From Streptomyces showdoensis (lineage in GTDB: Bacteria; Actinomycetota; Actinomycetes; Streptomycetales; Streptomycetaceae), in the NCBI RefSeq assembly GCF_039535475.1, contig NZ_BAAAXG010000026.1, forward strand, positions 1,860,001 to 1,924,000: a DNA stretch of 64,000 nt, given 5' to 3'. Below, piece by piece: positions 1-64,000 of this stretch (position 1 is its first letter; every line of letters starts with the position of its first letter). Both the position numbers and the translations under genes were made by a program. Below the pieces are notes generated by a model, which saw only the letters and a list, made by a program, of their open reading frames with translations, had not been told where the DNA came from and did not search any database.

Positions 1-698
1 TGGCCCTCGACGAGGAGCTTGGCGATGGAGTGCTGGACGCCGCTGATGCCGTCCCTGCGCTGGGCGCCCGGGACCTGCTCGCCGAAGGGGGTGGCGCGGG
101 CCCAGGACTGCTCGAAGACGGTCGCCAGGTACTCCACGAGGCCGGGGTGGCGCAGTTCCAGGGCGACCTGGCGGTCCTGGCGGGCCGGGATGAGGGCGAC
201 GGAGCGGTCGATGATGATGAGCCGCTCGATGCTCTCCTCCAGGGTGCGGACCTGGAGCCGGTCCATGCCGGCCCGTTCGAGGTAGACCTGCATGCCGGGG
301 CTGTGGCGGACGGTGTGCTGGTAGAGGGTGCGCACCCGCACGCCGCGGTCGAGGAGCGGCTGGACGCGGTTGAGCGCGGTGCTGAGGGTGTGTTCGCTGC
401 GTCCGCCGCCGGGCTGGACGGTGAGGAGCTCCTGGGAGCACTCGGCGGTGGCCCGGCCGAGGACGGCGTCGATGCGGTGGATGCCTTCGAGCACGGTGAT
501 GGCGTGGGTGGTCGAGGGGTCCTGGGCGCTGATCGCCATGAACGGCTCGAACGTGCTGGACAGGCCCATGGCCATGGCCCGGCGGTCCTGGATCTCGCGC
601 TCCAGGGGCTGGACGAGCCGGGCGAGCGCCGCGGAGGGGGGGACGGGTCGCAGCCAGGACGGATCGTCCGGATCCGGATGCAACAGGTCGAGATCCAT
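1..698 (-). CDS. LuxR-type transcriptional regulator, C-terminus cut by window edge
   Basis: The reverse strand is open from a start at 698 to the window edge. It encodes about 232 residues beginning MDLDLLHPDPDD. The residues resemble the N-terminal sensor part of Streptomyces LuxR-family regulators with a TrmB/phospholipase-D-like fold: an N-terminal helical stretch, a VLEGIHRIDAVLGRA segment, an LLDRGVRVRTLYQHT strand-helix and an RLIIIDRSVALIPA strand. The LuxR/GerE helix-turn-helix expected at the C-terminus lies beyond position 1, so the family call rests on the sensor part only. The frame stays open upstream of 698 and no clear ribosome site precedes ATG 698, so a slightly longer protein from a TTG or GTG is possible. 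It is transcribed away from the DPVWD peptide gene across about 260 bases, the usual arrangement for a local regulator. Control of that gene is inferred. Confidence 0.7.
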   Translation of the reverse strand, partial: MDLDLLHPDPDDPSWLRPVPPSAALARLVQPLEREIQDRRAMAMGLSSTFEPFMAISAQDPSTTHAITVLEGIHRIDAVLGRATAECSQELLTVQPGGGRSEHTLSTALNRVQPLLDRGVRVRTLYQHTVRHSPGMQVYLERAGMDRLQVRTLEESIERLIIIDRSVALIPARQDRQVALELRHPGLVEYLATVFEQSWARATPFGEQVPGAQRRDGISGVQHSIAKLLVEG

Positions 699-960
699 GA
701 GGCAGGGTGCGGCTTCTGCCTCACTCCTGGTTATTCGTCCGATCCGCAACGCACTTGCGTACAAGTCCGTTCCGGCTGCACAGAGGTCGACATGCCCGTG
801 AGGATGTGTCGGGTCTGTCGGTTTCTGCGGCATATGCACACCCCCCAGGATCCTGTATTTCAGGAACATGATGCATTGCCCCAGTGGTGCCAGCGCAAAG
901 ACTGAGCCATCGTCTTGTACGCGGGGGAGAGGAAACCATCAAGTGAGGTCGAAGCCGCTC

Positions 961-1164
961 ATGTCCACGAAACTGCTTCGCTCGATACTTGCTTCCGTCT
1001 TCATTGGGGCGGCGGCAGTAGGAGCGCTGGCCGTCAGCGACCCGGTGTGGGACAGCACGCCCGCCAAGGTCGTCGCGGCACCGATCGACCCCGTCTGGGA
1101 CTTCGCCCCGGCCGGCCAGCTCGACCCCGTGTGGGACTCCAGCCCGGCGGACGCGGACGCATGA
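961..1164 (+). CDS. Small exported peptide with three DPVWDxxPA repeats
   Basis: 67 residues, family not recognised. Residues 1-26 look like a signal peptide or membrane anchor: a basic N-terminus (STKLLRS), a hydrophobic core (ILASVFIGAAAVGALAV), then a polar region. The rest is almost entirely three copies of a nine-residue unit: DPVWDSTPA (27-35), DPVWDFAPA (43-51) and DPVWDSSPA (55-63). The repeats use different synonymous codons for Asp-Pro-Val, so the peptide sequence rather than the DNA seems conserved. ATG 961 has only a weak GAGG 12 bases upstream. GTG 943, preceded by GGGGGAGAGG, would add six residues. The stop overlaps the next start (ATGA), so the two are translationally coupled. 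It diverges from a LuxR-type regulator. A multi-core modified-peptide precursor or a secreted signal peptide are both plausible; neither is shown. Confidence 0.72.
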   Translation: MSTKLLRSILASVFIGAAAVGALAVSDPVWDSTPAKVVAAPIDPVWDFAPAGQLDPVWDSSPADADA

Positions 1165-1481
1165 CCGTGCCCCCGGACGACCGGACCTTCCGGCGGGAGA
1201 TGGCTTCGGCCTACCGGTCCGGGTGGCACTTCGTCGATCTCGTCACGGCCATCCCCCACCGTGGCGACTCGCTGATGGTCACCCTCTTCGGAGAACCGAT
1301 CGTCGTGGCCCGGGAGCAGGACGAGGACGTCCGTGCCTACCGGTGCCTGCGTCGGCCCCGAGGCGCCCCGCAGCCCGTCCGCTGTGCCATCCGGTACGGC
1401 ATGATCTTCGTCAACCTCGACCAGCGGGACCACCAGCTGGTCGAACCCGAGACCATCACCGCCACCCCCCGCAGTGCCTGA
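1161..1481 (+). CDS. Small Rieske-like protein with altered cluster ligands
   Basis: 106 residues, coupled to the DPVWD peptide gene by an ATGA overlap. The order of elements resembles the N-terminal Rieske domain of ring-hydroxylating oxygenases: an aromatic SGWHFVDLVT start, then GDSLMVTLFGEPIVVAREQ, then RAY, and finally RYGMIFVNLD, which corresponds to the strand after the second ligand pair. Where family members have CxH and CxxH, this protein has CLR and CAIR: both cysteines are kept and both histidines are arginine, with 12 residues between the cysteines. A standard 2Fe-2S Rieske centre therefore looks unlikely. There is no catalytic mononuclear-iron domain. Family assignment is inference from motif order, not from a search. 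A role in processing, binding or electron transfer for the peptide is suggested only by the overlap. Confidence 0.65.
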   Translation: MTVPPDDRTFRREMASAYRSGWHFVDLVTAIPHRGDSLMVTLFGEPIVVAREQDEDVRAYRCLRRPRGAPQPVRCAIRYGMIFVNLDQRDHQLVEPETITATPRSA

Positions 1482-1578
1482 GCGATTCCCCCGTCGTTGT
1501 AGATCGCTCAGGTACTTCCCCCACACAGCGGCGCCATCGCGGACCTGAAACGCGATGGCGCCGTTGTGCATCTCCGGC

Positions 1579-1650
1579 CGGGTGCCGGGTGCCGGGTGCC
1601 GGGTGCCGGGTGCCGGGTGCCGGGTGCCGGGTGTGCCGGGTGCCGGGCGC
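1579..1650. repeat. 7-bp tandem repeat (CGGGTGC)
   Basis: Seven exact copies of CGGGTGC run from 1579 to 1627, followed by CGGGTGT, a two-base slip and two further copies (the last CGGGCGC). It lies between the 3' ends of the Rieske-like gene and the convergent F420/PPOX gene. It is low-complexity DNA with no gene signal of its own. Confidence 0.9.
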
Positions 1651-1673
1651 GCCTCGCCCGCCCCGGCCGCGCC

Positions 1674-2078
1674 TCAGGCCCGGCCCATCGCGCGGGTCAG
1701 CGCGATCTCGATGACGACCCGGTCCGGGTTCGGGGCCGGGACCCGGCCGTAGCGCTCCGCGTAGCGGTCCACCGCGTCCGCGACCACGTCCGCCTCGGTG
1801 CGGATCACGGCGACGCCCTCCAGGGTGGCCCAGCGCCCCTTGTCGACCTGGCAGACCGCCACCTTCGCGCCCTCCGGGCCCGCCGCCAGGACGTTCGCGA
1901 CCTTGCGGCTGTGCTTGTTGGTGATCACCCGCGCCAGCCCGTTCTCCGGGTCGTACGTGACGCCCACCGCCACCACGTGCGGGGTGCCGTTCGGCCGGGG
2001 GGTGGTCAGGGTGCACATGTGGTACTCGCGCCAGAAGCTGAGATACGAGTCGCCGGGGTTCCTCGGGTCAGTCGCCAT
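1674..2078 (-). CDS. PPOX-class F420-dependent oxidoreductase
   Basis: 134 residues, a usual length for the split-barrel flavin/deazaflavin reductases (pyridoxamine-phosphate-oxidase-like fold, TIGR03618 type). Visible features are WREYHMCTLTTPRPNGTPHV at the N-terminus, with the first barrel strands that bind the cofactor phosphate, then VITNKHSRKVANV, and then the WATLEGVAVIRTEADV strand typical of the family. Streptomyces use coenzyme F420, so an F420H2-dependent reductase is the default reading, but the natural substrate cannot be told. The ATG at 2078 opens the longest family-like frame. It is divergent from clpB and shares the intergenic region with the HspR-type operator. Confidence 0.85.
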   Translation of the reverse strand: MATDPRNPGDSYLSFWREYHMCTLTTPRPNGTPHVVAVGVTYDPENGLARVITNKHSRKVANVLAAGPEGAKVAVCQVDKGRWATLEGVAVIRTEADVVADAVDRYAERYGRVPAPNPDRVVIEIALTRAMGRA

Positions 2079-2115
2079 GCCCGGAAACTACCTCCGCGGA
2101 GACCCTTGCCGATAC

Positions 2116-2136
2116 CTTGAGCGGAATAGGCTCAAC
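2116..2136. promoter_or_regulatory. HAIR-like operator (HspR site) overlapping the clpB -35
   Basis: CTTGAGC-N7-GCTCAAC is an inverted repeat matching the HspR operator consensus CTTGAGT-N7-ACTCAAG in 11 of 14 positions, with the exact seven-base spacer. TTGAGC inside the left arm can serve as the -35 of the clpB promoter, with a TATGTT-like -10 about 20 bases on, so bound HspR would occlude polymerase. In Streptomyces HspR represses dnaK and clpB until heat shock. Confidence 0.8.
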
Positions 2137-2205
2137 TTTGTGTATGTTGGATGAGGCAACACCGTCAGGCAAGGAACACAGAGCTCGCAGGAGGAGACAC
2201 CGCAC

Positions 2206-4794
2206 GTGGACGCCGAACTGACCAACAGGAGCCGGGACGCGCTGAACGCGGCGAGCAGCCGCGCCGTGTCCCAGGGGCACGCCGACCTCACCCCCGCACA
2301 TGTGCTGCTGGCCCTGCTGGCAGGCACGGACAACGAGAACCTCACGGACCTGCTCGCCGCGGTCGAGGCCGACCAGGCCGCCGTGCGCTCCGGCGCGGAG
2401 CGGCTGCTCGCCGCCCTGCCCAGCGTCACCGGGTCCACGGTCGCGCCCCCGCAGCCCAGCCGCGAGCTCCTCGCGGTGATCGCCGACGCCGCCGAGCGCG
2501 CGAAGAAGCTGGGCGACGACTTCGTCTCCACCGAGCACCTGCTCATCGGCGTCGCCGCCAAGGGCGGCCGGGCCGGCGAGGTCCTCGACGGGCAGGGCGC
2601 CACCGCCGCCCGGCTCCAGGACGCCTTCGAGAAGAGCCGGGGCGCCCGCCGGGTGACCACCGCCGACCCGGAGGGCTCGTACAAGGCCCTGGAGAAGTTC
2701 GGCACCGACTTCACCGCCGCCGCCCGCGAGGGGAGGCTGGACCCGGTCATCGGCCGCGACCACGAGATCCGGCGCGTGGTGCAGGTCCTCTCCCGCCGCA
2801 CCAAGAACAACCCCGTCCTCATCGGCGAGCCCGGCGTCGGCAAGACCGCCGTCGTCGAGGGCCTGGCCCAGCGGATCGTGAAGGGCGACGTGCCCGAGTC
2901 GCTGCGCGGCAAGCGGCTGGTCTCGCTCGACCTCGGCGCGATGGTCGCCGGCGCGAAGTACCGCGGCGAGTTCGAGGAGCGGCTGAAGACCGTCCTCTCC
3001 GAGATCAAGGAGAGCGACGGCCAGATCATCACCTTCATCGACGAGCTGCACACCGTCGTCGGCGCGGGCGCCGGCGGCGACTCCGCCATGGACGCCGGCA
3101 ACATGCTGAAGCCGATGCTGGCCCGCGGCGAACTGCGCATGGTCGGCGCCACCACCCTCGACGAGTACCGCGAGCGGATCGAGAAGGACCCCGCCCTGGA
3201 GCGCCGCTTCCAGCAGGTCCTGGTCGCCGAGCCGAGCGTCGAGGACACCGTCGCCATCCTGCGCGGCCTCAAGGGACGCTACGAGGCCCACCACAAGGTG
3301 CAGATCAACGACTCCGCGCTGGTGGCCGCCGCGACCCTCTCCGACCGGTACATCACCTCCCGCTTCCTGCCCGACAAGGCCATCGACCTCGTCGACGAGG
3401 CCGCCAGCCGGCTCCGCATGGAGATCGACTCCTCGCCCGTCGAGATCGACGAGCTCCAGCGCTCCGTCGACCGGCTCCGGATGGAGGAGCTCGCCCTCTC
3501 CAAGGAGACCGACGAGGCCAGCCTCCAGCGCCTGGAGAAGCTGCGCCGCGACCTCGCCGACCGCGAGGAGGAGCTGCGCGGGCTCACCGCCCGCTGGGAG
3601 AAGGAGAAGCAGTCCCTCAACCGCGTCGGCGAGCTGAAGGAGCGGCTCGACGAGCTCCGCGGCCTGGCCGAGCGCGCCCAGCGCGACGGCGACTTCGACT
3701 CCGCCTCCAAGCTGCTCTACGGGGAGATCCCGACCCTGGAGCGCGAGCTGGCCGAGGCCACCGAGGCCGAGCGCGAGGCCGCCAAGGACACCATGGTCAA
3801 GGAGGAGGTCGGCCCCGACGACATCGCCGACGTCGTCGGCGCCTGGACCGGCATCCCGGCCGGCCGCCTGCTGGAGGGCGAGACGCAGAAGCTGCTGCGC
3901 ATGGAGGACGAGCTCGGCCGCCGCCTGATCGGCCAGAGCGAGGCCGTCCGGGCCGTCTCCGACGCCGTGCGCCGCACCCGGGCCGGCATCGCCGACCCCG
4001 ACCGGCCCACCGGCTCCTTCCTCTTCCTCGGCCCCACCGGCGTCGGCAAGACCGAGCTGGCGAAGGCCCTCGCCGACTTCCTCTTCGACGACGAGCGGGC
4101 CATGGTCCGCATCGACATGTCGGAGTACGGCGAGAAGCACTCCGTCGCCCGCCTCGTCGGCGCGCCCCCCGGCTACGTCGGCTACGAGGAGGGCGGCCAG
4201 CTCACCGAGGCCGTCCGCCGCCGCCCGTACAGCGTGGTGCTCCTGGACGAGGTGGAGAAGGCCCACCCGGAGGTCTTCGACGTCCTGCTCCAGGTCCTCG
4301 ACGACGGGCGCCTCACCGACGGCCAGGGCCGCACGGTCGACTTCCGCAACACGATCCTGATCCTCACCTCCAACCTGGGCAGCCAGTACCTGGTCGACCA
4401 GGGGACCCCCGAGGACGAGAAGCGGCAGCGGGTCCTGGACGTGGTGCGGGCCAGCTTCAAGCCCGAGTTCCTGAACCGGCTCGACGAGATCGTCGTCTTC
4501 TCCGCCCTGGACCAGGACGAGCTGGGCCGCATCGCGCGGCTCCAGATCGACCGCCTGGCCCGCCGCCTCGCCGACCGCCGGCTCACCCTGGAGGTCACCC
4601 CCGAGGCCCTGGCCTGGCTCGCCCAGGAGGGCAACGACCCGGCCTACGGCGCCCGCCCGCTGCGCCGCCTGATCCAGACCGCGATCGGCGACCGGCTCGC
4701 CCGGGAGATCCTGTCCGGCGAGGTCCGCGACGGGGACACGGTCCGGGTGGACCGCTTCGAGGACGGTCTGATCGTGGGGCGGGCCTCGGTCTGA
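2206..4794 (+). CDS. clpB: ATP-dependent disaggregating chaperone ClpB
   Basis: 862 residues, full length. It extracts and refolds aggregated proteins with DnaK in the cytoplasm. Residues 1-140 form the paired Clp-N repeat domain (ending in [12 protein letters not shown]). The first AAA+ module has Walker A GEPGVGKT (about 207) and Walker B IITFIDE. A long charged coiled-coil M-domain (about 405-525: [30 protein letters not shown]) separates it from the second module with GPTGVGKT (about 608), [12 protein letters not shown] and the sensor-2 motif [11 protein letters not shown]. The M-domain distinguishes ClpB from ClpA and ClpC, and there is no ClpP-binding IGF loop that I can see. GTG 2206 has AGGAGGAG nine bases upstream. 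An HspR-type inverted repeat overlaps the promoter, so heat-shock induction is expected. Confidence 0.97.
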
Positions 4795-4917
4795 GCGGCC
4801 CCTCGGGGGCGGCCCCCGCGGCGCGGATCAGCTTGCAGCGGATACGCGCCGTGGGGGCTTGCCACGCCCCGCCCGGCATGAGGGAGGATGGCCACATCCG
4901 TACGAAGGGAAATCCCG

Positions 4918-5454
4918 GTGAGCATCGACCCGTCCTCGATTCCGAATTTCGGGGGACAGCCCCAGCCTCAGGCCGCAGGACCGGCGGGCCCCGTCGTTCC
5001 CGACCAGGACCTGGTGAAGCAGCTCCTCGACCAGATGGAGCTGAAGTACGTCGTCGACGACGAGGGTGACCTCGCGGCGCCGTGGGAGGAATTCCGCACG
5101 TACTTCATGTTCCGCGGCGAGGACGACCAGCAGGTCTTCTCCGTCCGCACGTTCTACGACCGTCCGCACGCCGCGGACGACCGCGCCAAGGTCCTCGACG
5201 CGATCGACGACTGGAACCGGCGCACCCTGTGGCCCAAGGTCTACACCCACCTGCACGAGGAGGAGGACGGCTCCGCCACCCTCCGTCTCATCGGTGAGGC
5301 CCAGATGCTGATCGGCACCGGCGTGTCGCTGGAGCACTTCGTGTCCTCCACCGTCAGCTGGGTCCGCGCGTCGATCGAGTTCGACAAGTGGGTCGTCGAG
5401 CAGTTCGGTCTGGAGGCCCCGGAGGGCAAGGAGTCCGGCGAGGCCGGCGAGTGA
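4918..5454 (+). CDS. YbjN-domain (type III secretion chaperone-like) protein
   Basis: 178 residues, cytoplasmic, no signal peptide. The body from about residue 38 (DLVKQLLDQMELKYVVDDEG) to 160 matches the YbjN fold seen in many actinobacterial proteins: an amphipathic helix, then strands around YFMFRGEDDQQVFSVRTFYD, then an IDDWNRRTLWPKVYTHL helix and a VSLEHFVSSTVSWVRASIEF helix. The first 25 residues are Pro/Gln/Gly-rich and probably disordered. GTG 4918 is chosen because GAAGGGA sits about seven bases upstream. ATG 4888 has its purine tract touching the start codon and is less likely. Its function is unknown; in related folds the domain binds partner proteins. Confidence 0.85.
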   Translation: MSIDPSSIPNFGGQPQPQAAGPAGPVVPDQDLVKQLLDQMELKYVVDDEGDLAAPWEEFRTYFMFRGEDDQQVFSVRTFYDRPHAADDRAKVLDAIDDWNRRTLWPKVYTHLHEEEDGSATLRLIGEAQMLIGTGVSLEHFVSSTVSWVRASIEFDKWVVEQFGLEAPEGKESGEAGE

Positions 5455-5471
5455 ATCGCCGCTCCTGACTC

Positions 5472-6638
5472 CTACAGGGCCATGCGTGCCAGCGTGAGCA
5501 CGTACACCCCGTAGCCGAACGAGAGCCCGGCCAGGCCCGCGACCACCAGGATCGCGGCGCGTGGCCGGGCTCTCGTCAGTGCCAGGGCCGCCGGCAGCAG
5601 CAGCGGGAAGGCCGGCAGCAGGAAGCGCGGCTTCGACTCGAAGAAGCCCGAACCGCCCACGGTGATCAGCACCAGCACGCCCGTGTAGACCAGCACCGGC
5701 AGCGGCGGGCGCTCCACCAGCGCGAGCAGCGCGAAGAGCAGCACCCCGACGCCCGTGATCACCAGCGCCATCACGAAGCCGAACTCGGTCGGGCCCTTCG
5801 CCACCATGTCCCGTACGAAGCGCAGCGCGCCCCGCCCGAAGTCGAAGCGCGAGGTCCAGCCCTCCTGCACGGCGAAGTAGCCGCCCAGCAGATCGCCCCG
5901 CCGCGCCCCCACCCACAGCACGTACGAGGCCCAGCCCACCGGTGCCAGGGCGGCGCCCGCCCAGGGCCGCCACCCCGCCCGGCCGCGCCGCCGCCACAGC
6001 TCCAGGGCGACGGCCGCGAGGACGGCGCAGGCGACCGCCACCCCGTTCGGCCGGGAGAGCCCGGCGAGCGAGGCGAGGGCGCCGGCCAGCAGCCAGCGGC
6101 GGGTCAGCAGGGCGTACAGGGCCCAGGCGGCGAAGGCGGTCATCAGCGGCTCGGTGTACGCCATGGTCAGCACCACCGCGTGCGGCAGCAACCCCCACAG
6201 GAGCACCAGCACGACGGCCGCCGGCCGCCCCGCGATCCGCTCGGTGACCAGGTAGATCCCCCAGGCCGCCGCCCCGGCCGCCAGCCAGGACAGCAGCAGC
6301 CCCGCCGTCCCGTACGCGACCGGCAGCACGCTCGCCACGGCCCGCACGAGTCCCGGGTAGAGCGGGAAGAAGGCCAGGTCCGACTGGGCGCCCCCGTCCG
6401 GCCAGAACAGGGTGCGCCCGTAGCCGTGCGCGGCGATCCGGGTGTACCAGTCCGAGTCCCAGGACTTGGCGAGCAGCGCCCGCGGCGACCGCCCCACGTG
6501 CCAGGCCCACAGCGCGAGCACCAGTGTCCCGGTGAGCCGGGCGGCCGCGAACAGCCCGAGCGCGGGCGCCGCCCGGTGCAGCGAGGCCCGCCAGCGGGGC
6601 ACCCGCCGGACGGTCGGCACCGGGACGGCGGCGGACAC
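5472..6638 (-). CDS. Multipass membrane mannosyltransferase (PIG-V-like)
   Basis: 388 residues with roughly ten hydrophobic segments. Shortly after the first membrane span comes WDSDWYTRIAAHGYG, the extracytoplasmic acidic loop typical of polyprenyl-phosphate-sugar-dependent glycosyltransferases (GT-C fold, PIG-V/Mannosyl_trans2 family). It is followed by FFPLYPGLVRAV and by MAYTEPLMTAFAAWALYALL, both typical of the family. Streptomyces relatives are annotated as membrane glycosyl- or mannosyltransferases. The likely donor is a lipid-linked sugar used outside the cell membrane; the acceptor is unknown. It converges with the YbjN gene, with only 17 bases between the stops. The start at 6638 is a GTG. 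Confidence 0.8.
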   Translation of the reverse strand: MSAAVPVPTVRRVPRWRASLHRAAPALGLFAAARLTGTLVLALWAWHVGRSPRALLAKSWDSDWYTRIAAHGYGRTLFWPDGGAQSDLAFFPLYPGLVRAVASVLPVAYGTAGLLLSWLAAGAAAWGIYLVTERIAGRPAAVVLVLLWGLLPHAVVLTMAYTEPLMTAFAAWALYALLTRRWLLAGALASLAGLSRPNGVAVACAVLAAVALELWRRRGRAGWRPWAGAALAPVGWASYVLWVGARRGDLLGGYFAVQEGWTSRFDFGRGALRFVRDMVAKGPTEFGFVMALVITGVGVLLFALLALVERPPLPVLVYTGVLVLITVGGSGFFESKPRFLLPAFPLLLPAALALTRARPRAAILVVAGLAGLSFGYGVYVLTLARMAL

Positions 6639-6753
6639 CGGGCGGTCGAGGGTCTCGGCGGACAGGGGGCACCTCCGTGCGCGCGGGGAATCCGTTCATA
6701 CCCGACAAGTCGGTTTACCGGATCAACGCCGCGGCACGGAGGGGGCGCGCGGG

Positions 6754-8505
6754 TCAGAAGCGGCGGATCACCCGGAGCGTGACGGTGTAGACGTCGCCCT
6801 TCTTCACGATCTTTCCGTTCTCGACGACGTTGGGCCGGCCGTCGAGGATCGACTTGCCGCCGACGTCGCCGAGGGTCGGCCCGTTCGGCGACTTGCGGCT
6901 GGAGACGAAGCGGCGCTTGCCGTACGCGTCCGGGCCGAGGTAGATGCCGACGTGGCCGCCCGGCTCGTCGGTCGTCGTGTCGGTGTCGAAGTAGACCGTG
7001 TCCCCGATGCGCAGCCCGTCGAGCGGCGGGGTCTCGCCGACCGCGCTCTCGGCGATCTTCACGCCGGGGGCGGCGACCGCCAGTTTCGAGGACGTGCGGG
7101 CCAGGCCGCTGCTGCCGGCGTCCGCCGACTCGTGGAGCATCGGCAGGCCCAGGTGGTAGCCGAAGACCATCCGGACGAAGCCCGAGCAGTCGAGGCAGCG
7201 GAAGAACTCGGGCTCCGGGTCGCGCTCCCCGAAGACGGGGAAGGACCAGGGGATCCCCAGGTACTCCTGGAAGTCGGCGCCGACCGTGCGCAGCCCGGTG
7301 GCCGGGTCGGCCTTGCTGTACTCGGACGTGCCGAGCACCTGCCGGCCGTCCCGGGTGACGGCCGGGGCGTAGGGCTGGTACATCGCGCAGTAGGCGAGGG
7401 CGTCGGGCGAGGTGTCCCCGGCCCAGGCGGTGATCCGCTGCTCCAGGGCCGTCGTCCAGGCGCCCGCGAAGGGCTCCGGGAGGACCCGTACCCAGGTGTC
7501 GTGGGTGACGAGCGGCGGGTCGGGCCAGATGGCCGTCTCGATCCGGAACGCGTCGACCCGGGCCCGCAGCGGCACGGTGGCGTTCTTGTGGGCGAGCCCC
7601 CGGACGCCGACCGCGCCGACCGGGAAGGAGGCGTCGGTGACGGTGTGCGTCCAGGCGGCCGGCTCGGTCGCGTCCTTCCAGGCCCGGGCCCGGATCAGGT
7701 CGCCGGTCCGCTCGACCCGGACCCACCACTGCTCGCCGGCGGCGTAGCCGGTGCCGACCGTGACGGCCGCGCCGAGCGTGGACGCCTGGTCCGCCAGCTC
7801 CTTCTCCAGCACGAGCTGGACCTCTCCCGCGGGGGTGAGGACCAGCCGGGCCCGGTAGTGGTTGTTCACGTCCTCGGCGCCGAAGACCAGGCCGAGCGAG
7901 ACGTTGGCGCCCACCGGCCGCTTGTCGAAGGAGAACCGGGCGCGGACGTTCACATCGCCGATGGCGTAGTCGGGGAGCAGCGAGAACCGGCTGCTGTCGG
8001 CGGCGGTGAACGTGATGACGGCCTGGCCGCCCTCCACCGTGTAGTCGGCGTCGGCGCCGTTGATGTGCGACCAGCCGCCGCCGCCCGGCGACATGCCCCA
8101 GCCGCCCTTGGGCGGGACCCGGCCGAAGTCGTCCAGGACCGGCTGCTTCTGCTCGGTGAACCAGCGCTTCGGCCCGCGCACCGTCACCGTCCGCGCTCCG
8201 GTGGTGAGCGTGGCGAGCACGCCCGCGCCGTCGCTGACCTCCAGGCCGCCGGCGATCGCGCGGGTGGTCAGCGGCCCCGCCGGGTGCGGGGCGAAGTGCC
8301 AGGCGTCGGTCGGATCGGTGTGCAGCGGGCGCCGGGGGTCGGGCAGGCCGGGCAGCGGCGACGGCACCAGCGGCGGGTCGGCCGTGGGGACCGGGGCGGC
8401 GGCCGCCGGGGCCGTCGCGGCGAGCGGCAGCGCGCCGCCCGCCGCGACCCCGGCGAAGGCGAGCAGCGTCGCCCTGCGGCTGGGTGAGGACTTCGGTGTG
8501 GACAT
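6754..8505 (-). CDS. Tat-exported NlpC/P60-family cell-wall hydrolase-like protein
   Basis: 583 residues. The N-terminus has a twin-arginine signal (SPSRRATLLAFAGVAAGG, then ALPLAATAPAAAAPVP with an AxA-like cleavage region near residue 37). Residues about 50-310 form a beta-rich region resembling a concanavalin/laminin-like sugar-binding sandwich (NVRARFSFDKRPVGANVSLG; VNNHYRARLVL). The C-terminal third carries the NlpC/P60 core: CLDCSGFVRMVFGY with the candidate nucleophile in DCSG, and GGHVGIYLG with the candidate histidine. NlpC/P60 enzymes cut peptidoglycan stem peptides. A secreted enzyme with an added binding sandwich could act on wall polymers outside the cell; the substrate is not determinable. 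Confidence 0.82.
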   Translation of the reverse strand: MSTPKSSPSRRATLLAFAGVAAGGALPLAATAPAAAAPVPTADPPLVPSPLPGLPDPRRPLHTDPTDAWHFAPHPAGPLTTRAIAGGLEVSDGAGVLATLTTGARTVTVRGPKRWFTEQKQPVLDDFGRVPPKGGWGMSPGGGGWSHINGADADYTVEGGQAVITFTAADSSRFSLLPDYAIGDVNVRARFSFDKRPVGANVSLGLVFGAEDVNNHYRARLVLTPAGEVQLVLEKELADQASTLGAAVTVGTGYAAGEQWWVRVERTGDLIRARAWKDATEPAAWTHTVTDASFPVGAVGVRGLAHKNATVPLRARVDAFRIETAIWPDPPLVTHDTWVRVLPEPFAGAWTTALEQRITAWAGDTSPDALAYCAMYQPYAPAVTRDGRQVLGTSEYSKADPATGLRTVGADFQEYLGIPWSFPVFGERDPEPEFFRCLDCSGFVRMVFGYHLGLPMLHESADAGSSGLARTSSKLAVAAPGVKIAESAVGETPPLDGLRIGDTVYFDTDTTTDEPGGHVGIYLGPDAYGKRRFVSSRKSPNGPTLGDVGGKSILDGRPNVVENGKIVKKGDVYTVTLRVIRRF

Positions 8506-8588
8506 GTGCGGGTACCCCCCATGGTCATGGCGCCGTGATCGTTCGCGATCAGGGCGAGGGGGACCCTACCCGCGCACCGGGACCGTCC

Positions 8589-9758
<1,170 letters not shown>

Positions 9759-9883
9759 GCCCGTCATCCTCGGGTGAAGCTCTGGACTTGCTCAAGTGTG
9801 CTTTGGGCGCGGTTCGGGCCGGGAATCCCCCTCGCACGCCGGGAAACGGCGCACGACAACGGCACACCAGTACGGGGGACGAC

Positions 9884-10105
9884 ATGGAAGCGTTTCTGAT
9901 CGTGGCCTTCGCGATCGTGGTCATCGGCTTCACCTCGGCGGTGAAGGGGAGCGGGTCGAACAGGCGGCGCCGGCGCCGGCGCGGCGGCTGGTCGAGCGGG
10001 GGCAGCGGCGGCGGCTGCGGCACCGGTTCCTCCTGCGGCTCCTCGTCCTCCTGCGGGTCGTCCTGTGGCGGGGGCGGCGGCGGTGGCTGCGGCGGCGGGA
10101 GCTGA
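9884..10105 (+). CDS. Membrane micro-protein with Arg and Gly/Ser/Cys-rich tail
   Basis: 73 residues. Residues 1-20 (MEAFLIVAFAIVVIGFTSAV) are one membrane span. Next comes a run of seven arginines in residues 27-33, then about 40 residues made almost only of Gly, Ser and Cys, with six cysteines (three in CGSSSSCGSSC). The composition is not a chance shadow: nothing convincing overlaps it on either strand. I do not recognise the family; small proteins of this composition recur in Streptomyces. ATG 9884 follows a GGGGGAC purine stretch. The arginine block is expected to stay in the cytoplasm. The cysteines could bind metal or cross-link, but the spacing is irregular. Confidence 0.6.
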   Translation: MEAFLIVAFAIVVIGFTSAVKGSGSNRRRRRRRGGWSSGGSGGGCGTGSSCGSSSSCGSSCGGGGGGGCGGGS

Positions 10106-10389
10106 CGCGCGCAACGGCGGTCGTACGCGCTTCCGTTGGGCATGTGTGGGAACCACGCGATCGATTCCGACTGAACAGTTGAACCGAGGGGCCCCCGAGG
10201 GGATGGAAACCACGCCAAGTTGGGTAAAAACGCTGTGAGCTGCCCGCGGTTCATGATTCCCTCGCTGTTGAGAACATCCAGCCCTCGGACCGTGTGTGGA
10301 CCCGAGCCGGCGATCCCCACTCCCGGTCGAAGCCCTTCGCCGGGACGCCCCCCGGCCCACCCGTCAAACCGTGTTTGCGGAGCCGACCC

Positions 10390-10908
10390 ATGCTCACGAC
10401 CCTGAAGACCTCCTACACCGACACGCGCGCGGCCGACCTGGCCTGGGCGCTGGGGCGCGACCCGCTGCCCGCGCTCGCCGTGCTCGACCTCGAACTATCC
10501 GGCGCGAAGCTGCAGTTGCGGCTGCTCGGCGCCTCCCACCAGGTGCTCCTGGAGGAGGCGGAACGCAACTGCTCGGAGACCGTCGCCTGCATGCCCGGCA
10601 GCAGCACGCCACTGCCGCTGGGGGTGTCCAAGCGGGTGGGCGAGTGGGAGTACGAGTTCGCGGCGCGCGTCGAGACCCTGACGCAGGGCTCGTTCGCGGG
10701 CCGCGCGCAGGAGTTGCTCGCGCTCGTCGCCGACCACCCCCACGGCCTCGCGGGGACCTTCCCCGGCTCGCCGCACGCCTTCACGGCGATGCTGGCGCAG
10801 CGCCACGAGGGCCAGGTGCGCTGGCGCACCTGGCACGCGTACCCGCAGGAAGGGCAGTTGGTGGTCACCAGAACCCGGATCGGCGCCCGTATGCCCGCGA
10901 TGCTCTGA
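10390..10908 (+). CDS. DUF2617-family protein
   Basis: 172 residues, cytoplasmic, single domain. MLTTLKTSYTDTRAADLAWA at the start and LELSGAKLQLRLLGASHQV further on match the DUF2617 family of actinobacteria, whose function is unknown. Later segments include REYEF-like EWEYEFAARVETLTQG, PHGLAGTFPGSPHAFTAM and RWRTWHAYPQEGQLVVTRTR. It is followed 97 bases later by a spermidine-synthase-like gene on the same strand, so co-transcription is possible. The 284 bases before it hold no gene that I can support. Confidence 0.82.
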   Translation: MLTTLKTSYTDTRAADLAWALGRDPLPALAVLDLELSGAKLQLRLLGASHQVLLEEAERNCSETVACMPGSSTPLPLGVSKRVGEWEYEFAARVETLTQGSFAGRAQELLALVADHPHGLAGTFPGSPHAFTAMLAQRHEGQVRWRTWHAYPQEGQLVVTRTRIGARMPAML

Positions 10909-11005
10909 TGCGAAGCCCGCGACACTCCGATGCGCCGTCCGTTCACCCCGGATGCACTCGTGTGGGTGACAAGTGGCAACGGATCCGTGACGTAGCGTTA
11001 CGGGC

Positions 11006-12625
11006 ATGATCGACCCGCCCGTGACCGCGCCCCCGCCACCCCAGCGGGCGGTGCGGTTGCCGCCGGAACGGCCGCGGGCGGTGCGGTACCCGGTCCTGGC
11101 GGTGGTGTTCGTGTGCGCCGCCTGCGGTCTGGTGTACGAGCTGGAACTGGTGGCGCTCGCCTCCTACTTGATCGGCGACTCGGTCACCCAGGCGTCCGTC
11201 GTGCTCTCCGTCATGGTCTTCGCGATGGGTGTCGGCTCCCTGCTCGCCAAGCGGCTGCGCTGCCGTGCCGCGGTCGGCTTCGGCCTGGTCGAGTGCGGCC
11301 TCGCGCTGATCGGCGGCTGCTCGGCCATGGTGCTGTACGCGGCCTTCGCCTGGCTGGGCGAGGCGCGGTACGTCCTGGTGGCGTTCTCGCTGGCCATCGG
11401 GGTGCTGATCGGGGCGGAGATCCCGCTCCTGATGTCGCTGATCCAGCGGGGTGCCCGGCGGGAGCAGGACGCCGCAGGCACGGTCGCCGACCTCTTCGCC
11501 GCCGACTACGTCGGCGCCCTGGTCGGCGGCCTGGCCTTCCCGTTCCTCCTCCTGCCCTGGCTCGGCCAGCTCACCGGAGCCCTCGTCACCGGCGCGGTCA
11601 ACGCGGTGGCGGGCGGCGCCCTCGTGCTCTGGCTGTTCCGCCGCGACCTGACCCCCCGCTCCCGGTGGCTGCTCGTCGGCGCCAACCTCGCCGTGCTCGC
11701 CGTCCTCGGCACGGCGACCGCCCTCGCGGACGACTTCGAGCAGGCCGCGCGCCGCGCCGTCTACGGCCCCGACGTACGGGTCGCCGTCCGCACCTCGCTC
11801 CAGGAGGTGGTGGTGACCGGCGGCCACGGCGGCCCGCCCGACCTCTTCCTCGACGGCCGCCTGCGGGTCGGCGGCCGGGACGAGTACCGCTACCACGAGG
11901 CCCTGGTGCACCCGGCGATGAACGGGCCCCGCGCCCGCGTGCTGATCCTCGGCGGCGGCGACGGACTGGCCGCCCGCGAGGTGCTGCGCTACGCCGACGT
12001 CCGCGCGGTCACGGTCGTCGAGCTCGACCCCGGAGTGGTCCACCTGGTCCGCACCGACCCCGAACTGGCCGCGCTCAACGGGCAGGCCTTCCGGGACCCG
12101 CGCGTCACCGTCGTCTACGGCGACGCCTTCCGCCTGCTGCGGCCGCCCGGGCCCGTGCAGGAACGGTACGACGTGGTGATCTCCGACCTGCCCGACCCCG
12201 GCCTCACCGCCGGCGCCAAGCTCTACTCGGCGGAGTTCTACGGCCTCGTCGCCGCCCGGCTGGCCGACGGCGGCCGCCTGGTCGTCCACGCCGGCTCGGC
12301 GGCCGCCCGCCCCCGCACCTACTGGACCGTCGACGCGACCCTCCGCGCCGCGGGCTTCGCCACCCGTCCGTACGCGGCCGCGGCTCCGCCCGCCCGGGCG
12401 ACGCGGACCGCCGGCCCGCCCCCGGCCGGCCCCGCGAGCCCCTGGGGCTACCTGCTGGCCGCCAGGACCCCCCACCGCCCGCTCCTCGCCCTGTCCCCGA
12501 CCGCGCCCCGCCTCCGCTCCCTCACCCCCGGCTCGCTGACGACCGCGGAGACCCGCATCGAGCGCACCCGCACGGCCGAGCGGACCGGCCTCCCGCCGTC
12601 GACCCTCGTGCACCCGCGCTACTGA
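11006..12625 (+). CDS. Membrane-bound polyamine aminopropyltransferase (spermidine synthase-like)
   Basis: 539 residues. The first ~210 residues are a membrane domain with about seven hydrophobic segments ([20 protein letters not shown] at the start; [20 protein letters not shown] later). The rest is a Rossmann-like synthase domain. Its motifs are [47 protein letters not shown] (dcSAM-binding glycine loop), [21 protein letters not shown] and [10 protein letters not shown]. This fused architecture is common in actinobacteria. The expected reaction transfers aminopropyl from decarboxylated S-adenosylmethionine to a diamine, but several membrane members have untested substrates. ATG 11006 follows closely on the DUF2617 gene. 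Confidence 0.88.
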
Positions 12626-12705
12626 GCACGGCCCGAAGCCGCCCCGGCCCCCGGTGGGACGCAAACAGGCGACGGGCGGCCCGCGCCTGAGTAGGCTCGG
12701 CTCCC

Positions 12706-13509
12706 ATGGAGCATGAGGTGTTCGTCCCGGTCCCGGCCGAGGTCCTGCGCGCCACGCTGACGGACCCGGCGCGGGTCGCGCGCTGCGTCCCCGGCCTCCA
12801 GCAGGACGCCGAAACGGACGCGGACCCGCTCGCCGGGCGCCTCAAGGTCCGGGTCGGCGGCAACACCATCACCTACCGCGGCGCCCTGCGCCTCACCGCA
12901 CGCGACGGCGGCGCCTTCGCCGTCGAGGGCGAGGGCAGCGAGGTCCGCGGCAAGGGCTCCGCGGCCCTGGAGCTGACCCTCACGCTCACCCCGGTGGCCG
13001 AGGGCACCACGCTCACCTTCACCGGCCGGGTCAAGGCGGCCGGCCGGCTGGCCGAGGCCGACCCCGAGGCCCGCGGCGCGGCGGGCGCCCGGCTGCTCGA
13101 CCGTTTCGCGGAGGCGCTGGTGGCCGTGGCCGACGTGGAGGCGGAGCTGGCCGCCGAGACCGACACGGACGACGACGGGGTGGACGACGGCGCGGAGGAA
13201 CCCCCGCCCGCGGACACCCTCGACGCGCTGGACGCCCTCGACATCACGGAGGCGCTGGAAGGCGGCGCCGCCCGCACCGACGCCGACCCCCTGGCCCCGC
13301 CCGCCGCGGAGGCCGCCCACGCCCGCCGCACGATGATCGGCCGCAGCGCGGAGGAGGTCGACCACGCCCCGCCGCGCGGCCGCTACGCCCCGGTCCCGGC
13401 CCCCGAGACCTCCAGCGCCACCGCCACGCTGCGCTGGATCGCCCCCGCCGCCGCACTGGCGATCGCCTCCGCGGTCGTCGTCGGCCGGGCCTGGCGGCGG
13501 CGCCGCTGA
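12706..13509 (+). CDS. SRPBCC (CoxG-like) protein with C-terminal membrane anchor
   Basis: 267 residues. Residues 1-150 fit the SRPBCC/CoxG ligand-binding fold: MEHEVFVPVPAEVLRATLTD, then RVARCVPGLQ, a central VEGEGSEVRGKGSA strand and ARLLDRFAEALVAVADVEAEL as the long C-terminal helix. Residues 150-235 are acidic and Asp/Glu/Ala-rich, probably unstructured. The end is one membrane helix (PAAALAIASAVVVGRAW) followed by RRRR, consistent with a tail-anchored cytoplasmic domain. In CO-dehydrogenase clusters CoxG recruits maturation factors to the membrane, but no such cluster is nearby, so the role here is unknown. Confidence 0.82.
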   Translation: MEHEVFVPVPAEVLRATLTDPARVARCVPGLQQDAETDADPLAGRLKVRVGGNTITYRGALRLTARDGGAFAVEGEGSEVRGKGSAALELTLTLTPVAEGTTLTFTGRVKAAGRLAEADPEARGAAGARLLDRFAEALVAVADVEAELAAETDTDDDGVDDGAEEPPPADTLDALDALDITEALEGGAARTDADPLAPPAAEAAHARRTMIGRSAEEVDHAPPRGRYAPVPAPETSSATATLRWIAPAAALAIASAVVVGRAWRRRR

Positions 13510-13541
13510 CGCCGCGTCGGGCCAGGCCATAAGGTCGTGAC

Positions 13542-14333
13542 GTGAGCACTCTGACGCGACTGACGGCCGGCGACGCCGAGTTGACCATCGACCCCGAGCA
13601 CGGCTGCCGCATCGACGGCCTCCGCATCGGAGGCACCGAACTGCTGCTCCAGGGAGCGCACTACGGGGCCTTCGTGATGGCACCCTGGGCGGGCCGCACC
13701 GCGAACGGGCGCTTCCGCAACGGCGGCACCGTCCACCAGCTCCCCGTCAGCGAGCACGCCGCCCCGCACGCCCTGCACGGCACCGTCCGCGACGTCCCGT
13801 GGAAGACCGCCCACGTCACGGAGACCACCGCGGCCTTCACCACCGAGCTCGCCGAGCCCTGGCCGTACGCCGGCCGGGTCACCCAGACCTTCGAGCTGAC
13901 CGAGGACTCCCTCACCCTCCAGCTCGGCATCGAGACCCTGACGGACTCCTTCCCCGCGCAGGTCGGCTGGCACCCCTGGTTCCACCGCACGCTCGGCGGC
14001 CGAGAGGTGGAGCTCGACTTCACCCCCGGCTGGCAGGAGGAGCGCGGCGAGGACCACCTCCCCACCGGCCGCCGCATCGCGCCGACGCCCCGGCCCTGGG
14101 ACGACTGCTTCGGGATGCCCGGGGGCGTCGACATCACCCTCACCTGGCCGGAGCAGCTGGAGCTGCGCCTGACCAGCCGGGCCGAGTGGCTGGTGATCTA
14201 CGACGAGCCGGCGGACGCGGTCTGCGTCGAGCCCCAGTCCGGCCCCCCGAACGGCCTCAACACCGACCCGCGGCTGGTCACCCCGATCGACCCCCTGGAG
14301 CTCGCGACCACCTGGCGCTGGCGTCGCCTCTGA
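13542..14333 (+). CDS. Aldose 1-epimerase family protein
   Basis: 263 residues. It shows the galactose-mutarotase-like beta-sandwich with candidate catalytic residues in HALHGTVRDVPW (His) and QVGWHPWFHR (His), plus a C-terminal VCVEPQSGPPNGLN where the family's catalytic Glu sits. It would interconvert alpha- and beta-anomers of an aldose, or a phosphorylated or unusual sugar, in the cytoplasm. GTG 13542 begins 33 bases after the previous stop, and pyrE follows 25 bases after its own stop, so SRPBCC, epimerase and pyrE may be one transcript. Confidence 0.9.
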   Translation: MSTLTRLTAGDAELTIDPEHGCRIDGLRIGGTELLLQGAHYGAFVMAPWAGRTANGRFRNGGTVHQLPVSEHAAPHALHGTVRDVPWKTAHVTETTAAFTTELAEPWPYAGRVTQTFELTEDSLTLQLGIETLTDSFPAQVGWHPWFHRTLGGREVELDFTPGWQEERGEDHLPTGRRIAPTPRPWDDCFGMPGGVDITLTWPEQLELRLTSRAEWLVIYDEPADAVCVEPQSGPPNGLNTDPRLVTPIDPLELATTWRWRRL

Positions 14334-14357
14334 GCGAGCGGCTTTAAGCTCGTCAGC

Positions 14358-14897
14358 ATGACTGACGTACGCGCTGAGCTGCTCCAGCAGATCAAGGACA
14401 AGGCCGTGGTGCACGGCAAGGTGACCCTCTCCTCGGGTCGTGAGGCCGACTACTACATCGACCTGCGCCGGATCACCCTGGACGGCGAGGCCGCGCCGCT
14501 GGTCGGCCAGGTCATGCTCGACCTGACCGCGGAGCTGGACTTCGACTGCGTGGGCGGTCTGACCCTGGGCGCCGACCCGGTGGCCACCTCGATGCTGCAC
14601 GCCTCGGCCGCGCGCGGCGCGCGCCTGGACGCGTTCGTCGTGCGGAAGGCCCAGAAGGCCCACGGCATGCAGCGCCGCATCGAGGGCACCGAGGTCAAGG
14701 GCCGTCGCTGCCTGGTGGTGGAGGACACCTCCACCACGGGCGGCTCGCCGCTGACCGCCGTCGAGGCGGTCCGTGAGGCGGGCGGCGAGGTCGTCGCCGT
14801 GGCGACCATCGTGGACCGGGGCGCGGCCGACGCGATCGCCGGGGCCGGGCTGACGTACCTCACCGGCTACCAGCTCTCGGATCTCGGACTGGCCTAA
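14358..14897 (+). CDS. pyrE: Orotate phosphoribosyltransferase
   Basis: 179 residues. It makes orotidine 5'-phosphate from orotate and PRPP in pyrimidine synthesis. The PRPP-binding loop is CLVVEDTSTTGGSPL (usually DDxxTTG; here EDTSTTG). The N-terminal part has KVTLSSGREADYYIDLRRIT and the middle VGGLTLGADPVATSM, both characteristic of PyrE. The length is at the short end, as in actinobacteria. It ends 67 bases before a strong palindromic hairpin that also contains parS. Confidence 0.96.
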   Translation: MTDVRAELLQQIKDKAVVHGKVTLSSGREADYYIDLRRITLDGEAAPLVGQVMLDLTAELDFDCVGGLTLGADPVATSMLHASAARGARLDAFVVRKAQKAHGMQRRIEGTEVKGRRCLVVEDTSTTGGSPLTAVEAVREAGGEVVAVATIVDRGAADAIAGAGLTYLTGYQLSDLGLA

Positions 14898-14964
14898 CCG
14901 CCGTCAAGTCGTGACTTAGGTCCCGGGACCCCCGGAGATACGGTCCTGACCTGCAGTTTTATCC

Positions 14965-15000
14965 AAAGGCGGGGTGTTTCACGTGAAACACCCCGCCTTT
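14965..15000. terminator. 36-bp perfect palindrome after pyrE (terminator-like hairpin)
   Basis: A perfect self-complementary sequence runs from 14965 (AAAGGCGGGG) to 15000 (CCCCGCCTTT). Transcribed either way it gives a GC-rich stem flanked by A and T runs, like a bidirectional intrinsic terminator. Its centre is the parS site listed separately. Confidence 0.85.
14976..14989. promoter_or_regulatory. parS: parS, ParB-binding centromere site
   Basis: GTTTCACGTGAAAC is identical to the 14-bp parS consensus known for Streptomyces ParB (and close to the general bacterial site TGTTTCACGTGAAACA, which is also complete here at 14975-14990). Streptomyces parS sites cluster around oriC, and the surrounding pyrE-fba region lies on the oriC side of the chromosome in the species I know. 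It is the only exact copy I noticed in the window. Confidence 0.93.
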
Positions 15001-15120
15001 GTGTCCGTACGGCCCGTGGGAGCCCGCACAGGAGTCTGGAAAGATGGACGGCGACGATGACGTCGCCCCCAGGTCAGGGCCTAGCAACGCACACACCCGC
15101 ACATCACAAGGAGCGGACGA

Positions 15121-16143
15121 ATGCCCATCGCAACCCCCGAGGTCTACAACGAGATGCTCGACCGGGCGAAGGCAGGCAAGTTCGCCTACCCGGCCATCAA
15201 CGTGACCTCGTCCCAGACCCTCCACGCCGCCCTGCGCGGCTTCGCGGAGGCCGAGAGCGACGGCATCATCCAGATCTCGACCGGTGGCGCCGAGTTCCTG
15301 GGCGGCCAGTACAACAAGGACATGGTCACGGGCGCCGTCGCCCTGGCCGAGTTCGCGCACATCGTCGCCGCGAAGTACGACATCACGGTCGCGCTGCACA
15401 CCGACCACTGCCCGAAGGACAAGCTGGACGGCTACGTCCGCCCGCTGCTCGACATCTCCGCCGAGCGCGTGGCCCGCGGCCTGAACCCGCTCTTCCAGTC
15501 GCACATGTGGGACGGCTCCGCCGAGACCCTCGCCGACAACCTGGCCATCGGCCAGGAGCTGCTGGCGAAGGCCGTTGCCGCCAAGATCATCCTTGAGGTC
15601 GAGATCACCCCGACCGGTGGCGAGGAGGACGGCGTCACCCACGAGATCAACGACGAGCTGTACACCACCGTCGACGACGCCATCCGCACCGCCGAGGCCC
15701 TCGGCCTGGGCGAGAAGGGCCGCTACCTGCTGGCCGCGTCCTTCGGCAACGTCCACGGCGTCTACAAGCCGGGCAACGTCGTGCTCCGCCCCGAGCTGCT
15801 CAAGGACCTGCAGGCGGGCGTCTCCGAGAAGTACGGCAAGGCCTCCCCGTTCGACTTCGTCTTCCACGGCGGCTCCGGCTCCACCGCCGAGGAGATCGCC
15901 ACCGCGCTGGAGAACGGCGTCGTGAAGATGAACCTCGACACCGACACCCAGTACGCCTTCACCCGCCCGGTCGTGGACCACATGTTCCGCAACTACGACG
16001 GTGTCCTGAAGGTCGACGGCGAGGTCGGCAAGAAGAACACCTACGACCCGCGCACCTGGGGCAAGCTGGCCGAGGCCGGCATGGCCGCCCGCGTCGGCGA
16101 GGCCTGTGTCGCGCTGCGCTCGGCCGGCACCAAGCTGAAGTAG
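15121..16143 (+). CDS. fba: Class II fructose-bisphosphate aldolase
   Basis: 340 residues. It cleaves fructose 1,6-bisphosphate to dihydroxyacetone phosphate and glyceraldehyde 3-phosphate in glycolysis, with a zinc ion. Zinc and substrate motifs are in order: FAYPAINVTSSQT, VALHTDHCPKDKLDGY (catalytic Asp and zinc His), ILEVEITPTGGEEDGV, ASFGNVHGVYKPGNV (zinc His), FVFHGGSGSTAEEI (zinc His, phosphate loop) and VVKMNLDTDTQYAF. This is the longer class IIA form. ATG 15121 follows AAGGAG at 15108. Codon choice is strongly biased, as expected for a highly expressed gene. Confidence 0.97.
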   Translation: MPIATPEVYNEMLDRAKAGKFAYPAINVTSSQTLHAALRGFAEAESDGIIQISTGGAEFLGGQYNKDMVTGAVALAEFAHIVAAKYDITVALHTDHCPKDKLDGYVRPLLDISAERVARGLNPLFQSHMWDGSAETLADNLAIGQELLAKAVAAKIILEVEITPTGGEEDGVTHEINDELYTTVDDAIRTAEALGLGEKGRYLLAASFGNVHGVYKPGNVVLRPELLKDLQAGVSEKYGKASPFDFVFHGGSGSTAEEIATALENGVVKMNLDTDTQYAFTRPVVDHMFRNYDGVLKVDGEVGKKNTYDPRTWGKLAEAGMAARVGEACVALRSAGTKLK

Positions 16144-16171
16144 GCACCACGCCGCAGCAGTCAGGCAGTCC

Positions 16172-16212
16172 ACGAGGGCCCGGCACCGTTCCGACGGGGC
16201 CGGGCCCCTCGT
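16172..16212 (+). terminator. Terminator-like hairpin after fba
   Basis: ACGAGGGCCCGGC (16172-16184) pairs with GCCGGGCCCCTCGT (16199-16212), with one bulged C and a 14-base loop. It lies 29 bases after the fba stop and before the next gene on the same strand. Confidence 0.7.
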
Positions 16213-16233
16213 CGTATCCGGAAAAGAGGCAGG

Positions 16234-17397
16234 GTGTCCGAGTTCGACTTCGACCGGGAGATAGACCGGCGCGGGACCTGGTCCGTGCAGTGGGACGGCA
16301 TAGCGGACCGCTTCGGCGACCCCGACCTGCTGCCCTTCACCATCTCCGACATGGACTTCGCCTCCCCGCCGGCCGTCCTCGACGCCCTGCGCGAGCGGGT
16401 CGGCCACGGCGTCTTCGGCTACACCGACTGGCGGCTCGGCGCGTTCCGGGAGGCCGTCCGGGACTGGTACGCGGAGCGGTACGGGACCGTCGTCGACCCC
16501 GAGGCGATGGTCTACGCGCCCTCGGTGCTCAACCAGCTCTCCCAGCTGCTGCGGATGTGGACCGGGCCCGGTGACGGCGTCGTCGTCCACACCCCCACCT
16601 ACGACGGCTTCCGCAAGGCCGTCACCGGTCTCGGGCGCGAGCTGCGCGGGGTGCCGCTCGACGACCCGGAGGCCCTGGAGCGCGAGCTGGCCCGGCCCGA
16701 CAGCCGGATGCTGCTGCTCTGCTCCCCGCACAACCCGACCGGCCGGGTGTGGACGGCGGCCGAGCTCAAGGAGTTCGCACGGCTCGCCGAGCGGTACGAG
16801 GTCGCCGTCGTCAGCGACGAGATCCACGCCGACCTGACCGCCGACGGCCACCGCCACGTGCCGTGGGCGGCCGTCGCGGAGCCGGGCCGGGGCCGTCGCT
16901 GGGCGATGGTCACCTCCGGAACGAAGGCCTTCAACTTCCCCGCGCTCTCGGGCTCCTACGGCTTTCTCGGCGACCCGGACGAGCGGGTCGCGTTCGTCCG
17001 CCGCATGGAGACGGGCGAGGGCCTGGCCTCCCCGGCGGTGCTCTCCCTCACCGCCCACATCGCCGCCTACCGCCACGGCGCGCCCTGGCTGGACGCGCTG
17101 CGCGGCTATGTCGCCGGGACGATGCGCCTGGTGGAGGAGCGGATCGCCGAGGGCCTTCCGGGCGTCGTCTGGTCCCCGCCGCAGGCCGGCTACCTCGCCT
17201 GGATCGACCTGCGTCCGCTGGGCATCGACGAGTCCGCGCTCCAGGAGGAGCTGGTCACCGTCGAGCGGGTCGCCATCATGCCGGGCGGGGTCTACGGCAC
17301 CCCCGGCTTCGTCCGGCTCAACGTCGGCTGCCCCCGGGCCAAGGCCGAGCGGGGGGTGGACGCGCTCGTACGGGCGGCGACGCGGCTGCGCGGCTGA
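16234..17397 (+). CDS. MalY/PatB-type PLP lyase or aminotransferase
   Basis: 387 residues, fold type I PLP enzyme. The opening FDREIDRRGTWSVQWD, FTISDMDFASPPAVLDALRE and GVFGYTDW are hallmarks of the MalY/PatB cystathionine beta-lyase group. Further on are CSPHNPTGRVWTAAEL, VVSDEIHADLT, the Schiff-base lysine region VTSGTKAFNFPALSGSYGFL (TK in place of the usual SKTFN) and FVRLNVGCPRAK with the substrate arginine. The likely reaction is beta-elimination from cystathionine or cysteine conjugates, giving pyruvate and ammonia, but some members transaminate. GTG 16234 follows AAAAGAGGCAGG. Confidence 0.88.
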   Translation: MSEFDFDREIDRRGTWSVQWDGIADRFGDPDLLPFTISDMDFASPPAVLDALRERVGHGVFGYTDWRLGAFREAVRDWYAERYGTVVDPEAMVYAPSVLNQLSQLLRMWTGPGDGVVVHTPTYDGFRKAVTGLGRELRGVPLDDPEALERELARPDSRMLLLCSPHNPTGRVWTAAELKEFARLAERYEVAVVSDEIHADLTADGHRHVPWAAVAEPGRGRRWAMVTSGTKAFNFPALSGSYGFLGDPDERVAFVRRMETGEGLASPAVLSLTAHIAAYRHGAPWLDALRGYVAGTMRLVEERIAEGLPGVVWSPPQAGYLAWIDLRPLGIDESALQEELVTVERVAIMPGGVYGTPGFVRLNVGCPRAKAERGVDALVRAATRLRG

Positions 17398-17538
17398 AAG
17401 GGGCGACAAGTCGACATTCGGTGAAGTTGAGCGCTTGACGGATACCGGGAGGCGCGCTGTCGGGGGCGTGATCTAGGCTGCGGATCACCGTGCCCCGTTT
17501 CTGGGGGCCGGAGGCCATTTTTGGGGGGTCTCTTCATC

Positions 17539-19533
17539 GTGCGTAAGCGCACTCTCTCGGCCGCGACGTCGCTCGCGGTCCTCTTCAGCTCCGCGGCACT
17601 GGTCGCGGGTACGGCGGGTTCGGCGGCTGCGGACAGCAGCGTGCTCCTGCCGGTGTCGTCCGTGGGCGACCTCGTGGTGGACGGCGTCCACCAGAAGATC
17701 TTCATCAGCGACCCTGCCTACGGCAAGGTCGTCGCGACCGACTACGCGGGCCGCGTGCTCGCGACCGTGACCGGTCTGCCGGGCGTCACCGGCCTCGCGC
17801 TCTCCGCGGACGGCGCGAGCCTGTACGCCGCGGTCCCGGGCGCCGACTCCGTCGTCGCCGTGGACACCACGACCGTCACCGAGACGGCCCGTTACGCGAC
17901 GGGTGACAAGACCGACCCGAAGCACCTCGCGCTCGCGGGCGGCAAGATCTGGTTCGGCTACGAGCCGACCGGCACCGACCACGGCGACATCGGCTCGCTC
18001 GACCTCTCGGGCACCGACCCGGTCGTGAAGCTCGCCCAGGACGACGAGACGAACTACTCGGGCGCCCCGAGGCTCGTCGCCTCGCCCGGCAACCCGAACA
18101 CGATCGCCGCGGCGTCCTCGTACTACAACCGCTTCAAGGTCGCCACGTACGACGTGACCTCGGGCACGGCGAACCGCACCGCGCGCAACGACAGCACGCT
18201 GTCCGGCGTCACCAACGACCTGGCGTTCACGCCTGACGGCACCCGTCTGGTGACGGCCAACGCCGGCAACGTGCACCACGTGTGGCAGACCTCGGACCTC
18301 ACCGAGGTCGACACCCTCCCGAGCGACTACCACGGCGCGGCCGTGGCGATCGCCCCGGACGGCACCGTCGCGGCGGGCTCCGACTCGTCGTACGGCAAGG
18401 ACGTCTTCGTCTACAAGCCGGCCACCAAGACCGCGGTCCGCACGTACGACTTCCCGAGCACCGGGTCCAGCAGCGGCGGGGACGACCTCGCCGACGGCGG
18501 TCTCGCCTGGGAGCCGAACGGCAGCCGTCTGTTCGCGGTGACGAACAACTACAACGGCATGGTCCGCCTGCACGTCCTGGACGAGCCGACCAAGTCCGCC
18601 CCGGCGGTCACCGTGCGGGTCCCGGCCACCGCTCCGGTGCAGAAGGCGCTGACGGTCAGCGGCTCGGTCGCGGCCACCCTGGCGCTGCCGGCCGGGACCC
18701 CGCTCGCGGTGACCCGCTTCGACGTGGAGAACCCGGCCGGCAAGTCCCTCGGCACCAAGCCGCTCGGGGCGAACGGCGCGTTCTCCTTCACCGACACCCC
18801 GGCCGTCGCCGGCAACGTCACCTACAAGGTGGCGTACGCGGGCGACGCGCAGCACTCGGCGGCGTCCGGTACCGCGCTGGTCAAGGTCTCGCACAACAAG
18901 ACCTCGATCACGCTCGACAAGAACAAGAGCATCCACAACTACGCGACCACGGTCACGTACACGGCCACCCTCGGCCCGACCTACAAGAACCGCGTCGTGG
19001 AGATCTGGGCCGACCCGTGGGGCTACGAGCCCAAGCGCCTGCTCAAGCGGGGCACGGTCAACGCGCAGGGCAAGCTCTCCGCGTCCATGTGGATGTCCCG
19101 CGACACCACGGTGACCGCGGTCTTCGCCGGTGACGCGCGCAACGGCTGGGCGCAGGCGGTGTCGGGCGTCTACACCCGTGCCGGCGTGTCCACCACGCTC
19201 TCGCGCCACTACAAGTGGACGAAGATCGGCAACGTCAACTACCAGACGTACCGGACGTCGAACTACGTGCTGATCACCACCTGGCACAACGCGTACCCGA
19301 ACCGCCTGACCCGCAACGACGCCCAGATGTGGATCCAGGGCGCCTGGCGCGACCTCGGTCCGGAGTGGTTCGCGCTCGACCGGTACGGCAAGGCGTACGT
19401 GCGCTTCCAGGGCGACCCGGTCCTGGCCGGCTACAAGTTCCGCGTCCGCTCGTCGTACATCGACGGCGCCTCGGGCGACAACGTGAACAGCACGGTCTAC
19501 GGGCCGTGGAAGTACTTCAACTTCACTCGCTGA
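17539..19533 (+). CDS. Secreted YVTN-type beta-propeller and Ig-like protein
   Basis: 664 residues from GTG 17539, ten bases after a G-rich tract. A TTG six codons earlier is the alternative start. A signal peptide (RKRTLSAATSLAVLFSSAAL, then VAGTAGSAAADS with AxA cleavage) is followed by a YncE/YVTN-like propeller built from repeats such as VVDGVHQKIFISDPAYGKV, LSADGASLYAAVPGADSVV and FTPDGTRLVTANAGNV (about residues 40-350). Next comes one Ig-like bacterial module (about 355-445) and a region of basic, aromatic beta repeats (TATLGPTYKNRVVEIWADPW). No catalytic motif is visible. Extracellular binding or a structural role is likely; the ligand is unknown. A terminator hairpin follows at 19554. 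Confidence 0.8.
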   Translation: MRKRTLSAATSLAVLFSSAALVAGTAGSAAADSSVLLPVSSVGDLVVDGVHQKIFISDPAYGKVVATDYAGRVLATVTGLPGVTGLALSADGASLYAAVPGADSVVAVDTTTVTETARYATGDKTDPKHLALAGGKIWFGYEPTGTDHGDIGSLDLSGTDPVVKLAQDDETNYSGAPRLVASPGNPNTIAAASSYYNRFKVATYDVTSGTANRTARNDSTLSGVTNDLAFTPDGTRLVTANAGNVHHVWQTSDLTEVDTLPSDYHGAAVAIAPDGTVAAGSDSSYGKDVFVYKPATKTAVRTYDFPSTGSSSGGDDLADGGLAWEPNGSRLFAVTNNYNGMVRLHVLDEPTKSAPAVTVRVPATAPVQKALTVSGSVAATLALPAGTPLAVTRFDVENPAGKSLGTKPLGANGAFSFTDTPAVAGNVTYKVAYAGDAQHSAASGTALVKVSHNKTSITLDKNKSIHNYATTVTYTATLGPTYKNRVVEIWADPWGYEPKRLLKRGTVNAQGKLSASMWMSRDTTVTAVFAGDARNGWAQAVSGVYTRAGVSTTLSRHYKWTKIGNVNYQTYRTSNYVLITTWHNAYPNRLTRNDAQMWIQGAWRDLGPEWFALDRYGKAYVRFQGDPVLAGYKFRVRSSYIDGASGDNVNSTVYGPWKYFNFTR

Positions 19534-19553
19534 GTGCGTTGAGCTCGCAGGGG

Positions 19554-19580
19554 CCCCGTCCACCGTTCCGGTGGGCGGGG
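19554..19580 (+). terminator. Terminator-like hairpin
   Basis: CCCCGTCCACCG (19554-19565) pairs with CGGTGGGCGGGG (19569-19580) around a three-base loop. It sits 21 bases after the propeller gene stop and before the MFS gene. Confidence 0.75.
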
Positions 19581-19607
19581 TTCCCGCGTTCGCGGGACCA
19601 TGCAGGC

Positions 19608-21044
19608 ATGGACATCCGGCTCGCCTCGGGCACGGGGCGCTGGATCGTGTTCACCACGGTCCTCGGCTCGGGCATGGCGCTGCTCGACTCCACCGTCGTC
19701 AACGTCGCCCTGCCCCACATCGGCGAGGACCTGGGCGCCGACATCGCCGACCTGCAGTGGACCGTCAACGCCTACATGCTGACCCTCGCCGGGCTCATCC
19801 TGCTCGGCGGCTCGCTCGGCGACCGGTACGGGCGGCGCCGGATCTTCGTGATCGGCGTGGTCTGGTTCGCGGTGGCCTCGCTGCTGTGCGGGCTGGCCCC
19901 GAACGCGGGCGTCCTCATCGCGGCGCGGGCCCTCCAGGGCGTCGGCGGGGCGCTGCTCACCCCCGGCTCGCTGGCGCTGATCCAGGCAAGTTTCCACGAG
20001 GACGACCGGGCCAAGGCGGTCGGGCTCTGGTCCGGCTTCGGCGGGGTGGGGGCCGCGGTCGGGCCCTTCGTGGGCGGCTGGCTGGTCGACGGGCCCGGCT
20101 GGCGCTGGGTCTTCTTCCTGAACGTGCCGCTCGCGCTGGTCTGCGTGCCGGTGGCGCTGCGGCACGTGCCGGAGTCGCGCGACGAGACCGCCCACGGGCG
20201 CTTCGACGTGCTCGGGGCGGTGCTGGGAGCGGCGGGGCTCGCCCTCGTGACGTACGCGCTGATCGCGCAGGTGTGGTGGGCGGGCGCGGCCGGGGCCGTG
20301 CTGGGCGGCGCGTTCGTGGGCGTGGAGCGCAGGCGGGGCGAGGACGCGATGGCGCCGCCCTCGGTGTTCCGGTCCCGGCTCTTCACCGCGGTCAACCTGG
20401 TCACCCTGTGCGTGTACGGGGCGTTCGGCGGGTTCTTCTTCCTGGCCGCGCTCCAGCTCCAGGTGGTCTCCGGCTACTCGGCGCTCGCCGCCGGCACGGC
20501 CATGCTGCCGACCACGGTCCTGATGCTGCTGGGCTCCGCCAAGTCCGGCGAGCTCGGCGAGCGCACCGGGCCGCGGCTGCCGCTCACCGTGGGGCCGCTG
20601 CTGTGCGCGGCCGGGATGCTGCTGATGCTGCGGGTCGGGGAGGACGTCTCGTACCTGACGGACGTGCTGCCCGCGATGCTCGTCCTCGGGCTCGGCATGA
20701 CCACGCTGGTCGCCCCGCTGACGGCCACCGTGCTGGCCTCGGTGCCGGTGACCCGGGCGGGGCTGGCCAGCGGCATCAACAACGCGGCGGCACGGGCCGC
20801 CGGGCTGCTCGCGGTGGCCGCGCTGCCCGCGCTGACGGGGATGAGCCCGGAGGCGTACCGCTCGGCGGAGGAGTTCGGCGCCACCTTCCGCACCGCGATG
20901 CCGCTGCTCGCCGGGCTGCTGGCGGCGGGGGCCGTCCTGGCCTGGGTCCTCGTGCGTCCGCCGCCGCGGCTGAGCTGCCACCCCGAGTGCCGGTACCACT
21001 GCGCGATGGCCTCGCCGCCGCTGGATCCGGGGGAGGAGGTCTGA
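19608..21044 (+). CDS. MFS drug exporter, DHA2 (EmrB/QacA) family
   Basis: 478 residues with about 14 hydrophobic helices, the DHA2 size. Family motifs are DSTVVNVALPHIGEDL in helix 1 (motif D1), LQWTVNAYMLTLAGLILLGG, GDRYGRRRIF (motif A between helices 2 and 3) and the antiporter motif C in GVGAAVGPFVGGWLVDG. It should export hydrophobic compounds or drugs in exchange for protons. The ATG at 19608 places DIRLASGTGRWIVFTT directly before helix 1. The C-terminus has a short Cys-containing tail (LSCHPECRYHCAM). No regulator is adjacent, so the substrate is not indicated by context. Confidence 0.9.
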   Translation: MDIRLASGTGRWIVFTTVLGSGMALLDSTVVNVALPHIGEDLGADIADLQWTVNAYMLTLAGLILLGGSLGDRYGRRRIFVIGVVWFAVASLLCGLAPNAGVLIAARALQGVGGALLTPGSLALIQASFHEDDRAKAVGLWSGFGGVGAAVGPFVGGWLVDGPGWRWVFFLNVPLALVCVPVALRHVPESRDETAHGRFDVLGAVLGAAGLALVTYALIAQVWWAGAAGAVLGGAFVGVERRRGEDAMAPPSVFRSRLFTAVNLVTLCVYGAFGGFFFLAALQLQVVSGYSALAAGTAMLPTTVLMLLGSAKSGELGERTGPRLPLTVGPLLCAAGMLLMLRVGEDVSYLTDVLPAMLVLGLGMTTLVAPLTATVLASVPVTRAGLASGINNAAARAAGLLAVAALPALTGMSPEAYRSAEEFGATFRTAMPLLAGLLAAGAVLAWVLVRPPPRLSCHPECRYHCAMASPPLDPGEEV

Positions 21045-21097
21045 TCACCGGGGAGGGGGCGCCTGATCACCAGGGGCGGTGCGAAGGCCTGAAGCCG

Positions 21098-21238
21098 GTG
21101 GTGCGGCGGGGGCCGGGGGCCGGGGGCTCCGCGGGGGCAGGGGTGTCCGGACTGCGACCTTCACCTCGCTTCGCTCGTTACGGGCGCCGCCACGTCCGGA
21201 CACCCCTGCCCCCGCTCCGCCCCCGGCCCCCTCGCGCC
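21098..21238. repeat. Long imperfect inverted repeat (REP-like)
   Basis: A left arm around 21110-21155 (GGGGCAGGGGTGTCCGGA) and a right arm around 21195-21232 (TCCGGACACCCCTGCCCC) are complementary, flanked by further complementary GGGGGCC/GGCCCCC blocks. The loop contains CACCTCGCTTCGCTCG, a string that recurs between genes in Streptomyces genomes. It lies between the MFS and DUF3151 genes, on the same strand. Confidence 0.75.
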
Positions 21239-21286
21239 CGTCGGCCGCTGACTCCCGGGCGTGGTTCCTGAGGCAGACTGGGGCGC

Positions 21287-21700
21287 ATGGCCATCCACGA
21301 GAACCTGCTGGGGGGACCGGCCCCCACCCACCTGCCCGACGACCCGGAGCCGCGCGAGCTGCTGGCCGGCGGGGCCGCTCCGGCGGACGTCGCCGCGAAG
21401 TACCCGACCTCCTCGCTCGCCTGGGCGCAGCTCGCCGACGACGCGTACGAGCGCGGCAACGTCATCGAGTCGTACGCCTACGCCCGTACCGGCTACCACC
21501 GCGGGCTGGACGCGCTGCGCCGCAACGGCTGGAAGGGCCACGGTCCGGTGCCGTGGGAGCACGAGCCGAACCGCGGCTTCCTGCGCGCCCTGCACGCCCT
21601 GGCCCGCGCGGCCGGCGACATCGGCGAGAAGGAGGAGCACGAGCGCTGCGCCACCTTCCTGCGGGACTCCTCGCAGACCGCGGCCGACACCCTGGGCTGA
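21287..21700 (+). CDS. DUF3151 domain protein
   Basis: 137 residues, cytoplasmic, mostly helical. It begins MAIHENLLGGPAPTHLPDDP and has AKYPTSSLAWAQLADDAY, GYHRGLDALRRNGWKGHGPV and RGFLRALHALARAA. These match the actinobacterial DUF3151 family, in which a TPR-like helical hairpin is suspected and the function is unknown. A strong hairpin follows directly (21711-21751). Confidence 0.87.
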   Translation: MAIHENLLGGPAPTHLPDDPEPRELLAGGAAPADVAAKYPTSSLAWAQLADDAYERGNVIESYAYARTGYHRGLDALRRNGWKGHGPVPWEHEPNRGFLRALHALARAAGDIGEKEEHERCATFLRDSSQTAADTLG

Positions 21701-21710
21701 GGCCCCCGGG

Positions 21711-21751
21711 CCGGGATCTCCCCCTCCGCTCGCGGGACGGGGGAGATCCGG
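21711..21751 (+). terminator. Terminator-like hairpin after the DUF3151 gene
   Basis: CCGGGATCTCCCCC (21711-21724) pairs with GGGGGAGATCCGG (21739-21751), a 13-bp GC-rich stem ten bases after the stop codon. Confidence 0.8.
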
Positions 21752-21886
21752 CCGTCGTGCCCGATGTGTTCGGGCGTGTTCGAAGGGTCGGTAGCATCCT
21801 CCGGACCGCAGGAGCCGGCGGCCGGTGCGGAGGCCCCCCACGTCCTTCTCCCCCCGTCCCGGCCCACGCACGGGGAGAAGGCTGTC

Positions 21887-22711
21887 TTGGGCAAGCGCGT
21901 CGCCTCGCGGAGCCGTCCGCGGAACGGACGGGGGGTGCGGCTTCCCGTGCTCCTGCTCGTCCTCGTGTCGCTCTGCGGGGGTGTCGCCCTCGCCCGTTAC
22001 GGCGGTGAGCGGGGGAGCCGTACCGGCTCCGCGGCTCCGGGGGCCGGGACCGCCACGGGCCGTGCGACCGCCGCGCCGCCTCCGGCCACGGTGAGGCCCG
22101 GGCCCACCCGCACCCCCGAGGCCGCCTCCGGGAAGCGGTCCGTGCCGCGGTCCGGGACCGGGACCTTCACCGTCGCGCGGGCCTCCGGTGCCGCCGTCGG
22201 CAGCGGGGGGTCCCTGCGGCGTTACCGCGTGGAGGTCGAGGACGGCGTCGCCGTCTCCGCGCGCGCCGCCGCCGCCGAGATCCAGCGGATCCTCGCGCAC
22301 CCGCGCGGCTGGGCGGCGCACGGACGTGGCCGGTTCCAGCTGGTCTCCGAGGACGCCGACTTCGTCATCCGGATCGCCACCCCGGACACCGCCGACCGGC
22401 TCTGCCGGGAGAACGGCATGGACACGCACGGGGAGCTGAACTGCGAGACCACCGCCGGTGTCGTGGTCAATCTGCGGCGGTGGGTGCTCGGGTCCCCGAC
22501 CTTCGCGGGCGAGGCCGCCGAGTACCGGCATCTGATCATCAACCACGAGGTCGGTCACGAGATCGGCCTCCGGAACCACCTCGGCTGCCCGGGACCGGGC
22601 AGGCCGGCCCCCGTGATGATGCAGCAGATCAAGGGGCTGAACGGCTGCCGATCGAACGCGTTTCCGTATGACGAAGAGGGGATCTACATCTCCGGGCCGA
22701 TCGTGTCATGA
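21887..22711 (+). CDS. DUF3152 protein, secreted or anchored putative metallopeptidase
   Basis: 274 residues from TTG 21887, chosen for GGGGAGAAGG just upstream; no good ATG or GTG lies near the hydrophobic segment. After a basic stretch comes one membrane segment (LPVLLLVLVSLCGGVALARY), a Pro/Thr/Ala-rich linker, and the DUF3152 domain (about 105-274). The domain carries a zinc-peptidase-like HEVGHEIG within HLIINHEVGHEIGLRNHLGC, then CPGPGRPAPVMMQQ and CRSNAFP. HExxH is intact. The third ligand region differs from the GHGH seen in the relatives I remember. Proteolysis has not been shown for the family to my knowledge. Residues upstream of 21887 in the same frame are not protein-like. Confidence 0.82.
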   Translation: MGKRVASRSRPRNGRGVRLPVLLLVLVSLCGGVALARYGGERGSRTGSAAPGAGTATGRATAAPPPATVRPGPTRTPEAASGKRSVPRSGTGTFTVARASGAAVGSGGSLRRYRVEVEDGVAVSARAAAAEIQRILAHPRGWAAHGRGRFQLVSEDADFVIRIATPDTADRLCRENGMDTHGELNCETTAGVVVNLRRWVLGSPTFAGEAAEYRHLIINHEVGHEIGLRNHLGCPGPGRPAPVMMQQIKGLNGCRSNAFPYDEEGIYISGPIVS

Positions 22712-22821
22712 TGCGCGTGGGAGCCCGTGCGACGAAGCGCGCCTCCCGAGGGGACCGGGGCTCCCGTGCCGGAAGGCGACGAGCGGACCGCTACCCGGTA
22801 GTACGTATCGAGGAGACAGAA

Positions 22822-23670
22822 ATGTCCACCTTCCCCGATGCCGGAGCCGGTTCGGTCGCCGATGCGCCGAATCTCGACTTCGCGGGCACCACGCCGTACG
22901 AGGACTACGTCCAGGCGGACGTCCTCACCCACCTCCAGCACCTGCGCTCCGACGACCCGGGCGAGATGGTCTTCCTGGTCACCACCCAGGTCATGGAGCT
23001 GTGGTTCACCGTGATCGTCCACGAGTGGGAGACCGCGAGCCGGGCTCTGCGCGAGGACGACCTGGCCGTCGCGAGGGACGCGCTCAAGCGGTCCGTGCGC
23101 GAGCTGGAGGCGCTGAACCACTCCTGGCGGCCGCTCGCCCAGCTCACCCCCGCCCAGTTCAACGCCTACCGCGGCGCGCTCGGCGAGGGCTCCGGCTTCC
23201 AGTCGGCGATGTACCGGCGGATGGAGTTCCTGCTCGGCGAGAAGGCGGCCTCCATGCTGGTGCCGCACCGGGGCGCGCCCCGGGTCCACGCCGAGCTGGA
23301 GAAGGCGCTCCAGGAGCCCAGCCTGTACGACGAGACGCTGCGGCTGCTCGCCCGGCGCGGCCTGCCCGTCCCGGCCGAGGTCCTCGGCCGCGACCTGGCG
23401 CTGCGCTACGAGCCGCACCCCGAGGTCGAGCGGATCTGGGCCGGGATCTACGCCGACCCCGACCAGAACGGCGAACTCGTGCGGCTCGGCGAGGCGTTGA
23501 GCGACGTCGCCGAGCTGGTGTGGCGCTGGCGCAACGACCACCTGGTGGCGACCCGGCGCGCGATGGGCGCCAAGACCGGCACCGGCGGCTCGGCCGGGGT
23601 GGCCTGGCTGGAGAAGCGGGCGCAGAAGAACGTGTTCCCCGAGCTGTGGACGGCGCGCAGCCATGTCTGA
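22822..23670 (+). CDS. kynA: Tryptophan 2,3-dioxygenase
   Basis: 282 residues, heme enzyme. It opens the indole ring of L-tryptophan to give N-formylkynurenine. Family motifs are TPYEDYVQADVLTHLQHLR, FLVTTQVMELWFTVIVHEWE, SGFQSAMYRRMEFLLGEK (substrate pocket), VWRWRNDHLVATRRAMG with the proximal heme histidine, and GTGGSAGVAWLEKRAQKNVF. ATG 22822 follows AGGAGAC. Its end overlaps the kynureninase start by eight bases, so the two are coupled. Together with the hydrolase at 24973 it completes tryptophan to anthranilate plus alanine. Confidence 0.96.
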   Translation: MSTFPDAGAGSVADAPNLDFAGTTPYEDYVQADVLTHLQHLRSDDPGEMVFLVTTQVMELWFTVIVHEWETASRALREDDLAVARDALKRSVRELEALNHSWRPLAQLTPAQFNAYRGALGEGSGFQSAMYRRMEFLLGEKAASMLVPHRGAPRVHAELEKALQEPSLYDETLRLLARRGLPVPAEVLGRDLALRYEPHPEVERIWAGIYADPDQNGELVRLGEALSDVAELVWRWRNDHLVATRRAMGAKTGTGGSAGVAWLEKRAQKNVFPELWTARSHV

Positions 23671-24883
23671 CACCTACGCGCGTCGGGCCGCCGAGCTCGA
23701 CCGGGCCGACGGACTCGGCGTGCACCGGAAGAAGTTCGTGCTCGACGAGGGCGTCTACCTGGACGGCAACTCGCTCGGCGCCCTGCCCGCCCACGTGCCC
23801 GCCCGGATGGCCGACGTCCTCGCCCGCGAGTGGGGCGAGCTGCGCATCCGTTCCTGGGACGAGTCCGGCTGGTGGACCGCGCCCGAGCGGATCGGCGACC
23901 GGATCGCCCCGCTCGTCGGCGCCGCGCCCGGACGGATCGTGGTCGGCGACTCGACCAGCGTGAACGTCTTCAAGGCGGTCGTCGCGGCGGCCCGGCTGGC
24001 CGGGGAGGGACGCGACGAGATCCTCGTCGACGCGACGACCTTTCCCACGGACGGGTACATCGCGGCGTCCGCGGCGCGCCTGACCGGTCACCGGATCGTG
24101 CCCCTCGACCCGGCGGAGATGGCCGCCGCGGCCGGCCCCCGGACCGCCCTCGCCCTGGTCAACCACGTCGACTACCGCACCGGACGGCTCCAGGACCTGC
24201 CCGGGCTCACCGCCGCCCTCCACGCGGCGGGCGCGCTGGCCGTCTGGGACCTGTGCCACAGCGCGGGCGCCCTGCCGGTCGGGCTGGACGAGCACGGGGT
24301 CGACCTGGCCGTCGGCTGCACCTACAAGTACCTGAACGGCGGCCCCGGTTCGCCCGCGTACCTGTACGTCGCCGAGCGCCACCAGGCGGCCTTCGACTCG
24401 CCGCTGCCCGGCTGGAACTCGCACGCCGACCCGTTCGGGATGACCCCGGGCTACCAGGCCGCCGACGGCGCGCTGCGGGGCCGGGTCGGCACGCCCGACA
24501 TCCTGTCCACGCTCGCCCTGGAATCGGCGCTCGACGTCTGGGACGGGGTCGCGATCGAGGACGTACGGGCCAAGTCCCTCGCCCTCACGGACTTCTTCCT
24601 GGAGTGCGTCGAGGCGTACGTCCCCGCGGGGCGGGTCGTCTCGGTGACGCCCGAGGCGCACGGGGAACGGGGCAGCCAGGTCGCGCTGCGCTGCGCCGAG
24701 GCGCCCGCGGTGATGGCGGAGCTGATCCGGCGCGGAGTCGTCGGCGACCTGCGCCGCCCGGACATCCTCCGCTTCGGCTTCACCCCGCTGTACGTCGGCT
24801 TCGCGGACGCGGAGCGGGCGGCCCGGGTGCTCGCGGAGGTCCTGGCGGACGTCCCCGCACACCTGCCTCCGGCACAGGTCTGA
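23663..24883 (+). CDS. kynU: Kynureninase
   Basis: 406 residues, PLP-dependent. It converts kynurenine to anthranilate and alanine. It has the expected fold type I elements: YLDGNSLGALPAHVPARM near the N-terminus, GDSTSVNVFKAVVAAARL (phosphate loop), LVNHVDYRTGRLQDL, AVWDLCHSAGALPVGLDEHG with the PLP-ring Asp, and the Schiff-base lysine in GCTYKYLNGGPGSPAYLYV. The start lies inside the 3' end of kynA. The anthranilate made here could feed tryptophan recycling or secondary metabolites; no biosynthetic cluster is adjacent. Confidence 0.96.
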   Translation: MSDTYARRAAELDRADGLGVHRKKFVLDEGVYLDGNSLGALPAHVPARMADVLAREWGELRIRSWDESGWWTAPERIGDRIAPLVGAAPGRIVVGDSTSVNVFKAVVAAARLAGEGRDEILVDATTFPTDGYIAASAARLTGHRIVPLDPAEMAAAAGPRTALALVNHVDYRTGRLQDLPGLTAALHAAGALAVWDLCHSAGALPVGLDEHGVDLAVGCTYKYLNGGPGSPAYLYVAERHQAAFDSPLPGWNSHADPFGMTPGYQAADGALRGRVGTPDILSTLALESALDVWDGVAIEDVRAKSLALTDFFLECVEAYVPAGRVVSVTPEAHGERGSQVALRCAEAPAVMAELIRRGVVGDLRRPDILRFGFTPLYVGFADAERAARVLAEVLADVPAHLPPAQV

Positions 24884-24972
24884 TGATCGCCTGATCTGCG
24901 GGTGCCGGACTCCTGGTACCGTCCCCGCAGGTCAGGCCAATTCGGCCTCGTATCCGAGAGGTTGGAAGCAGC

Positions 24973-25821
24973 ATGCCGGACCCCGCCGCGCGCGACGCCG
25001 CCGAAGAGGCATCGGCCTTCTCGCACCCGGCCGTCCCCCCGGACGCCTCCGCCGCGTACGGTGCGCACCCCGAGCAGGTCGTCGACTTCTACGCCCCGCG
25101 CGACGGCCGCCGGAGCGCCCCGCTGGTGGTCGCCCTGCACGGCGGCGCCTGGCGGGCCCCCTACGACCGGCGGCACCTGACGCCCTTCACGGACTTCCTG
25201 GCCCGCCGCGGTTTCGCGGTGGCCAACGTCGAGTACCGGCGGGGGAACGGGGGCCTGGTGGCCGGGCGCTGGCCGGACACCTTCGACGACGTGGCCGCGG
25301 CGCTCGACGCCGTCCCGGACCTGGCCGCCGAGGCCCTGCCGGCGGCCGACCCGCGCCGCATCGTGCTGACCGGCCACTCGGCCGGCGGCCACCTGGCGCT
25401 GTGGGCCGCGGCCCGGCACGTCCTGCCCGCCGGCTCCCCGTGGCGCCTGCCGGCCCCGCCGGCCCTGCGCGGGGTGGTGGCCCTGGCCCCGATCGCGCAC
25501 TTCGGGAGCGCGGTGGAGCTGGCGGTGTGCGGCGGCGCCGTCGGCCAACTCCTGGGCGAGGAAGCAGAGTTCTCCGCGCGTGCCGCGCACGCCGACCCTT
25601 CGCTGCTCCTCCCGACCGGCATCGCCACCACCGTCGTCCAGGGGCGCGAGGACATCGTCGTCCCGCCCGCCGTCGCCGAGGCCTACGTCGACGCGGCGGC
25701 CAGGGCGGGCGAGACGGTCGGCTTCACGCTGCTCGAGGACGCGGGCCACTTCCCGCTGATCGACCCGTCGGCGGACGCCTGCGCGGTGGTGGCCGAGGAG
25801 ATCGCCCAGCTCGCCTGGTAG
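24973..25821 (+). CDS. Alpha/beta hydrolase, probable kynurenine formamidase
   Basis: 282 residues. HGGAWRAPYDRRHL (oxyanion hole, HGGxW as in arylformamidases), the nucleophile elbow GHSAGGHLALW, an Asp in VVQGREDIVVPP and a His in EDAGHFPLIDP form a complete catalytic triad. Position, 89 bases downstream of kynU on the same strand, and the HGGxW motif both suggest hydrolysis of N-formylkynurenine, the step between KynA and KynU. Without the context it would be an esterase/lipase of the same superfamily. The start is ATG 24973, preceded by GAGAGGTTGGAAG. Confidence 0.8.
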   Translation: MPDPAARDAAEEASAFSHPAVPPDASAAYGAHPEQVVDFYAPRDGRRSAPLVVALHGGAWRAPYDRRHLTPFTDFLARRGFAVANVEYRRGNGGLVAGRWPDTFDDVAAALDAVPDLAAEALPAADPRRIVLTGHSAGGHLALWAAARHVLPAGSPWRLPAPPALRGVVALAPIAHFGSAVELAVCGGAVGQLLGEEAEFSARAAHADPSLLLPTGIATTVVQGREDIVVPPAVAEAYVDAAARAGETVGFTLLEDAGHFPLIDPSADACAVVAEEIAQLAW

Positions 25822-25913
25822 CCCCCGGGGCCGCCGTAGTCCTCAAGGCGGACCTGCCAGGATCCGTATCCAGCGGGACGCCCGCCGGGCGGCCCCGCCC
25901 GTACGGTGTTCGT

Positions 25914-27278
25914 GTGACTTCGACGACCCGGACCTCCGAAACGAGCGGCAGCCCCGAGCTCCGCCTGACGATGAAGGCGCTCGGCGGTCTGCGGGCGGAC
26001 CTTCTCGACGACGCCAACGCCTACCGCCCGCTGCCCCGCATGAACGTGGAGCGCGGCCTGACCCGCTTCCTGCCGGAGCGGATACGGATCTACGCCGGCC
26101 TGCTGCCGCACGCCCTGGTCATCGGCCTCGCCGTGATCGTGTTCGGCATCGGCTACACGACCGGCGGCCACTACGGCCTGCGGGGACTGCTCTTCGCCGG
26201 CTTCCCCGCCGCGACGGTGCTGCTCACCCTCGTGCGGCCGGTCTTCGCCTTCTGGGTGTCGCTCGTCTCGACCCCGTTCCTCGCGTACGTCGGGTTCTCG
26301 GGCATGTGGCCCTGGGAGCCGAACTCGCTCGCCGGCCACCTGGTCGTCCTCACCATCGTGGCCCTGCGCACCCGCCCCCGCACCGCCGCCTGGATGTGGC
26401 TGATCACCGCCGGCTACGCCTTCTTCGCCAGCTTCCTGTTCGGGGTGGGGGTGGGACTCACCAACGACGCCCCCCAGCTGCTGTTCTTCTCCGCGCTGAT
26501 CCTGCTGGTCGTCACCGTCCGCCAGGTCCGCCGGGAGGCCGCCGCCGAGGTCACCGCCCAGCAGTCGGTGACGGCCGTGGAGCGGTCGAAGCGCACGCTC
26601 CTGGAGGAGCGCACCACCATCGCCCGCGAGCTGCACGACGTCGTCGCCCACCACATGTCGGTGGTCGCCATCCAGGCCGAGGCCGCCCCGTACCGGGTGG
26701 AGAACCCTCCGCCGGAGCTGGAGCAGGCCTTCGCGACCATCCGCGAGAACGCCGTCGCCGCCCTGACCGAGCTGCGCCGCGTCCTCGGCGTCGTCCGCGC
26801 GGAGGACTACGAGGCGCCGGACGCCCCGCAGCCCACCCTCGCCGACCTGGACGGCCTGGTCGGCAACGTCCGCGAGGCCGGTCTGGACGTCGAGCTGACG
26901 GTGACCGGGCAGGTGCGCGAGCTGCCGCAGGGCGTGGAACTCTCGGCGTACCGGATCGTCCAGGAGGCGCTGTCGAACGTGCTGCGGCACGCGCCCGGCG
27001 CCGGTGCCAAGGTCGAGGTGAGCCACGTCCTCGGCGGGATCGGGCTGCGGATCGTCAACGGCCCGGCCCGCGGATTGGTCAAGCCCACCCGTCACCCGGC
27101 CACCACCCCGGAAGGAGGGCTGCGCCGGCCCCCTTCGATGGGTGCCGGGCACGGCATCACCGGGATGCGGGAGCGGGTCGCCATGCTCAACGGGGAGATG
27201 ACGGCCGAGCCGACCGACGAGGGCGGCTACGCCGTCACCGCGTACATCCCCGTCCCCCGTGAGGAGGTCGTCGAATGA
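25914..27278 (+). CDS. Sensor histidine kinase, NarL/DesK type
   Basis: 454 residues from GTG 25914. The N-terminus is soluble (about 55 residues), followed by about five membrane segments (HALVIGLAVIVFGIGYTTGG up to QLLFFSALILLVVTV). The HisKA_3 dimerisation helix is ERTTIARELHDVVAHHMSVV with the phosphorylated His in ELHD. A catalytic ATP domain follows (SAYRIVQEALSNVLRHAPGA for the N box, GAGHGITGMRERV for the G box). No large external sensor loop is visible, so the signal may be read in the membrane. The stop overlaps the response-regulator start (ATGA), making a coupled pair. Confidence 0.93.
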   Translation: MTSTTRTSETSGSPELRLTMKALGGLRADLLDDANAYRPLPRMNVERGLTRFLPERIRIYAGLLPHALVIGLAVIVFGIGYTTGGHYGLRGLLFAGFPAATVLLTLVRPVFAFWVSLVSTPFLAYVGFSGMWPWEPNSLAGHLVVLTIVALRTRPRTAAWMWLITAGYAFFASFLFGVGVGLTNDAPQLLFFSALILLVVTVRQVRREAAAEVTAQQSVTAVERSKRTLLEERTTIARELHDVVAHHMSVVAIQAEAAPYRVENPPPELEQAFATIRENAVAALTELRRVLGVVRAEDYEAPDAPQPTLADLDGLVGNVREAGLDVELTVTGQVRELPQGVELSAYRIVQEALSNVLRHAPGAGAKVEVSHVLGGIGLRIVNGPARGLVKPTRHPATTPEGGLRRPPSMGAGHGITGMRERVAMLNGEMTAEPTDEGGYAVTAYIPVPREEVVE

Positions 27279-27937
27279 CGATCCGGGTCCTGATCGTCGA
27301 CGACCAGATGATGGTCCGCGAGGGTTTCTCCGTGCTGCTCGGCGCGATGCCGGACATCGAGGTGGTCGGCGAGGCCGTCAACGGGCGCGAGGCCGTCGCC
27401 CAGGTCGCCGCGCTCCGCCCCGACGTGGTCCTGATGGACATCCGCATGCCGGAGCTGAACGGCATCGAGGCCACCCGCGAGATCGTCGCCGCCGACGCGG
27501 ACGCGAAGGTGCTCGTGCTGACCACCTTCGACCTCGACGAGTACGTGTACCAGGCGCTGCGCGCCGGGGCCTCGGGCTTCCTGCTCAAGGACGCCTCGGC
27601 CCGGCAGCTCGCCGACGGCGTCCGGGTGGTCGCGAGCGGCGAGGCGCTGCTCGCGCCGACCGTCACCAAGCGCCTGATCACCGAGTTCGCCCGCTCGGCG
27701 GTCTCGCCGCGGCCGCCCGCCATGGCGCAGATCGGCGAGCTGACCGAGCGCGAGACGGAGGTCCTGGTGCTGATCGCGCAGGGCCTGTCGAACGTGGAGA
27801 TCGCCGACCACCTGGTCGTGGCCGAGTCCACGATCAAGACCCACGTCAGCCGCATCCTGGTGAAGCTGGGCCTGCGCGACCGGACGCAGGCGGCGGTCTT
27901 CGCGTACGAGGCACGGCTGGTGCAGGTCGGCGGCTGA
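27275..27937 (+). CDS. LuxR/NarL-family response regulator
   Basis: 220 residues. The receiver domain occupies 1-120 with IVDDQ acidic residues, phospho-acceptor Asp in DVVLMDIRMPELNG, a conserved Thr in VLVLTTFDLDEYVY and Lys in GFLLKDASARQ. The C-terminal GerE helix-turn-helix is LTERETEVLVLIAQGLSNVE to STIKTHVSRILVKLGLRDR. It is coupled to the histidine kinase upstream. A P450 gene starts 46 bases after its stop and might belong to the same transcript. Confidence 0.95.
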   Translation: MTIRVLIVDDQMMVREGFSVLLGAMPDIEVVGEAVNGREAVAQVAALRPDVVLMDIRMPELNGIEATREIVAADADAKVLVLTTFDLDEYVYQALRAGASGFLLKDASARQLADGVRVVASGEALLAPTVTKRLITEFARSAVSPRPPAMAQIGELTERETEVLVLIAQGLSNVEIADHLVVAESTIKTHVSRILVKLGLRDRTQAAVFAYEARLVQVGG

Positions 27938-27983
27938 GGCCGTACGGGGGGCCCGGGGGCCGCGGGGCCGGTAGCGTCCGGTC

Positions 27984-29195
27984 ATGGACGCTGCCTTCGA
28001 CCCCTGGTCCCCGGAGTTCGTCGCCGATCCCTACCCCGCCTACGCGGAGCTGCGCGCCGCCGGGCGCGCCCACTGGTACGCGCCGACCCGCCAGTGGCTG
28101 GTCCCGCACTACGCGGACGTGTCGGCGCTGCTGCGGGACCGCCGCCTCGGGCGTACGTACACCCACCGCTTCAGCCACGAGGAGTTCGGGCGCGAGGCCC
28201 CGGACGCCGCCCACGAGCCCTTCCACACGCTCAACGACCACGGGCTGCTCGACCTGGAGGGCGCCGACCACGCCAGGATCCGGCGGCTCGTCTCCAAGGC
28301 GTTCACGCCCCGGACCGTGGAGCGGCTGGCGCCGACGGTGCGGCGGCTCGCGGCGGAGCTGGTGGGGGCGCTGGTCGCGGACGGGGGCGGCGACCTGCTC
28401 GCGGCGGTCGCCGAGCCGCTCCCGGTGGCGGTGATCGCCGAGATGCTCGGCATCCCGGAGGGCGACGAGGAGCGGGGGATGCTGCGGCCGTGGTCCGCGG
28501 ACATCTGCGGCATGTTCGAGCTGAACCCCTCGGAGGAGACGGCCCGCCGCGCGGTCCGCGCCTCGATCGAGTTCTCCGACTACCTGCGGGAGCTGATCGC
28601 CCGGCGCCGCGAGGACCCGGGGGACGATCTGATCTCGGCGCTGATCGGCGTGGCGGAGCTGACCGAGCAGGAGATGGTCTCCACCTGCGTGCTGCTCCTG
28701 AACGCCGGCCACGAGGCCACCGTGAACACCACGGTCAACGGCTGGTGGACGCTGCTGTCGCACGGGGTCCGCCCGGAGCTCGGCCCCGGTCCGGAGCCCG
28801 ATCCCGAAAAGTTGTCCACAGCTGTGGAAGAACTTCTGCGCTTCGACACCCCGCTCCAGATGTTCGAGCGCTGGGTCCTCGACGACATCGAGCTCGGCGG
28901 CCAGGTCATCCCGCGCGGCTCCGAGGTCGCCCTGCTCTTCGGCTCCGCCAACCGCGACCCGGCCCGCTTCGGCCCCACCGCCGACCGGCTCGACCTCACC
29001 CGCGCCGACAACCCGCACCTCACCTTCGGCGCCGGCATCCACTACTGCCTCGGCGCCCCGCTCGCCCGCCTGGAGCTGACGGCCGTCTTCGGCGAACTCC
29101 TCCGCCGCGCACCGGGCCTCCGGCTGGTCGCGGAGCCGGTGTGGAAGCCGGGGTACGTCATCAGGGGCTTCGAGGAGCTGCTGGTCGAGGTCTGA
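27984..29195 (+). CDS. Cytochrome P450
   Basis: 403 residues, soluble bacterial P450. The oxygen-binding helix has LNAGHEATVNTTVNGWW (AGxEx[TV]), the ExxR motif is in VEELLRFDTP, and the heme thiolate loop is FGAGIHYCLGAPLARLEL. The helix C region reads LDLEGADHARIRRLVSKAFTP. The substrate is unknown; small soluble P450s next to sensor-kinase pairs are common in Streptomyces. A cluster of rare codons with a palindrome at 28812-28828 lies just before the ExxR region. Transcription probably ends at the hairpin at 29227. Confidence 0.95.
   Translation: MDAAFDPWSPEFVADPYPAYAELRAAGRAHWYAPTRQWLVPHYADVSALLRDRRLGRTYTHRFSHEEFGREAPDAAHEPFHTLNDHGLLDLEGADHARIRRLVSKAFTPRTVERLAPTVRRLAAELVGALVADGGGDLLAAVAEPLPVAVIAEMLGIPEGDEERGMLRPWSADICGMFELNPSEETARRAVRASIEFSDYLRELIARRREDPGDDLISALIGVAELTEQEMVSTCVLLLNAGHEATVNTTVNGWWTLLSHGVRPELGPGPEPDPEKLSTAVEELLRFDTPLQMFERWVLDDIELGGQVIPRGSEVALLFGSANRDPARFGPTADRLDLTRADNPHLTFGAGIHYCLGAPLARLELTAVFGELLRRAPGLRLVAEPVWKPGYVIRGFEELLVEV
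28812..28828. other. DnaA-box-like 14-bp palindrome inside the P450 gene
   Basis: TTGTCCACA (28812-28820) is identical to the preferred Streptomyces DnaA box. TCCACAGCTGTGGA (28815-28828) is a perfect palindrome that adds an inverted half-match. It falls in codons AAG TTG TCC ACA GCT GTG GAA GAA CTT, a run of codons rarely used in this genome. DnaA binding is inference. Confidence 0.5.
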
Positions 29196-29226
29196 GGCCG
29201 GGACCCCGGGCACCCGGGCGTACGGG

Positions 29227-29260
29227 AGGGCCCCCGTCGGATCGGCCCGGCGGGGGTCCT
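29227..29260. terminator. Bidirectional terminator-like hairpin
   Basis: AGGGCCCCCG (29227-29236) pairs with CGGGGGTCCT (29251-29260), with one G-T pair. It lies between the convergent P450 and ABC permease genes and could serve both. Confidence 0.7.
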
Positions 29261-29277
29261 CGCGGGTACGTACCGGC

Positions 29278-30852
29278 TCAGCTCGTCAGGTCCCGCCGGC
29301 GCAGCCCCGCCAGGCCGGCCGCCGTCAGGGCCGCCGCCAGCGCCGTGAGGGCGAGCAGCGGGGTCCAGGCGAGCTCCTGGCCGGGCAGCTTCGGCAGGTG
29401 GGCGAAGGGGGAGAGGTCCAGGACGGCCCGCGGCAGGTCGAGGGCGGGGCCGATCCAGCCGAGGGCCAGGCACGCCCCGGCCACGCCCCAGGCGGCGACG
29501 GCGGCCCTCGGGACGGCGCCCCAGAGCAGCACCGCGAGGCCGGCCAGGGTCCAGACGGCCGGGAGCTGGGCGAGCGAGGCGCCCAGGACCGGGCCGAGGC
29601 CGTGCCCGTACGCGAGGGCCAGGCCCAGCCCGCTCAGGAGCATGATCAGCGCCGATCCGCCGAAGGCGACCGCCAGGTGACCGGCCGCCCAGCGCAGCCG
29701 GCCGACGGGGGCGGCGAGCAGCGGTTCGGCGCGCTGCGAGGTCTCCTCGCCGTGCAGCCGCAGCACCGAGCCGACCGCGAACAGGGCGGCGACCATCCCG
29801 AACAGGCCGACCATGGTGGCGAGGAAGGCGTCCGTGAGGGCGCTCTGCCCGCCCATCCGCTCGAAGATCTCCCGGGCCTTCTCGTTGTCGCCGACGAGCT
29901 CGGCCGCCCCCTCGACCATGCCGCCGAAGACCAGGCCGCCGAGCAGGAAGCCGAGCGACCAGCCGAGCAGCGTGCCGCGCTGGAGCCGCCAGGCGAGGGC
30001 GCCCGCCGTCGCGAGCCGGCCCGAGGCGGGGCCCGGGCGGGTGGGCAGGAAGCTCATGCCCACGTCACGGCGGGCCGTCAGGCCGTACGCGACGGCCGTC
30101 TGGACGCCGACGGCCGCGGCGATCAGCAGCAGCACCCCCCAGCGTTCGCCGGCGAAGGCGCGGACGTTCTCGGTCCAGCCGACGGGGGAGAGCCAGGTCA
30201 GGACGGCCCCGCCCGAGGGGTCCCCCGCGTCGCCCGCCGCGCGGAGCGTGAAGGCGAGGCCGAGCAGGCCCGCCGTCAGGCCCTTGGCGAGCCGGGCGCT
30301 CTCGGTGAGCTGGGCGACGATCGCGGCGAGCGTCGCGAAGACCATGCCGGTCCCGCCGATCGCGAGGCCGAGCGCGAGCGCCCCGGCCGCGCCCTGTCCG
30401 GCGAGCCCGGCGGTCACGACGAGGGCGACGGCCGCGTCGGCGGCGAGCGCGGTGAGGAGCGCGGCGGTCAGCGGGGCGCGGCGGCCCACCGCGGCGGCGG
30501 ACAGCATCTCCTGACGGCCCGTCTCCTCCTCCTCGCGGGTGTGCCGGACGACGATGATCAGGCTCATGACGGCGGCGAGCACGGCGGCGAAGGTGCCGAA
30601 CCGCCAGGCGACGAGCGCGCCGAGGGAGTCGTCGAAGACCGGGCCGTACAGGGAGCGCATCGAGCTGTTGGCGGTCATGGAGGCGGCGAGTTCGGCGCGC
30701 TGGGCGGCGGTGCCGTAGAGGCCTTCGAGGGAGCCCGCGCCACTGGCGGCCATGCCGCCGGTGACCAGGACCCAGACCGGCAGCATCAGCCGGTCGCGGC
30801 GCAGGGCGAGCCGGGTGAGGGCCCCGGTGCCGGTGAGGGCGGCCGTACTCAT
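29278..30852 (-). CDS. ABC exporter permease
   Basis: 524 residues with about twelve hydrophobic segments in two similar halves ([19 protein letters not shown] in the first, [20 protein letters not shown] in the second). This is the size and layout of actinobacterial ABC-2-like drug exporter permeases. It has a large external loop with [20 protein letters not shown]. The start ATG at 30852 overlaps the stop of the ATPase gene (ATGA); the frame is open further upstream, but that is ATPase coding sequence read out of phase. It should pair with the upstream ATPase to export a hydrophobic compound. Confidence 0.88.
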
Positions 30853-31748
30853 CGGGCCATCGCCCCGTCTTCCTCGTAGTGGCGGAGGAAGAGCTCCTCC
30901 AGGGTGGGCGGGGTGCTGGTCAGGCTGCGGACCCCGGCGCCGGTGAGCGAGCGGAGCACCGCGTCGAGCCGGTCCGTGTCGACCTGGAGCCGCACCCGGT
31001 GGCCCCGCACGTCGAGGCCGTGGACGCCGGGGAGTCCGGCGAGTCCGTCCGGCGGGCCGGCGAGTTCGGCGACGACGCTGGTGCGGGTGAGGTGGCGCAG
31101 CTCGGCGAGCGAGCCGGACTCGACCGTGCGGCCCTTGCGGATGATGCTGACCCGGTCGCAGAGGGTCTCGACCTCGCTGAGGATGTGGCTGGACAGCAGC
31201 ACGGTCGCCCCGCGCTCGCGGGCCTCGCCGACGCACTCCTGGAAGACCTCCTCCATCAACGGGTCGAGTCCGCTGGTGGGCTCGTCGAGGACGAACAGCT
31301 CCGCGTCGGAGGCGAAGGCGGCGACCAGGGCGACCTTCTGCCGGTTGCCCTTGGAGTAGGTCCGGCCCTTCTTGGTCGGGTCGAGCTCGAAGCGCTCGGT
31401 CAGCCGGGCCCGCCGGGCCGGGTCGAGGCCGCCGCGCAGCCGTCCGTACAGGTCGATGACCTCGCCGCCGGAGAGGTTGCGCCAGAGGGTGACGTCGCCG
31501 GGTACGTAGGCGATCCGGCGGTGCAGCTCGACGGCGTCGGCCCAGGGGTCCCGGCCGAGCAGCCGCACGTCCCCGGAGTCGGCGCGGAGCAGTCCGAGCA
31601 GGACCCGGATGGTGGTGGACTTGCCGGCGCCGTTGGGGCCGAGGAAGCCGTGGACCTCGCCGGCCGCGACGTCGAGGTCGAGGCCGTCCAGCGCGTGGGT
31701 GCGCCCGAACGCCTTGCGGAGCCCGGCCATCGTGATTGCCTTCGTCAT
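30849..31748 (-). CDS. ABC exporter ATP-binding protein
   Basis: 299 residues. Walker A is [12 protein letters not shown], Walker B is [15 protein letters not shown], and the switch His is in [15 protein letters not shown]. The signature is YSKGNRQK in place of LSGGQ, a variant seen in the DrrA/CcmA-like drug-export group. A C-terminal ~80-residue accessory domain ends in [15 protein letters not shown]. It is the first gene of a two-gene operon with the permease and is divergent from a GbsR/MarR-type regulator across a 16-bp palindrome. Confidence 0.93.
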
Positions 31749-31768
31749 GGTTCAGAACGTACGCGGGT

Positions 31769-31784
31769 TTCACAAATTTGTGAA
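31769..31784. promoter_or_regulatory. 16-bp palindromic operator between ABC operon and regulator
   Basis: TTCACAAATTTGTGAA is a perfect palindrome 21 bases before the ATPase start and 40 bases before the regulator start. It is AT-rich against the surrounding DNA. Position between divergent genes fits autoregulation and control of the exporter by the regulator at 31824. Confidence 0.75.
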
Positions 31785-31823
31785 GTTAAGGAACCATAGA
31801 AAGTCAGTGACATAGTGGAGGGC

Positions 31824-32327
31824 ATGACGACGACCAACGAAGAGGCGGTCTCCCGCTTCGTCGAGCGCTTCGCCGCCGAGCTCACCGAGGCGGGCATGCA
31901 GCGCATGGCCTCCCGCGTCTTCGCGGCCCTGCTGGCCTCGGAGACGGCCTCGGCGACCTCGGCCGAGCTCGCCGAACAGCTCAAGATCAGTCCGGCCGCC
32001 GTCTCGGGCGCGATCCGCTACCTCACCCAGGTCAGCATGGTCAGCCGCGAGCGCGACCCCGGGACCCGCCGCGAGCGCTACGTCCTGCACAACGAGCTCT
32101 GGTACGAGACCTTCACCCGCCGCGACCAGGTCCTCACCCGCTGGGAGAAGGTCCTGCGGGACGGCTCCGAGATCCTCGGCCCGGACACCGCGGCGGGCAC
32201 CCGGACGGCGGAGACGGCCGAGTTCTTCGAGTTCCTCCAGAAGGAGATGCTCGGCCTGATGGACCGCTGGCGGGCCCACAAGGAGGCTCAGGCCGCGGGG
32301 GACCCCGGGACGACCCGCGCCTCCTGA
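31824..32327 (+). CDS. GbsR/MarR-type transcriptional regulator
   Basis: 167 residues from ATG 31824, with GGAGG immediately upstream; a GTG three codons earlier is possible. The winged helix-turn-helix is visible at about 25-85: AGMQRMASRVFAALLASE, then SATSAELAEQLKISPAAVSG, and AIRYLTQVSMVSRERDPGTRR as recognition helix and wing. The C-terminal helices (EFFEFLQKEMLGLMDRWRAH) should form the dimer. It is divergent from an ABC drug exporter, so it is likely the ligand-responsive repressor of that operon. Its 3' end overlaps the convergent membrane-protein gene by 40 bases. Confidence 0.88.
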   Translation: MTTTNEEAVSRFVERFAAELTEAGMQRMASRVFAALLASETASATSAELAEQLKISPAAVSGAIRYLTQVSMVSRERDPGTRRERYVLHNELWYETFTRRDQVLTRWEKVLRDGSEILGPDTAAGTRTAETAEFFEFLQKEMLGLMDRWRAHKEAQAAGDPGTTRAS

Positions 32328-33793
32328 GGCGGCGCGAGCCGCTCCAGGTACTCCCGCGCGGCCCGATCACCCGCGCGCAGCTCCTCGTACGGCCCGGAGG
32401 GCCACAGCGGGCGCCCCTCGATCCACGGGACGACCACCGGCCGCCCGGCGCCGTCCGTCACGCCGCGCAGCTCGACCGGGCCGGCCGGGGCCGACGGGAC
32501 CCCGCGCCGGGGCTGCTTCAGGGTGCCGGGCAGCCGCAGCGGGAGCACCGCCTCGGGCAGGTCGGCCGCCCCGTCGCCGCCCGGGAAGAGCACCAGGACC
32601 GGAGCGCCGCCGTGCGGGTCGAACAGCAGCGCGTACCGCTTCGGCACGGGCACGGGGCCCCGCGCGGCCCGCGCGAGCAGCCGGGCGGCCGGGCGGCCGG
32701 CGGTGAGGAAGCGGTGGCCGGAGTGCAGGAGGAAGCCCGCGCCGAACGCGATGACGGCGTACGCGACGACGGCCGGGTAGTCGGACGAGCGGCTCAGCAG
32801 CATCAGCAGCCCGGTCCCCACGAGGACCGGCGCGCCCAGCAGCTTCGGCACGCCCGCCACCCACCGCAGCGAGCGCACCCGCCACCACGGCACCGCGCGC
32901 ACGTCCGCCTCGCGGTGCGGCCGGCCGGTCCCGGGCAGGACCTGCCGCCGGGCGGCGGCGGAGAGGACCGCGTACGTGAGGGGGCGAGGGCCCCGGACCC
33001 AGTCTTCGGCGCTGGTGGTGCCGGTGGTGCCGGGCGTGCCCGCTGTGGCGGCCCCGGCCCCGCCGCCGGCGCCGGTCCAGGCCTCGGCGGCGTCGTGCGG
33101 CCCGGCGGCCCGCGCCCCGGCCCCGGGGCCCTGCGCCCCGGCCCCGGCCCCGGCCCCGGCCTCGGCGTCCGTGTCGAGCGGCCCGGCGGCCCGCGCTGCC
33201 GCGTCCCGCGTCCCCGGGCCCTGCGGCTGGGCGGGGGACGGGCGGTCGAAGAGGCCCGCGGCCGCTGCCAGGTGGAGGGTCCGCTGCCGGGTGTGGTGGC
33301 CGCGTACCGGCCGCGCCCAGACCGGATCCCCGCCGCCGGGCGGCGCGAGCACGCCGCCCCGGTCCGGATCGCCGCACCACCACAGGACGCCGTCGGGACC
33401 CGGCAGGACCCGCTCGTACCGGTGCTTCGACGCCGCCAGGTCCACCGGCCAGGCCCGCCCGGCGGCCCGGTCGCCCAGGACGACCGACGGGGGCACCATG
33501 CCCCCGCGGACGACCGCCACGGCGGGGTGGGCCGACCACGCGCCCGCCGCCAGCGCCCGCCGGATCCGCCCGGCGTTCCGCAGGGCGCTGAGGGAGATGG
33601 CCAGCAGGATCAGACCGGTCGTGCCGAGACCGGCGGCCGGCTCCGACGACCAGGAGGCCTCGACGGGCAGCAGGGCGAAGACCAGGCCGAGGGCGGTGAG
33701 GACCGCCCCCGCCGTCGTGCCCCGCACCGCCTGTCCCCGGTACCGCCCCAGCCCCTGCCGGGTCTCCTCCCGGTCCAGCGCGCACCCCACCAC
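32288..33793 (-). CDS. Membrane protein of unknown function with Ala/Gly-rich insert
   Basis: 501 residues. Two hydrophobic segments lie near the N-terminus (TTAGAVLTALGLVFALLPVE and AGLGTTGLILLAISLSALRN) and two more at about residues 315-360 (LLGAPVLVGTGLLMLLS; VVAYAVIAFGAGFLLHSGH). Between them are a globular stretch and a low-complexity insert at about 185-265 rich in Ala, Gly and Pro, encoded by near-repeats GCCCCGGCCCC around 33105-33180. The C-terminal part (KRYALLFDPHGGAPVLVLFP) looks like a small beta domain. I do not recognise the family. The start at 33793 is a GTG and is uncertain by a few codons. Confidence 0.72.
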   Translation of the reverse strand: MVGCALDREETRQGLGRYRGQAVRGTTAGAVLTALGLVFALLPVEASWSSEPAAGLGTTGLILLAISLSALRNAGRIRRALAAGAWSAHPAVAVVRGGMVPPSVVLGDRAAGRAWPVDLAASKHRYERVLPGPDGVLWWCGDPDRGGVLAPPGGGDPVWARPVRGHHTRQRTLHLAAAAGLFDRPSPAQPQGPGTRDAAARAAGPLDTDAEAGAGAGAGAQGPGAGARAAGPHDAAEAWTGAGGGAGAATAGTPGTTGTTSAEDWVRGPRPLTYAVLSAAARRQVLPGTGRPHREADVRAVPWWRVRSLRWVAGVPKLLGAPVLVGTGLLMLLSRSSDYPAVVAYAVIAFGAGFLLHSGHRFLTAGRPAARLLARAARGPVPVPKRYALLFDPHGGAPVLVLFPGGDGAADLPEAVLPLRLPGTLKQPRRGVPSAPAGPVELRGVTDGAGRPVVVPWIEGRPLWPSGPYEELRAGDRAAREYLERLAPPQEARVVPGSPAA

Positions 33794-33833
33794 GACCCCC
33801 CGCTCCCCGCATGATCACGTGCCTCCGGGGAGG

Positions 33834-34649
33834 CTAGACCGCGCCCGCCTCCCGGGGAAGCGTCAGCGCCCACGCCCCCGCCCGGACCGTCCACTCCCGC
33901 CGCCGCACCGGTCCCGAGACCGTGGCGTCGGCGCGGTAGCGGAAGTCGGGCCCGGTCACCGTCAGGACCTGGGCGGTGGCGTGCACGGCCGGGGCGCCGG
34001 CGGGGGCGAGGGTCAGCGCGGCCGAGCCGCCCAGGGCCCGCACGGTCAGCCCCTCCAGCGGGGTGTCCACGTCGCTGAGCAGCACCCCGTCCGCCTCCAC
34101 TCGCAGCCGGTGGGCGCGGTCGACGGCGTGCGCGGGCGCGGGCGCCGGGCGGACCAGCGTGCGCACCAGGGAGCGGCAGGTGTCCCAGACGGTCGGCGGC
34201 GCGGTGGCCAGGACGCGGGAGGCCGGGACGTCCAGGCGGTGCAGGACGACGCCGCCGCTGTCGTCCACGAGCAGGTCCAGGCGGCGCGCCACGCCGTCGA
34301 GGACCGTCCGGGCGGCCGCCACCGTGCCCGGCGGCACGCCGAGCGCGCGGGCGACCCGGAGGTGGTCGGGGACGCCGATCGGGACCAGCGCGAGGGGGGC
34401 GCGGGAGGGGTCGCGCTCCCGGTGGAGCAGGGTCACCGTGCGGAGCAGCGCGCGGTCGTCGCCGAGCACCACGGGGCGCCGGGAACCCCGCCTGGCCAGC
34501 AGCCGGGCGAACTCCTCCGGACCGTCCGGCAGGCAGATCTTCGTTTCCGCGCCGGCTGACAGCACATCCTTCGCGATGCGCACGGACTCGCCGTCCAATC
34601 GGCGGGCGACCGGGTCGATGATGACCAGCAGCTGGTCGGTATCCGACAC
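33834..34649 (-). CDS. Diacylglycerol-kinase-fold protein, probably degenerate
   Basis: 271 residues from GTG 34649 (VSDTDQLLVIIDPVARRLD), preceded by AAGGACCGAG; an ATG 11 codons upstream is less well placed. The N-terminal half resembles the DAGK/LCB-kinase catalytic domain: LLVIIDPVARR in place of the usual NP loop, PLALVPIGVPDHLRVARAL resembling the P-x-GTxND(F/L)AR motif without Asn-Asp, and LDLLVDDSGGVVLH. The family's nucleotide loop GGDGT is VVLGDDRALL here. With both motifs changed, lipid kinase activity is doubtful. It is divergent from purA. Confidence 0.78.
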   Translation of the reverse strand: MSDTDQLLVIIDPVARRLDGESVRIAKDVLSAGAETKICLPDGPEEFARLLARRGSRRPVVLGDDRALLRTVTLLHRERDPSRAPLALVPIGVPDHLRVARALGVPPGTVAAARTVLDGVARRLDLLVDDSGGVVLHRLDVPASRVLATAPPTVWDTCRSLVRTLVRPAPAPAHAVDRAHRLRVEADGVLLSDVDTPLEGLTVRALGGSAALTLAPAGAPAVHATAQVLTVTGPDFRYRADATVSGPVRRREWTVRAGAWALTLPREAGAV

Positions 34650-34678
34650 CTCGGTCCTTCCTCGGGTAGCATCTTTGT

Positions 34679-34792
34679 GCAAGAGCCCCTTGCGCTATTG
34701 CGCCAGGGGCTTCGTCTATTCCGGGGCACACCGGTGAGGCGGCGTACGCCCCCTGACCTTGGACATGCCCCACCCGGAAGGGGTGTACGCCT
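34679..34792 (+). promoter_or_regulatory. Structured 5' leader of purA
   Basis: A TAGCAT -10-like box at 34667-34672 would start transcription near 34679. Two hairpins follow. The first pairs AGCCCCT and GCGC (34684-34695) with GCGC and AGGGGCT (34700-34711) around TATT. The second pairs GGCGTACGCCCC (34741-34752) with GGGGTGTACGCC (34780-34791), 12 pairs with one G-U. The second stem ends one base before the GTG start and contains most of the ribosome site GGAAGGGG (34776-34783). Translational control is inferred from that position. Confidence 0.6.
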
Positions 34793-36076
34793 GTGCCCGC
34801 ACTTGTGCTGCTCGGTGCTCAGTGGGGTGACGAGGGCAAGGGAAAGGCCACCGACCTCCTCGGTGGATCCGTTGACTATGTGGTGCGCTACCAGGGCGGC
34901 AACAACGCCGGCCACACGGTCGTCGTAGGCGACCAGAAGTACGCGCTGCATCTTCTCCCTTCCGGAATCCTCTCCCCGGGGTGCACCCCGGTGATCGGAA
35001 ACGGTGTCGTCGTCGACCCGGCGGTCCTGCTCTCCGAGCTGAGCGGACTCAACGAGCGCGGCGTCGACACGTCGAAGCTCCTGATCAGCGGCAACGCCCA
35101 CCTGATCACGCCGTACAACGTCACCCTCGACAAGGTGACGGAACGGTTCCTCGGCAAGCGCAAGATCGGCACCACCGGGCGCGGCATCGGCCCGACCTAC
35201 GCCGACAAGATCAACCGCGTCGGCATCCGGGTCCAGGACCTGTACGACGAGTCGATCCTCACCCAGAAGGTCGAGGCGGCGCTGGAGGGCAAGAACCAGC
35301 TGCTCGCCAAGCTCTACAACCGCCGCGCGATCGACGCCGCCCAGATCGTCGAGGAGATGCTCCAGTACGCGGAGCAGATCAAGCCGTTCGTCGCGGACAC
35401 CACGCTGATCCTGAACAACGCGCTCGACGACGACAAGGTCGTGCTCTTCGAGGGCGGCCAGGGCACCCTGCTCGACGTCGACCACGGCACGTACCCCTTC
35501 GTCACCTCCTCGAACCCGACCGCCGGCGGTGCCTGCACGGGTGCGGGCGTGGGCCCGACGAAGATCAGCCGCGTCATCGGCATCCTCAAGGCGTACACGA
35601 CCCGCGTCGGCGCCGGCCCGTTCCCGACCGAGCTCTTCGACGCGGACGGCGAGGCCCTGCGGCGCATCGGCGGCGAGCGCGGTGTGACCACCGGCCGTGA
35701 CCGTCGCTGCGGCTGGTTCGACGCGGTCATCGCCCGCTACGCGACCCGTGTCAACGGCCTGACCGACTTCTTCCTCACCAAGCTCGACGTGCTGACCGGC
35801 TGGGAGCAGATCCCGGTCTGCGTCGCGTACGAGATCGACGGCAAGCGCGTCGAGGAGCTGCCCTACTCGCAGACCGACTTCCACCACGCGAAGCCGATCT
35901 ACGAGATGCTGCCGGGCTGGTCCGAGGACATCACCAAGGCCAAGACCTTCGGCGACCTGCCGAAGAACGCGCAGGCGTACGTGAAGGCGCTGGAGGAGAT
36001 GTCCGGCGCCCCGATCTCCGCGATCGGCGTGGGCCCGGGCCGCACCGAGACGATCGAGATCAACTCGTTCCTCTAG
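34793..36076 (+). CDS. purA: Adenylosuccinate synthetase
   Basis: 427 residues. It converts IMP and aspartate to adenylosuccinate using GTP, the committed step to AMP. Conserved elements are [18 protein letters not shown] (phosphate loop with catalytic Asp), [10 protein letters not shown] (catalytic His), [68 protein letters not shown] and the GTP guanine site [18 protein letters not shown] 34793 directly abuts a hairpin that masks the ribosome site. A strong terminator hairpin follows at 36112. Confidence 0.97.
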
Positions 36077-36111
36077 GCCCATCCGGGTCCTCCGGGGCCT
36101 CCAGGCATGAC

Positions 36112-36147
36112 GGAAGGGCCCGCACCCCGAGGGGTGCGGGCCCTTTC
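36112..36147 (+). terminator. Intrinsic terminator of purA
   Basis: AAGGGCCCGCACCCC (36114-36128) pairs with GGGGTGCGGGCCCTT (36131-36145), a perfect 15-bp inverted repeat with A/T flanks, about 37 bases after the purA stop. Confidence 0.88.
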
Positions 36148-36220
36148 CCCTGCCCTGCCCTGCCCTGCCCTGCCCTGCCCTGCCCTGGCCCGGCCTGGCC
36201 CGGCCTGGCCCGGCCTGCTC
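36147..36220. repeat. 5-bp and 10-bp tandem repeats between purA and the SDR gene
   Basis: CCCTG-type pentamers run about eight times (36147-36187), then GGCCCGGCCT decamers repeat three times (36187-36215). It lies between convergent genes, immediately after the purA terminator. Confidence 0.9.
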
Positions 36221-36245
36221 CGCTCTGTCCCGCGTCGCCGTGCCC

Positions 36246-37076
36246 CTACGCGTCGAAGCCCGTCTCCCGCCCGACCTTCTCCCAGGCCGCCAGGTCCCCC
36301 CGCACCTGCTCCAGGTGCGCGTGGATCGCGTCGATCGCGTCGGGGCCGAGCGCGAGCCGCAGCGGCGGCTCCTCGGCGGCCAGGGCGGCCAGGACCGCGG
36401 CGGCGGCCTTCGCCGGGTCGCCGGCCTGCCCGCCGTCGCCGCCCTCGACGAAGGCGCGGGTGGCGCCGACCGTGTCGGCGTAGTCGGCGACGGTGTCCGT
36501 GCTGAGGCTGCCGTTGCCGAAGAGGGAGGTCCGGAAGGCGCCCGGCTCCACGATCAGGACCCGGATGCCCAGCGGGTTCACCTCGGCGGCCAGCGCCTCC
36601 GACAGGCCCTCCAGGGCGAACTTGGTCGCGCTGTAGGCGCCGAATCCGGCCATCGACATCTGCCCGCCGACGCTGCTGAGCTGCACGATCGCGCCGGAGC
36701 GGCGGGCCCGCATGTACGGCAGGACGGCCCGGGTCAGCGCGGCGGGCCCGAAGACGTGCACGTCGAAGAGCGAGCGCAGCTCCGCGTCGTCCGTCTCCTC
36801 GACCGAGCCGACGTGGGTCCGGCCCGCGTTGTTGACCAGGACGTCGATGCGCCCGTGCCGCTCGGCGACCCCGCGGACCACCCGCTCGACGGCCGCGTGG
36901 TCGGTGACGTCCAGGGCGACCGCCTCGACCTGGTCGGGGTGGGCGGCGACCAGGTCGTCCAGGGTGCCCGTACGGCGGGCGGCGGCGACCACGACGTCGC
37001 CGGCGCCGACCGCGGCCTCGGCGAAGGCGCGCCCGAAGCCGCTGTTCGCCCCGGTGACCAACCAGACCCTGCTCAT
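36246..37076 (-). CDS. Short-chain dehydrogenase/reductase
   Basis: 276 residues from ATG 37076. This is a classical SDR with the NAD(P) loop TGANSGFGRAFAEA, NNAGRTH, a catalytic Ser in VQLSSVGGQMS and YSATKFALEG with the Tyr and Lys. The C-terminal part (EPGAFRTSLFGNGSLS) covers the substrate lid. The family size and motif set match the oxidoreductases often named as being like 3-oxoacyl-ACP reductase or retinol dehydrogenase; the substrate is unknown. The divergent LysR gene 93 bases away is its likely regulator. Confidence 0.92.
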   Translation of the reverse strand: MSRVWLVTGANSGFGRAFAEAAVGAGDVVVAAARRTGTLDDLVAAHPDQVEAVALDVTDHAAVERVVRGVAERHGRIDVLVNNAGRTHVGSVEETDDAELRSLFDVHVFGPAALTRAVLPYMRARRSGAIVQLSSVGGQMSMAGFGAYSATKFALEGLSEALAAEVNPLGIRVLIVEPGAFRTSLFGNGSLSTDTVADYADTVGATRAFVEGGDGGQAGDPAKAAAAVLAALAAEEPPLRLALGPDAIDAIHAHLEQVRGDLAAWEKVGRETGFDA

Positions 37077-37169
37077 GGTGTTCCGTTCCCCTCGTCGTCC
37101 GAACTCTGTCAACAAGACTGCGGGCAAAGGGCGTTGCCCGTCCAAGATCCTTCGTGATAGCCAGGGGGC

Positions 37170-38081
37170 ATGACGACGCTCGACGTGCACGGCCGGGACC
37201 TGCGCTACTTCGTCGCCGTGGCCGAGGAGCTCCACTTCACCCGCGCCGCCGAACGGCTCTACGTCTCCCAGCCCGCGCTCAGCAAGCAGATCCGGGCCCT
37301 GGAACGGCAGCTCGGCACCGCCCTGTTCGACCGCGACCGGCGCACCGTCCGGCTCACCGGCGCCGGTACGGCCCTGCTGCCGCACGCCCGGGCGGTGCTC
37401 GCGGCCTGGACGGAGGGGGAGGCGGCGCTGCGGGAGGCCCTGGCGGCCCGGCGGTCCACGCTCGTCATCGGCATGTCCACCAGCCCCGGCCGGGGCGGCC
37501 TGCTCCCGGCGATCCGCTCCCGCTTCACCGAACGGCACCCCGAGGCCCGGCTGCGGCTGCGCCAGGTGGGCTGGGAGGATCCCACGGCCGGGCTCGCCGA
37601 CGGCACCAGCGACGTGGCCTTCGTCTGGCTGCCGCTCGCCGACGCCGAGCGCTACCGCTGGGTCGTCGTCGCCACCGAACCCCGCCTGCTCGCCCTCCCC
37701 GAGACCCACCCGCTCGCCGCCCGCGACCGCGTCCCCTTCGCCGCCCTCCTCGACGAGCCCTTCCTCGCGCTCCCCGAGGGCAGCCCCGAACTGCGCGACC
37801 ACTGGCTCGCCGTGGACGCCCGCGGCGGCCGCCCGCCCAGGATCGGCGCCGAGATCGCCTCCACCGACGAGACGTACGAGGCCCTGGTCGACGGCCTCGG
37901 CGTCTGCCTGGTCGCCGCGGGCAACGCGCCCCTGCTCACCCGCGGCGGCGTCGTCACCCGCCCCGTCGACGGCATCGCGGAATGCCGCTTCGCCCTCGCC
38001 TGGCGCGCCGACGACCCCCGCCGGGCCGTCCACGACTACGCCCGCGCGGCGACCGCGGCGGCGGCGGCGCCGGCCTCGTAG
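37170..38081 (+). CDS. LysR-family transcriptional regulator
   Basis: 303 residues. The N-terminal winged helix-turn-helix is RDLRYFVAVAEELHFTRAAE, then RLYVSQPALSKQIRALERQL, then GTALFDRDRRTVRLTGAG. The effector domain (about 90-300) has two periplasmic-binding-like lobes (LVIGMSTSPGRGGLLPAIRS). It is divergent from the SDR gene, the standard LysR arrangement, so it probably activates or represses that oxidoreductase. Its stop is three bases from the stop of the convergent kinase gene. Confidence 0.94.
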   Translation: MTTLDVHGRDLRYFVAVAEELHFTRAAERLYVSQPALSKQIRALERQLGTALFDRDRRTVRLTGAGTALLPHARAVLAAWTEGEAALREALAARRSTLVIGMSTSPGRGGLLPAIRSRFTERHPEARLRLRQVGWEDPTAGLADGTSDVAFVWLPLADAERYRWVVVATEPRLLALPETHPLAARDRVPFAALLDEPFLALPEGSPELRDHWLAVDARGGRPPRIGAEIASTDETYEALVDGLGVCLVAAGNAPLLTRGGVVTRPVDGIAECRFALAWRADDPRRAVHDYARAATAAAAAPAS

Positions 38082-38084
38082 CCC

Positions 38085-39939
38085 CTACCCCCGCTGGTAC
38101 TCCCCCGGCTCCCCGTCCGCGGACATCCCGTAGACCAGGAGCCGGTCCTTGCCCTGGTAGCGGACGATGCGCAGGTTGGTGGAGCCGTCCTCGACGCAGT
38201 CCGGGTCCCAGCTGTCCGGGTCGCGGGTCTGGGGGCCGACGACGAGGAGGGGGCCCGCGGCGGCGACGAGGGCCGTGGCGGTGCAGTGGACGTTCTCGGA
38301 GGTGTTGTCGCCGTTGGAGTCGGTGCGCGGGTACGACTGCTCGACGCGGACCAGGGGGGCGCCGACCGGGCCCTGGGAGACGGTCAGGCGGTTGACCCAG
38401 CGGTCGGGCTCCGGGGGCGCCACCCCGCCGAGCGGCACCTGGTTCCAGGTGCCGAGCAGCGCGGCCGGGACGACGGCCGCGCCGGTCCTGGCGCGCTGGA
38501 ACGTGCTCTTGGCGACGCCCGAGCTCCACTCGACGACGTCGTTGGCGCGCAGCCGCAGCGTCTGGCGGGCGGCCGGCGTGCAGCGCTGGGCCGGGACGCT
38601 CGCGGTGATCTCGGCCTCGCCCAGGACGAGTTCGGAATCGGTGGCGGAGAGCAGCACGGCGCGGCCGATGCACAGCCGCTCCCCGGTGACATGGGTGTAG
38701 ACGGCGGTCCTGCTGCCCGCCGCGCCCTGGCCGATCTCGATCCGGCTGGTCTCGTACGGGGCGTCCGCGGCGCCCCGCAGGACGCCCTCCCAGGCCCCGA
38801 GGAACGCGGCCGGGACGATCCCGGCGGGCCGCGCGGAGGCGGAGCTCCCCGTGCCGCGCCCCTTGCCGTCCGGGCCGCCGGTCCCGCCGCCCGTCCCCTG
38901 CCAGGCGAGGTATCCGAGGGCGGCGGCCCCCCGCGACGGCGAGGGCGGTGAGGGCGGCGGTCAGGCCCCGGCGGCGGCGCCGGGGGGTCGGGGCGGTGGG
39001 GGCGGGGTCCGGCGCGGCGGCCGGCTCGCGCGGGGGCGCGGTGGTGGCTTCCGCCTCCGTCTCCAGGAGCTGCGCCGCGTGCCGGCCGAGCCGGGCCAGC
39101 AGGTCGGCGGGCAGCCAGGGCTCGGTGACCTGGAGGGTGTCGACGAGCTCGGTCGCGGAGGGCCGCCTGGCGGGGTCCTTGGCGAGGCACGCCCGGATGA
39201 GCCCGCTGAGCTCGGGCGCCAGGTCCGTCAGGTCGGGCTCGTCGTGCGCGATGCGGAACATGGTGGCGTGCACGCCGCTGTCGGTCCCGCCGAACGGGGT
39301 GCGCCCGGTCGCCGCGTACGCGAGGACGGAGCCGAGGCAGAAGACGTCGGAGGCGGGCGTCAGCTTCTCGCCCCGCACCTGTTCGGGGGACATGAAGCCG
39401 GGCGAGCCGACGACGGCGCCGGTGCTGGTCAGGCCGCCGTCCGTGACGGTGTCCACGGCGCGGGCGATGCCGAAGTCGATGATCTTCGGTCCGTCGACGG
39501 TCAGCAGGACGTTCGAGGGCTTCAGGTCGCGGTGGACGAGCCCCGCGGCGTGCACGTGGACGAGGGCGCGGGCCAGCCCGGAGGCGAGGGTGCGGACGCT
39601 GTCGGACGGCAGCGGGCCGTAGTCGTCGCCGACGACGGTCCGCAGCGAGGGCCCCGGCACGTATCCGACGGCGACCCAGGGCAGTTCGGCCCCGGTGTCG
39701 GAGCCGAGCACGGGCGCGGTCCCGGTGCCGCCGACCCGTTCCAGGGCGGCGACCTCGCGGGCGAAGCGGCGCCGGAACTCGTCCTGGGCGGCCAGCTCCG
39801 CGTGCACGACCTTCACGGCGACCGTGCGTCCGCCCGCCGAGCGGGCCAGGAACACCCGGCCCATGCCGCCCACGCCGAGCCGGCCGATCAGCCGGAACGG
39901 GCCTATGGTGACCGGGTCTTCCGCGTTCAAGGGATCCAC
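38085..39939 (-). pseudogene. Ser/Thr protein kinase (PknB type), frameshifted between kinase and C-terminal domain
   Basis: From GTG 39939 the frame encodes a complete kinase domain (about 10-270): GRLGVGGMGRVFLA glycine loop, VAVKVV lysine, HRDLKPSNVLL catalytic loop, DFGIA and SPGFMSPEQVRG activation segment. After a Pro/Arg linker it enters a membrane helix (LTALAVAG...), then runs out of phase at a run of six C bases (38927-38932). Reading on in the +1 frame restores AAALGYLAWQG and an extracellular part with two similar modules (PAAFLGAWEGVL and PAALLGTWNQVP), ending at 38085. In the unshifted frame the sequence becomes Arg/Pro-rich nonsense running into the LysR gene. One base too many in the run explains everything; sequencing error, real mutation and slippage are all possible. 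A kinase fragment would still be made. Confidence 0.85.
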
Positions 39940-40041
39940 GTCGACAGAGAATGCCAGACGGGAGGGCGGACGGGGGCCGTCCGGGGACCCGGCCGGGGGG
40001 CGAACGGGACCCCGACCGGGGGCCGATCGGGGTCCCCCGGC

Positions 40042-41532
40042 TCACCCCTCGCCGCAGATCTTCAGCCCCTTGGGGGTGGCGCACGGCAGGTGCCCGTGGG
40101 TGCTGATGACGCTCTGCCCGCCGCCCCTGCTGAGGAAGGTGAGGAAGCTGGAGGTCAGCGAGTCGGCGGGTGGCACGCCCCAGGTGTAGGCGTACTCGAT
40201 CTCCCGGTACGGGTAGGGCGAGGAGCCGATCTCGTCCACGTTCGGGTGGCGCCCGTCGATGGCGATCCGGTGCAGCCCCTTCAGTCCGCTGCCGGAGCGC
40301 AGTTCGGTGTAGCCGATGGCGCCCGGGAGCGCGGCGACGGTGGCGAGGACCTGGTCGGTGCTGTCGAGTTCGCAGCGCACCACCGTGGCCTCGGTGTCGT
40401 CCTTGTGGGTGCAGTCGCGGGAGGAGTTGGCGGGCTCGTTGCGGCCCAGGACGCGCCGCTGGAAGACCTCGCGGGTGCCGGAGTTGGCGTCGCGGCTGAC
40501 CAGCCGGACGGCGAGGTCGGGGCCGCCGAGCTGGCTCCAGTTGACGACGTCGCCGCGGTAGATCCGCCGTACCGCGTCGAGCGACAGGTCGCGTACGGGC
40601 ACGTCGTCGTTGAGGACGAGGGTGAAGAGGGAGACGGCGACCATGTTCTCCCGCAGCTGCGGGTAGCCGTCGGGCTTGCGCCCGTCGGAGAGCGCGATGA
40701 GGGACGGGGCCGTCTTCCCGGCCTCGGCGCCCCGCTCGGCGAGCTCCCGGATGCCGGCGGTGGAGCCGTGCACGTCGACGAGGACGGTGGCGTCCTCGCA
40801 GTCCTCCTCGTACTGCCGGGCCAGGTCGCGCAGGACGGGCGCGAAGGCGGTGGAGCCGGTGACGGTGAGGGTGCCGTGGGCGCAGCCCATGGGCGGCGGG
40901 GCGTCGTCGCGGATCACGATGATCGTGGCGAGGACCATGACGCAGGCGGTGAGGACGACGGTGACGGCCCGGGCGGCCCGGCTGAAGGTGGGCGGGGTGT
41001 CGTCCAGGGTCGTGCTGTGGTTGGTGTGGATGTCGCCGTCGCGGATGCCGCCGGAGATGGTGACGGGGGTGTCGACGGGCCCGCCGGTGAGCAGGGCGAG
41101 CAGCTTGAAGTACTGGCCCCGGTTGAGCGGCACCTTGGGGAGCCGGACCTGGCTGCCGCCGTGGCTCAGGGCGGCGCCGGTGAAGGGCGCCTCGGTCGCG
41201 GCGACGGCCCGTACCCGCCGGGGGCCGAACTCCACGGTCAGCCCGTGTTCCTCCAGCTGGTAGTCCTCCCGGCCGATGGAGACGGCGCCGTCGTTCTCGA
41301 TCCGCAGCAGCACGAGGGTGGCGTCCGCCATGTCCGGCTGGCCGTGGAAGAGACCCACGTCGGGGTTGTCCCGCTCACCCACGGGAGTGTCCAGTTGCAC
41401 GCGGTAGCCGATCCGCTTGCGCCGCGGCACGCGGCGCTCGATGACGAGCACGCCGAAGGTCACCACGACGCCGAGCAGCGCGGTGACGACGGCGATGACG
41501 TTCTCGGGGCTGACCCAGTCCACGGCCGCCAC
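40042..41532 (-). CDS. Membrane-anchored PstS-like substrate-binding protein
   Basis: 496 residues from GTG 41532; GTG 41523 is equally possible. A first membrane helix (NVIAVVTALLGVVVTFGVLV) is followed by a ~170-residue soluble part, then a second helix (AVTVVLTACVMVLATIIVI) and a phosphate-binding-protein-like domain (about 235-490). That domain has GTLTVTGSTAFAPVLRDLAR, VDVHGSTAGIREL, YRGDVVNWSQLGG, SRDANSGTREVFQRRVLG and GAIGYTELRSG, all typical of PstS. There is no lipobox and no transporter genes, so it probably senses rather than transports. It lies beside a Ser/Thr kinase gene on the same strand. Confidence 0.82.
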   Translation of the reverse strand: MAAVDWVSPENVIAVVTALLGVVVTFGVLVIERRVPRRKRIGYRVQLDTPVGERDNPDVGLFHGQPDMADATLVLLRIENDGAVSIGREDYQLEEHGLTVEFGPRRVRAVAATEAPFTGAALSHGGSQVRLPKVPLNRGQYFKLLALLTGGPVDTPVTISGGIRDGDIHTNHSTTLDDTPPTFSRAARAVTVVLTACVMVLATIIVIRDDAPPPMGCAHGTLTVTGSTAFAPVLRDLARQYEEDCEDATVLVDVHGSTAGIRELAERGAEAGKTAPSLIALSDGRKPDGYPQLRENMVAVSLFTLVLNDDVPVRDLSLDAVRRIYRGDVVNWSQLGGPDLAVRLVSRDANSGTREVFQRRVLGRNEPANSSRDCTHKDDTEATVVRCELDSTDQVLATVAALPGAIGYTELRSGSGLKGLHRIAIDGRHPNVDEIGSSPYPYREIEYAYTWGVPPADSLTSSFLTFLSRGGGQSVISTHGHLPCATPKGLKICGEG

Positions 41533-41697
41533 GGTACGGACGTACGTGCGACCGGGTCCGGGACCTGGTCCGCCCGCCACCCGGCGTTCGTCCTTCCGTC
41601 ACCTGCCGGGGCCGCCGTCCGGGCCCACACCTGTTGCCGGGGCTGCCGGGCGTGGGTGTAATGGCCACGAGGGGGCTGCCGCAGGAGGAGAGACCCC

Positions 41698-42651
41698 ATG
41701 CGTGTCGTCGAAGTGACCGCCTACGGCGGACCCGAGGTCCTGAGCATGGCCCGTCGCCCGGAACCCGAGGCCGGGGACGTGCCGGGAAAGGTGCGGGTCC
41801 GGCTGAAGGCGGCCGGTGTGACCGTGGCGGACCTGAGGATCAGGGCGGGCCGGTACGTCGACGCGATCGGCGGGCTGCGGCCCCCCTTCGTCCTCGGCAC
41901 GGACTTCGCGGGCCGGCTCCTCGACCCGGCGCCCGGTCCGACGGGCACCCTGGAGGCGGGCACCCGGGTGGCGGGCTTCATGCCCTGGTTCGACGAGCTG
42001 ACCGGCGAGGGCACCTACGCGGAGGTCGTCCGCGTGGACCCGGCGTGGCTGGCCCCCATCCCCGAGGACGTGGACTTCACGGCCGCCGCCTCGGTCCCGC
42101 TGGCCGCGATCACCGCCCGCCAGGGCCTCGCGAAGCTGGACCTCCCGGAGGGCTCGACCCTGCTGGTCACGGGCGCCAGCGGCGTCGTGGGCCGCTTCGC
42201 CGTCCAGCTGGCGGCGGCGGCCGGGCTGCGGGTGACGGGCGTCTCCTACGAGGGCGACGAGAGCGAGCTGAAGGTGCTCGGCGCCGAGCACGTCGTGCCG
42301 CGCGGGGAACCGGCCAAGGTCCTCGCGGACGTCCTGGCCCACGCCCCGGAACGCTTCGACGGCGTCTTCGACGGCGCCCTCATCGGCACCCCGGTGCTGG
42401 CCGCCCTGAAGGACGGCGGCCGCTTCGTCTCCCTGGCCCCGGACCGCACCCCGACGGCCGAACGCGACATCGAGGTCCACACGGTCGTGGGCCGCCCCGA
42501 CGCGGCCGCCCTGGCCGGGATCCTGGAACAGGTCTCGGCCCGCGAGCTCATCACCCGGGTGGCGGACGTGATGCCCCTGGAGGAGGCGGCCGAGGCCCAC
42601 AAGCGGGCGGAGTCGGGGCACCGGCCGGGGCGGATCGTCCTGATGATCTGA
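41698..42651 (+). CDS. Zinc-independent quinone oxidoreductase (MDR family)
   Basis: 317 residues. Medium-chain reductase of the QOR type: MRVVEVTAYGGPEVLSMARR, VTVADLRIRAGRY, LGTDFAGRLLD, and the NADPH loop LLVTGASGVVGRFAVQLAAA, followed by MPLEEAAEAHKRAESGHRPG. The catalytic and structural zinc cysteines of alcohol dehydrogenases are absent. It would reduce quinones or enones with NADPH. ATG 41698 has AGGAGGAG eight bases upstream. It converges on the large secreted protein gene, separated by a repeat tract. Confidence 0.92.
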   Translation: MRVVEVTAYGGPEVLSMARRPEPEAGDVPGKVRVRLKAAGVTVADLRIRAGRYVDAIGGLRPPFVLGTDFAGRLLDPAPGPTGTLEAGTRVAGFMPWFDELTGEGTYAEVVRVDPAWLAPIPEDVDFTAAASVPLAAITARQGLAKLDLPEGSTLLVTGASGVVGRFAVQLAAAAGLRVTGVSYEGDESELKVLGAEHVVPRGEPAKVLADVLAHAPERFDGVFDGALIGTPVLAALKDGGRFVSLAPDRTPTAERDIEVHTVVGRPDAAALAGILEQVSARELITRVADVMPLEEAAEAHKRAESGHRPGRIVLMI

Positions 42652-42758
42652 TCTGATCTGACCTGACCTGACCTGACCTGACCTGACCCGACCTGGCTCG
42701 ACCTGGCTCGATCTCCCAGGTCTGGTCTGGTCCGGTCTGGTCCGGTCCGGTCGGACCC
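42647..42758. repeat. Pentamer tandem repeat forming an imperfect inverted repeat
   Basis: The left part (42647-42690) is made of TGATC then TGACC units, followed by GACCTGGCTC units. The right part (42718-42755) is made of GGTCT and GGTCC units, the reverse complement register of the left. The transcript could fold into a long imperfect hairpin between the two convergent genes. Confidence 0.85.
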
Positions 42759-42787
42759 GATCCGCCCCGACGGGTACCACGGGCGGG

Positions 42788-45700
42788 CTACTCCGCGAAG
42801 AATCCCTGCACGTCGGCGATCAGGTCCGCCGTGCCGCCGTGGTTGTAGAACGTCACCTTCCCGTCCTTCACCGGCACGATCACCAGGTTCGAGACCGTCG
42901 CGCCCTTCGGGACGTTGAGGTTCGACGCGGCGGTGCGGGTCGTGCCGTACGGGTAGGCCGTGACGTACGTGTTCGACGTCGTGTTCGTGGCGGTCACGTT
43001 GAGGACGACCGCCGTGGCGCCCGTCGCCGGGACCCCGGCCCTGCCCGCCACGGTCAGGGTCACCGTGCCGCCCGCGCCGAGCTTCGCCTTGGCGACGCCG
43101 GTGCCGGCGCGGGTGTCCATCAGGCGCTGCGGGTAGACGGAGGAGTAGAGCGAGCCGACCCGCTCGCTCGTGTAGTAGCCCGCCACGTCGGCGATCAGGT
43201 CGACCGCGCCGGCGTGGTTGTAGAGGTCGACGCCGCCGTCCTTCACGGGCACGACCACCAGGTTGGAACGGGTCTCGCCCGCACCGGGGTTGAGGTGCGA
43301 GCCGACGACCGCCGCGCCCTTGGGCAGGGCGGTGACGAAGGTGCCGGCGGAGACGTTGGTCGCCGTCACGTTGAGGACGACCGCCGTGACGCCCGGGGCG
43401 TCCAGCTCGGTGCCCTTGAAGGACAGCCTGGCCCGGGAGCCGCCCGTGACCTTCGCCTTGGGCACGCCGAGCCCGGCGCGGGTGTCGAGCGCCCGCCACG
43501 GGGTCATCGGCCGGTACAGCGCGTCCTCGTCGTGGGCCGTGTTCGCCCCCGCGAGGTCGGCGACGAGGTCGACGGTGCCCGCGTGGTTGTAGAAGGTCAC
43601 CTTGCCGTGGTCGACCGGGACGACGACCAGGTTGGAGACCGTCCTGCCCGCCGCCACGTTGAGGTTCGACGCGGTCGAGCGGCCGAGGGAGCCGTCGTAC
43701 GCGGAGACGAAGGTGCCGGCCGTCGGGTTGGTCGCGGTGACGTGCAGGGCCACGGACGTGGTCGTGTCCTCGTCGACGCCGGGCGTGCCCGTGAGGTCGA
43801 CGGTGATCGTCCGGCCCGGGCCGACCTTGGCCTTGGCGACGCCGGTGCCGTTACGGGTGTCGAGCACCCGGCGCGGCGGCAGGCTGGTGAAGCTGGACTC
43901 GGCCGGCGAGGCGCCGCCCCGCAGGACGACATCGCCGGTCACCGTCGTCGGGGCGCCCGCGGCGCCGTCGGGGCGGGCCGTCAGCGTCCAGGTGTAGCGG
44001 CCGTTCGGCATCAGCGTGCCGGCCTTGTCCTTGCCGTTCCACGACGGGCGCAGCGCCCGCCCGTCCGTGCCGGAGGCCAGCGTGTCGACCTTGCCGGTGC
44101 CGTGGTGGCGGGCCGTCAGGGTCCAGTCGCCGAAGGGCCGGGAGGGGACCAGCGAGCTGAGGACGACCGGCTTCTCGGGCTTCTGGCCGTCGACGACCGG
44201 GTTCGCGGCGTCCTCCCGGGAGAGCAGCGTCTGCGGCTGGCGCGCGAGGCCGCTCGGCACGACGTGGACGCGGCCCTCGGCGTCGGCGTACGCGAGGTGG
44301 CCGCCGAACTTGTCGACGGTCCAGGTGATCCGCCGCTGCGGGTGCCCGGTGTCGGGGAGGCTGCCGACGACGCGCGAGGACCCGGAGGCCTCCGTGCCCG
44401 TCAGGACCAGCTTCCCGGCCGCCTTGTCGTGCGTGACGACATAGCCGTCGCCGAGCAGCGCCTCGCCGGACGGCACGGTCCGGTCCGTCTTCTCCGTACG
44501 GTCGTGGACGCCGGCGGGGCCGCTCGCGCCGCAGGACCAGTAGAGCCAGCGGCCGACGGCCTGGAGCTCCTCGGGCACGCAGGGCGCGCCGGTGTTCAGC
44601 GTCTCGACGGTCCTGCCGGTCTTCAGGTCCTTCGCGGTCACCGCGCCCTTGTCGGCGCCGGCGCTCCACAGCCAGGACCCCCACAGGGCGGACGCGACGG
44701 GCGCGCGCTCCTCCAGGACCTGGGTCTTCTCGTGGTCGGCCTCGATCCGCAGCACGCGCTGGGTCGTGGAGGTGCCCTTCTTGGCGTCCACGACCACGTA
44801 CGGGCCGCTGAGGTCGCGGACGCGGGCCGTGCCGCCGGGGTACGTGGAGCGGAACGCGCCCTCCTCCCAGCCCTGGACCGTGAGGTAGCCGTCGCTCCCG
44901 CCGATGTGGGTCAGGAAGCCGCCGTCGCCGGTGGGCCAGTACTCCTCGCACGCGGTGTCGTCCGCCGGGCAGGGGTCCACCCAGAGGCTCTCGGCGGAGC
45001 GCTTGCCGTAGGTGAGGGCGCCGCTCGTGCTCAGGTTCCGGCTCCAGGCGCGGCCGTTCGCCGACGAGTCGTCGCTGCGGTCGATGACGGCGAGCTGTCC
45101 CTGGGCGAGCGCGAGGCGCTCGACCGGGACGGTCTTGCCGGGGACCTTCTTCAGGACCGAGATGACGGGCCTGCCGTCGGGGCCTGCGGTGATGCGCCGG
45201 ACCGCCCAGTCGGAGTTGTCCGGTCCGCCGACGACGACCGCGCTGTCGCCGCCCTGCCCGATGCCGCCCCAGGTCTGGCCGGTGAGCAGGTCGACGGGCG
45301 CGCCGCCCTTGAGCGGGACGGCCTGGACCTTGCCGAACGGGCCGCTGGGGAGGTGCACGACCCAGTCGCCGACGAGGGCCACGTCGTTGCCGTACACCGT
45401 GAGCGGCAGCTCGGCGAGCGGGGCCGAGGGGTTCGCGCGCGAGGCGACGAGGACGCGCCCGTCCCGGTGGTCGCCGTCGAGCAGGAGGTGCGTGCCGGAG
45501 ATCCGGACCCGGGAGAAGCTCGCGGGGACGGCCGGGAGGCGGCCCTGGGCCTTGCCGGTCGCGGCGTCCACGAGGGTGTAGACCCGCTTGCCGCTCTGGT
45601 CGGGGCCCTGGAGCACGATCGTGGACGCGTCGCCCGCGACCGCCGGGCCGTACTCGACACCGGCCGGCTCCTCGACGATCACGTCGGCGGTGCCGCCGTC

Positions 45701-46207
45701 GGCCGTGGCGGAGAGGATGTGGGTGCGGCCCGCCGCGTCGTCCGCGACCGCCCGCAGCCCGTAGACGTTCGTGCCCTTCAGTCCCGCGGGCAGGGTGAGG
45801 GTGTCCACCCTGCCGTCGGCGTGGCGCAGTTCGACCCGGTCGTCGGACACGAAGGCGAGGGCGTCCGTACCGGTGCCGCGGCCCGAGCCGGTCGCCGAGG
45901 CGATGCCGGGGATGTCGAAGGTCTTGCCGTCGCTGAAGCGCGTCCACACGGGCTGGGTGCGCCCGTCCTCGCGGACGAAGACGCCCTCGGCGCCGACGCT
46001 GTCGGCGTCGCCGAACTCCGCCTGCCCCGCCTGGTAGACCCGCTCCCAGAGGGGGTTGTTCTTGACGGCGGCCGGGACGACCAGCTCCTGCGGCACCCCC
46101 GGAGTGTCCGCGGCCGCGGGCGCGGCCATCGGTATCAAGCCACCTGCGGCGACCGAGAGTCCGAGCGCGGTGATGGAAGCCCTCCGCGCGAGGGTAGTGC
46201 GAACCAC
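42788..46207 (-). CDS. Large secreted propeller protein with three C-terminal repeat domains
   Basis: 1139 residues from GTG 46207, with GGAGGAA at good distance. The signal peptide is RRASITALGLSVAAGG then LIPMAAPAAADTP. Residues about 40-740 form a series of propeller-like strands (TDALAFVSDDRVELRHADG, VRRITAGPDGRPVISVLKKV), then an FlgD-like Ig module (KAGTLMPNGRYTWTLTARPD). The C-terminus has three copies of a ~125-residue module, each starting like RRVLDTRNGTGVAKAK and ending like YNHAGTVDLVADLAG; the others read RALDTRAGLGVPKAK and RLMDTRAGTGVAKAK. No catalytic signature is seen. The repeats resemble surface-binding modules of Streptomyces exoproteins, so wall or polymer attachment is likely. 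Confidence 0.82.
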   Translation of the reverse strand: MVRTTLARRASITALGLSVAAGGLIPMAAPAAADTPGVPQELVVPAAVKNNPLWERVYQAGQAEFGDADSVGAEGVFVREDGRTQPVWTRFSDGKTFDIPGIASATGSGRGTGTDALAFVSDDRVELRHADGRVDTLTLPAGLKGTNVYGLRAVADDAAGRTHILSATADGGTADVIVEEPAGVEYGPAVAGDASTIVLQGPDQSGKRVYTLVDAATGKAQGRLPAVPASFSRVRISGTHLLLDGDHRDGRVLVASRANPSAPLAELPLTVYGNDVALVGDWVVHLPSGPFGKVQAVPLKGGAPVDLLTGQTWGGIGQGGDSAVVVGGPDNSDWAVRRITAGPDGRPVISVLKKVPGKTVPVERLALAQGQLAVIDRSDDSSANGRAWSRNLSTSGALTYGKRSAESLWVDPCPADDTACEEYWPTGDGGFLTHIGGSDGYLTVQGWEEGAFRSTYPGGTARVRDLSGPYVVVDAKKGTSTTQRVLRIEADHEKTQVLEERAPVASALWGSWLWSAGADKGAVTAKDLKTGRTVETLNTGAPCVPEELQAVGRWLYWSCGASGPAGVHDRTEKTDRTVPSGEALLGDGYVVTHDKAAGKLVLTGTEASGSSRVVGSLPDTGHPQRRITWTVDKFGGHLAYADAEGRVHVVPSGLARQPQTLLSREDAANPVVDGQKPEKPVVLSSLVPSRPFGDWTLTARHHGTGKVDTLASGTDGRALRPSWNGKDKAGTLMPNGRYTWTLTARPDGAAGAPTTVTGDVVLRGGASPAESSFTSLPPRRVLDTRNGTGVAKAKVGPGRTITVDLTGTPGVDEDTTTSVALHVTATNPTAGTFVSAYDGSLGRSTASNLNVAAGRTVSNLVVVPVDHGKVTFYNHAGTVDLVADLAGANTAHDEDALYRPMTPWRALDTRAGLGVPKAKVTGGSRARLSFKGTELDAPGVTAVVLNVTATNVSAGTFVTALPKGAAVVGSHLNPGAGETRSNLVVVPVKDGGVDLYNHAGAVDLIADVAGYYTSERVGSLYSSVYPQRLMDTRAGTGVAKAKLGAGGTVTLTVAGRAGVPATGATAVVLNVTATNTTSNTYVTAYPYGTTRTAASNLNVPKGATVSNLVIVPVKDGKVTFYNHGGTADLIADVQGFFAE

Positions 46208-46341
46208 CTGGGTTCCTCCCCGTTTCTTTCCCCCTGCCCGTTCCCCGGGGCAGGCCGGAGAGCGAGCGTAACAGTGTGATCGTCACACCGAAGGCCACTT
46301 TCGAACCCGTTCAAGCGGCCCGGACGGAGAAAAATCACGTC

Positions 46342-46369
46342 TGGTCTAGACCTTGACAGGTCCAGACCA
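46342..46369 (+). promoter_or_regulatory. Chitinase promoter with paired 12-bp repeats
   Basis: TGGTCTAGACCT (46342-46353) and AGGTCCAGACCA (46358-46369) repeat with a 16-base period, nine of twelve positions alike. TTGACA (46353-46358) lies exactly between them as a -35 box. Paired 12-bp repeats over the -35 are known from Streptomyces chitinase promoters, where they mediate chitin induction and glucose repression; TGGTCTAGACCA is also the core of DasR sites. Confidence 0.85.
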
Positions 46370-46411
46370 ATCGCGCTTCGCTGGCCCTTCCCCCACCGGA
46401 AGGAAGAGCGC

Positions 46412-47314
46412 ATGCTGCGACGTCTTCTCACCGTCCTCGCCGCGATCTGTACGGTCGTCGGCCTCGCCGTCCTCCTCCCCGCCACATCGGCCGCCGCCGC
46501 TCCCGCGTGCGCGGCGCCCTGGAGCTCCGGCGCCGTCTACACCGGCGGCATGACCGCCTCGCACAACGGCCACAACTGGCAGGCCAAATGGTGGACCCAG
46601 AACGAGACTCCCGGTACCACCGGGCAGTGGGGCGTCTGGGCCGACCAGGGCGTCTGCGGTGACGGCGGCACCGACCCGGGCAACCCCGACCCGTCCGGAT
46701 TCGTCGTCTCCGAGGCCCAGTTCAACCAGATGTTCCCGAACCGGAACCCCTTCTACACGTACGCCGGCCTCGTCGCCGCCCTCAAGTCGTACCCGGCCTT
46801 CGCCACCACCGGCGGCGACACCGTGAAGAAGCAGGAGGCCGCGGCCTTCCTCGCCAACGTCAGCCACGAGACCGGCGGCCTCTACTACATCGTCGAGCAG
46901 AACACCGCCAACTACCCCCACTACTGCGACGCCACCCAGCCCTACGGCTGCCCCGCCGGCCAGGCCGCCTACTACGGCCGCGGCCCGATCCAGCTCTCCT
47001 GGAACTTCAACTACAAGGCCGCGGGCGACGCCCTCGGCATCGACCTGCTCAACAACCCCTGGCGCGTCGAGCGCGAGCCGGCCATCGCGATGGCCACCGG
47101 CCTCTGGTACTGGAACACCCAGAAGGGCCCCGGCACCATGACCGCCCACAACGCCATGGTCAACGGCGCGGGCTTCGGCCAGACCATCTGGGCGATCAAC
47201 GGCGCCCTGGAGTGCAACGGCGGCAACCCGGCCCAGGTGCAGAGCCGGGTCACCAAGTACCAGCAGTTCACCCAGATCCTGGGCGTCCCGGCCGGGGCGA
47301 ACCTGTCCTGCTGA
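46412..47314 (+). CDS. Family 19 chitinase with N-terminal chitin-binding module
   Basis: 300 residues, secreted. A signal peptide (RRLLTVLAAICTVVGLAVLL, then PATSAAAAP) precedes a carbohydrate-binding module of family 5/12 (about 32-80: WSSGAVYTGGMTASHNGHNW, QAKWWTQNETPG, QWGVWADQGVC). After a short PDPSG linker comes the GH19 domain with catalytic Glu in NVSHETGGLYYIVE, YYGRGPIQLSWNFNY and the conserved WAINGALECNGG. It hydrolyses chitin by inversion. The promoter shows chitinase-type repeats. The stop abuts that of the convergent SH3-like gene. Confidence 0.96.
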   Translation: MLRRLLTVLAAICTVVGLAVLLPATSAAAAPACAAPWSSGAVYTGGMTASHNGHNWQAKWWTQNETPGTTGQWGVWADQGVCGDGGTDPGNPDPSGFVVSEAQFNQMFPNRNPFYTYAGLVAALKSYPAFATTGGDTVKKQEAAAFLANVSHETGGLYYIVEQNTANYPHYCDATQPYGCPAGQAAYYGRGPIQLSWNFNYKAAGDALGIDLLNNPWRVEREPAIAMATGLWYWNTQKGPGTMTAHNAMVNGAGFGQTIWAINGALECNGGNPAQVQSRVTKYQQFTQILGVPAGANLSC

Positions 47315-47322
47315 TCAGCAGG
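47307..47322. terminator. 16-bp palindrome holding two convergent stop codons
   Basis: CCTGCTGATCAGCAGG is a perfect palindrome. The chitinase TGA is 47312-47314 and the opposing TGA is 47315-47317, so both proteins end with Cys-stop and no base lies between the genes. Whether it terminates transcription is uncertain; the stem is only eight pairs without a loop. Confidence 0.55.
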
Positions 47323-47611
47323 GGGCGCTGACGTTGCCGCAGTAGATCCAGCCGGACGCCGGCGAGGTCACGTGGTACCAGCGGTTGCCCGCGGAGTTCA
47401 CCCTGCTGTAGTCCCAGTAGACGTCCTGACCGTACGAGGTCTGGTAGACGACGCCGCAACTGGCCTTCTCGCAGGTCCTGATCGGTCCGCCGATCGACAT
47501 CACCCACCCGGCGGTCTCCCCCGTGGGGGCCGCCTGGGCGGGCACCACAGCGGTCGCGGACAGCATGGCGCCGGCGAGAACACCGGCCGCGGCGAGCTTA
47601 CGGATACGCAT
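47315..47611 (-). CDS. Small secreted SH3-like protein
   Basis: 98 residues. Signal peptide RIRKLAAAGVLAGAMLSATA with VPAQAAP cleavage. The mature ~69 residues have the pattern of a bacterial SH3 (SH3b) domain: VMSIGGPIRTCEKASCGVVY, QTSYGQDVYWDYSRVNSAGN, RWYHVTSPASGWIYCGNVSA. There are four cysteines, suitable for two disulfides outside the cell. SH3b domains bind peptidoglycan peptides in several wall enzymes; here the domain stands alone. The gene converges tail-to-tail with the chitinase. Confidence 0.85.
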   Translation of the reverse strand: MRIRKLAAAGVLAGAMLSATAVVPAQAAPTGETAGWVMSIGGPIRTCEKASCGVVYQTSYGQDVYWDYSRVNSAGNRWYHVTSPASGWIYCGNVSAPC

Positions 47612-47749
47612 GATGGCTCCTCCGTCGTGAGAGGACCCCGGGTCTCCGGGGCCTGACGGGGCGCCACTCTTGTCGCGGCCACCGGGCCGCGGAAGGCGGG
47701 GTGCCGTCCGGGACGTGTCCCGGACGGCACCCTCGTCCGTCCCGGCAGG

Positions 47750-47986
47750 TCAGCCCTGCCAGTCGAGGAACGAGCTCCAGGCGGAGGGCTCGACCGTGAA
47801 GGTGGGACCGTCCTGGACCTTGGAGTCACGGAGGTGGACGGAGTGGGGGCAGGCGGCGACTTCTACGCACGCGCCGCCACCGCTGTCGCTGTACGAGGAC
47901 TTGTGCCAGGCGAAGGCGATCTCGATGCAGTTGCCGCCACTGTCGCTGCTGTAGCTGGACTTGAACCAGTGAAGGGTGCCGCTCAT
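47750..47986 (-). CDS. DUF397 protein with a duplicated motif (Scr2-type)
   Basis: 78 residues. DUF397 proteins have W-KSSYS...GG-C-VEVA. Here the motif occurs twice in tandem: WFKSSYSSDSGGNCIEIAF (7-25) and WHKSSYSDSGGGACVEVAA (27-45), followed by the usual VHLRDSKVQDGPTFTVEPSA and WSSFL end. The ATG overlaps the stop of the XRE regulator (ATGA), the standard arrangement of the Scr1/Scr2-like pairs of Streptomyces, which have been described as toxin-antitoxin-like systems with DUF397 as the toxin. Which half is active in this duplicated form is unknown. Confidence 0.88.
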   Translation of the reverse strand: MSGTLHWFKSSYSSDSGGNCIEIAFAWHKSSYSDSGGGACVEVAACPHSVHLRDSKVQDGPTFTVEPSAWSSFLDWQG

Positions 47987-48819
47987 CTCTGTACTCCCGC
48001 CAACTGCTCGATGAGGCCCAGTGACGTGCGCGGGTCCAGGGCCTGTGCCCGGATCTTTGCATACCGCTGCATGTACGTACTCACCTTGGCTCGGTCTGTC
48101 ACGAGCACGCTCTCGTCCTGGATTTCGAGGTACACCGAGTGGTTGTGGTCCGGGCCCTCGACCACGTTCAGCTCGCCTCGCGCTCCCGCGTACGCGCCTC
48201 CCAGGGCGGCATCCAGCGGCAGCACCTGGAGGTTCACGTTGCTCCTCCGTGCGCACTCCGCCAGGTACAGCAGCTGGTCGTGCATGATCTCCTCGCTGCC
48301 GATCGGGCGCAGCAGCACCGACTCGTCGAGAACCAGCTCGATCTCGCTGGTCGGCGTCCGGTCGTACAGCGCCTTGCGGGCCATCCGACCGAGGACCAGC
48401 TCCTCGACCCGCTCCGGTGTCGGTTTCGGGTACCCGCCCGCGATCAGCGCCCGCGCGTACGCCTCCGTCTGGAACAGCCCGTGCACGATGTGGTTCGCGT
48501 AGAGCCACAGCGCCAGTGCCTTCTGCTCGATCAGCGCGTAGTTGCGGAACTGCTCCGGCAGCTTCTCCAGCCGCACCGGCACCCGCAGCTCCTCGAAGAT
48601 GCCGAGGCCGTCTCCGAGTACGCGCTCCAAGTGCACGAGCATCTCGTCGCTCACCGGGTGAACGAAGCGCTCCATCGCGCTGATCGCCGCGCCGGTGTAC
48701 CCCATGAGCGCCCCTTCCCGCTCCTGAGTGAGCCCCTTTCGCAACCGCATCTTTTTGGCCAGTGTCGCCGCCATCCGGGCCATCGGGCCGACGATTTCCC
48801 TGTTTTCCTCACGCGCCAT
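47983..48819 (-). CDS. XRE-family regulator with DUF5753 (Scr1-type)
   Basis: 278 residues from ATG 48819, with GAGGAG six bases upstream. The helix-turn-helix is at about 15-75 (MAATLAKKMRLRKGLTQER, MGYTGAAISAMERFVHPVSD). The DUF5753 domain follows (about 85-270) with ALWLYANHIVHGLFQTEAYA, then ELVLDESVLLRPIGS, QLLYLAECARRSNVNLQVLP and NVVEGPDHNHSVYLEIQDES. These regulators are fused in operons with DUF397 proteins and bind them. It is divergent from a TTA-containing gene across about 155 bases. Confidence 0.92.
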   Translation of the reverse strand: MAREENREIVGPMARMAATLAKKMRLRKGLTQEREGALMGYTGAAISAMERFVHPVSDEMLVHLERVLGDGLGIFEELRVPVRLEKLPEQFRNYALIEQKALALWLYANHIVHGLFQTEAYARALIAGGYPKPTPERVEELVLGRMARKALYDRTPTSEIELVLDESVLLRPIGSEEIMHDQLLYLAECARRSNVNLQVLPLDAALGGAYAGARGELNVVEGPDHNHSVYLEIQDESVLVTDRAKVSTYMQRYAKIRAQALDPRTSLGLIEQLAGVQR

Positions 48820-48975
48820 TCGAGCTCCTCGATCGAACTCGACCGGACTCAACCGGTCTCAACCGCTCCCCGCCGAATTCGACTGCGTGCGAGCCGTGTT
48901 GACGCAGGTCAAAGGATTGCCGACGCGCCCTCGCAGTCGTGGAAAACGCTAGCGTCGAGCCGCCACCATGTCCCT

Positions 48976-49410
48976 GTGAATGCTTCGAAGAGCGAGCGAA
49001 ACTCCGTGCCCTGTGATTGGATTCCGCTTTCCGGATTCCAGCTTCGTAAGGCGGGCGTGCAATTCGACGCCATCCGCGTCGACGGCGACGAGGGCCGGCG
49101 TCTCGCCGACTGGATGGAATCCCTGACCGGAGGGGATCCGGGGCCCGCCGTGGTCGAGGCGAACGGCCGGCGCGGGGTCTATTTCCTGCTGCCGCCGGGC
49201 TCGACGACGCACCGGTCGTGGCCGCGGGGCGTGACGCGGTTCAATGCGGCTCCGGCCCATGTGAGTTACGTGCCGGTGCCCGCGTTGACGGGGAAGACCT
49301 GGCCGCTCTCGTGGCGCTTCCCGCCGACGGAGCCCGGGCGGCTGGTGCACCCGTTACTGCTCAGGAGCGCGGTGACGGAGCTCTTCGCCGACCCGTACGC
49401 CGAGTGGTAA
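48976..49410 (+). CDS. Hypothetical protein with a TTA codon, possibly prim-pol-like fragment
   Basis: 144 residues from GTG 48976 (VNASKSERNSVPCDW). No signal peptide or membrane segment. Segments such as PAVVEANGRRGVYFLLPPGS, HVSYVPVPALTGKTWPLSWR and GRLVHPLLLRSAVTELF resemble parts of the N-terminal region of bifunctional DNA primase/polymerase-like proteins common in Streptomyces, but key acidic residues are not evident; I treat that as a weak hint. Codon 127 is TTA (49354-49356), the rare leucine codon read by bldA tRNA, so translation may be limited to late growth. It is divergent from the DUF5753 regulator. Confidence 0.65.
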   Translation: MNASKSERNSVPCDWIPLSGFQLRKAGVQFDAIRVDGDEGRRLADWMESLTGGDPGPAVVEANGRRGVYFLLPPGSTTHRSWPRGVTRFNAAPAHVSYVPVPALTGKTWPLSWRFPPTEPGRLVHPLLLRSAVTELFADPYAEW

Positions 49411-49450
49411 TTCCCGGCGCGGCCGGACGCCGTCCGATTATCGTGCGCGC

Positions 49451-50248
49451 GTGACCGACTGGAGCAGCGTCGTTGACGCCGATTACGCCGTGCCCGCCGA
49501 CCGTGACCTGGGCGAACTGGTGGGAGAGCTGTCCCGGGCCCTCGCCGACCCGGACCCGGAGGTCCGTGACGGGGCGCCGTACGCGGTCCTCTCCACCTGG
49601 CTCCGGCGCGGGGTGATCGACGAGCGCCGGCGGCAGGGGCTGGGCGACGAGATGGCGGTCCGGTTCGGGGACCCGGAGGTCCAGGCCCGTACCTTCGCCC
49701 CGCTCGTCCTCGACATGGTGGTGAGCGCCGGGGGGTTCAGCGCGGAGTGGGTGGACGCGTTCGCGCGCTGGTACCCGCAGGAGAGGGATCTCCGGGGCCA
49801 CGACGAGGAGTTGGGCTGGCTGCACGCGGTCGCGCACGGTGCGGATCTGCTCGACCGGTTCGGGCGGCACGCCGAGGTGGACCCGGTGCGGATGCTGGAG
49901 CTGGCCGCGGCGCGGCTGACGGCGCCGACCGGGCACGTGCTCGACCAGCTGGAGGACGACCGGCTGGCGCGGGCGGTGGCCCGGGTGCTCACCCGGACCG
50001 ACCTGAGCGTGCGGGACGCGACGGGCTGGCTGGACGCGGTCGAGGCGGAGTTCGGCGCCGACCGGCTCGTCACGCCGGTGCCCGCCCAGTTCTCCAACTG
50101 CCTGCGCACCCTCCGTCTGCTGTACGTCCTCGCGGACCGGGGCGTCCGCGCGCCCGGGGAGCCGGGCGCGGAGCCGGAGCCGTTGGGCCACGCCGAGGCG
50201 GTGAAGGCCCGCCTCGGCGAGGTCCTGGACCGGATGGTCCGGCGCTGA
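49451..50248 (+). CDS. DUF2785-family protein
   Basis: 265 residues, cytoplasmic and mostly helical. ELVGELSRALADPDPEVRDG, APYAVLSTWLRRGVI and the later LDQLEDDRLARAVARVLTRT match the DUF2785 family (HEAT-like helical repeats, function unknown). GELGWLHAVAHGADLLDRFG-like sequence (EELGWLHAVAHGADLLDRF) contains the conserved GWxHxxAH motif of the family. The GTG at 49451 begins 40 bases after the previous stop. Its stop codon lies in the first unit of a 12-bp repeat. Confidence 0.87.
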   Translation: MTDWSSVVDADYAVPADRDLGELVGELSRALADPDPEVRDGAPYAVLSTWLRRGVIDERRRQGLGDEMAVRFGDPEVQARTFAPLVLDMVVSAGGFSAEWVDAFARWYPQERDLRGHDEELGWLHAVAHGADLLDRFGRHAEVDPVRMLELAAARLTAPTGHVLDQLEDDRLARAVARVLTRTDLSVRDATGWLDAVEAEFGADRLVTPVPAQFSNCLRTLRLLYVLADRGVRAPGEPGAEPEPLGHAEAVKARLGEVLDRMVRR

Positions 50249-50306
50249 AAGGGGCGCTGAAAGAGGCGCTGAAACGGGTGCTGAACCGGGCGCGGATCAG
50301 GCGCTG
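50242..50306. repeat. 12-bp tandem repeat (GCGCTGAAAsGG) over a stop codon
   Basis: Units GCGCTGAAAGGG, GCGCTGAAAGAG, GCGCTGAAACGG and GTGCTGAACCGG run head to tail, then decay into GCGCGGATCAGG. The TGA of the DUF2785 gene is in the first unit and the same triplet recurs in the next three. The tract ends at the stop of the convergent MarR gene. Confidence 0.85.
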
Positions 50307-50307
50307 A

Positions 50308-50793
50308 TCAGGCGGGGCCGTCCGGGGCCGGGGGCCCGTCCGGGGCGGCCGCCTCCAGCGCGTCCATCGCCCCGATCAGCCGCTCCAGCACCCGTACGGT
50401 CTCGTCGAAGGCGTCCTGGCCGCCCAGTTCGCGGACGAGCCGGGCGGCCAGTTCGGCGTGTCCGGGGTCGATGCGGCGGACGGCGGCGCGGCCGGCCTCG
50501 GTGGGGGCGAGGAGCTTGGCGCGGCGGTGGGCCGGGTTCGGCTCGTAGGCGGCGAGGCCCTCCTTGACCAGCAGGTCAGCGATCCGCTGGACGCTCTGGC
50601 GGGTGATGCCCATGACGCGGGCGATCCCGGAGACGGGGAGGGGCTCCGGCAGGACGGCGCCGAGGACCTGCCACCAGGCGGCGGTCAGCCCGGCCGGTTC
50701 GGCCAGCTTCTCGGAGACGGCGAGGAACTGGCCGTTGAGCCGGAAGACGCCGAGCGCGGTGCGCGAGAGGGCGTCCTGCTCGCGGCGGCTCAC
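50308..50793 (-). CDS. MarR-family regulator
   Basis: 161 residues from GTG 50793. Winged helix-turn-helix at about 30-100: LTAAWWQVLGAVLPEPLPVS, GIARVMGITRQSVQRIADLL, VKEGLAAYEPNPAHRRAKLL as wing. Flanking helices form the dimer. It overlaps the end of the DJ-1/PfpI gene (GTGA/TCAC overlap of four bases), so both are one operon. Two tandem 16-bp palindromes sit at the operon start and are the obvious operators for this regulator. Confidence 0.93.
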   Translation of the reverse strand: MSRREQDALSRTALGVFRLNGQFLAVSEKLAEPAGLTAAWWQVLGAVLPEPLPVSGIARVMGITRQSVQRIADLLVKEGLAAYEPNPAHRRAKLLAPTEAGRAAVRRIDPGHAELAARLVRELGGQDAFDETVRVLERLIGAMDALEAAAPDGPPAPDGPA

Positions 50794-51407
50794 GCGTTCA
50801 GCTCCGCGAAGGCGGCCGGATCCGAGTCGTGGAAGAGGCGGTACCAGGCGTCCCGCCTGCCCTCGTACGCGCCGAGCCGGGCGAAGATCTCGCGGGCGAA
50901 GGCCACCGGCTCGGTCGGGCCCGCGGTGATGAGGTCGCCGGAGGTGACGGCGTCGGCCTCGGTGTAGTGGGCGGCGCCCGCGTAGCCGGTGGCGGCCAGG
51001 TAGAAGGAGGCGGCGCTGGTGTGCGGGCGGGTGTCGAGCAGGCCCTCGCGGGCCAGCCCGGCCGTGGCGCCGCAGATCGCGGCGACCGGGACGCCGGCGT
51101 CGAGGAAGGCCCGGGCCTTGGCGGTGAAGGGGGCGAGCTCCTCGCCCTCGTCGTACTTCTCGGCGCCCGGGAGGATCAGCAGGGCGCTGTCGGCGGGGTC
51201 GAGCGCGTCGAGGGAGAGGTCCGGGAGGATCCGGATCCCGGCGATCGTGGTGACGGGCTTGTCGGCGGCCGGTCCGACCGTGCGGACGGTGTAGCCGGCG
51301 CGGGCGAGCCAGGCGGTGGCGTGGCCCGTCTCCCAGTCGGCGAGCGTGTCGTAGACGGCGAGGTGGACGGTCTTCGGGGCCTCGGGGCTGTTCGTCATCG
51401 CATCCAT
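50790..51407 (-). CDS. DJ-1/PfpI-family protein
   Basis: 205 residues. Class I glutamine-amidotransferase-like fold with the nucleophile Cys in VPVAAICGATAGLAREGLLD and the preceding conserved Glu-containing loop ALLILPGAEKYDEGEELAPF. HTSAASFYLAATGYAGAAHY carries the partner His region. Members act as glyoxalases, deglycases, isonitrile hydratases or chaperones; this one cannot be specified. ATG 51407 overlaps the first operator palindrome and no ribosome site precedes it, so the message may be leaderless; ATG 51398 is the alternative. Confidence 0.88.
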   Translation of the reverse strand: MDAMTNSPEAPKTVHLAVYDTLADWETGHATAWLARAGYTVRTVGPAADKPVTTIAGIRILPDLSLDALDPADSALLILPGAEKYDEGEELAPFTAKARAFLDAGVPVAAICGATAGLAREGLLDTRPHTSAASFYLAATGYAGAAHYTEADAVTSGDLITAGPTEPVAFAREIFARLGAYEGRRDAWYRLFHDSDPAAFAELNA

Positions 51408-51441
51408 GACAGCAGACTGTCACTATGACAGCTTGCTGTCA
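51407..51441. promoter_or_regulatory. Two tandem 16-bp palindromic operators
   Basis: TGACAGCAGACTGTCA (51407-51422) and TGACAGCTTGCTGTCA (51426-51441) share outer arms TGACAG/CTGTCA and are 19 bases apart, roughly two helical turns. They cover the start of the DJ-1/PfpI-MarR operon. Autorepression by the MarR protein is the natural reading. Confidence 0.85.
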
Positions 51442-51572
51442 ATGAGAGGGGTCGTCCGCAGACCCGTCCGTGGACCCGCGCGGCAACGTCCGGCAACCTG
51501 TCTCGTCCGTCCCGGTCTCGGTGGACAAGATGGCCATGGCCCGCCCCACCTGCGGTTCCTTACCCTCGCCCC

Positions 51573-52934
51573 ATGACCCCTCATGTCGAGCCCGACCCCC
51601 AGGCCGGTGCGGCCGTCAAGGCCGCCGACCGCGCGCACGTGTTCCACTCCTGGTCCGCCCAGGGCCTGATCGACCCGCTCGCCGTCGCCGGCGCCGAGGG
51701 TTCGTACTTCTGGGACTACGAAGGAAACCGCTACCTCGACTTCACCAGCGGCCTCGTCTACACCAACATCGGCTACCAGCACCCGAAGGTCGTCGCGGCG
51801 ATCCAGGAGCAGGCCGGGAAGCTGGCGACCTTCGCGCCCGCCTTCGCCGTGGAGCCCCGCTCCGAGGCCGCCCGCCTGATCGCCGAACGCACCCCCGGCG
51901 ACCTGGACAAGATCTTCTTCACCAACGGCGGCGCCGAGGCCGTCGAGAACGCCGTCCGCATGGCCCGTCTGCACACGGGCCGGACGAAGCTGCTCTCCGC
52001 CTACCGCTCGTACCACGGCGGCACCAACACCGCGATCAACCTGACCGGCGACCCGCGCCGCTGGCCCTCCGACACGGCCTCCGCCGGTGTGAAGCACTTC
52101 TGGGCGCCGTTCCTCTACCGCTCGCCGTTCTACTCGGCGAACGAGGCCGAGGAGAGCGCCCGCGCCCTCCAGCACCTTGAGGACACCATCGCGTTCGAGG
52201 GCCCGCACACCGTCGCCGCGATCATCCTGGAGTCCGTGCCCGGCACCGCCGGCATCATGACCCCGCCGCCCGGCTACCTGGCCGGCGTCCGCGAGATCTG
52301 CGACAAGTACGGCATCGTCTTCATCCTCGACGAGGTCATGTCCGGCTTCGGCCGCACCGGCAAGTGGTTCGCCGCCGAGCACTTCGACGTCGTGCCCGAC
52401 CTGCTGACCTTCGCCAAGGGCGTGAACTCCGGCTACGTCCCGCTCGGCGGCGTCGCCATCAGCGCGAAGATCGCCGCGACCTTCGACAAGCGGCCCTACC
52501 CCGGCGGTCTGACCTACTCCGGTCACCCGCTGGCCTGCGCCGCCGCCGTCGCGACCATCCAGGTCATGGAGGACGAGAAGGTCGTCCAGCACGCCGCCCA
52601 CATCGGCGAGAACGTGCTCGGCCCCGGCCTGCGCGAGCTCGCCGAGCGCCACCCGTCCGTCGGCGACGTGCGCGGCCTCGGCGTCTTCTGGGCGCTGGAG
52701 CTGGTCAAGAACCGCGAGACCCGCGAGCCGCTCGTCCCGTACAACGCGTCCGGTGCGGACGCCGCGCCCATGGCGGCCTTCGCCGCCGAGGCGAAGAAGA
52801 ACGGCCTGTGGCCCTTCGTCAACATGAACCGCACCCACGCCGTCCCCGCCTGCAACGTCTCCGAGGCGGAGGCCAAGGAGGGCCTGGCGGCCCTCGACGC
52901 GGCGCTGACCGTGGCCGACGCCCACACGGTCTAA
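51573..52934 (+). CDS. Class III aminotransferase (omega-amino acid:pyruvate type)
   Basis: 453 residues, PLP-dependent. Motifs in order: [38 protein letters not shown] (phosphate loop), [55 protein letters not shown] with the PLP Asp, and the Schiff-base lysine in [20 protein letters not shown]. The subgroup includes taurine-, beta-alanine- and other omega-amine transaminases. A GntR regulator gene follows 66 bases later and may respond to its substrate. Strong codon bias suggests good expression. Confidence 0.93.
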
Positions 52935-53000
52935 CGTGACCGGCCCCCTCCTTCCACTGGACTAGGGTGTCCGGGAGCCGGACGGAGGGGGCCGACCACC

Positions 53001-53714
53001 ATGCCCGCGAGCGGAGCTGTCACCCGCAACACCCTGCGGCAGCAGATCGCGGACGCGCTGCGTGACGAAGTCCTCGCGGGGCGTCTGCAGCCCGGTGAGG
53101 AATTCACCGTCAAACAGATCGCCGAGCAGTACGGGGTGTCCGCGACCCCCGTGCGCGAGGCCCTCGTCGACCTCTGCGCCCAGGGCCTCCTCGACTCCGA
53201 CCAGCACCGCGGCTTCCGCGTCCACCAGTTCTCGGTGGCCGACTACCGGGGCATGGTCGAGGCCCGGATGCTCGTCGTGGACGGCATCTTCCGCCGCGCC
53301 GCCCCCCGCACCCCGCCCGCCGAACCCGACCTGTCGTACGGGGTCACGCTGGTCTCGATACGGCGCCGGGGCGAGGCGGCCGCCCGCGCGGCCCGCGCCG
53401 GCGAGCTCGAGGTCCTGATCGGCTACGACATCCGCTACTGGCGAGAGCTGGGGCGGCTGGTCTCCGCCAACGACCACATCGCCGACTTCCTGCACCGGCT
53501 GCGCGTCCAGGCCTGGGTCTTCTCGGTGCCCCGCCTGCGGGCGGACCGCGAGTTCACCCGCTGGCTGTGGAGCGGGCACGTGGAGCTCGTCGACGCGATC
53601 ACCCGCGGCGACGCGGAGGCCGCCGTCGCGGTCGTACGGGAGTACAACGCGCGGTCGCTGGAGTGGGCGGACCTGCTGGCGGACCAGGAGGGCCCGGAGC
53701 GGCGCACCGGCTGA
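53001..53714 (+). CDS. GntR-family (FadR-like) regulator
   Basis: 237 residues. Winged helix-turn-helix at about 8-75: LRQQIADALRDEVLAGRLQP, GEEFTVKQIAEQYGVSATPV, REALVDLCAQGLLDSDQHRG. The C-terminal all-helical ligand domain is of FCD/FadR type but shortened, with VEARMLVVDGIFRRAA and DFLHRLRVQAWVFSV. Sits directly downstream of the class III aminotransferase on the same strand, suggesting control of amino-acid or amine catabolism. Confidence 0.92.
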   Translation: MPASGAVTRNTLRQQIADALRDEVLAGRLQPGEEFTVKQIAEQYGVSATPVREALVDLCAQGLLDSDQHRGFRVHQFSVADYRGMVEARMLVVDGIFRRAAPRTPPAEPDLSYGVTLVSIRRRGEAAARAARAGELEVLIGYDIRYWRELGRLVSANDHIADFLHRLRVQAWVFSVPRLRADREFTRWLWSGHVELVDAITRGDAEAAVAVVREYNARSLEWADLLADQEGPERRTG

Positions 53715-53715
53715 G

Positions 53716-53880
53716 GTGCGGATCCGGGCCGAGCAGCGCCGAGCAGCGCCGAGCCGGGCGGATCCGGGCGGATCCGGGGCTGATCCGGACCGAGCAGCGC
53801 CGAGCCGGGCGGGTCCGGCCGGCACAGGGCGGATCCGGGCCGGGTCGGGCCCGGCCGAGGGGGTCCGTGCCGGGTTGAGG
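53716..53880. repeat. Degenerate 10-bp tandem repeats (GCCGAGCAGC / GGCGGATCCG)
   Basis: Units GAGCAGCGCC repeat at 53731-53755 and again near 53791, alternating with GGCGGATCCG and GCTGATCCGG units through about 53850. The tract starts two bases after the GntR stop. No gene is supported between 53715 and 53997. Confidence 0.8.
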
Positions 53881-53997
53881 CGGTTCCTCCGGGGGCAGTT
53901 CCCGGGCGGGGTGTGCGCGGGCGGAGGGCCCGACTACCCTGGCCGTCCCTGCAAACCGACCGTACCGACCCCGCAACTGACGGAGAGCGAGCCTCCC

Positions 53998-54651
53998 TTG
54001 GCCTGTGACCTGTGGCTGGTCCCCCTCGTCGACGTGCTGTGCCACAGCGCCGACAATCCCTTCGCCGAAGAGATCGCCGCCTACGACCACGCCCTCACCA
54101 CGGCCGGCCTGCCGACCGTGCCCGTCTACGCGTACATGCCGGGACTCACCGGGGACGTCGCCCCGGTCGCCGGCTTCGACTACGAGGCCCTGCACTTCCT
54201 GCGCCGCGCCTACCTGCTCCAGATGTGCGGGCTGCCGGTCGAGCCGGTCGGGGAGCTCGGCGGCGACTACGAGCAGCTCCTGGAGATGTTCGAGGCCACC
54301 GCGCAGCAGTCCCACCTGGTCTGGCACTACGACCACGCGGGCGCCTACGTGCCGGTCGACTTCCCCGCGCCCCTCTCCAACGACGAGCTCCTGGAGGGCG
54401 GCGGCCCGCTGGGCTCCTCGCACGGTCTCCTGCGCGAGCTGCAGTTCGTCGCGCCCGCGATCGGCATCGACCCGGCCAACCCGCCCGCCGCGCCCCGGGC
54501 CCCGGAGCGGCCCACCGCCCTGGAGGAGCCCGCCGCCCCCGTCCCGTACCAGGACGACAGCCCCTTCGCCCGCGAGCGGCACGTCTGGCTCGGCCTCCAC
54601 GCGGCGGCGACCCGCAGCCTGGGCCAGGGCTCGATGATCGTCCTGAGCTGA
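53998..54651 (+). CDS. Conserved protein of unknown function
   Basis: 217 residues from TTG 53998 (ACDLWLVPLVDVLCHSADNP), with GGAGAGCGAG upstream. The reading frame is open further upstream but that part is repeat-derived Arg/Gly sequence. Body: FAEEIAAYDHALTTAGLPTV, PVYAYMPGLTGDVAPVAGFD, YEALHFLRRAYLLQMCGLPV, YEQLLEMFEATAQQSHLVWH, YDHAGAYVPVDFPAPLSNDE. No membrane segment or signal. It looks like a conserved Streptomyces cytoplasmic protein; I cannot assign a family. The C-terminus is Pro/Ala-rich then RHVWLGLHAAATRSLGQGSM. Confidence 0.8.
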   Translation: MACDLWLVPLVDVLCHSADNPFAEEIAAYDHALTTAGLPTVPVYAYMPGLTGDVAPVAGFDYEALHFLRRAYLLQMCGLPVEPVGELGGDYEQLLEMFEATAQQSHLVWHYDHAGAYVPVDFPAPLSNDELLEGGGPLGSSHGLLRELQFVAPAIGIDPANPPAAPRAPERPTALEEPAAPVPYQDDSPFARERHVWLGLHAAATRSLGQGSMIVLS

Positions 54652-54749
54652 CGGGTCCCGACCCGGCCCCACGCGTCGCCCCACCCCCCACCGGGCAGGC
54701 ATCCGGCCAGGGGCCGCCGCCACCCGTACGGAATTCCCCCGTACGGGCC

Positions 54750-55496
54750 TCAGCGCGGCTCCGGCGGCCGCTGCCGCGGCATGTTCGGCCGGGTGCCCGG
54801 GGGCAGCGGGAAGCGGCCCGAGGGGTGCCCGCTCTCGGGGCGGGCCACCGAGGTGCCCACGGCCTGCAGGGCCAGCGGGGCCGGGCCCGAGCGGAACTCC
54901 ACCATCCAGTCCGCCGTCTCCGCCCGGACCAGCTCCGTCACGTCCTCCGAGAAGCGGCGCAGCACGCCCAGGCAGCGCTCGGCGGCCTCGCTGGCCGTGC
55001 CCTCCGTCGGACCGAGCACCTCGCGCACGCTCTCCGAGGCCCAGTCGAACTGGAGCGCCTGGAGGCGGCGCTGCACCGCCTGGGCGGTGGCCACGTCCCT
55101 CATCCAGCCCGAGGTGAGCCCGAAGTACCGGTCGCAGGCCAGACAGGCCGCGCCGAGCAGCAGCGAGAGGTAGCCCCAGCCGGCGGTGCCCTCGGCGGCC
55201 CCGGTCAGGTCGAGCAGCGGCAGCGCGGCGCCCGCGATCACCCCGAGGGCGGTGCCCACGCGCAGCGCCCGGGCGCTGCGGCGCTTCCAGACGCGGTCGG
55301 AGAGGTACCACTCGGCGGTGCGCAGCGCGTTCGACTCGACCCAGCGGTAGAGCTCGTCGAGGCGCTCGGCGGGCTCGCCCCAGTCGCCGAGGGGGAAGGG
55401 GGCCCCGGTCAGGTCGCGGTCCGGCGCCGGACCTCCGCCCTTGCCCGGGCCTTCGGGATTCCCCGGCTGCGGCTGCATGTCCGGCTGCTGGCTCAC
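54750..55496 (-). CDS. SLATT-domain two-helix membrane protein
   Basis: 248 residues. A Pro/Gly-rich N-terminal ~45 residues precede a helix with ERLDELYRWVESNALRTAEW, then YLSDRVWKRRSARALRVGTA, two membrane segments (LGVIAGAALPLLDLTGA; YLSLLLGAACLACDRYFGL), a long helix (ATAQAVQRRLQALQFDWASE), and a polar C-terminus. This arrangement matches SLATT domains (SMODS- and SLOG-associating two-TM effectors), predicted pore-forming partners of nucleotide-sensing defence systems. No SMODS or SLOG gene is adjacent here, so a housekeeping role is also possible. Confidence 0.75.
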   Translation of the reverse strand: MSQQPDMQPQPGNPEGPGKGGGPAPDRDLTGAPFPLGDWGEPAERLDELYRWVESNALRTAEWYLSDRVWKRRSARALRVGTALGVIAGAALPLLDLTGAAEGTAGWGYLSLLLGAACLACDRYFGLTSGWMRDVATAQAVQRRLQALQFDWASESVREVLGPTEGTASEAAERCLGVLRRFSEDVTELVRAETADWMVEFRSGPAPLALQAVGTSVARPESGHPSGRFPLPPGTRPNMPRQRPPEPR

Positions 55497-55756
55497 CGGG
55501 GAACTCCTCTGTTCAGCTCAGCGCTCGTGTCCTTCTGTGACGTGCGGTGCACGTGGTGCCTGCCCTTCCTACCGCCGAATGGTGGGCCGCGGGCCCGGAA
55601 TCCCGGGATTTCCGCCCTCAAGAGGGTCTTGATCAGGTAGAGGAGCCCGCAGTTTCTCACCCGAAAGTGTTGTGTCGGCACCCCGGTCGGGGACCACGTA
55701 GGCTCGGCTTACCGACATCCGCATCCGTATCCGCGTACGCAGACCAGCAGGAGTGA

Positions 55757-56098
55757 GTGACCGTGATCCCCGGTGGTGGCCAGCCCAACATGCAGCAGCT
55801 CCTCCAGCAGGCGCAGAAGATGCAGCAGGACCTCGCCCGCGCCCAGGAGGAGCTCGCGCGCACCGAGGTCGAGGGCCAGGCGGGCGGTGGCCTGGTCAAG
55901 GCGACCGTGACCGGCGCCGGCGAGCTGCGCGCCCTGGTGATCGACCCGAAGGCGGTCGACCCGGAGGACACCGAGACGCTGGCCGACCTGATCGTGGCCG
56001 CCGTGCAGGCCGCCAACGACAACGCGCAGCAGCTGCAGCAGGCCACGATGGGCCCGCTGGCGCAGGGTCTGGGCGGCATGCCGGGGCTGGGTTTCTGA
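55757..56098 (+). CDS. YbaB/EbfC-family nucleoid-associated protein
   Basis: 113 residues. [20 protein letters not shown] and [20 protein letters not shown] then [20 protein letters not shown] are the signature of YbaB/EbfC DNA-binding dimers, which usually sit beside recR as here. The C-terminus is [23 protein letters not shown] 55757 has AGGAG five bases upstream. The partner gene recR begins 116 bases later on the same strand. Confidence 0.95.
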
Positions 56099-56214
56099 CC
56101 CGGACGGCGGGCCCGCGGCCCCGTCCCCGGCCCGGCCGGCTTTCCCGTACACCTTCAAAGGCCGGTTTCCAGCCACTACCGTAAGAATCAAGCACTCCCG
56201 AGAAGGGCGTTCCG

Positions 56215-56814
56215 TTGTACGAAGGCGTGGTTCAGGACCTCATCGACGAGCTGGGCAGGCTGCCCGGCGTCGGTCCCAAGAGCGCGCAGCGGATCGCCTT
56301 CCACATCCTCCAGGCCGAGCCCACGGACGTGCGGCGGCTCGCGCAGGCGCTCCTGGAGGTCAAGGAGAAGGTCCGGTTCTGCGCGGTCTGCGGCAACGTG
56401 GCGCAGCAGGAGCAGTGCAACATCTGCCGCGACCCGCGCCGCGACCTCACGGTCATCTGTGTGGTCGAGGAGCCGAAGGACGTCGTGGCGATCGAGCGGA
56501 CCCGCGAGTTCCGCGGCCGCTACCACGTGCTCGGCGGCGCGATCAGCCCCATCGAGGGCGTCGGCCCGGACGACCTGCGGATCCGCGAGCTGCTGGCGCG
56601 CCTCGCGGACGGCGCGGTCACCGAGCTGATCCTGGCGACCGATCCCAACCTGGAGGGCGAGGCCACCGCGACGTACCTGGCGCGGATGATCAAGCCCATG
56701 GGCCTCAAGGTGACGCGTCTGGCGAGCGGGCTGCCGGTCGGCGGCGATCTCGAATACGCGGACGAGGTGACCCTGGGGCGTGCCTTCGAGGGGCGGCGGC
56801 TGCTAGATGTATGA
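56215..56814 (+). CDS. recR: Recombination mediator RecR
   Basis: 199 residues, full length from TTG 56215. N-terminal helix-hairpin-helix [20 protein letters not shown], a four-cysteine zinc site in [16 protein letters not shown], a Toprim core [34 protein letters not shown] and EVILAT-like [20 protein letters not shown]. RecR loads RecA at single-strand gaps with RecF and RecO. Gene order YbaB-recR is conserved widely. Confidence 0.97.
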
Positions 56815-56861
56815 CGACCGGGTCCGTGCGCACGACGGCGCACTCTCAGGGAGGCTCCTCG

Positions 56862-57524
56862 ATGTCTGACGCCACACTGCACTCCATCACGCAGGATCCG
56901 GACGACTTCGCCGTCCAGATCGCGGACTCGATCGAGAGCTTCATCGTCGCGACGACCGAGGTCGCCAAGGGCGACGAGCCGGACAGCGCGGTGCCCTTCC
57001 TGCTCCTGGAGGTCTCCCAGCTGCTGCTCGCCGGCGGGCGGCTCGGCGCGCACGAGGACATCGTCCCGGACGAGCGGTACGAGCCCGACCCGGGCCCGGA
57101 CGTGGACGTGGACGAGCTGCGCATGGGGTTCGCGGTGCTCCTGGAGCCGGTGGACGTGTTCTCGGAGGTCTTCGACCCGTACGAGCCGCGCAAGGCCCCG
57201 GTCCCGGCCCGCATCTCCGACAACCTGGCCGACATCGTCACCGACCTGCGGCACGGCCTGGCCCACTACCGGGCGGGCCGCACCAGCGAGGCGCTGTGGT
57301 GGTGGCAGTTCTCGTACTTCTCCAACTGGGGCCCCACCGCCTCCGCCACCCTGCGCGCCCTCCAGTCCCTCGTCGCCCACGTCCGCCTGGACCAGCCGCT
57401 CGCCGCGCTGGACGGCCTCGACACGGACGAGGACCTGACCGAGGACGACCTCGCCGAGGAGGCGGGCCGCGTGATGGCCGAGGAGATCGCCGGCCCCCTG
57501 GGACTGGGCCGCCCGAAGGGCTGA
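56862..57524 (+). CDS. DUF5063-family protein
   Basis: 220 residues from ATG 56862, with GGGAGG in good position. Helical, acidic protein: ITQDPDDFAVQIADSIESFI, PFLLLEVSQLLLAGGRLGAH, FAVLLEPVDVFSEVFDPYEP, DNLADIVTDLRHGLAHYRAG and EALWWWQFSYFSNWGPTASA are the DUF5063 family pattern, function unknown. Lies 47 bases after recR and probably shares its transcript. The C-terminus is very acidic (LDTDEDLTEDDLAEEAGRVM). Confidence 0.88.
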   Translation: MSDATLHSITQDPDDFAVQIADSIESFIVATTEVAKGDEPDSAVPFLLLEVSQLLLAGGRLGAHEDIVPDERYEPDPGPDVDVDELRMGFAVLLEPVDVFSEVFDPYEPRKAPVPARISDNLADIVTDLRHGLAHYRAGRTSEALWWWQFSYFSNWGPTASATLRALQSLVAHVRLDQPLAALDGLDTDEDLTEDDLAEEAGRVMAEEIAGPLGLGRPKG

Positions 57525-57542
57525 GGGGCCGGGCGGGGCGTT

Positions 57543-57768
57543 TGGATAGCGGCGCTGTCTGGGTCGTTCTCGCGTGGATAGTGGCGGTGTCTGGGTCGTT
57601 CCCGCATGGATAGCGGCGCTGTCTGGGTCGCTCTCGCATGGGGAGCGGTGCTATCCACGCCCACCCTGTACGGAGAGCGGTGCTATCCACGCCCACCCTG
57701 TACGGAGAGCGGCGCTATCCACGCCGCCCTGCACGGAGAGCGGCGCTACCCACGCCGCCCCCGCATCT
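57543..57768. repeat. 32-bp minisatellite, seven units with a dyad core
   Basis: Three units starting TGGATAGCGGCGCTGTC lie at 57543, 57575 and 57607. Four units starting GGAGAGCGGTGCTATCC follow from 57639, 57671, 57703 and 57734. The period is 32 bp (31 once). Every unit keeps a near-palindromic core GATAGCGGCGCTGTC or GAGAGCGGTGCTATC, while the remainder differs between the two groups. The tract fills the space between convergent genes. Confidence 0.92.
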
Positions 57769-57775
57769 CGCCCCC

Positions 57776-58522
57776 CTAGAGCCGCCCCGCCTCCACGATC
57801 CGGCTCAGGAAGCGCTGGGTCCGTTCGTGGGACGGTGCGCCGAAGATCTCGGCCGGGGTGCCGCGCTCCAGGACGACGCCGTCGGCCAGGAAGCAGACCT
57901 GGTCGGCGACCTCGCGGGCGAAGCCCATCTCGTGGGTGGCGATGACCATGGTCATGCCCTCCTCCTTGAGGTCCCGGACCACGTTCAGGACCTCGCCCAC
58001 CAGCTCGGGGTCGAGCGCCGCGGTCACCTCGTCGAGGAGCAGCAGGCGCGGGCGGCTCGCGAGGGCGCGGGCGATGGCGACGCGCTGCTGCTGGCCGCCG
58101 CTGAGCCGGTCCGGGTACTCGCCGGCCTTGTCGCCGAGACCGAGCCGGACGAGCAGCTCGCGGGCCCGCTCCTCGGCCTCCCGGCGCTCCGCCTTGTGGA
58201 CGCGGCGCGGGGCGAGCGTGATGTTGTCGAGCACGCTCATGTGCGGGAACAGGTTGTAGGCCTGGAAGACCACGCCGATCCGGCGCCGTACGGTGTCGGC
58301 GTCGACGCGCGGGTCGGTGATCTCCTCGCCGTCCAGGAAGATCGCGCCGTCGTCGATCTCCTCCAGGAGGTTGGCGCAGCGCAGCAGCGTGGACTTGCCG
58401 GAGCCGGAGGCGCCGATGAGCACGGTGACCGAGTGCTGCGGGACCTCCAGGTCGACCTCGCGCAGCACGGGGTGCCCGGCGTAGGTCTTGCGGACGGATT
58501 CGAGCCTCAGGACCGCGGTCAT
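57776..58522 (-). CDS. Polar amino-acid ABC transporter ATP-binding protein
   Basis: 248 residues. Walker A VLIGASGSGKSTLLRC, signature DRLSGGQQQRVAIARALASR, Walker B LLLLDEVTAALDPELV, switch His in VIATHEMGFAREVADQ. Short single-domain ATPase of the GlnQ/HisP type. It ends the substrate-binding/permease/ATPase operon and its start overlaps the permease stop by four bases. Confidence 0.95.
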   Translation of the reverse strand: MTAVLRLESVRKTYAGHPVLREVDLEVPQHSVTVLIGASGSGKSTLLRCANLLEEIDDGAIFLDGEEITDPRVDADTVRRRIGVVFQAYNLFPHMSVLDNITLAPRRVHKAERREAEERARELLVRLGLGDKAGEYPDRLSGGQQQRVAIARALASRPRLLLLDEVTAALDPELVGEVLNVVRDLKEEGMTMVIATHEMGFAREVADQVCFLADGVVLERGTPAEIFGAPSHERTQRFLSRIVEAGRL

Positions 58523-59424
58523 ACGGTGCCTCCCTGCGACTGGCGCCGGTTCATGCGGGCCGTGACCCAGTCGGTGAAGCGGGTCATGGGGATGGTGAGC
58601 AGGACGAACACGAGGCCCGCGACGACGTACGGGGTGTAGTTGAAGGTCTTGCTGGAGAGGATCTGCGCCGCGTACACGGCGTCGACCGCGCCCGCGATGG
58701 AGACCAGGCCGGTGTCCTTCTGGAGCGACACCAGGTCGTTGAGGAGCGGCGGGACGACCCGGCGGACGGCCTGCGGCAGGACGACGAAGCGCATGGTCTG
58801 CGCGTTGGAGAGGCCGAGCGAGCGGGCGGCGGCGCGCTGGCTGGGGTGGACGCTCTCGATGCCGGCCCGGAAGACCTCGGCCATGTACGCCGAGTAGGTC
58901 AGCACGAGCGCGGTGCCGCCGAGCACGACGGGGTCGGTGGGGACGCCCTGGAGGCGCAGCGCGGGAACGCCGAAGATCACCGCGAGCAGGCAGATGATCA
59001 GCGGCAGGCCGCGGAAGAAGTCGACGTACGCGGTGGCCAGCGCGCGCAGCGGGAAGAAGGCCGGGCCGCGCAGGGTGCGGGCGACGGCGAGCAGCAGGCC
59101 GAGGACGAGCGTGACGGCGCCGCAGACGACGAGGAGCTGCAGGTTGAGCCAGAGGCCGTCGAGGACCTTGGGCAGCGCCTGGCGCGCGTACTCGGCGTTG
59201 AAGAAGGTCTCTTTGGTGCGCGGCCAGCCCGGGGAGCCGGTGACGACGAGGAAGAGCACCGTCAGGGTGAGGGCGGTGCTCAGGGTGGCGACCGCCGTCG
59301 CGCGGCGGGTGCGGGAGCGCTTGTAGCGCTCGCGCTCGATCCGCCGCTGCGACGGCCGGTACATGTGACCGGGGGCGTCCTCCCCGGCCTCCCCGGCGTT
59401 CCCCTGCTTCTCCACGGTGGTCAC
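58519..59424 (-). CDS. Polar amino-acid ABC transporter permease
   Basis: 301 residues from GTG 59424, whose GTGA overlaps the stop of the binding-protein gene. A long cytoplasmic N-terminus rich in Arg/Glu precedes about five membrane helices (LSTALTLTVLFLVVTG first). The ATPase-docking loop is AARSLGLSNAQTMRFVVLPQ with AVRRVVPPLLNDLVS. HisM/GlnP type, likely forming a homodimer as no second permease gene is present. Confidence 0.94.
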   Translation of the reverse strand: MTTVEKQGNAGEAGEDAPGHMYRPSQRRIERERYKRSRTRRATAVATLSTALTLTVLFLVVTGSPGWPRTKETFFNAEYARQALPKVLDGLWLNLQLLVVCGAVTLVLGLLLAVARTLRGPAFFPLRALATAYVDFFRGLPLIICLLAVIFGVPALRLQGVPTDPVVLGGTALVLTYSAYMAEVFRAGIESVHPSQRAAARSLGLSNAQTMRFVVLPQAVRRVVPPLLNDLVSLQKDTGLVSIAGAVDAVYAAQILSSKTFNYTPYVVAGLVFVLLTIPMTRFTDWVTARMNRRQSQGGTV

Positions 59425-60311
59425 TTGAGCACCGGCGCGCCGGCGGCGTCGGACAGCCACTGCTTCTCGATGGCGGCCAGGGTCCCGTCCTTGCGGAGCG
59501 CGTCGACGGCCTGCGAGACGCAGGAGGTCAGCGCGCTGTCCTTGTCGAGGACGAGGCCGAACTGCTCCTTGGCGGCGCCGGCGGGGGTCTCGAACTGGCC
59601 GACGACCTTGGCCTCGGTGACCTCGGCCCCGGTGATGTAGAACGCGGTGGGGAGGTCGACGACGATCGCGTCGACCTGGCCGTTCTTGAGGGCGGCCTTG
59701 GCGAGGTCGTTCTTCTGGAAGACCGACGGCTGCTGGTCCGGCTTGATGAGGTCGTTGATGACGTCGAGGCTGGTGGTGCCGACCTGCGCGCCGAGCTTGG
59801 CGCCCTTGAGGTCGGCGAGGCTGGTCGCCTTGGCGGCCTTGGAGTTCTTCAGGGCGATGATCGTCTGGCGGACGTCGTAGTAGCCGGAGGACAGGTCCAC
59901 GGCCTTGCGGCGGTCCTCGTTGATCGACACCTGGTTGATGTCGAAGTCGAAGGTCTTGGCGCCGGGGGCGAAGGCGTTGTTGAAGGCGACCTTCTGCCAG
60001 ACGACGTCACCCTTGGCGAAGCCGAGCTTCTGGGCGACGGCGTAGGCGACGGCGGACTCGTAGCCCTTGCTGTTGGACGGGTCGTCGTCCTGGAACCAGG
60101 GGGCGTACGCGGGCGTGTCGGTGCCGACGGTCAGCTTCCCCTTGGCCTTGGTGGCGAGCGCGTCCGCCGCGCAGGAGCCGGGCTTGGCGGCCGAGGACGA
60201 CGGGCCCGAGGCGCTGCCGGCCGTCTCCTGGGGCGCGCAGCCGGACGCGGCGAGGGCTGCGAGGGCGGAGAGGACGGAGGCCGCGGCTATGGCGGCGGAG
60301 CGAGAGCGCAT
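59421..60311 (-). CDS. Polar amino-acid ABC transporter binding lipoprotein
   Basis: 296 residues. The signal peptide ends in a lipobox, LAALAASGCAPQ, so the mature protein is anchored by lipid at Cys25. The binding fold (SBP family 3) shows KLTVGTDTPAYAPWFQ, SKGYESAVAYAVAQKLGF, FDFDINQVSINEDRRKAVDL, GYYDVRQTIIALKNSKA, LKGAKLGAQVGTTSLDVIND and DAIVVDLPTAFYI. The ligand is probably a polar amino acid such as glutamate, glutamine or cystine; residues do not settle it. First gene of its operon. Confidence 0.95.
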   Translation of the reverse strand: MRSRSAAIAAASVLSALAALAASGCAPQETAGSASGPSSSAAKPGSCAADALATKAKGKLTVGTDTPAYAPWFQDDDPSNSKGYESAVAYAVAQKLGFAKGDVVWQKVAFNNAFAPGAKTFDFDINQVSINEDRRKAVDLSSGYYDVRQTIIALKNSKAAKATSLADLKGAKLGAQVGTTSLDVINDLIKPDQQPSVFQKNDLAKAALKNGQVDAIVVDLPTAFYITGAEVTEAKVVGQFETPAGAAKEQFGLVLDKDSALTSCVSQAVDALRKDGTLAAIEKQWLSDAAGAPVLK

Positions 60312-60479
60312 GGCGGGAGAGTGGCAGTAGCGCGGGCATGTGTCCAGGTCACACCGTTGCCGTCTCGTATGCCGGAACGATTGTGAAGGGCGTGTTGCCA
60401 GGCGCTATGGGCGCGGGCGCCGCGCGTCCGCCGTACGGGCGCGGCCCTTGGCGCGGCCCCTGTCGCGGCCACCGCCGCC

Positions 60480-60731
60480 GTCACCGCCGCCGTCACCGCC
60501 GCCGTCACCGCCGCCGTCACCGCCGCCGTCACCGCCGCCGTCACCGCCGCCGTCACCGCCGCCGTCACCGCCGCCGTCACCGCCGCCGTCACCGCCGCCG
60601 TCACCGCCGCCGTCACCGCCGCCGTCACCGCCGCCGTCACCGCCGCCGTCACCGCCGCCGTCACCGCCGCCGTCACCGCCGCCGTCACCGCCGCCGTCAC
60701 CGCCGCGGTCACCGCCGCGGTCACCGCCGCC
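60480..60731. repeat. 12-bp minisatellite, about 21 units (GTCACCGCCGCC)
   Basis: GTCACCGCCGCC repeats without interruption for about 250 bases; only the last few units differ (CCGCGGTCACC variants). All six frames stay open because of the unit, giving apparent Val-Thr-Ala-Ala, Ser-Pro-Pro-Pro or His-Arg-Arg-Arg polymers that I do not treat as genes. It lies between the divergent binding-protein and ask genes. Confidence 0.96.
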
Positions 60732-60866
60732 GTCACCGTACCCGCCCGTGATCACTCTCTGAGCGCCCCGTCTCAGCATGCGATATCACGTCGGCGTTTC
60801 CCCGTCCCTCGTTAGACTGAGCCGACCGCAGCGTGTGCTGCGGCGAGGACTGAGCGAGGAGCGCAC

Positions 60867-62147
60867 GTGGGCCTTGTCGTGCAGAAGTACGGAGGCTCCT
60901 CCGTTGCCGATGCCGAAGGCATCAAGCGCGTCGCCAAGCGGATCGTGGAAGCCAAGAAGAACGGCCACCAGGTGGTCGTCGTGGTCTCCGCGATGGGCGA
61001 CACGACGGACGAGTTGATCGATCTCGCCGAGCAGGTATCCCCGATGCCGGCCGGACGCGAGTTCGACATGCTGCTGACCGCCGGAGAGCGGATCTCCATG
61101 GCCCTGCTGGCCATGGCGATCAAAAACCTGGGCCACGAGGCCCAGTCGTTCACGGGCAGTCAGGCCGGTGTCATCACCGACTCGGTCCACAACAAAGCGC
61201 GCATCATCGATGTCACGCCGGGCCGCATCCGCACCGCGCTCGACGAGGGCAACATCGCCATCGTCGCCGGCTTCCAGGGTGTGTCCGCCGACAAGAAGGA
61301 CATCACCACCCTCGGCCGCGGCGGCTCGGACACGACCGCCGTCGCCCTGGCCGCCGCGCTCGACGCCGAGGTCTGCGAGATCTACACGGACGTCGACGGC
61401 GTCTTCACCGCCGACCCGCGCGTGGTGAAGAAGGCGAAGAAGATCGACTGGATCTCCTTCGAGGACATGCTGGAGCTCGCCGCCTCCGGCTCCAAGGTGC
61501 TGCTGCACCGCTGCGTCGAGTACGCGCGCCGCTACAACATCCCGATCCACGTCCGCTCGTCCTTCTCCGGACTGCAGGGCACCTGGGTCAGCAACGAACG
61601 ACCCGTCGAGCAAGGAGCCGAGCAGGTGGAGCAGGCCATCATCTCCGGTGTCGCCCACGACACCTCCGAGGCGAAGATCACCGTCGTCGGCGTCCCGGAC
61701 AAGCCGGGCGAGGCCGCCGCGATCTTCCGGGCCGTCGCGGACGCCGAGATCAACATCGACATGATCGTGCAGAACGTGTCCGCGGCCTCCACCGGCCTCA
61801 CGGACATCTCCTTCACGCTCCCCAAGGCCGAGGGCCGCAAGGCCATCGACGCCCTGGAGAAGACGAAGCCCGTCATCGGCTTCGACTCGCTGCGCTACGA
61901 CGACCAGATCGGCAAGATCTCCCTGGTCGGCGCCGGCATGAAGACGAACCCCGGGGTCACCGCGGACTTCTTCAAGGCGCTGTCCGACGCGGGCGTGAAC
62001 ATCGAGCTGATCTCCACCTCGGAGATCCGCATCTCGGTCGTCACCCGCGCCGACGACGTCAACGAGGCCGTGCGCGCCGTCCACACCGCCTTCGGGCTGG
62101 ACAGCGACTCGGACGAGGCCGTCGTCTACGGCGGCACCGGCCGCTGA
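60867..62147 (+). CDS. ask: Aspartate kinase (alpha subunit; beta subunit from internal start)
   Basis: 426 residues from GTG 60867. Phosphorylates aspartate, the first step to lysine, threonine, methionine and diaminopimelate. [57 protein letters not shown] and [17 protein letters not shown] form the kinase part. Two ACT domains follow ([40 protein letters not shown]), the site of lysine/threonine feedback. An internal GTG at 61626 with AAGGAG seven bases upstream should give the 173-residue beta subunit. asd follows 17 bases later. Confidence 0.97.
61613..61628 (+). promoter_or_regulatory. Internal ribosome site and GTG start of the Ask beta subunit
   Basis: AAGGAG at 61613-61618 lies seven bases before an in-frame GTG (61626-61628, codon 254) that opens [20 protein letters not shown], the first ACT domain. 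Actinobacterial ask/lysC genes are known to make an in-frame beta subunit starting near codon 250. Confidence 0.82.
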
Positions 62148-62164
62148 CCGGCGGACGTCACCGT

Positions 62165-63211
62165 ATGGGCGGCAAACCGACGCTCGCGGTCGTGGGAGCG
62201 ACCGGGGCCGTGGGCGCGGTGCTGCTCCGGATGCTCACGCACCACGCGGACGTCTGGGGCGAGATACGACTCCTCGCCTCCTCCCGCTCGGCCGGCCGCA
62301 AGCTGGCCGTGCGGGAGGAGGAGAGCGAGGTCCTCGCGCTGAGCGAGGAGAACCTGACGGGCGTCGACCTCGCGCTCTTCCTCGTGCCCGAGGACGTCGC
62401 CGCGCGGTGGGCGCCGATCGCCGCCGCCAAGGGCACGGTGGTCGTGGACACCTCGACCGCCTTCCGGGCCGACCCCGACGTGCCGCTGGTGGTCCCCGAG
62501 ATCAACCCGCACGCCGTACGGATCCGGCCGCGGGGCATCGTCGCGAGCCCCGGCTGCTCCACCCTGGCGCTGATCGTCGCGGTGGGCGCCCTGCACGCCG
62601 AGTTCGGGCTCGCCGAGCTGGTCGTCACCGCCCAGCAGGCCGCGAGCGGCGCCGGACGGGCGGGCACGGCCGCGCTGCGCGAGCAGCTGGCCCTGGTCAC
62701 CGGCGGCGAGCTCGGCACCCAGCCGGGCGACGTACGGCGGGCCGTGGGCGACCACACCGGCCCCTTCCCCGGGCCCGTCGCCCTCAACGTGCTGCCCTGG
62801 TCCGGGCTGCTCGCCGCCGACGGCTGGTCCTCCGAGGAGCTGGCCGTCCGAGAGGAGACCCGCAAGGTCCTGGACCTGCCGGGGCTGCCCGTCGCGGCCA
62901 CCTGCGTCCGGGTCCCCGTCGTGGCCGGGCACGCCGTCTCCGTGCACGCCCGCTTCGAACGGCCCGTCACCGTCGGCCGCGCCCACGAGATCCTGGCGAC
63001 CTCGCCCGGCGTGGTGCTGTACGACGATCCCGCCACCGGCGACTTCCCCACGCCCGCCGACGTCGTGGGCACCGACCCGGCCTGGGTGGGACGGGTGCGG
63101 CGCTCGATGGACGACGAGCGGGCCCTGGAGCTCTTCGTGTGCGCGGACAACCTGCGCAAGGGGGCCGCCCTGAACGCCCTGCAGATCGCCGAATCGATCA
63201 TCGGCGCCTAG
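62165..63211 (+). CDS. asd: Aspartate-semialdehyde dehydrogenase
   Basis: 348 residues from ATG 62165. Reduces aspartyl phosphate to aspartate semialdehyde with NADPH. NADP loop LAVVGATGAVGAVLLRML, DLALFLVPEDVAARWA, VPEINPHAVRIRP and the catalytic Cys in GIVASPGCSTLALIVA (the family more often has NPNCST). The active-site His region is VPVVAGHAVSVHARF. It follows ask closely and is certainly in the same operon. Confidence 0.95.
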   Translation: MGGKPTLAVVGATGAVGAVLLRMLTHHADVWGEIRLLASSRSAGRKLAVREEESEVLALSEENLTGVDLALFLVPEDVAARWAPIAAAKGTVVVDTSTAFRADPDVPLVVPEINPHAVRIRPRGIVASPGCSTLALIVAVGALHAEFGLAELVVTAQQAASGAGRAGTAALREQLALVTGGELGTQPGDVRRAVGDHTGPFPGPVALNVLPWSGLLAADGWSSEELAVREETRKVLDLPGLPVAATCVRVPVVAGHAVSVHARFERPVTVGRAHEILATSPGVVLYDDPATGDFPTPADVVGTDPAWVGRVRRSMDDERALELFVCADNLRKGAALNALQIAESIIGA

Positions 63212-63563
63212 GGACGGGGTCCCGGGCCGCCGGAACGGCCCGCGAGCGTCCGCATTCCGGCCTCGCGTCACCGCTCAACTTTGTAGGATCTGTGAAGCCC
63301 TTGTGAGCAAATCGGCTTCGGATGCCTCTTGAACAGGTCAGATGTCCTGGACGACGATGCTGTTCCCTCCCCTCCGCAACCGGCGGTCGGGCAGGAGGCG
63401 TCTTCGCGTGCACCCATCACTATGTGGCCGTCCGGACAGCGCGAAGCACACCGCGAAAGCGGGGCATCGGGGGAGAACGGGTACGCATGACGACGAACGA
63501 CGCACTGTCAAAAACGGTGCCGTACGCGTACAACCCTGACGGGGGGAAGCGTGTCCAACAGGC
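63212..63563. other. Long intergenic leader before the sigma factor gene
   Basis: 352 bases. It contains an AT-rich segment at 63273-63310 with TAGGAT (63284-63289) as a possible -10 box and no good -35, and ATG 63487 with GGGGGAGAA upstream, which opens a 57-residue frame (MTTNDALSKTVPYAYNPDGG) that runs 97 bases into the sigma gene out of phase. That small frame could be a leader peptide or a mis-phased N-terminus. Nothing else is supported. Confidence 0.45.
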
Positions 63564-64000
63564 GTGGCAGAGGTACTCGACATCGCTGCGGTCATCCCGC
63601 TGCGCGGCACCGTGGCGCGCCCGCTCCGGCGGCCGCGCCCGGCCGGCGGCATGCCGGTGATCGCCCCCATGCCCATCAGGACCCGACCGACCGTGAACGG
63701 CATCCCGTCGCCCCGCGAGGGCACTGACGACGCGATGGCCGCCGGCACCACCGTCGACCACCTCACCGAGACCTACCGCGCCCACTACCGCTCGCTGCTC
63801 GGACTCGCCGCGCTGCTGCTCGACGACACCGCCTCCTGCGAGGACGTCGTGCAGGAGGCCTTCATCCGGGTCCACTCGGCGCGCAGCCGGGTCCGCGAGC
63901 CCGAGAAGACCCTGGCCTACCTGCGCCAGACCGTCGTCAACCTCTCGCGCTCCGCGCTGCGCCGCCGCATCCTCGGGCTGAAGCTGCTCTCCAAGCCGAT
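63564..64000 (+). CDS. ECF-type (SigE-family) RNA polymerase sigma factor, cut by window edge
   Basis: At least 145 residues. GTG 63564 is the only start in the frame after a stop at 63537. The first ~75 residues are Pro/Arg/Ala-rich. Region 2 begins at HLTETYRAHYRSLLGLAALL, then LDDTASCEDVVQEAFIRVHS, the core-binding and -10 recognition helices of group 4 sigma factors, then PEKTLAYLRQTVVNLSRSAL. Region 4 lies beyond the window. No anti-sigma gene is visible. The long disordered N-terminus is unusual for an ECF factor. Confidence 0.85.
   Translation, partial: MAEVLDIAAVIPLRGTVARPLRRPRPAGGMPVIAPMPIRTRPTVNGIPSPREGTDDAMAAGTTVDHLTETYRAHYRSLLGLAALLLDDTASCEDVVQEAFIRVHSARSRVREPEKTLAYLRQTVVNLSRSALRRRILGLKLLSKP

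Follow-up and report, generated by a model that had tools for sequence, protein, structure and literature searches.

The locus at the start of the window (the whole 64,000-nucleotide stretch of Streptomyces showdoensis DNA analyzed here) would, in our reading of the sequences, encode a peptide signal and its receptor: a polymorphic, Phr-like exported peptide and a regulator combining a TrmB/PLD-like domain with a LuxR-type helix-turn-helix (HTH). We put the probability of this reading at roughly 0.8. A peptide pheromone with a cytoplasmic receptor was favored because the repeated core is exported, one regulator domain is matched to the core, the HTH and promoter region stay nearly constant, signal and receptor appear to be exchanged as a module, and the same pairing is found elsewhere. 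The original prediction of a peptide signal with a dedicated regulator thus gained strong support from co-inheritance, from residue matching, and from the pairing in another family with a different gene layout.

The minus-strand regulator gene, the 67-aa peptide ORF, and the 106-aa Rieske-like ORF were all confirmed in the window sequence. The features of the locus are as follows (window coordinates).

1..833, minus strand: divergent regulator, the putative receptor, cut by the window edge (whole-genome ORF of 350 aa, L023:9817-10869)
834..960: intergenic region, 127 bases from the probable regulator start to the peptide ORF, conserved across loci (82 loci aligned)
961..1164, plus strand: peptide precursor of 67 aa, beginning with a signal sequence of Sec type (visual inspection and a crude rule) and continuing with three units
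1039..1053, plus strand: unit 1, DPVWD (read from the sequence)
1087..1101, plus strand: unit 2, DPVWD (read from the sequence)
1123..1137, plus strand: unit 3, DPVWD (read from the sequence)
1161..1481, plus strand: Rieske-derived protein of 106 aa that lacks the cluster ligands; its gene shares 4 bases with the peptide gene and was found in one genus
1524..1568, plus strand: 18-pair hairpin 3′ of the Rieske-like gene (-38.7 kcal/mol, z = -8.2)
1674..2078, reverse strand, convergent to the peptide operon: PPOX-class oxidoreductase gene, matched at 152 of the 154 loci

As originally described, the peptide ORF carries DPVWDSTPA, DPVWDFAPA, and DPVWDSSPA; its stop codon (TGA, 1162-1164) overlaps the start codon of the 106-aa ORF (ATG, 1161) in the sequence ATGA; and the divergent gene, which leaves the window at base 1, encodes a LuxR-type regulator. 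The regulator probably starts 12 codons inside the 350-aa ORF, at base 833, since the reading frame 5′ of this point is interrupted by a stop codon at several related loci. A ribosome-binding-like GAGG lies 5′ of the peptide gene, and the intergenic region contains two related decamers, CAGGATCCTG (846-855) and CAGGAACATG (861-870), which are possible candidates for a shared operator. The hairpin at 1524..1568 probably marks the end of the peptide operon and is not a textbook intrinsic terminator, since no T run follows it. Between this hairpin and the PPOX gene lies a GCCGGGT tandem repeat of approximately 10 copies (1577-1647). The nearest match of the PPOX gene was an F420-dependent subfamily, with a score just under the cut-off of that subfamily. 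Seen in the whole-genome sequence, the genes follow one another as dnaK-grpE-dnaJ-hspR, regulator (reverse), peptide, Rieske-like gene, PPOX gene (reverse), and clpB, which places the cassette between hspR and clpB (the labels dnaK, grpE, dnaJ, hspR, and clpB come from reading the ORF sequences, without a family search). No dedicated peptidase, transporter, or histidine kinase gene was found in the window's locus.

A protein search with the peptide matched four proteins, including the window's own, and 17 of 100 genomes (the window's own included) had a match at E = 0.01 or better. Flanks were taken for 13 of the 16 other matches, and three matches outside Streptomyces (L016, L018, and L019) were dropped as chance-like. 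The regulator, Rieske-like, PPOX, and clpB genes were found in the same order at all 13 flanked loci, with hspR visible at 12 (not at L032). Among the 293 genomes searched in the order, 225 carried the Rieske-like family, and every one of them belonged to a single genus of nine; two of these (G247 and G312) matched at approximately 1e-7 only. The final set of 154 loci comprised the window's locus, the 13 flanked loci, 80 from named Streptomyces (the best 80 of 553 confirmed), and 60 hand-picked from the 225 genomes. Some of these loci are one strain fetched twice, under a named and an unnamed entry, and the set was therefore dereplicated. All 154 had been selected by the Rieske-like gene or the peptide, and their signal sequences were assigned by a crude rule rather than by a signal-peptide predictor. 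The parser placed the peptide ORF directly 5′ of the Rieske-like gene in 154/154 loci. In this later set, Rieske-like proteins were 79-100% and regulators 50-100% identical to those of the window, and the peptide was far less conserved than either. The 20 Streptomyces genomes listed among the 68 without a Rieske-like match had no close receptor orthologue (best E = 5.8e-85, compared with 2e-165 to 1e-186 for cassette receptors). A Rieske protein like that of S. violaceoruber was sought and was absent from all collected loci. Among the 110 loci with hspR in view, a crude merge gave one regulator in 95, two or three in 14, and only one on the other strand in 1.

The unit kept within a locus was shorter than first proposed. 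Repetition was confirmed, but the conserved element is the tetrapeptide DPVW with a looser fifth residue, and not DPVWDxxPA. Across loci the core was [D/E/N]-x-x-W, the same within a strain and different between strains. EPSW, EPTW, DPVW, DPGW, DPIW, DLAW, DSGW, DSSW, DISW, EISW, DIGW, DVGW, DITW, NTQW, and others were observed, with 1 to 12 copies per precursor (154 loci) and Trp as the invariant residue. The first four residues were uniform in 71 of the 78 multi-copy loci (at least two units, from 82 dereplicated loci), compared with 1.9 on average and at most 6 in permutations of the units. Within loci, positions 1 to 4 agreed in 98.8, 99.3, 96.9, and 100% and the fifth in 68% of 981 unit pairs; agreement among locus consensuses at positions 1 to 5 was 50, 32, 25, 100, and 17%. 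Residues flanking the core agreed in 21-53%, and third bases of same-residue four-fold codons matched approximately half the time (0.504 within loci vs. 0.470 between dereplicated loci). Because flanks vary and synonymous bases are near-random, core identity is taken to be kept by selection at the protein level; the codons of the window's three units differ, as had been stated. Recent duplication as the source of identical units was ruled out by the synonymous bases. In one clade the first unit directly follows an AxA-like site (RA|DSAWS) and the last runs up to the stop codon (DSAWS*), boundaries that point to a released unit of approximately five residues. Orthologues without repeats, which the original prediction had listed as evidence against itself, were found in part: the parser counted a single unit in 7/154 loci (8 with L178). 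Such precursors, for example one with a single C-terminal DTVWD, still fit a signal precursor.

The four-base stop-start overlap and the presence of one Trp per unit would also suit a leader peptide whose Trp codons sense tryptophan supply and so set translation of the overlapping Rieske-like gene. We give this explanation almost no weight: the Trp codons are spaced rather than adjacent, the signal sequence is retained, the residues preceding Trp are uniform within a strain, and the paired loci L283, L284, L286, L288, and L289 gave no Rieske-like match.

Regulator distance was correlated with core distance (partial Mantel, 82 loci, partial r = 0.357, P = 0.0005, z = 13.2). The controls were the Rieske-like gene (amino acids and nucleotides), PPOX, ClpB, and the signal peptide that the peptide gene itself encodes. 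The set comprised 150 of 152 loci (2 of the 154 had no PPOX match), reduced to 82 by dereplication at 8% regulator difference. Corresponding values for the other genes were -0.053 (Rieske-like), -0.047 (ClpB), 0.080 (PPOX), and 0.121 (signal peptide). The covariation peaked at regulator residues 148-192. Windows in the HTH gave partial r of 0.045-0.067, and the value for residues 283-312 rose from 0.067 to 0.156 once the rest of the regulator was controlled.

Since the Mantel permutation ignores tree structure, disjoint nearest pairs were examined as well, leaving out pairs with regulators at most 2% apart. Among the 75 pairs, residues 148-192 differed by 0.036 when the core was the same (27 pairs) and by 0.321 when it had changed (48 pairs); same-core pairs were somewhat closer in background (index 0.085 vs. 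0.129). With a changed core, regulators were 21-31% apart in six of the closest pairs, whereas three well separated pairs sharing EPSWG had regulators just 5-7% apart. L105 and L171, nearly identical in background, carry DIGW and EISW with regulators 21% apart, and L046 and L150, distant in background, both carry EPSWG with regulators 7% apart. Counter-cases were also observed: L033/L161 have DPSW and DPGW yet regulators 3% apart, L052/L054 have different cores and regulators 13% apart, and the distant pairs L097/L176 and L040/L042 share a core with regulators 22 and 27% apart, residues 148-192 differing by 0.18 and 0.13, respectively. Overall, a replaced signal seems to come with a replaced receptor.

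Within the covarying stretch, regulator residue 169 followed core position 2. It was V, M, I, or L in 76/77 loci with Pro at that position (one Ala), G, A, or S in 45/46 with Ile, Leu, or Val, and Asp in 27/27 with Ser or Thr. A similar pattern was found at residue 148, and among remote relatives the residue aligned to 169 was Asp in 40/40 with Ser or Thr at position 2. The code was broken in 2 of 82 loci (L088 and L203). On a regulator tree built without residues 144-196, the position-2 class changed four times and residue 169 changed on three of those branches; because of these small numbers, the single-site code depends on few independent events. On a background tree of weak resolution, the class changed 15 times and the residue 13 times; 11 of these changes coincided on a branch, and 10 fitted the code. 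We regard the match between residue 169 and core position 2 as a strong lead, although not as proof.

The regulator consists of a winged-helix-like N-terminus, a central TrmB/PLD-like domain, and a C-terminal LuxR-type HTH that lies mostly beyond the window. The model was built for the protein of L092, 69% identical to the window's (pLDDT 83, pTM 0.49), with a second structural look by VIA-align 2. In the PLD-like domain of the model, the covarying stretch (136-180) runs from one strand through a GGGR loop and a helix into the following strand. A winged-helix N-terminus with a PLD-like effector domain, which defines TrmB-like proteins, and a C-terminal GerE-type HTH, which defines LuxR-type ones, were both found; the HTH resembles those of VqmA, DevR, and NarL. 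No TPR match appeared among Pfam hits up to E = 1, and neither Pfam nor structure comparisons matched an autoinducer-binding or receiver domain. The HTH and the intergenic DNA were among the conserved parts of the locus.

The pairing extended beyond the cassette. Near distant regulator relatives (approximately 26-41% identical), exported small ORFs with [DEN]xxW were found at 17/43 loci, and control motifs at 3 to 11. Three of the 17 were dropped, two as chance-like (L216 and L232) and one (L239) because its peptide is the same as that of L229. In a second set, [DEN]xxW was found at 28/32 loci (L321 was then dropped as chance-like) and exported D[ST]xW at 27/32. Tight control motifs were rare in the same 32 loci (D[ST]xF 2, D[ST]xY 1, D[ST]xL 0, E[ST]xW 0, and [KR][ST]xW 0), and looser ones gave higher counts ([DEN]xxF 6, [DEN]xxY 9, [KRH]xxW 8, and Wxx[DEN] 2). 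The 27 D[ST]xW loci belong to the family of genome G414, which we took to be Nocardioidaceae because its member L290 is Nocardioides mesophilus; a regulator of this kind was present there in 59 of 120 genomes, representing 8 of the 26 genera. Peptides of this family carry, for example, four copies of DTGWN, six of DTGWD, three of DTSWG, or three of DSGWS/DSGW, and its sole miss among the 32 loci (L296) lies near a contig end. In total, an exported pro-peptide adjoined the receptor gene in 154/154 Streptomyces loci and in 41 curated pairs elsewhere. The curated pairs were convergent (tail-to-tail) in 34 cases, divergent in 6, and on the same strand in 1, so the pairing does not follow from promoter sharing. 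One pair, L238 (DPGWQ, same strand), is doubtful, and five loci of a third family (L269 and L318-L321) showed no convincing peptide.

These layouts also bear on a nondiffusible role, in which the exported repeats would remain on the cell surface to bind a partner there, and the tie to the regulator would reflect only linkage and module transfer. Copy numbers of 1 to 12 resemble those of repeat proteins, and in Streptomyces the promoter region shared by the regulator and peptide genes is conserved. We consider such a role quite improbable: the covariation has its peak within a single domain of the regulator and is still seen when the signal peptide encoded by the peptide gene itself is controlled for, the pairing is kept tail-to-tail in another family, and single C-terminal copies exist.

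The 10 paralogue loci of the window's genome yielded one clear pair, although a first scan for repeat-Trp peptides had found none. This locus (L208, G000:C12:265763-266674 and flank) encodes a 39-40% paralogue of the regulator and a divergent exported peptide with DTSWG, probably a second signal pair. At L274-L282, and also at L024, L032, and L034, one to four extra regulator paralogues lie between hspR and the receptor gene. They are approximately 41-54% identical to the window's regulator, with no peptides of their own in view, and are possibly orphan receptors.

The name Rieske-like held for the ancestry of the 106-aa protein and for part of its fold, but not for the cluster ligands. Its Pfam Rieske match was below the cut-off (E = 0.01), and the model (pLDDT 72) kept part of the Rieske fold. 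On reading the alignment, CLR and CAIR stand in place of the ligand motifs CxH and CxxH, and each remaining cysteine was replaced in some of the 36 members (C62 in P0105, P0119, and P0124; C75 in P0107, P0110, and P0117). Compared with Rieske oxygenase alpha subunits, the protein lacks both His ligands, the cluster loop, and the catalytic domain. The proposed coupling to a small redox protein was not supported: ligand histidines are lost, each cysteine is replaced in some members, and the gene was found in one genus of nine. A redox or RiPP enzyme role was likewise rejected, as the iron ligands are gone and the protein is confined to one genus. It may instead be a co-translated, genus-specific scaffold or adaptor, a suggestion that we make with little confidence. 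The C-terminal PRSA (1467-1478) was invariant in the 36 aligned members, and the stretch preceding it varied in length.

A multi-core RiPP would explain the repeats as cores of a modified peptide (modified at Trp, for example), with enzymes encoded elsewhere and a regulator that merely controls the genes. Several identical cores per precursor, the invariant Trp, and a small enzyme-derived gene overlapping the precursor gene speak for it. We nevertheless judge it unlikely. Beyond the Rieske relic and the convergent PPOX gene, the window's hspR-clpB interval contains no modifying enzyme; the Rieske-like protein, devoid of ligands, is restricted to one genus while the peptide-regulator pair recurs in Nocardioidaceae; and the tracking of the core by one regulator domain would be left unexplained.

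Under the signal-receptor reading, the Sec system would export the precursor, and signal peptidase together with other proteases would liberate short peptides (DPVW or DPVWD in this strain). These would re-enter the cytoplasm, for instance via an oligopeptide permease, and bind the TrmB/PLD-like domain of the divergent regulator, a step suggested by the observed co-inheritance and matched residues. Binding would then alter the action of the LuxR-type HTH at the conserved promoter region that both genes share, as well as at other targets. Strains would carry different signal-receptor versions (pherotypes), seemingly exchanged as a module, while the promoter region, the HTH, and the Rieske-derived neighbor stay nearly constant.

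Phr-, PapR-, and NprX-type peptides act with RRNPPA receptors in Firmicutes. They resemble the present system in the short exported precursor adjoining a cytoplasmic regulator gene, in a mature unit of approximately five residues, and in receptor-matched variants; they differ in that the receptor here is modeled as a TrmB/PLD-like domain with a LuxR-type HTH and not as a TPR protein, the signal is [D/E/N]xxW in 1-12 copies, and the host phylum is another. Polymorphic signal-receptor loci are also known from agr and ComQXPA, in which signal and receptor likewise vary together between conserved flanks; here, however, the repeats are linear, the putative receptor would bind DNA, and the window's locus has no histidine kinase gene. 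In contrast to TrmB and TrmBL2, the regulator has an extra C-terminal LuxR-type HTH, is bacterial, and has a proposed peptide rather than sugar ligand; with LuxR-type regulators it shares the C-terminal HTH but no matched autoinducer-binding or receiver domain. The system would therefore be Phr-like in its working yet not RRNPPA (for this receptor family, see PMC9765709), because a TPR receptor domain was tested for and not found.

The logic of linear peptide signaling is known; what is new, as far as we have seen, is the family of signals, the class of receptor, and the phylum of the hosts. The locus may thus represent a new signal-receptor class, although on a stricter view it could count as one more variety of peptide signaling. 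The open-access literature (subscription papers and preprints lay outside the scope) yielded no description of the peptide family or of its pairing with the regulator, and a keyword check found nothing on the locus in a 2026 paper about orphan proteins of Streptomyces (PMC13118837). A broader claim, which we hold to be fairly probable, is that actinobacteria possess a large class of linear peptide pheromones of their own, with Sec-exported [D/E/N]xxW peptides, TrmB/PLD-like LuxR-HTH receptors, a readable code relating receptor residue 169 to peptide position 2, pherotypes that differ between strains and move as modules within Streptomyces, and a probable role in controlling antibiotic production.

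The last point relates to S. coelicolor. Insertions in SCO3664 (annotated as "regulator") were among those raising actinorhodin more than 50-fold, and complementation worked for 12 of 16 regulator mutants, a SCO3664 plasmid being listed, in the available part of that report (PMC6585502). In the accessible portions of two others, SCO3661 is clpB (PMC2687793) and SCO3665 and SCO3666 are LuxR-family regulators (PMC3282765), so by gene number SCO3664 should fall in this locus. From the gene order in other strains, SCO3664 is probably the receptor gene.

Transport of [D/E/N]xxW peptides by BldK is a testable idea. The BldK signal reportedly has a mass of approximately 655 Da, and none of the 13 computed pentapeptide masses equaled this value. 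BldK is described, in the portion of the source available, as an oligopeptide permease transporting a signal needed for development (PMC5650626).

Streptomyces signaling is known mainly for gamma-butyrolactones. These are the only signals named for Streptomyces in the accessible portion of a 2026 quorum sensing review (PMC13220807). If our reading is true, most sampled Streptomyces species would have a peptide signal in strain-specific versions with a predicted specificity code, and cell-cell signaling in these antibiotic producers would be testable with cheap synthetic tetra- or pentapeptides.
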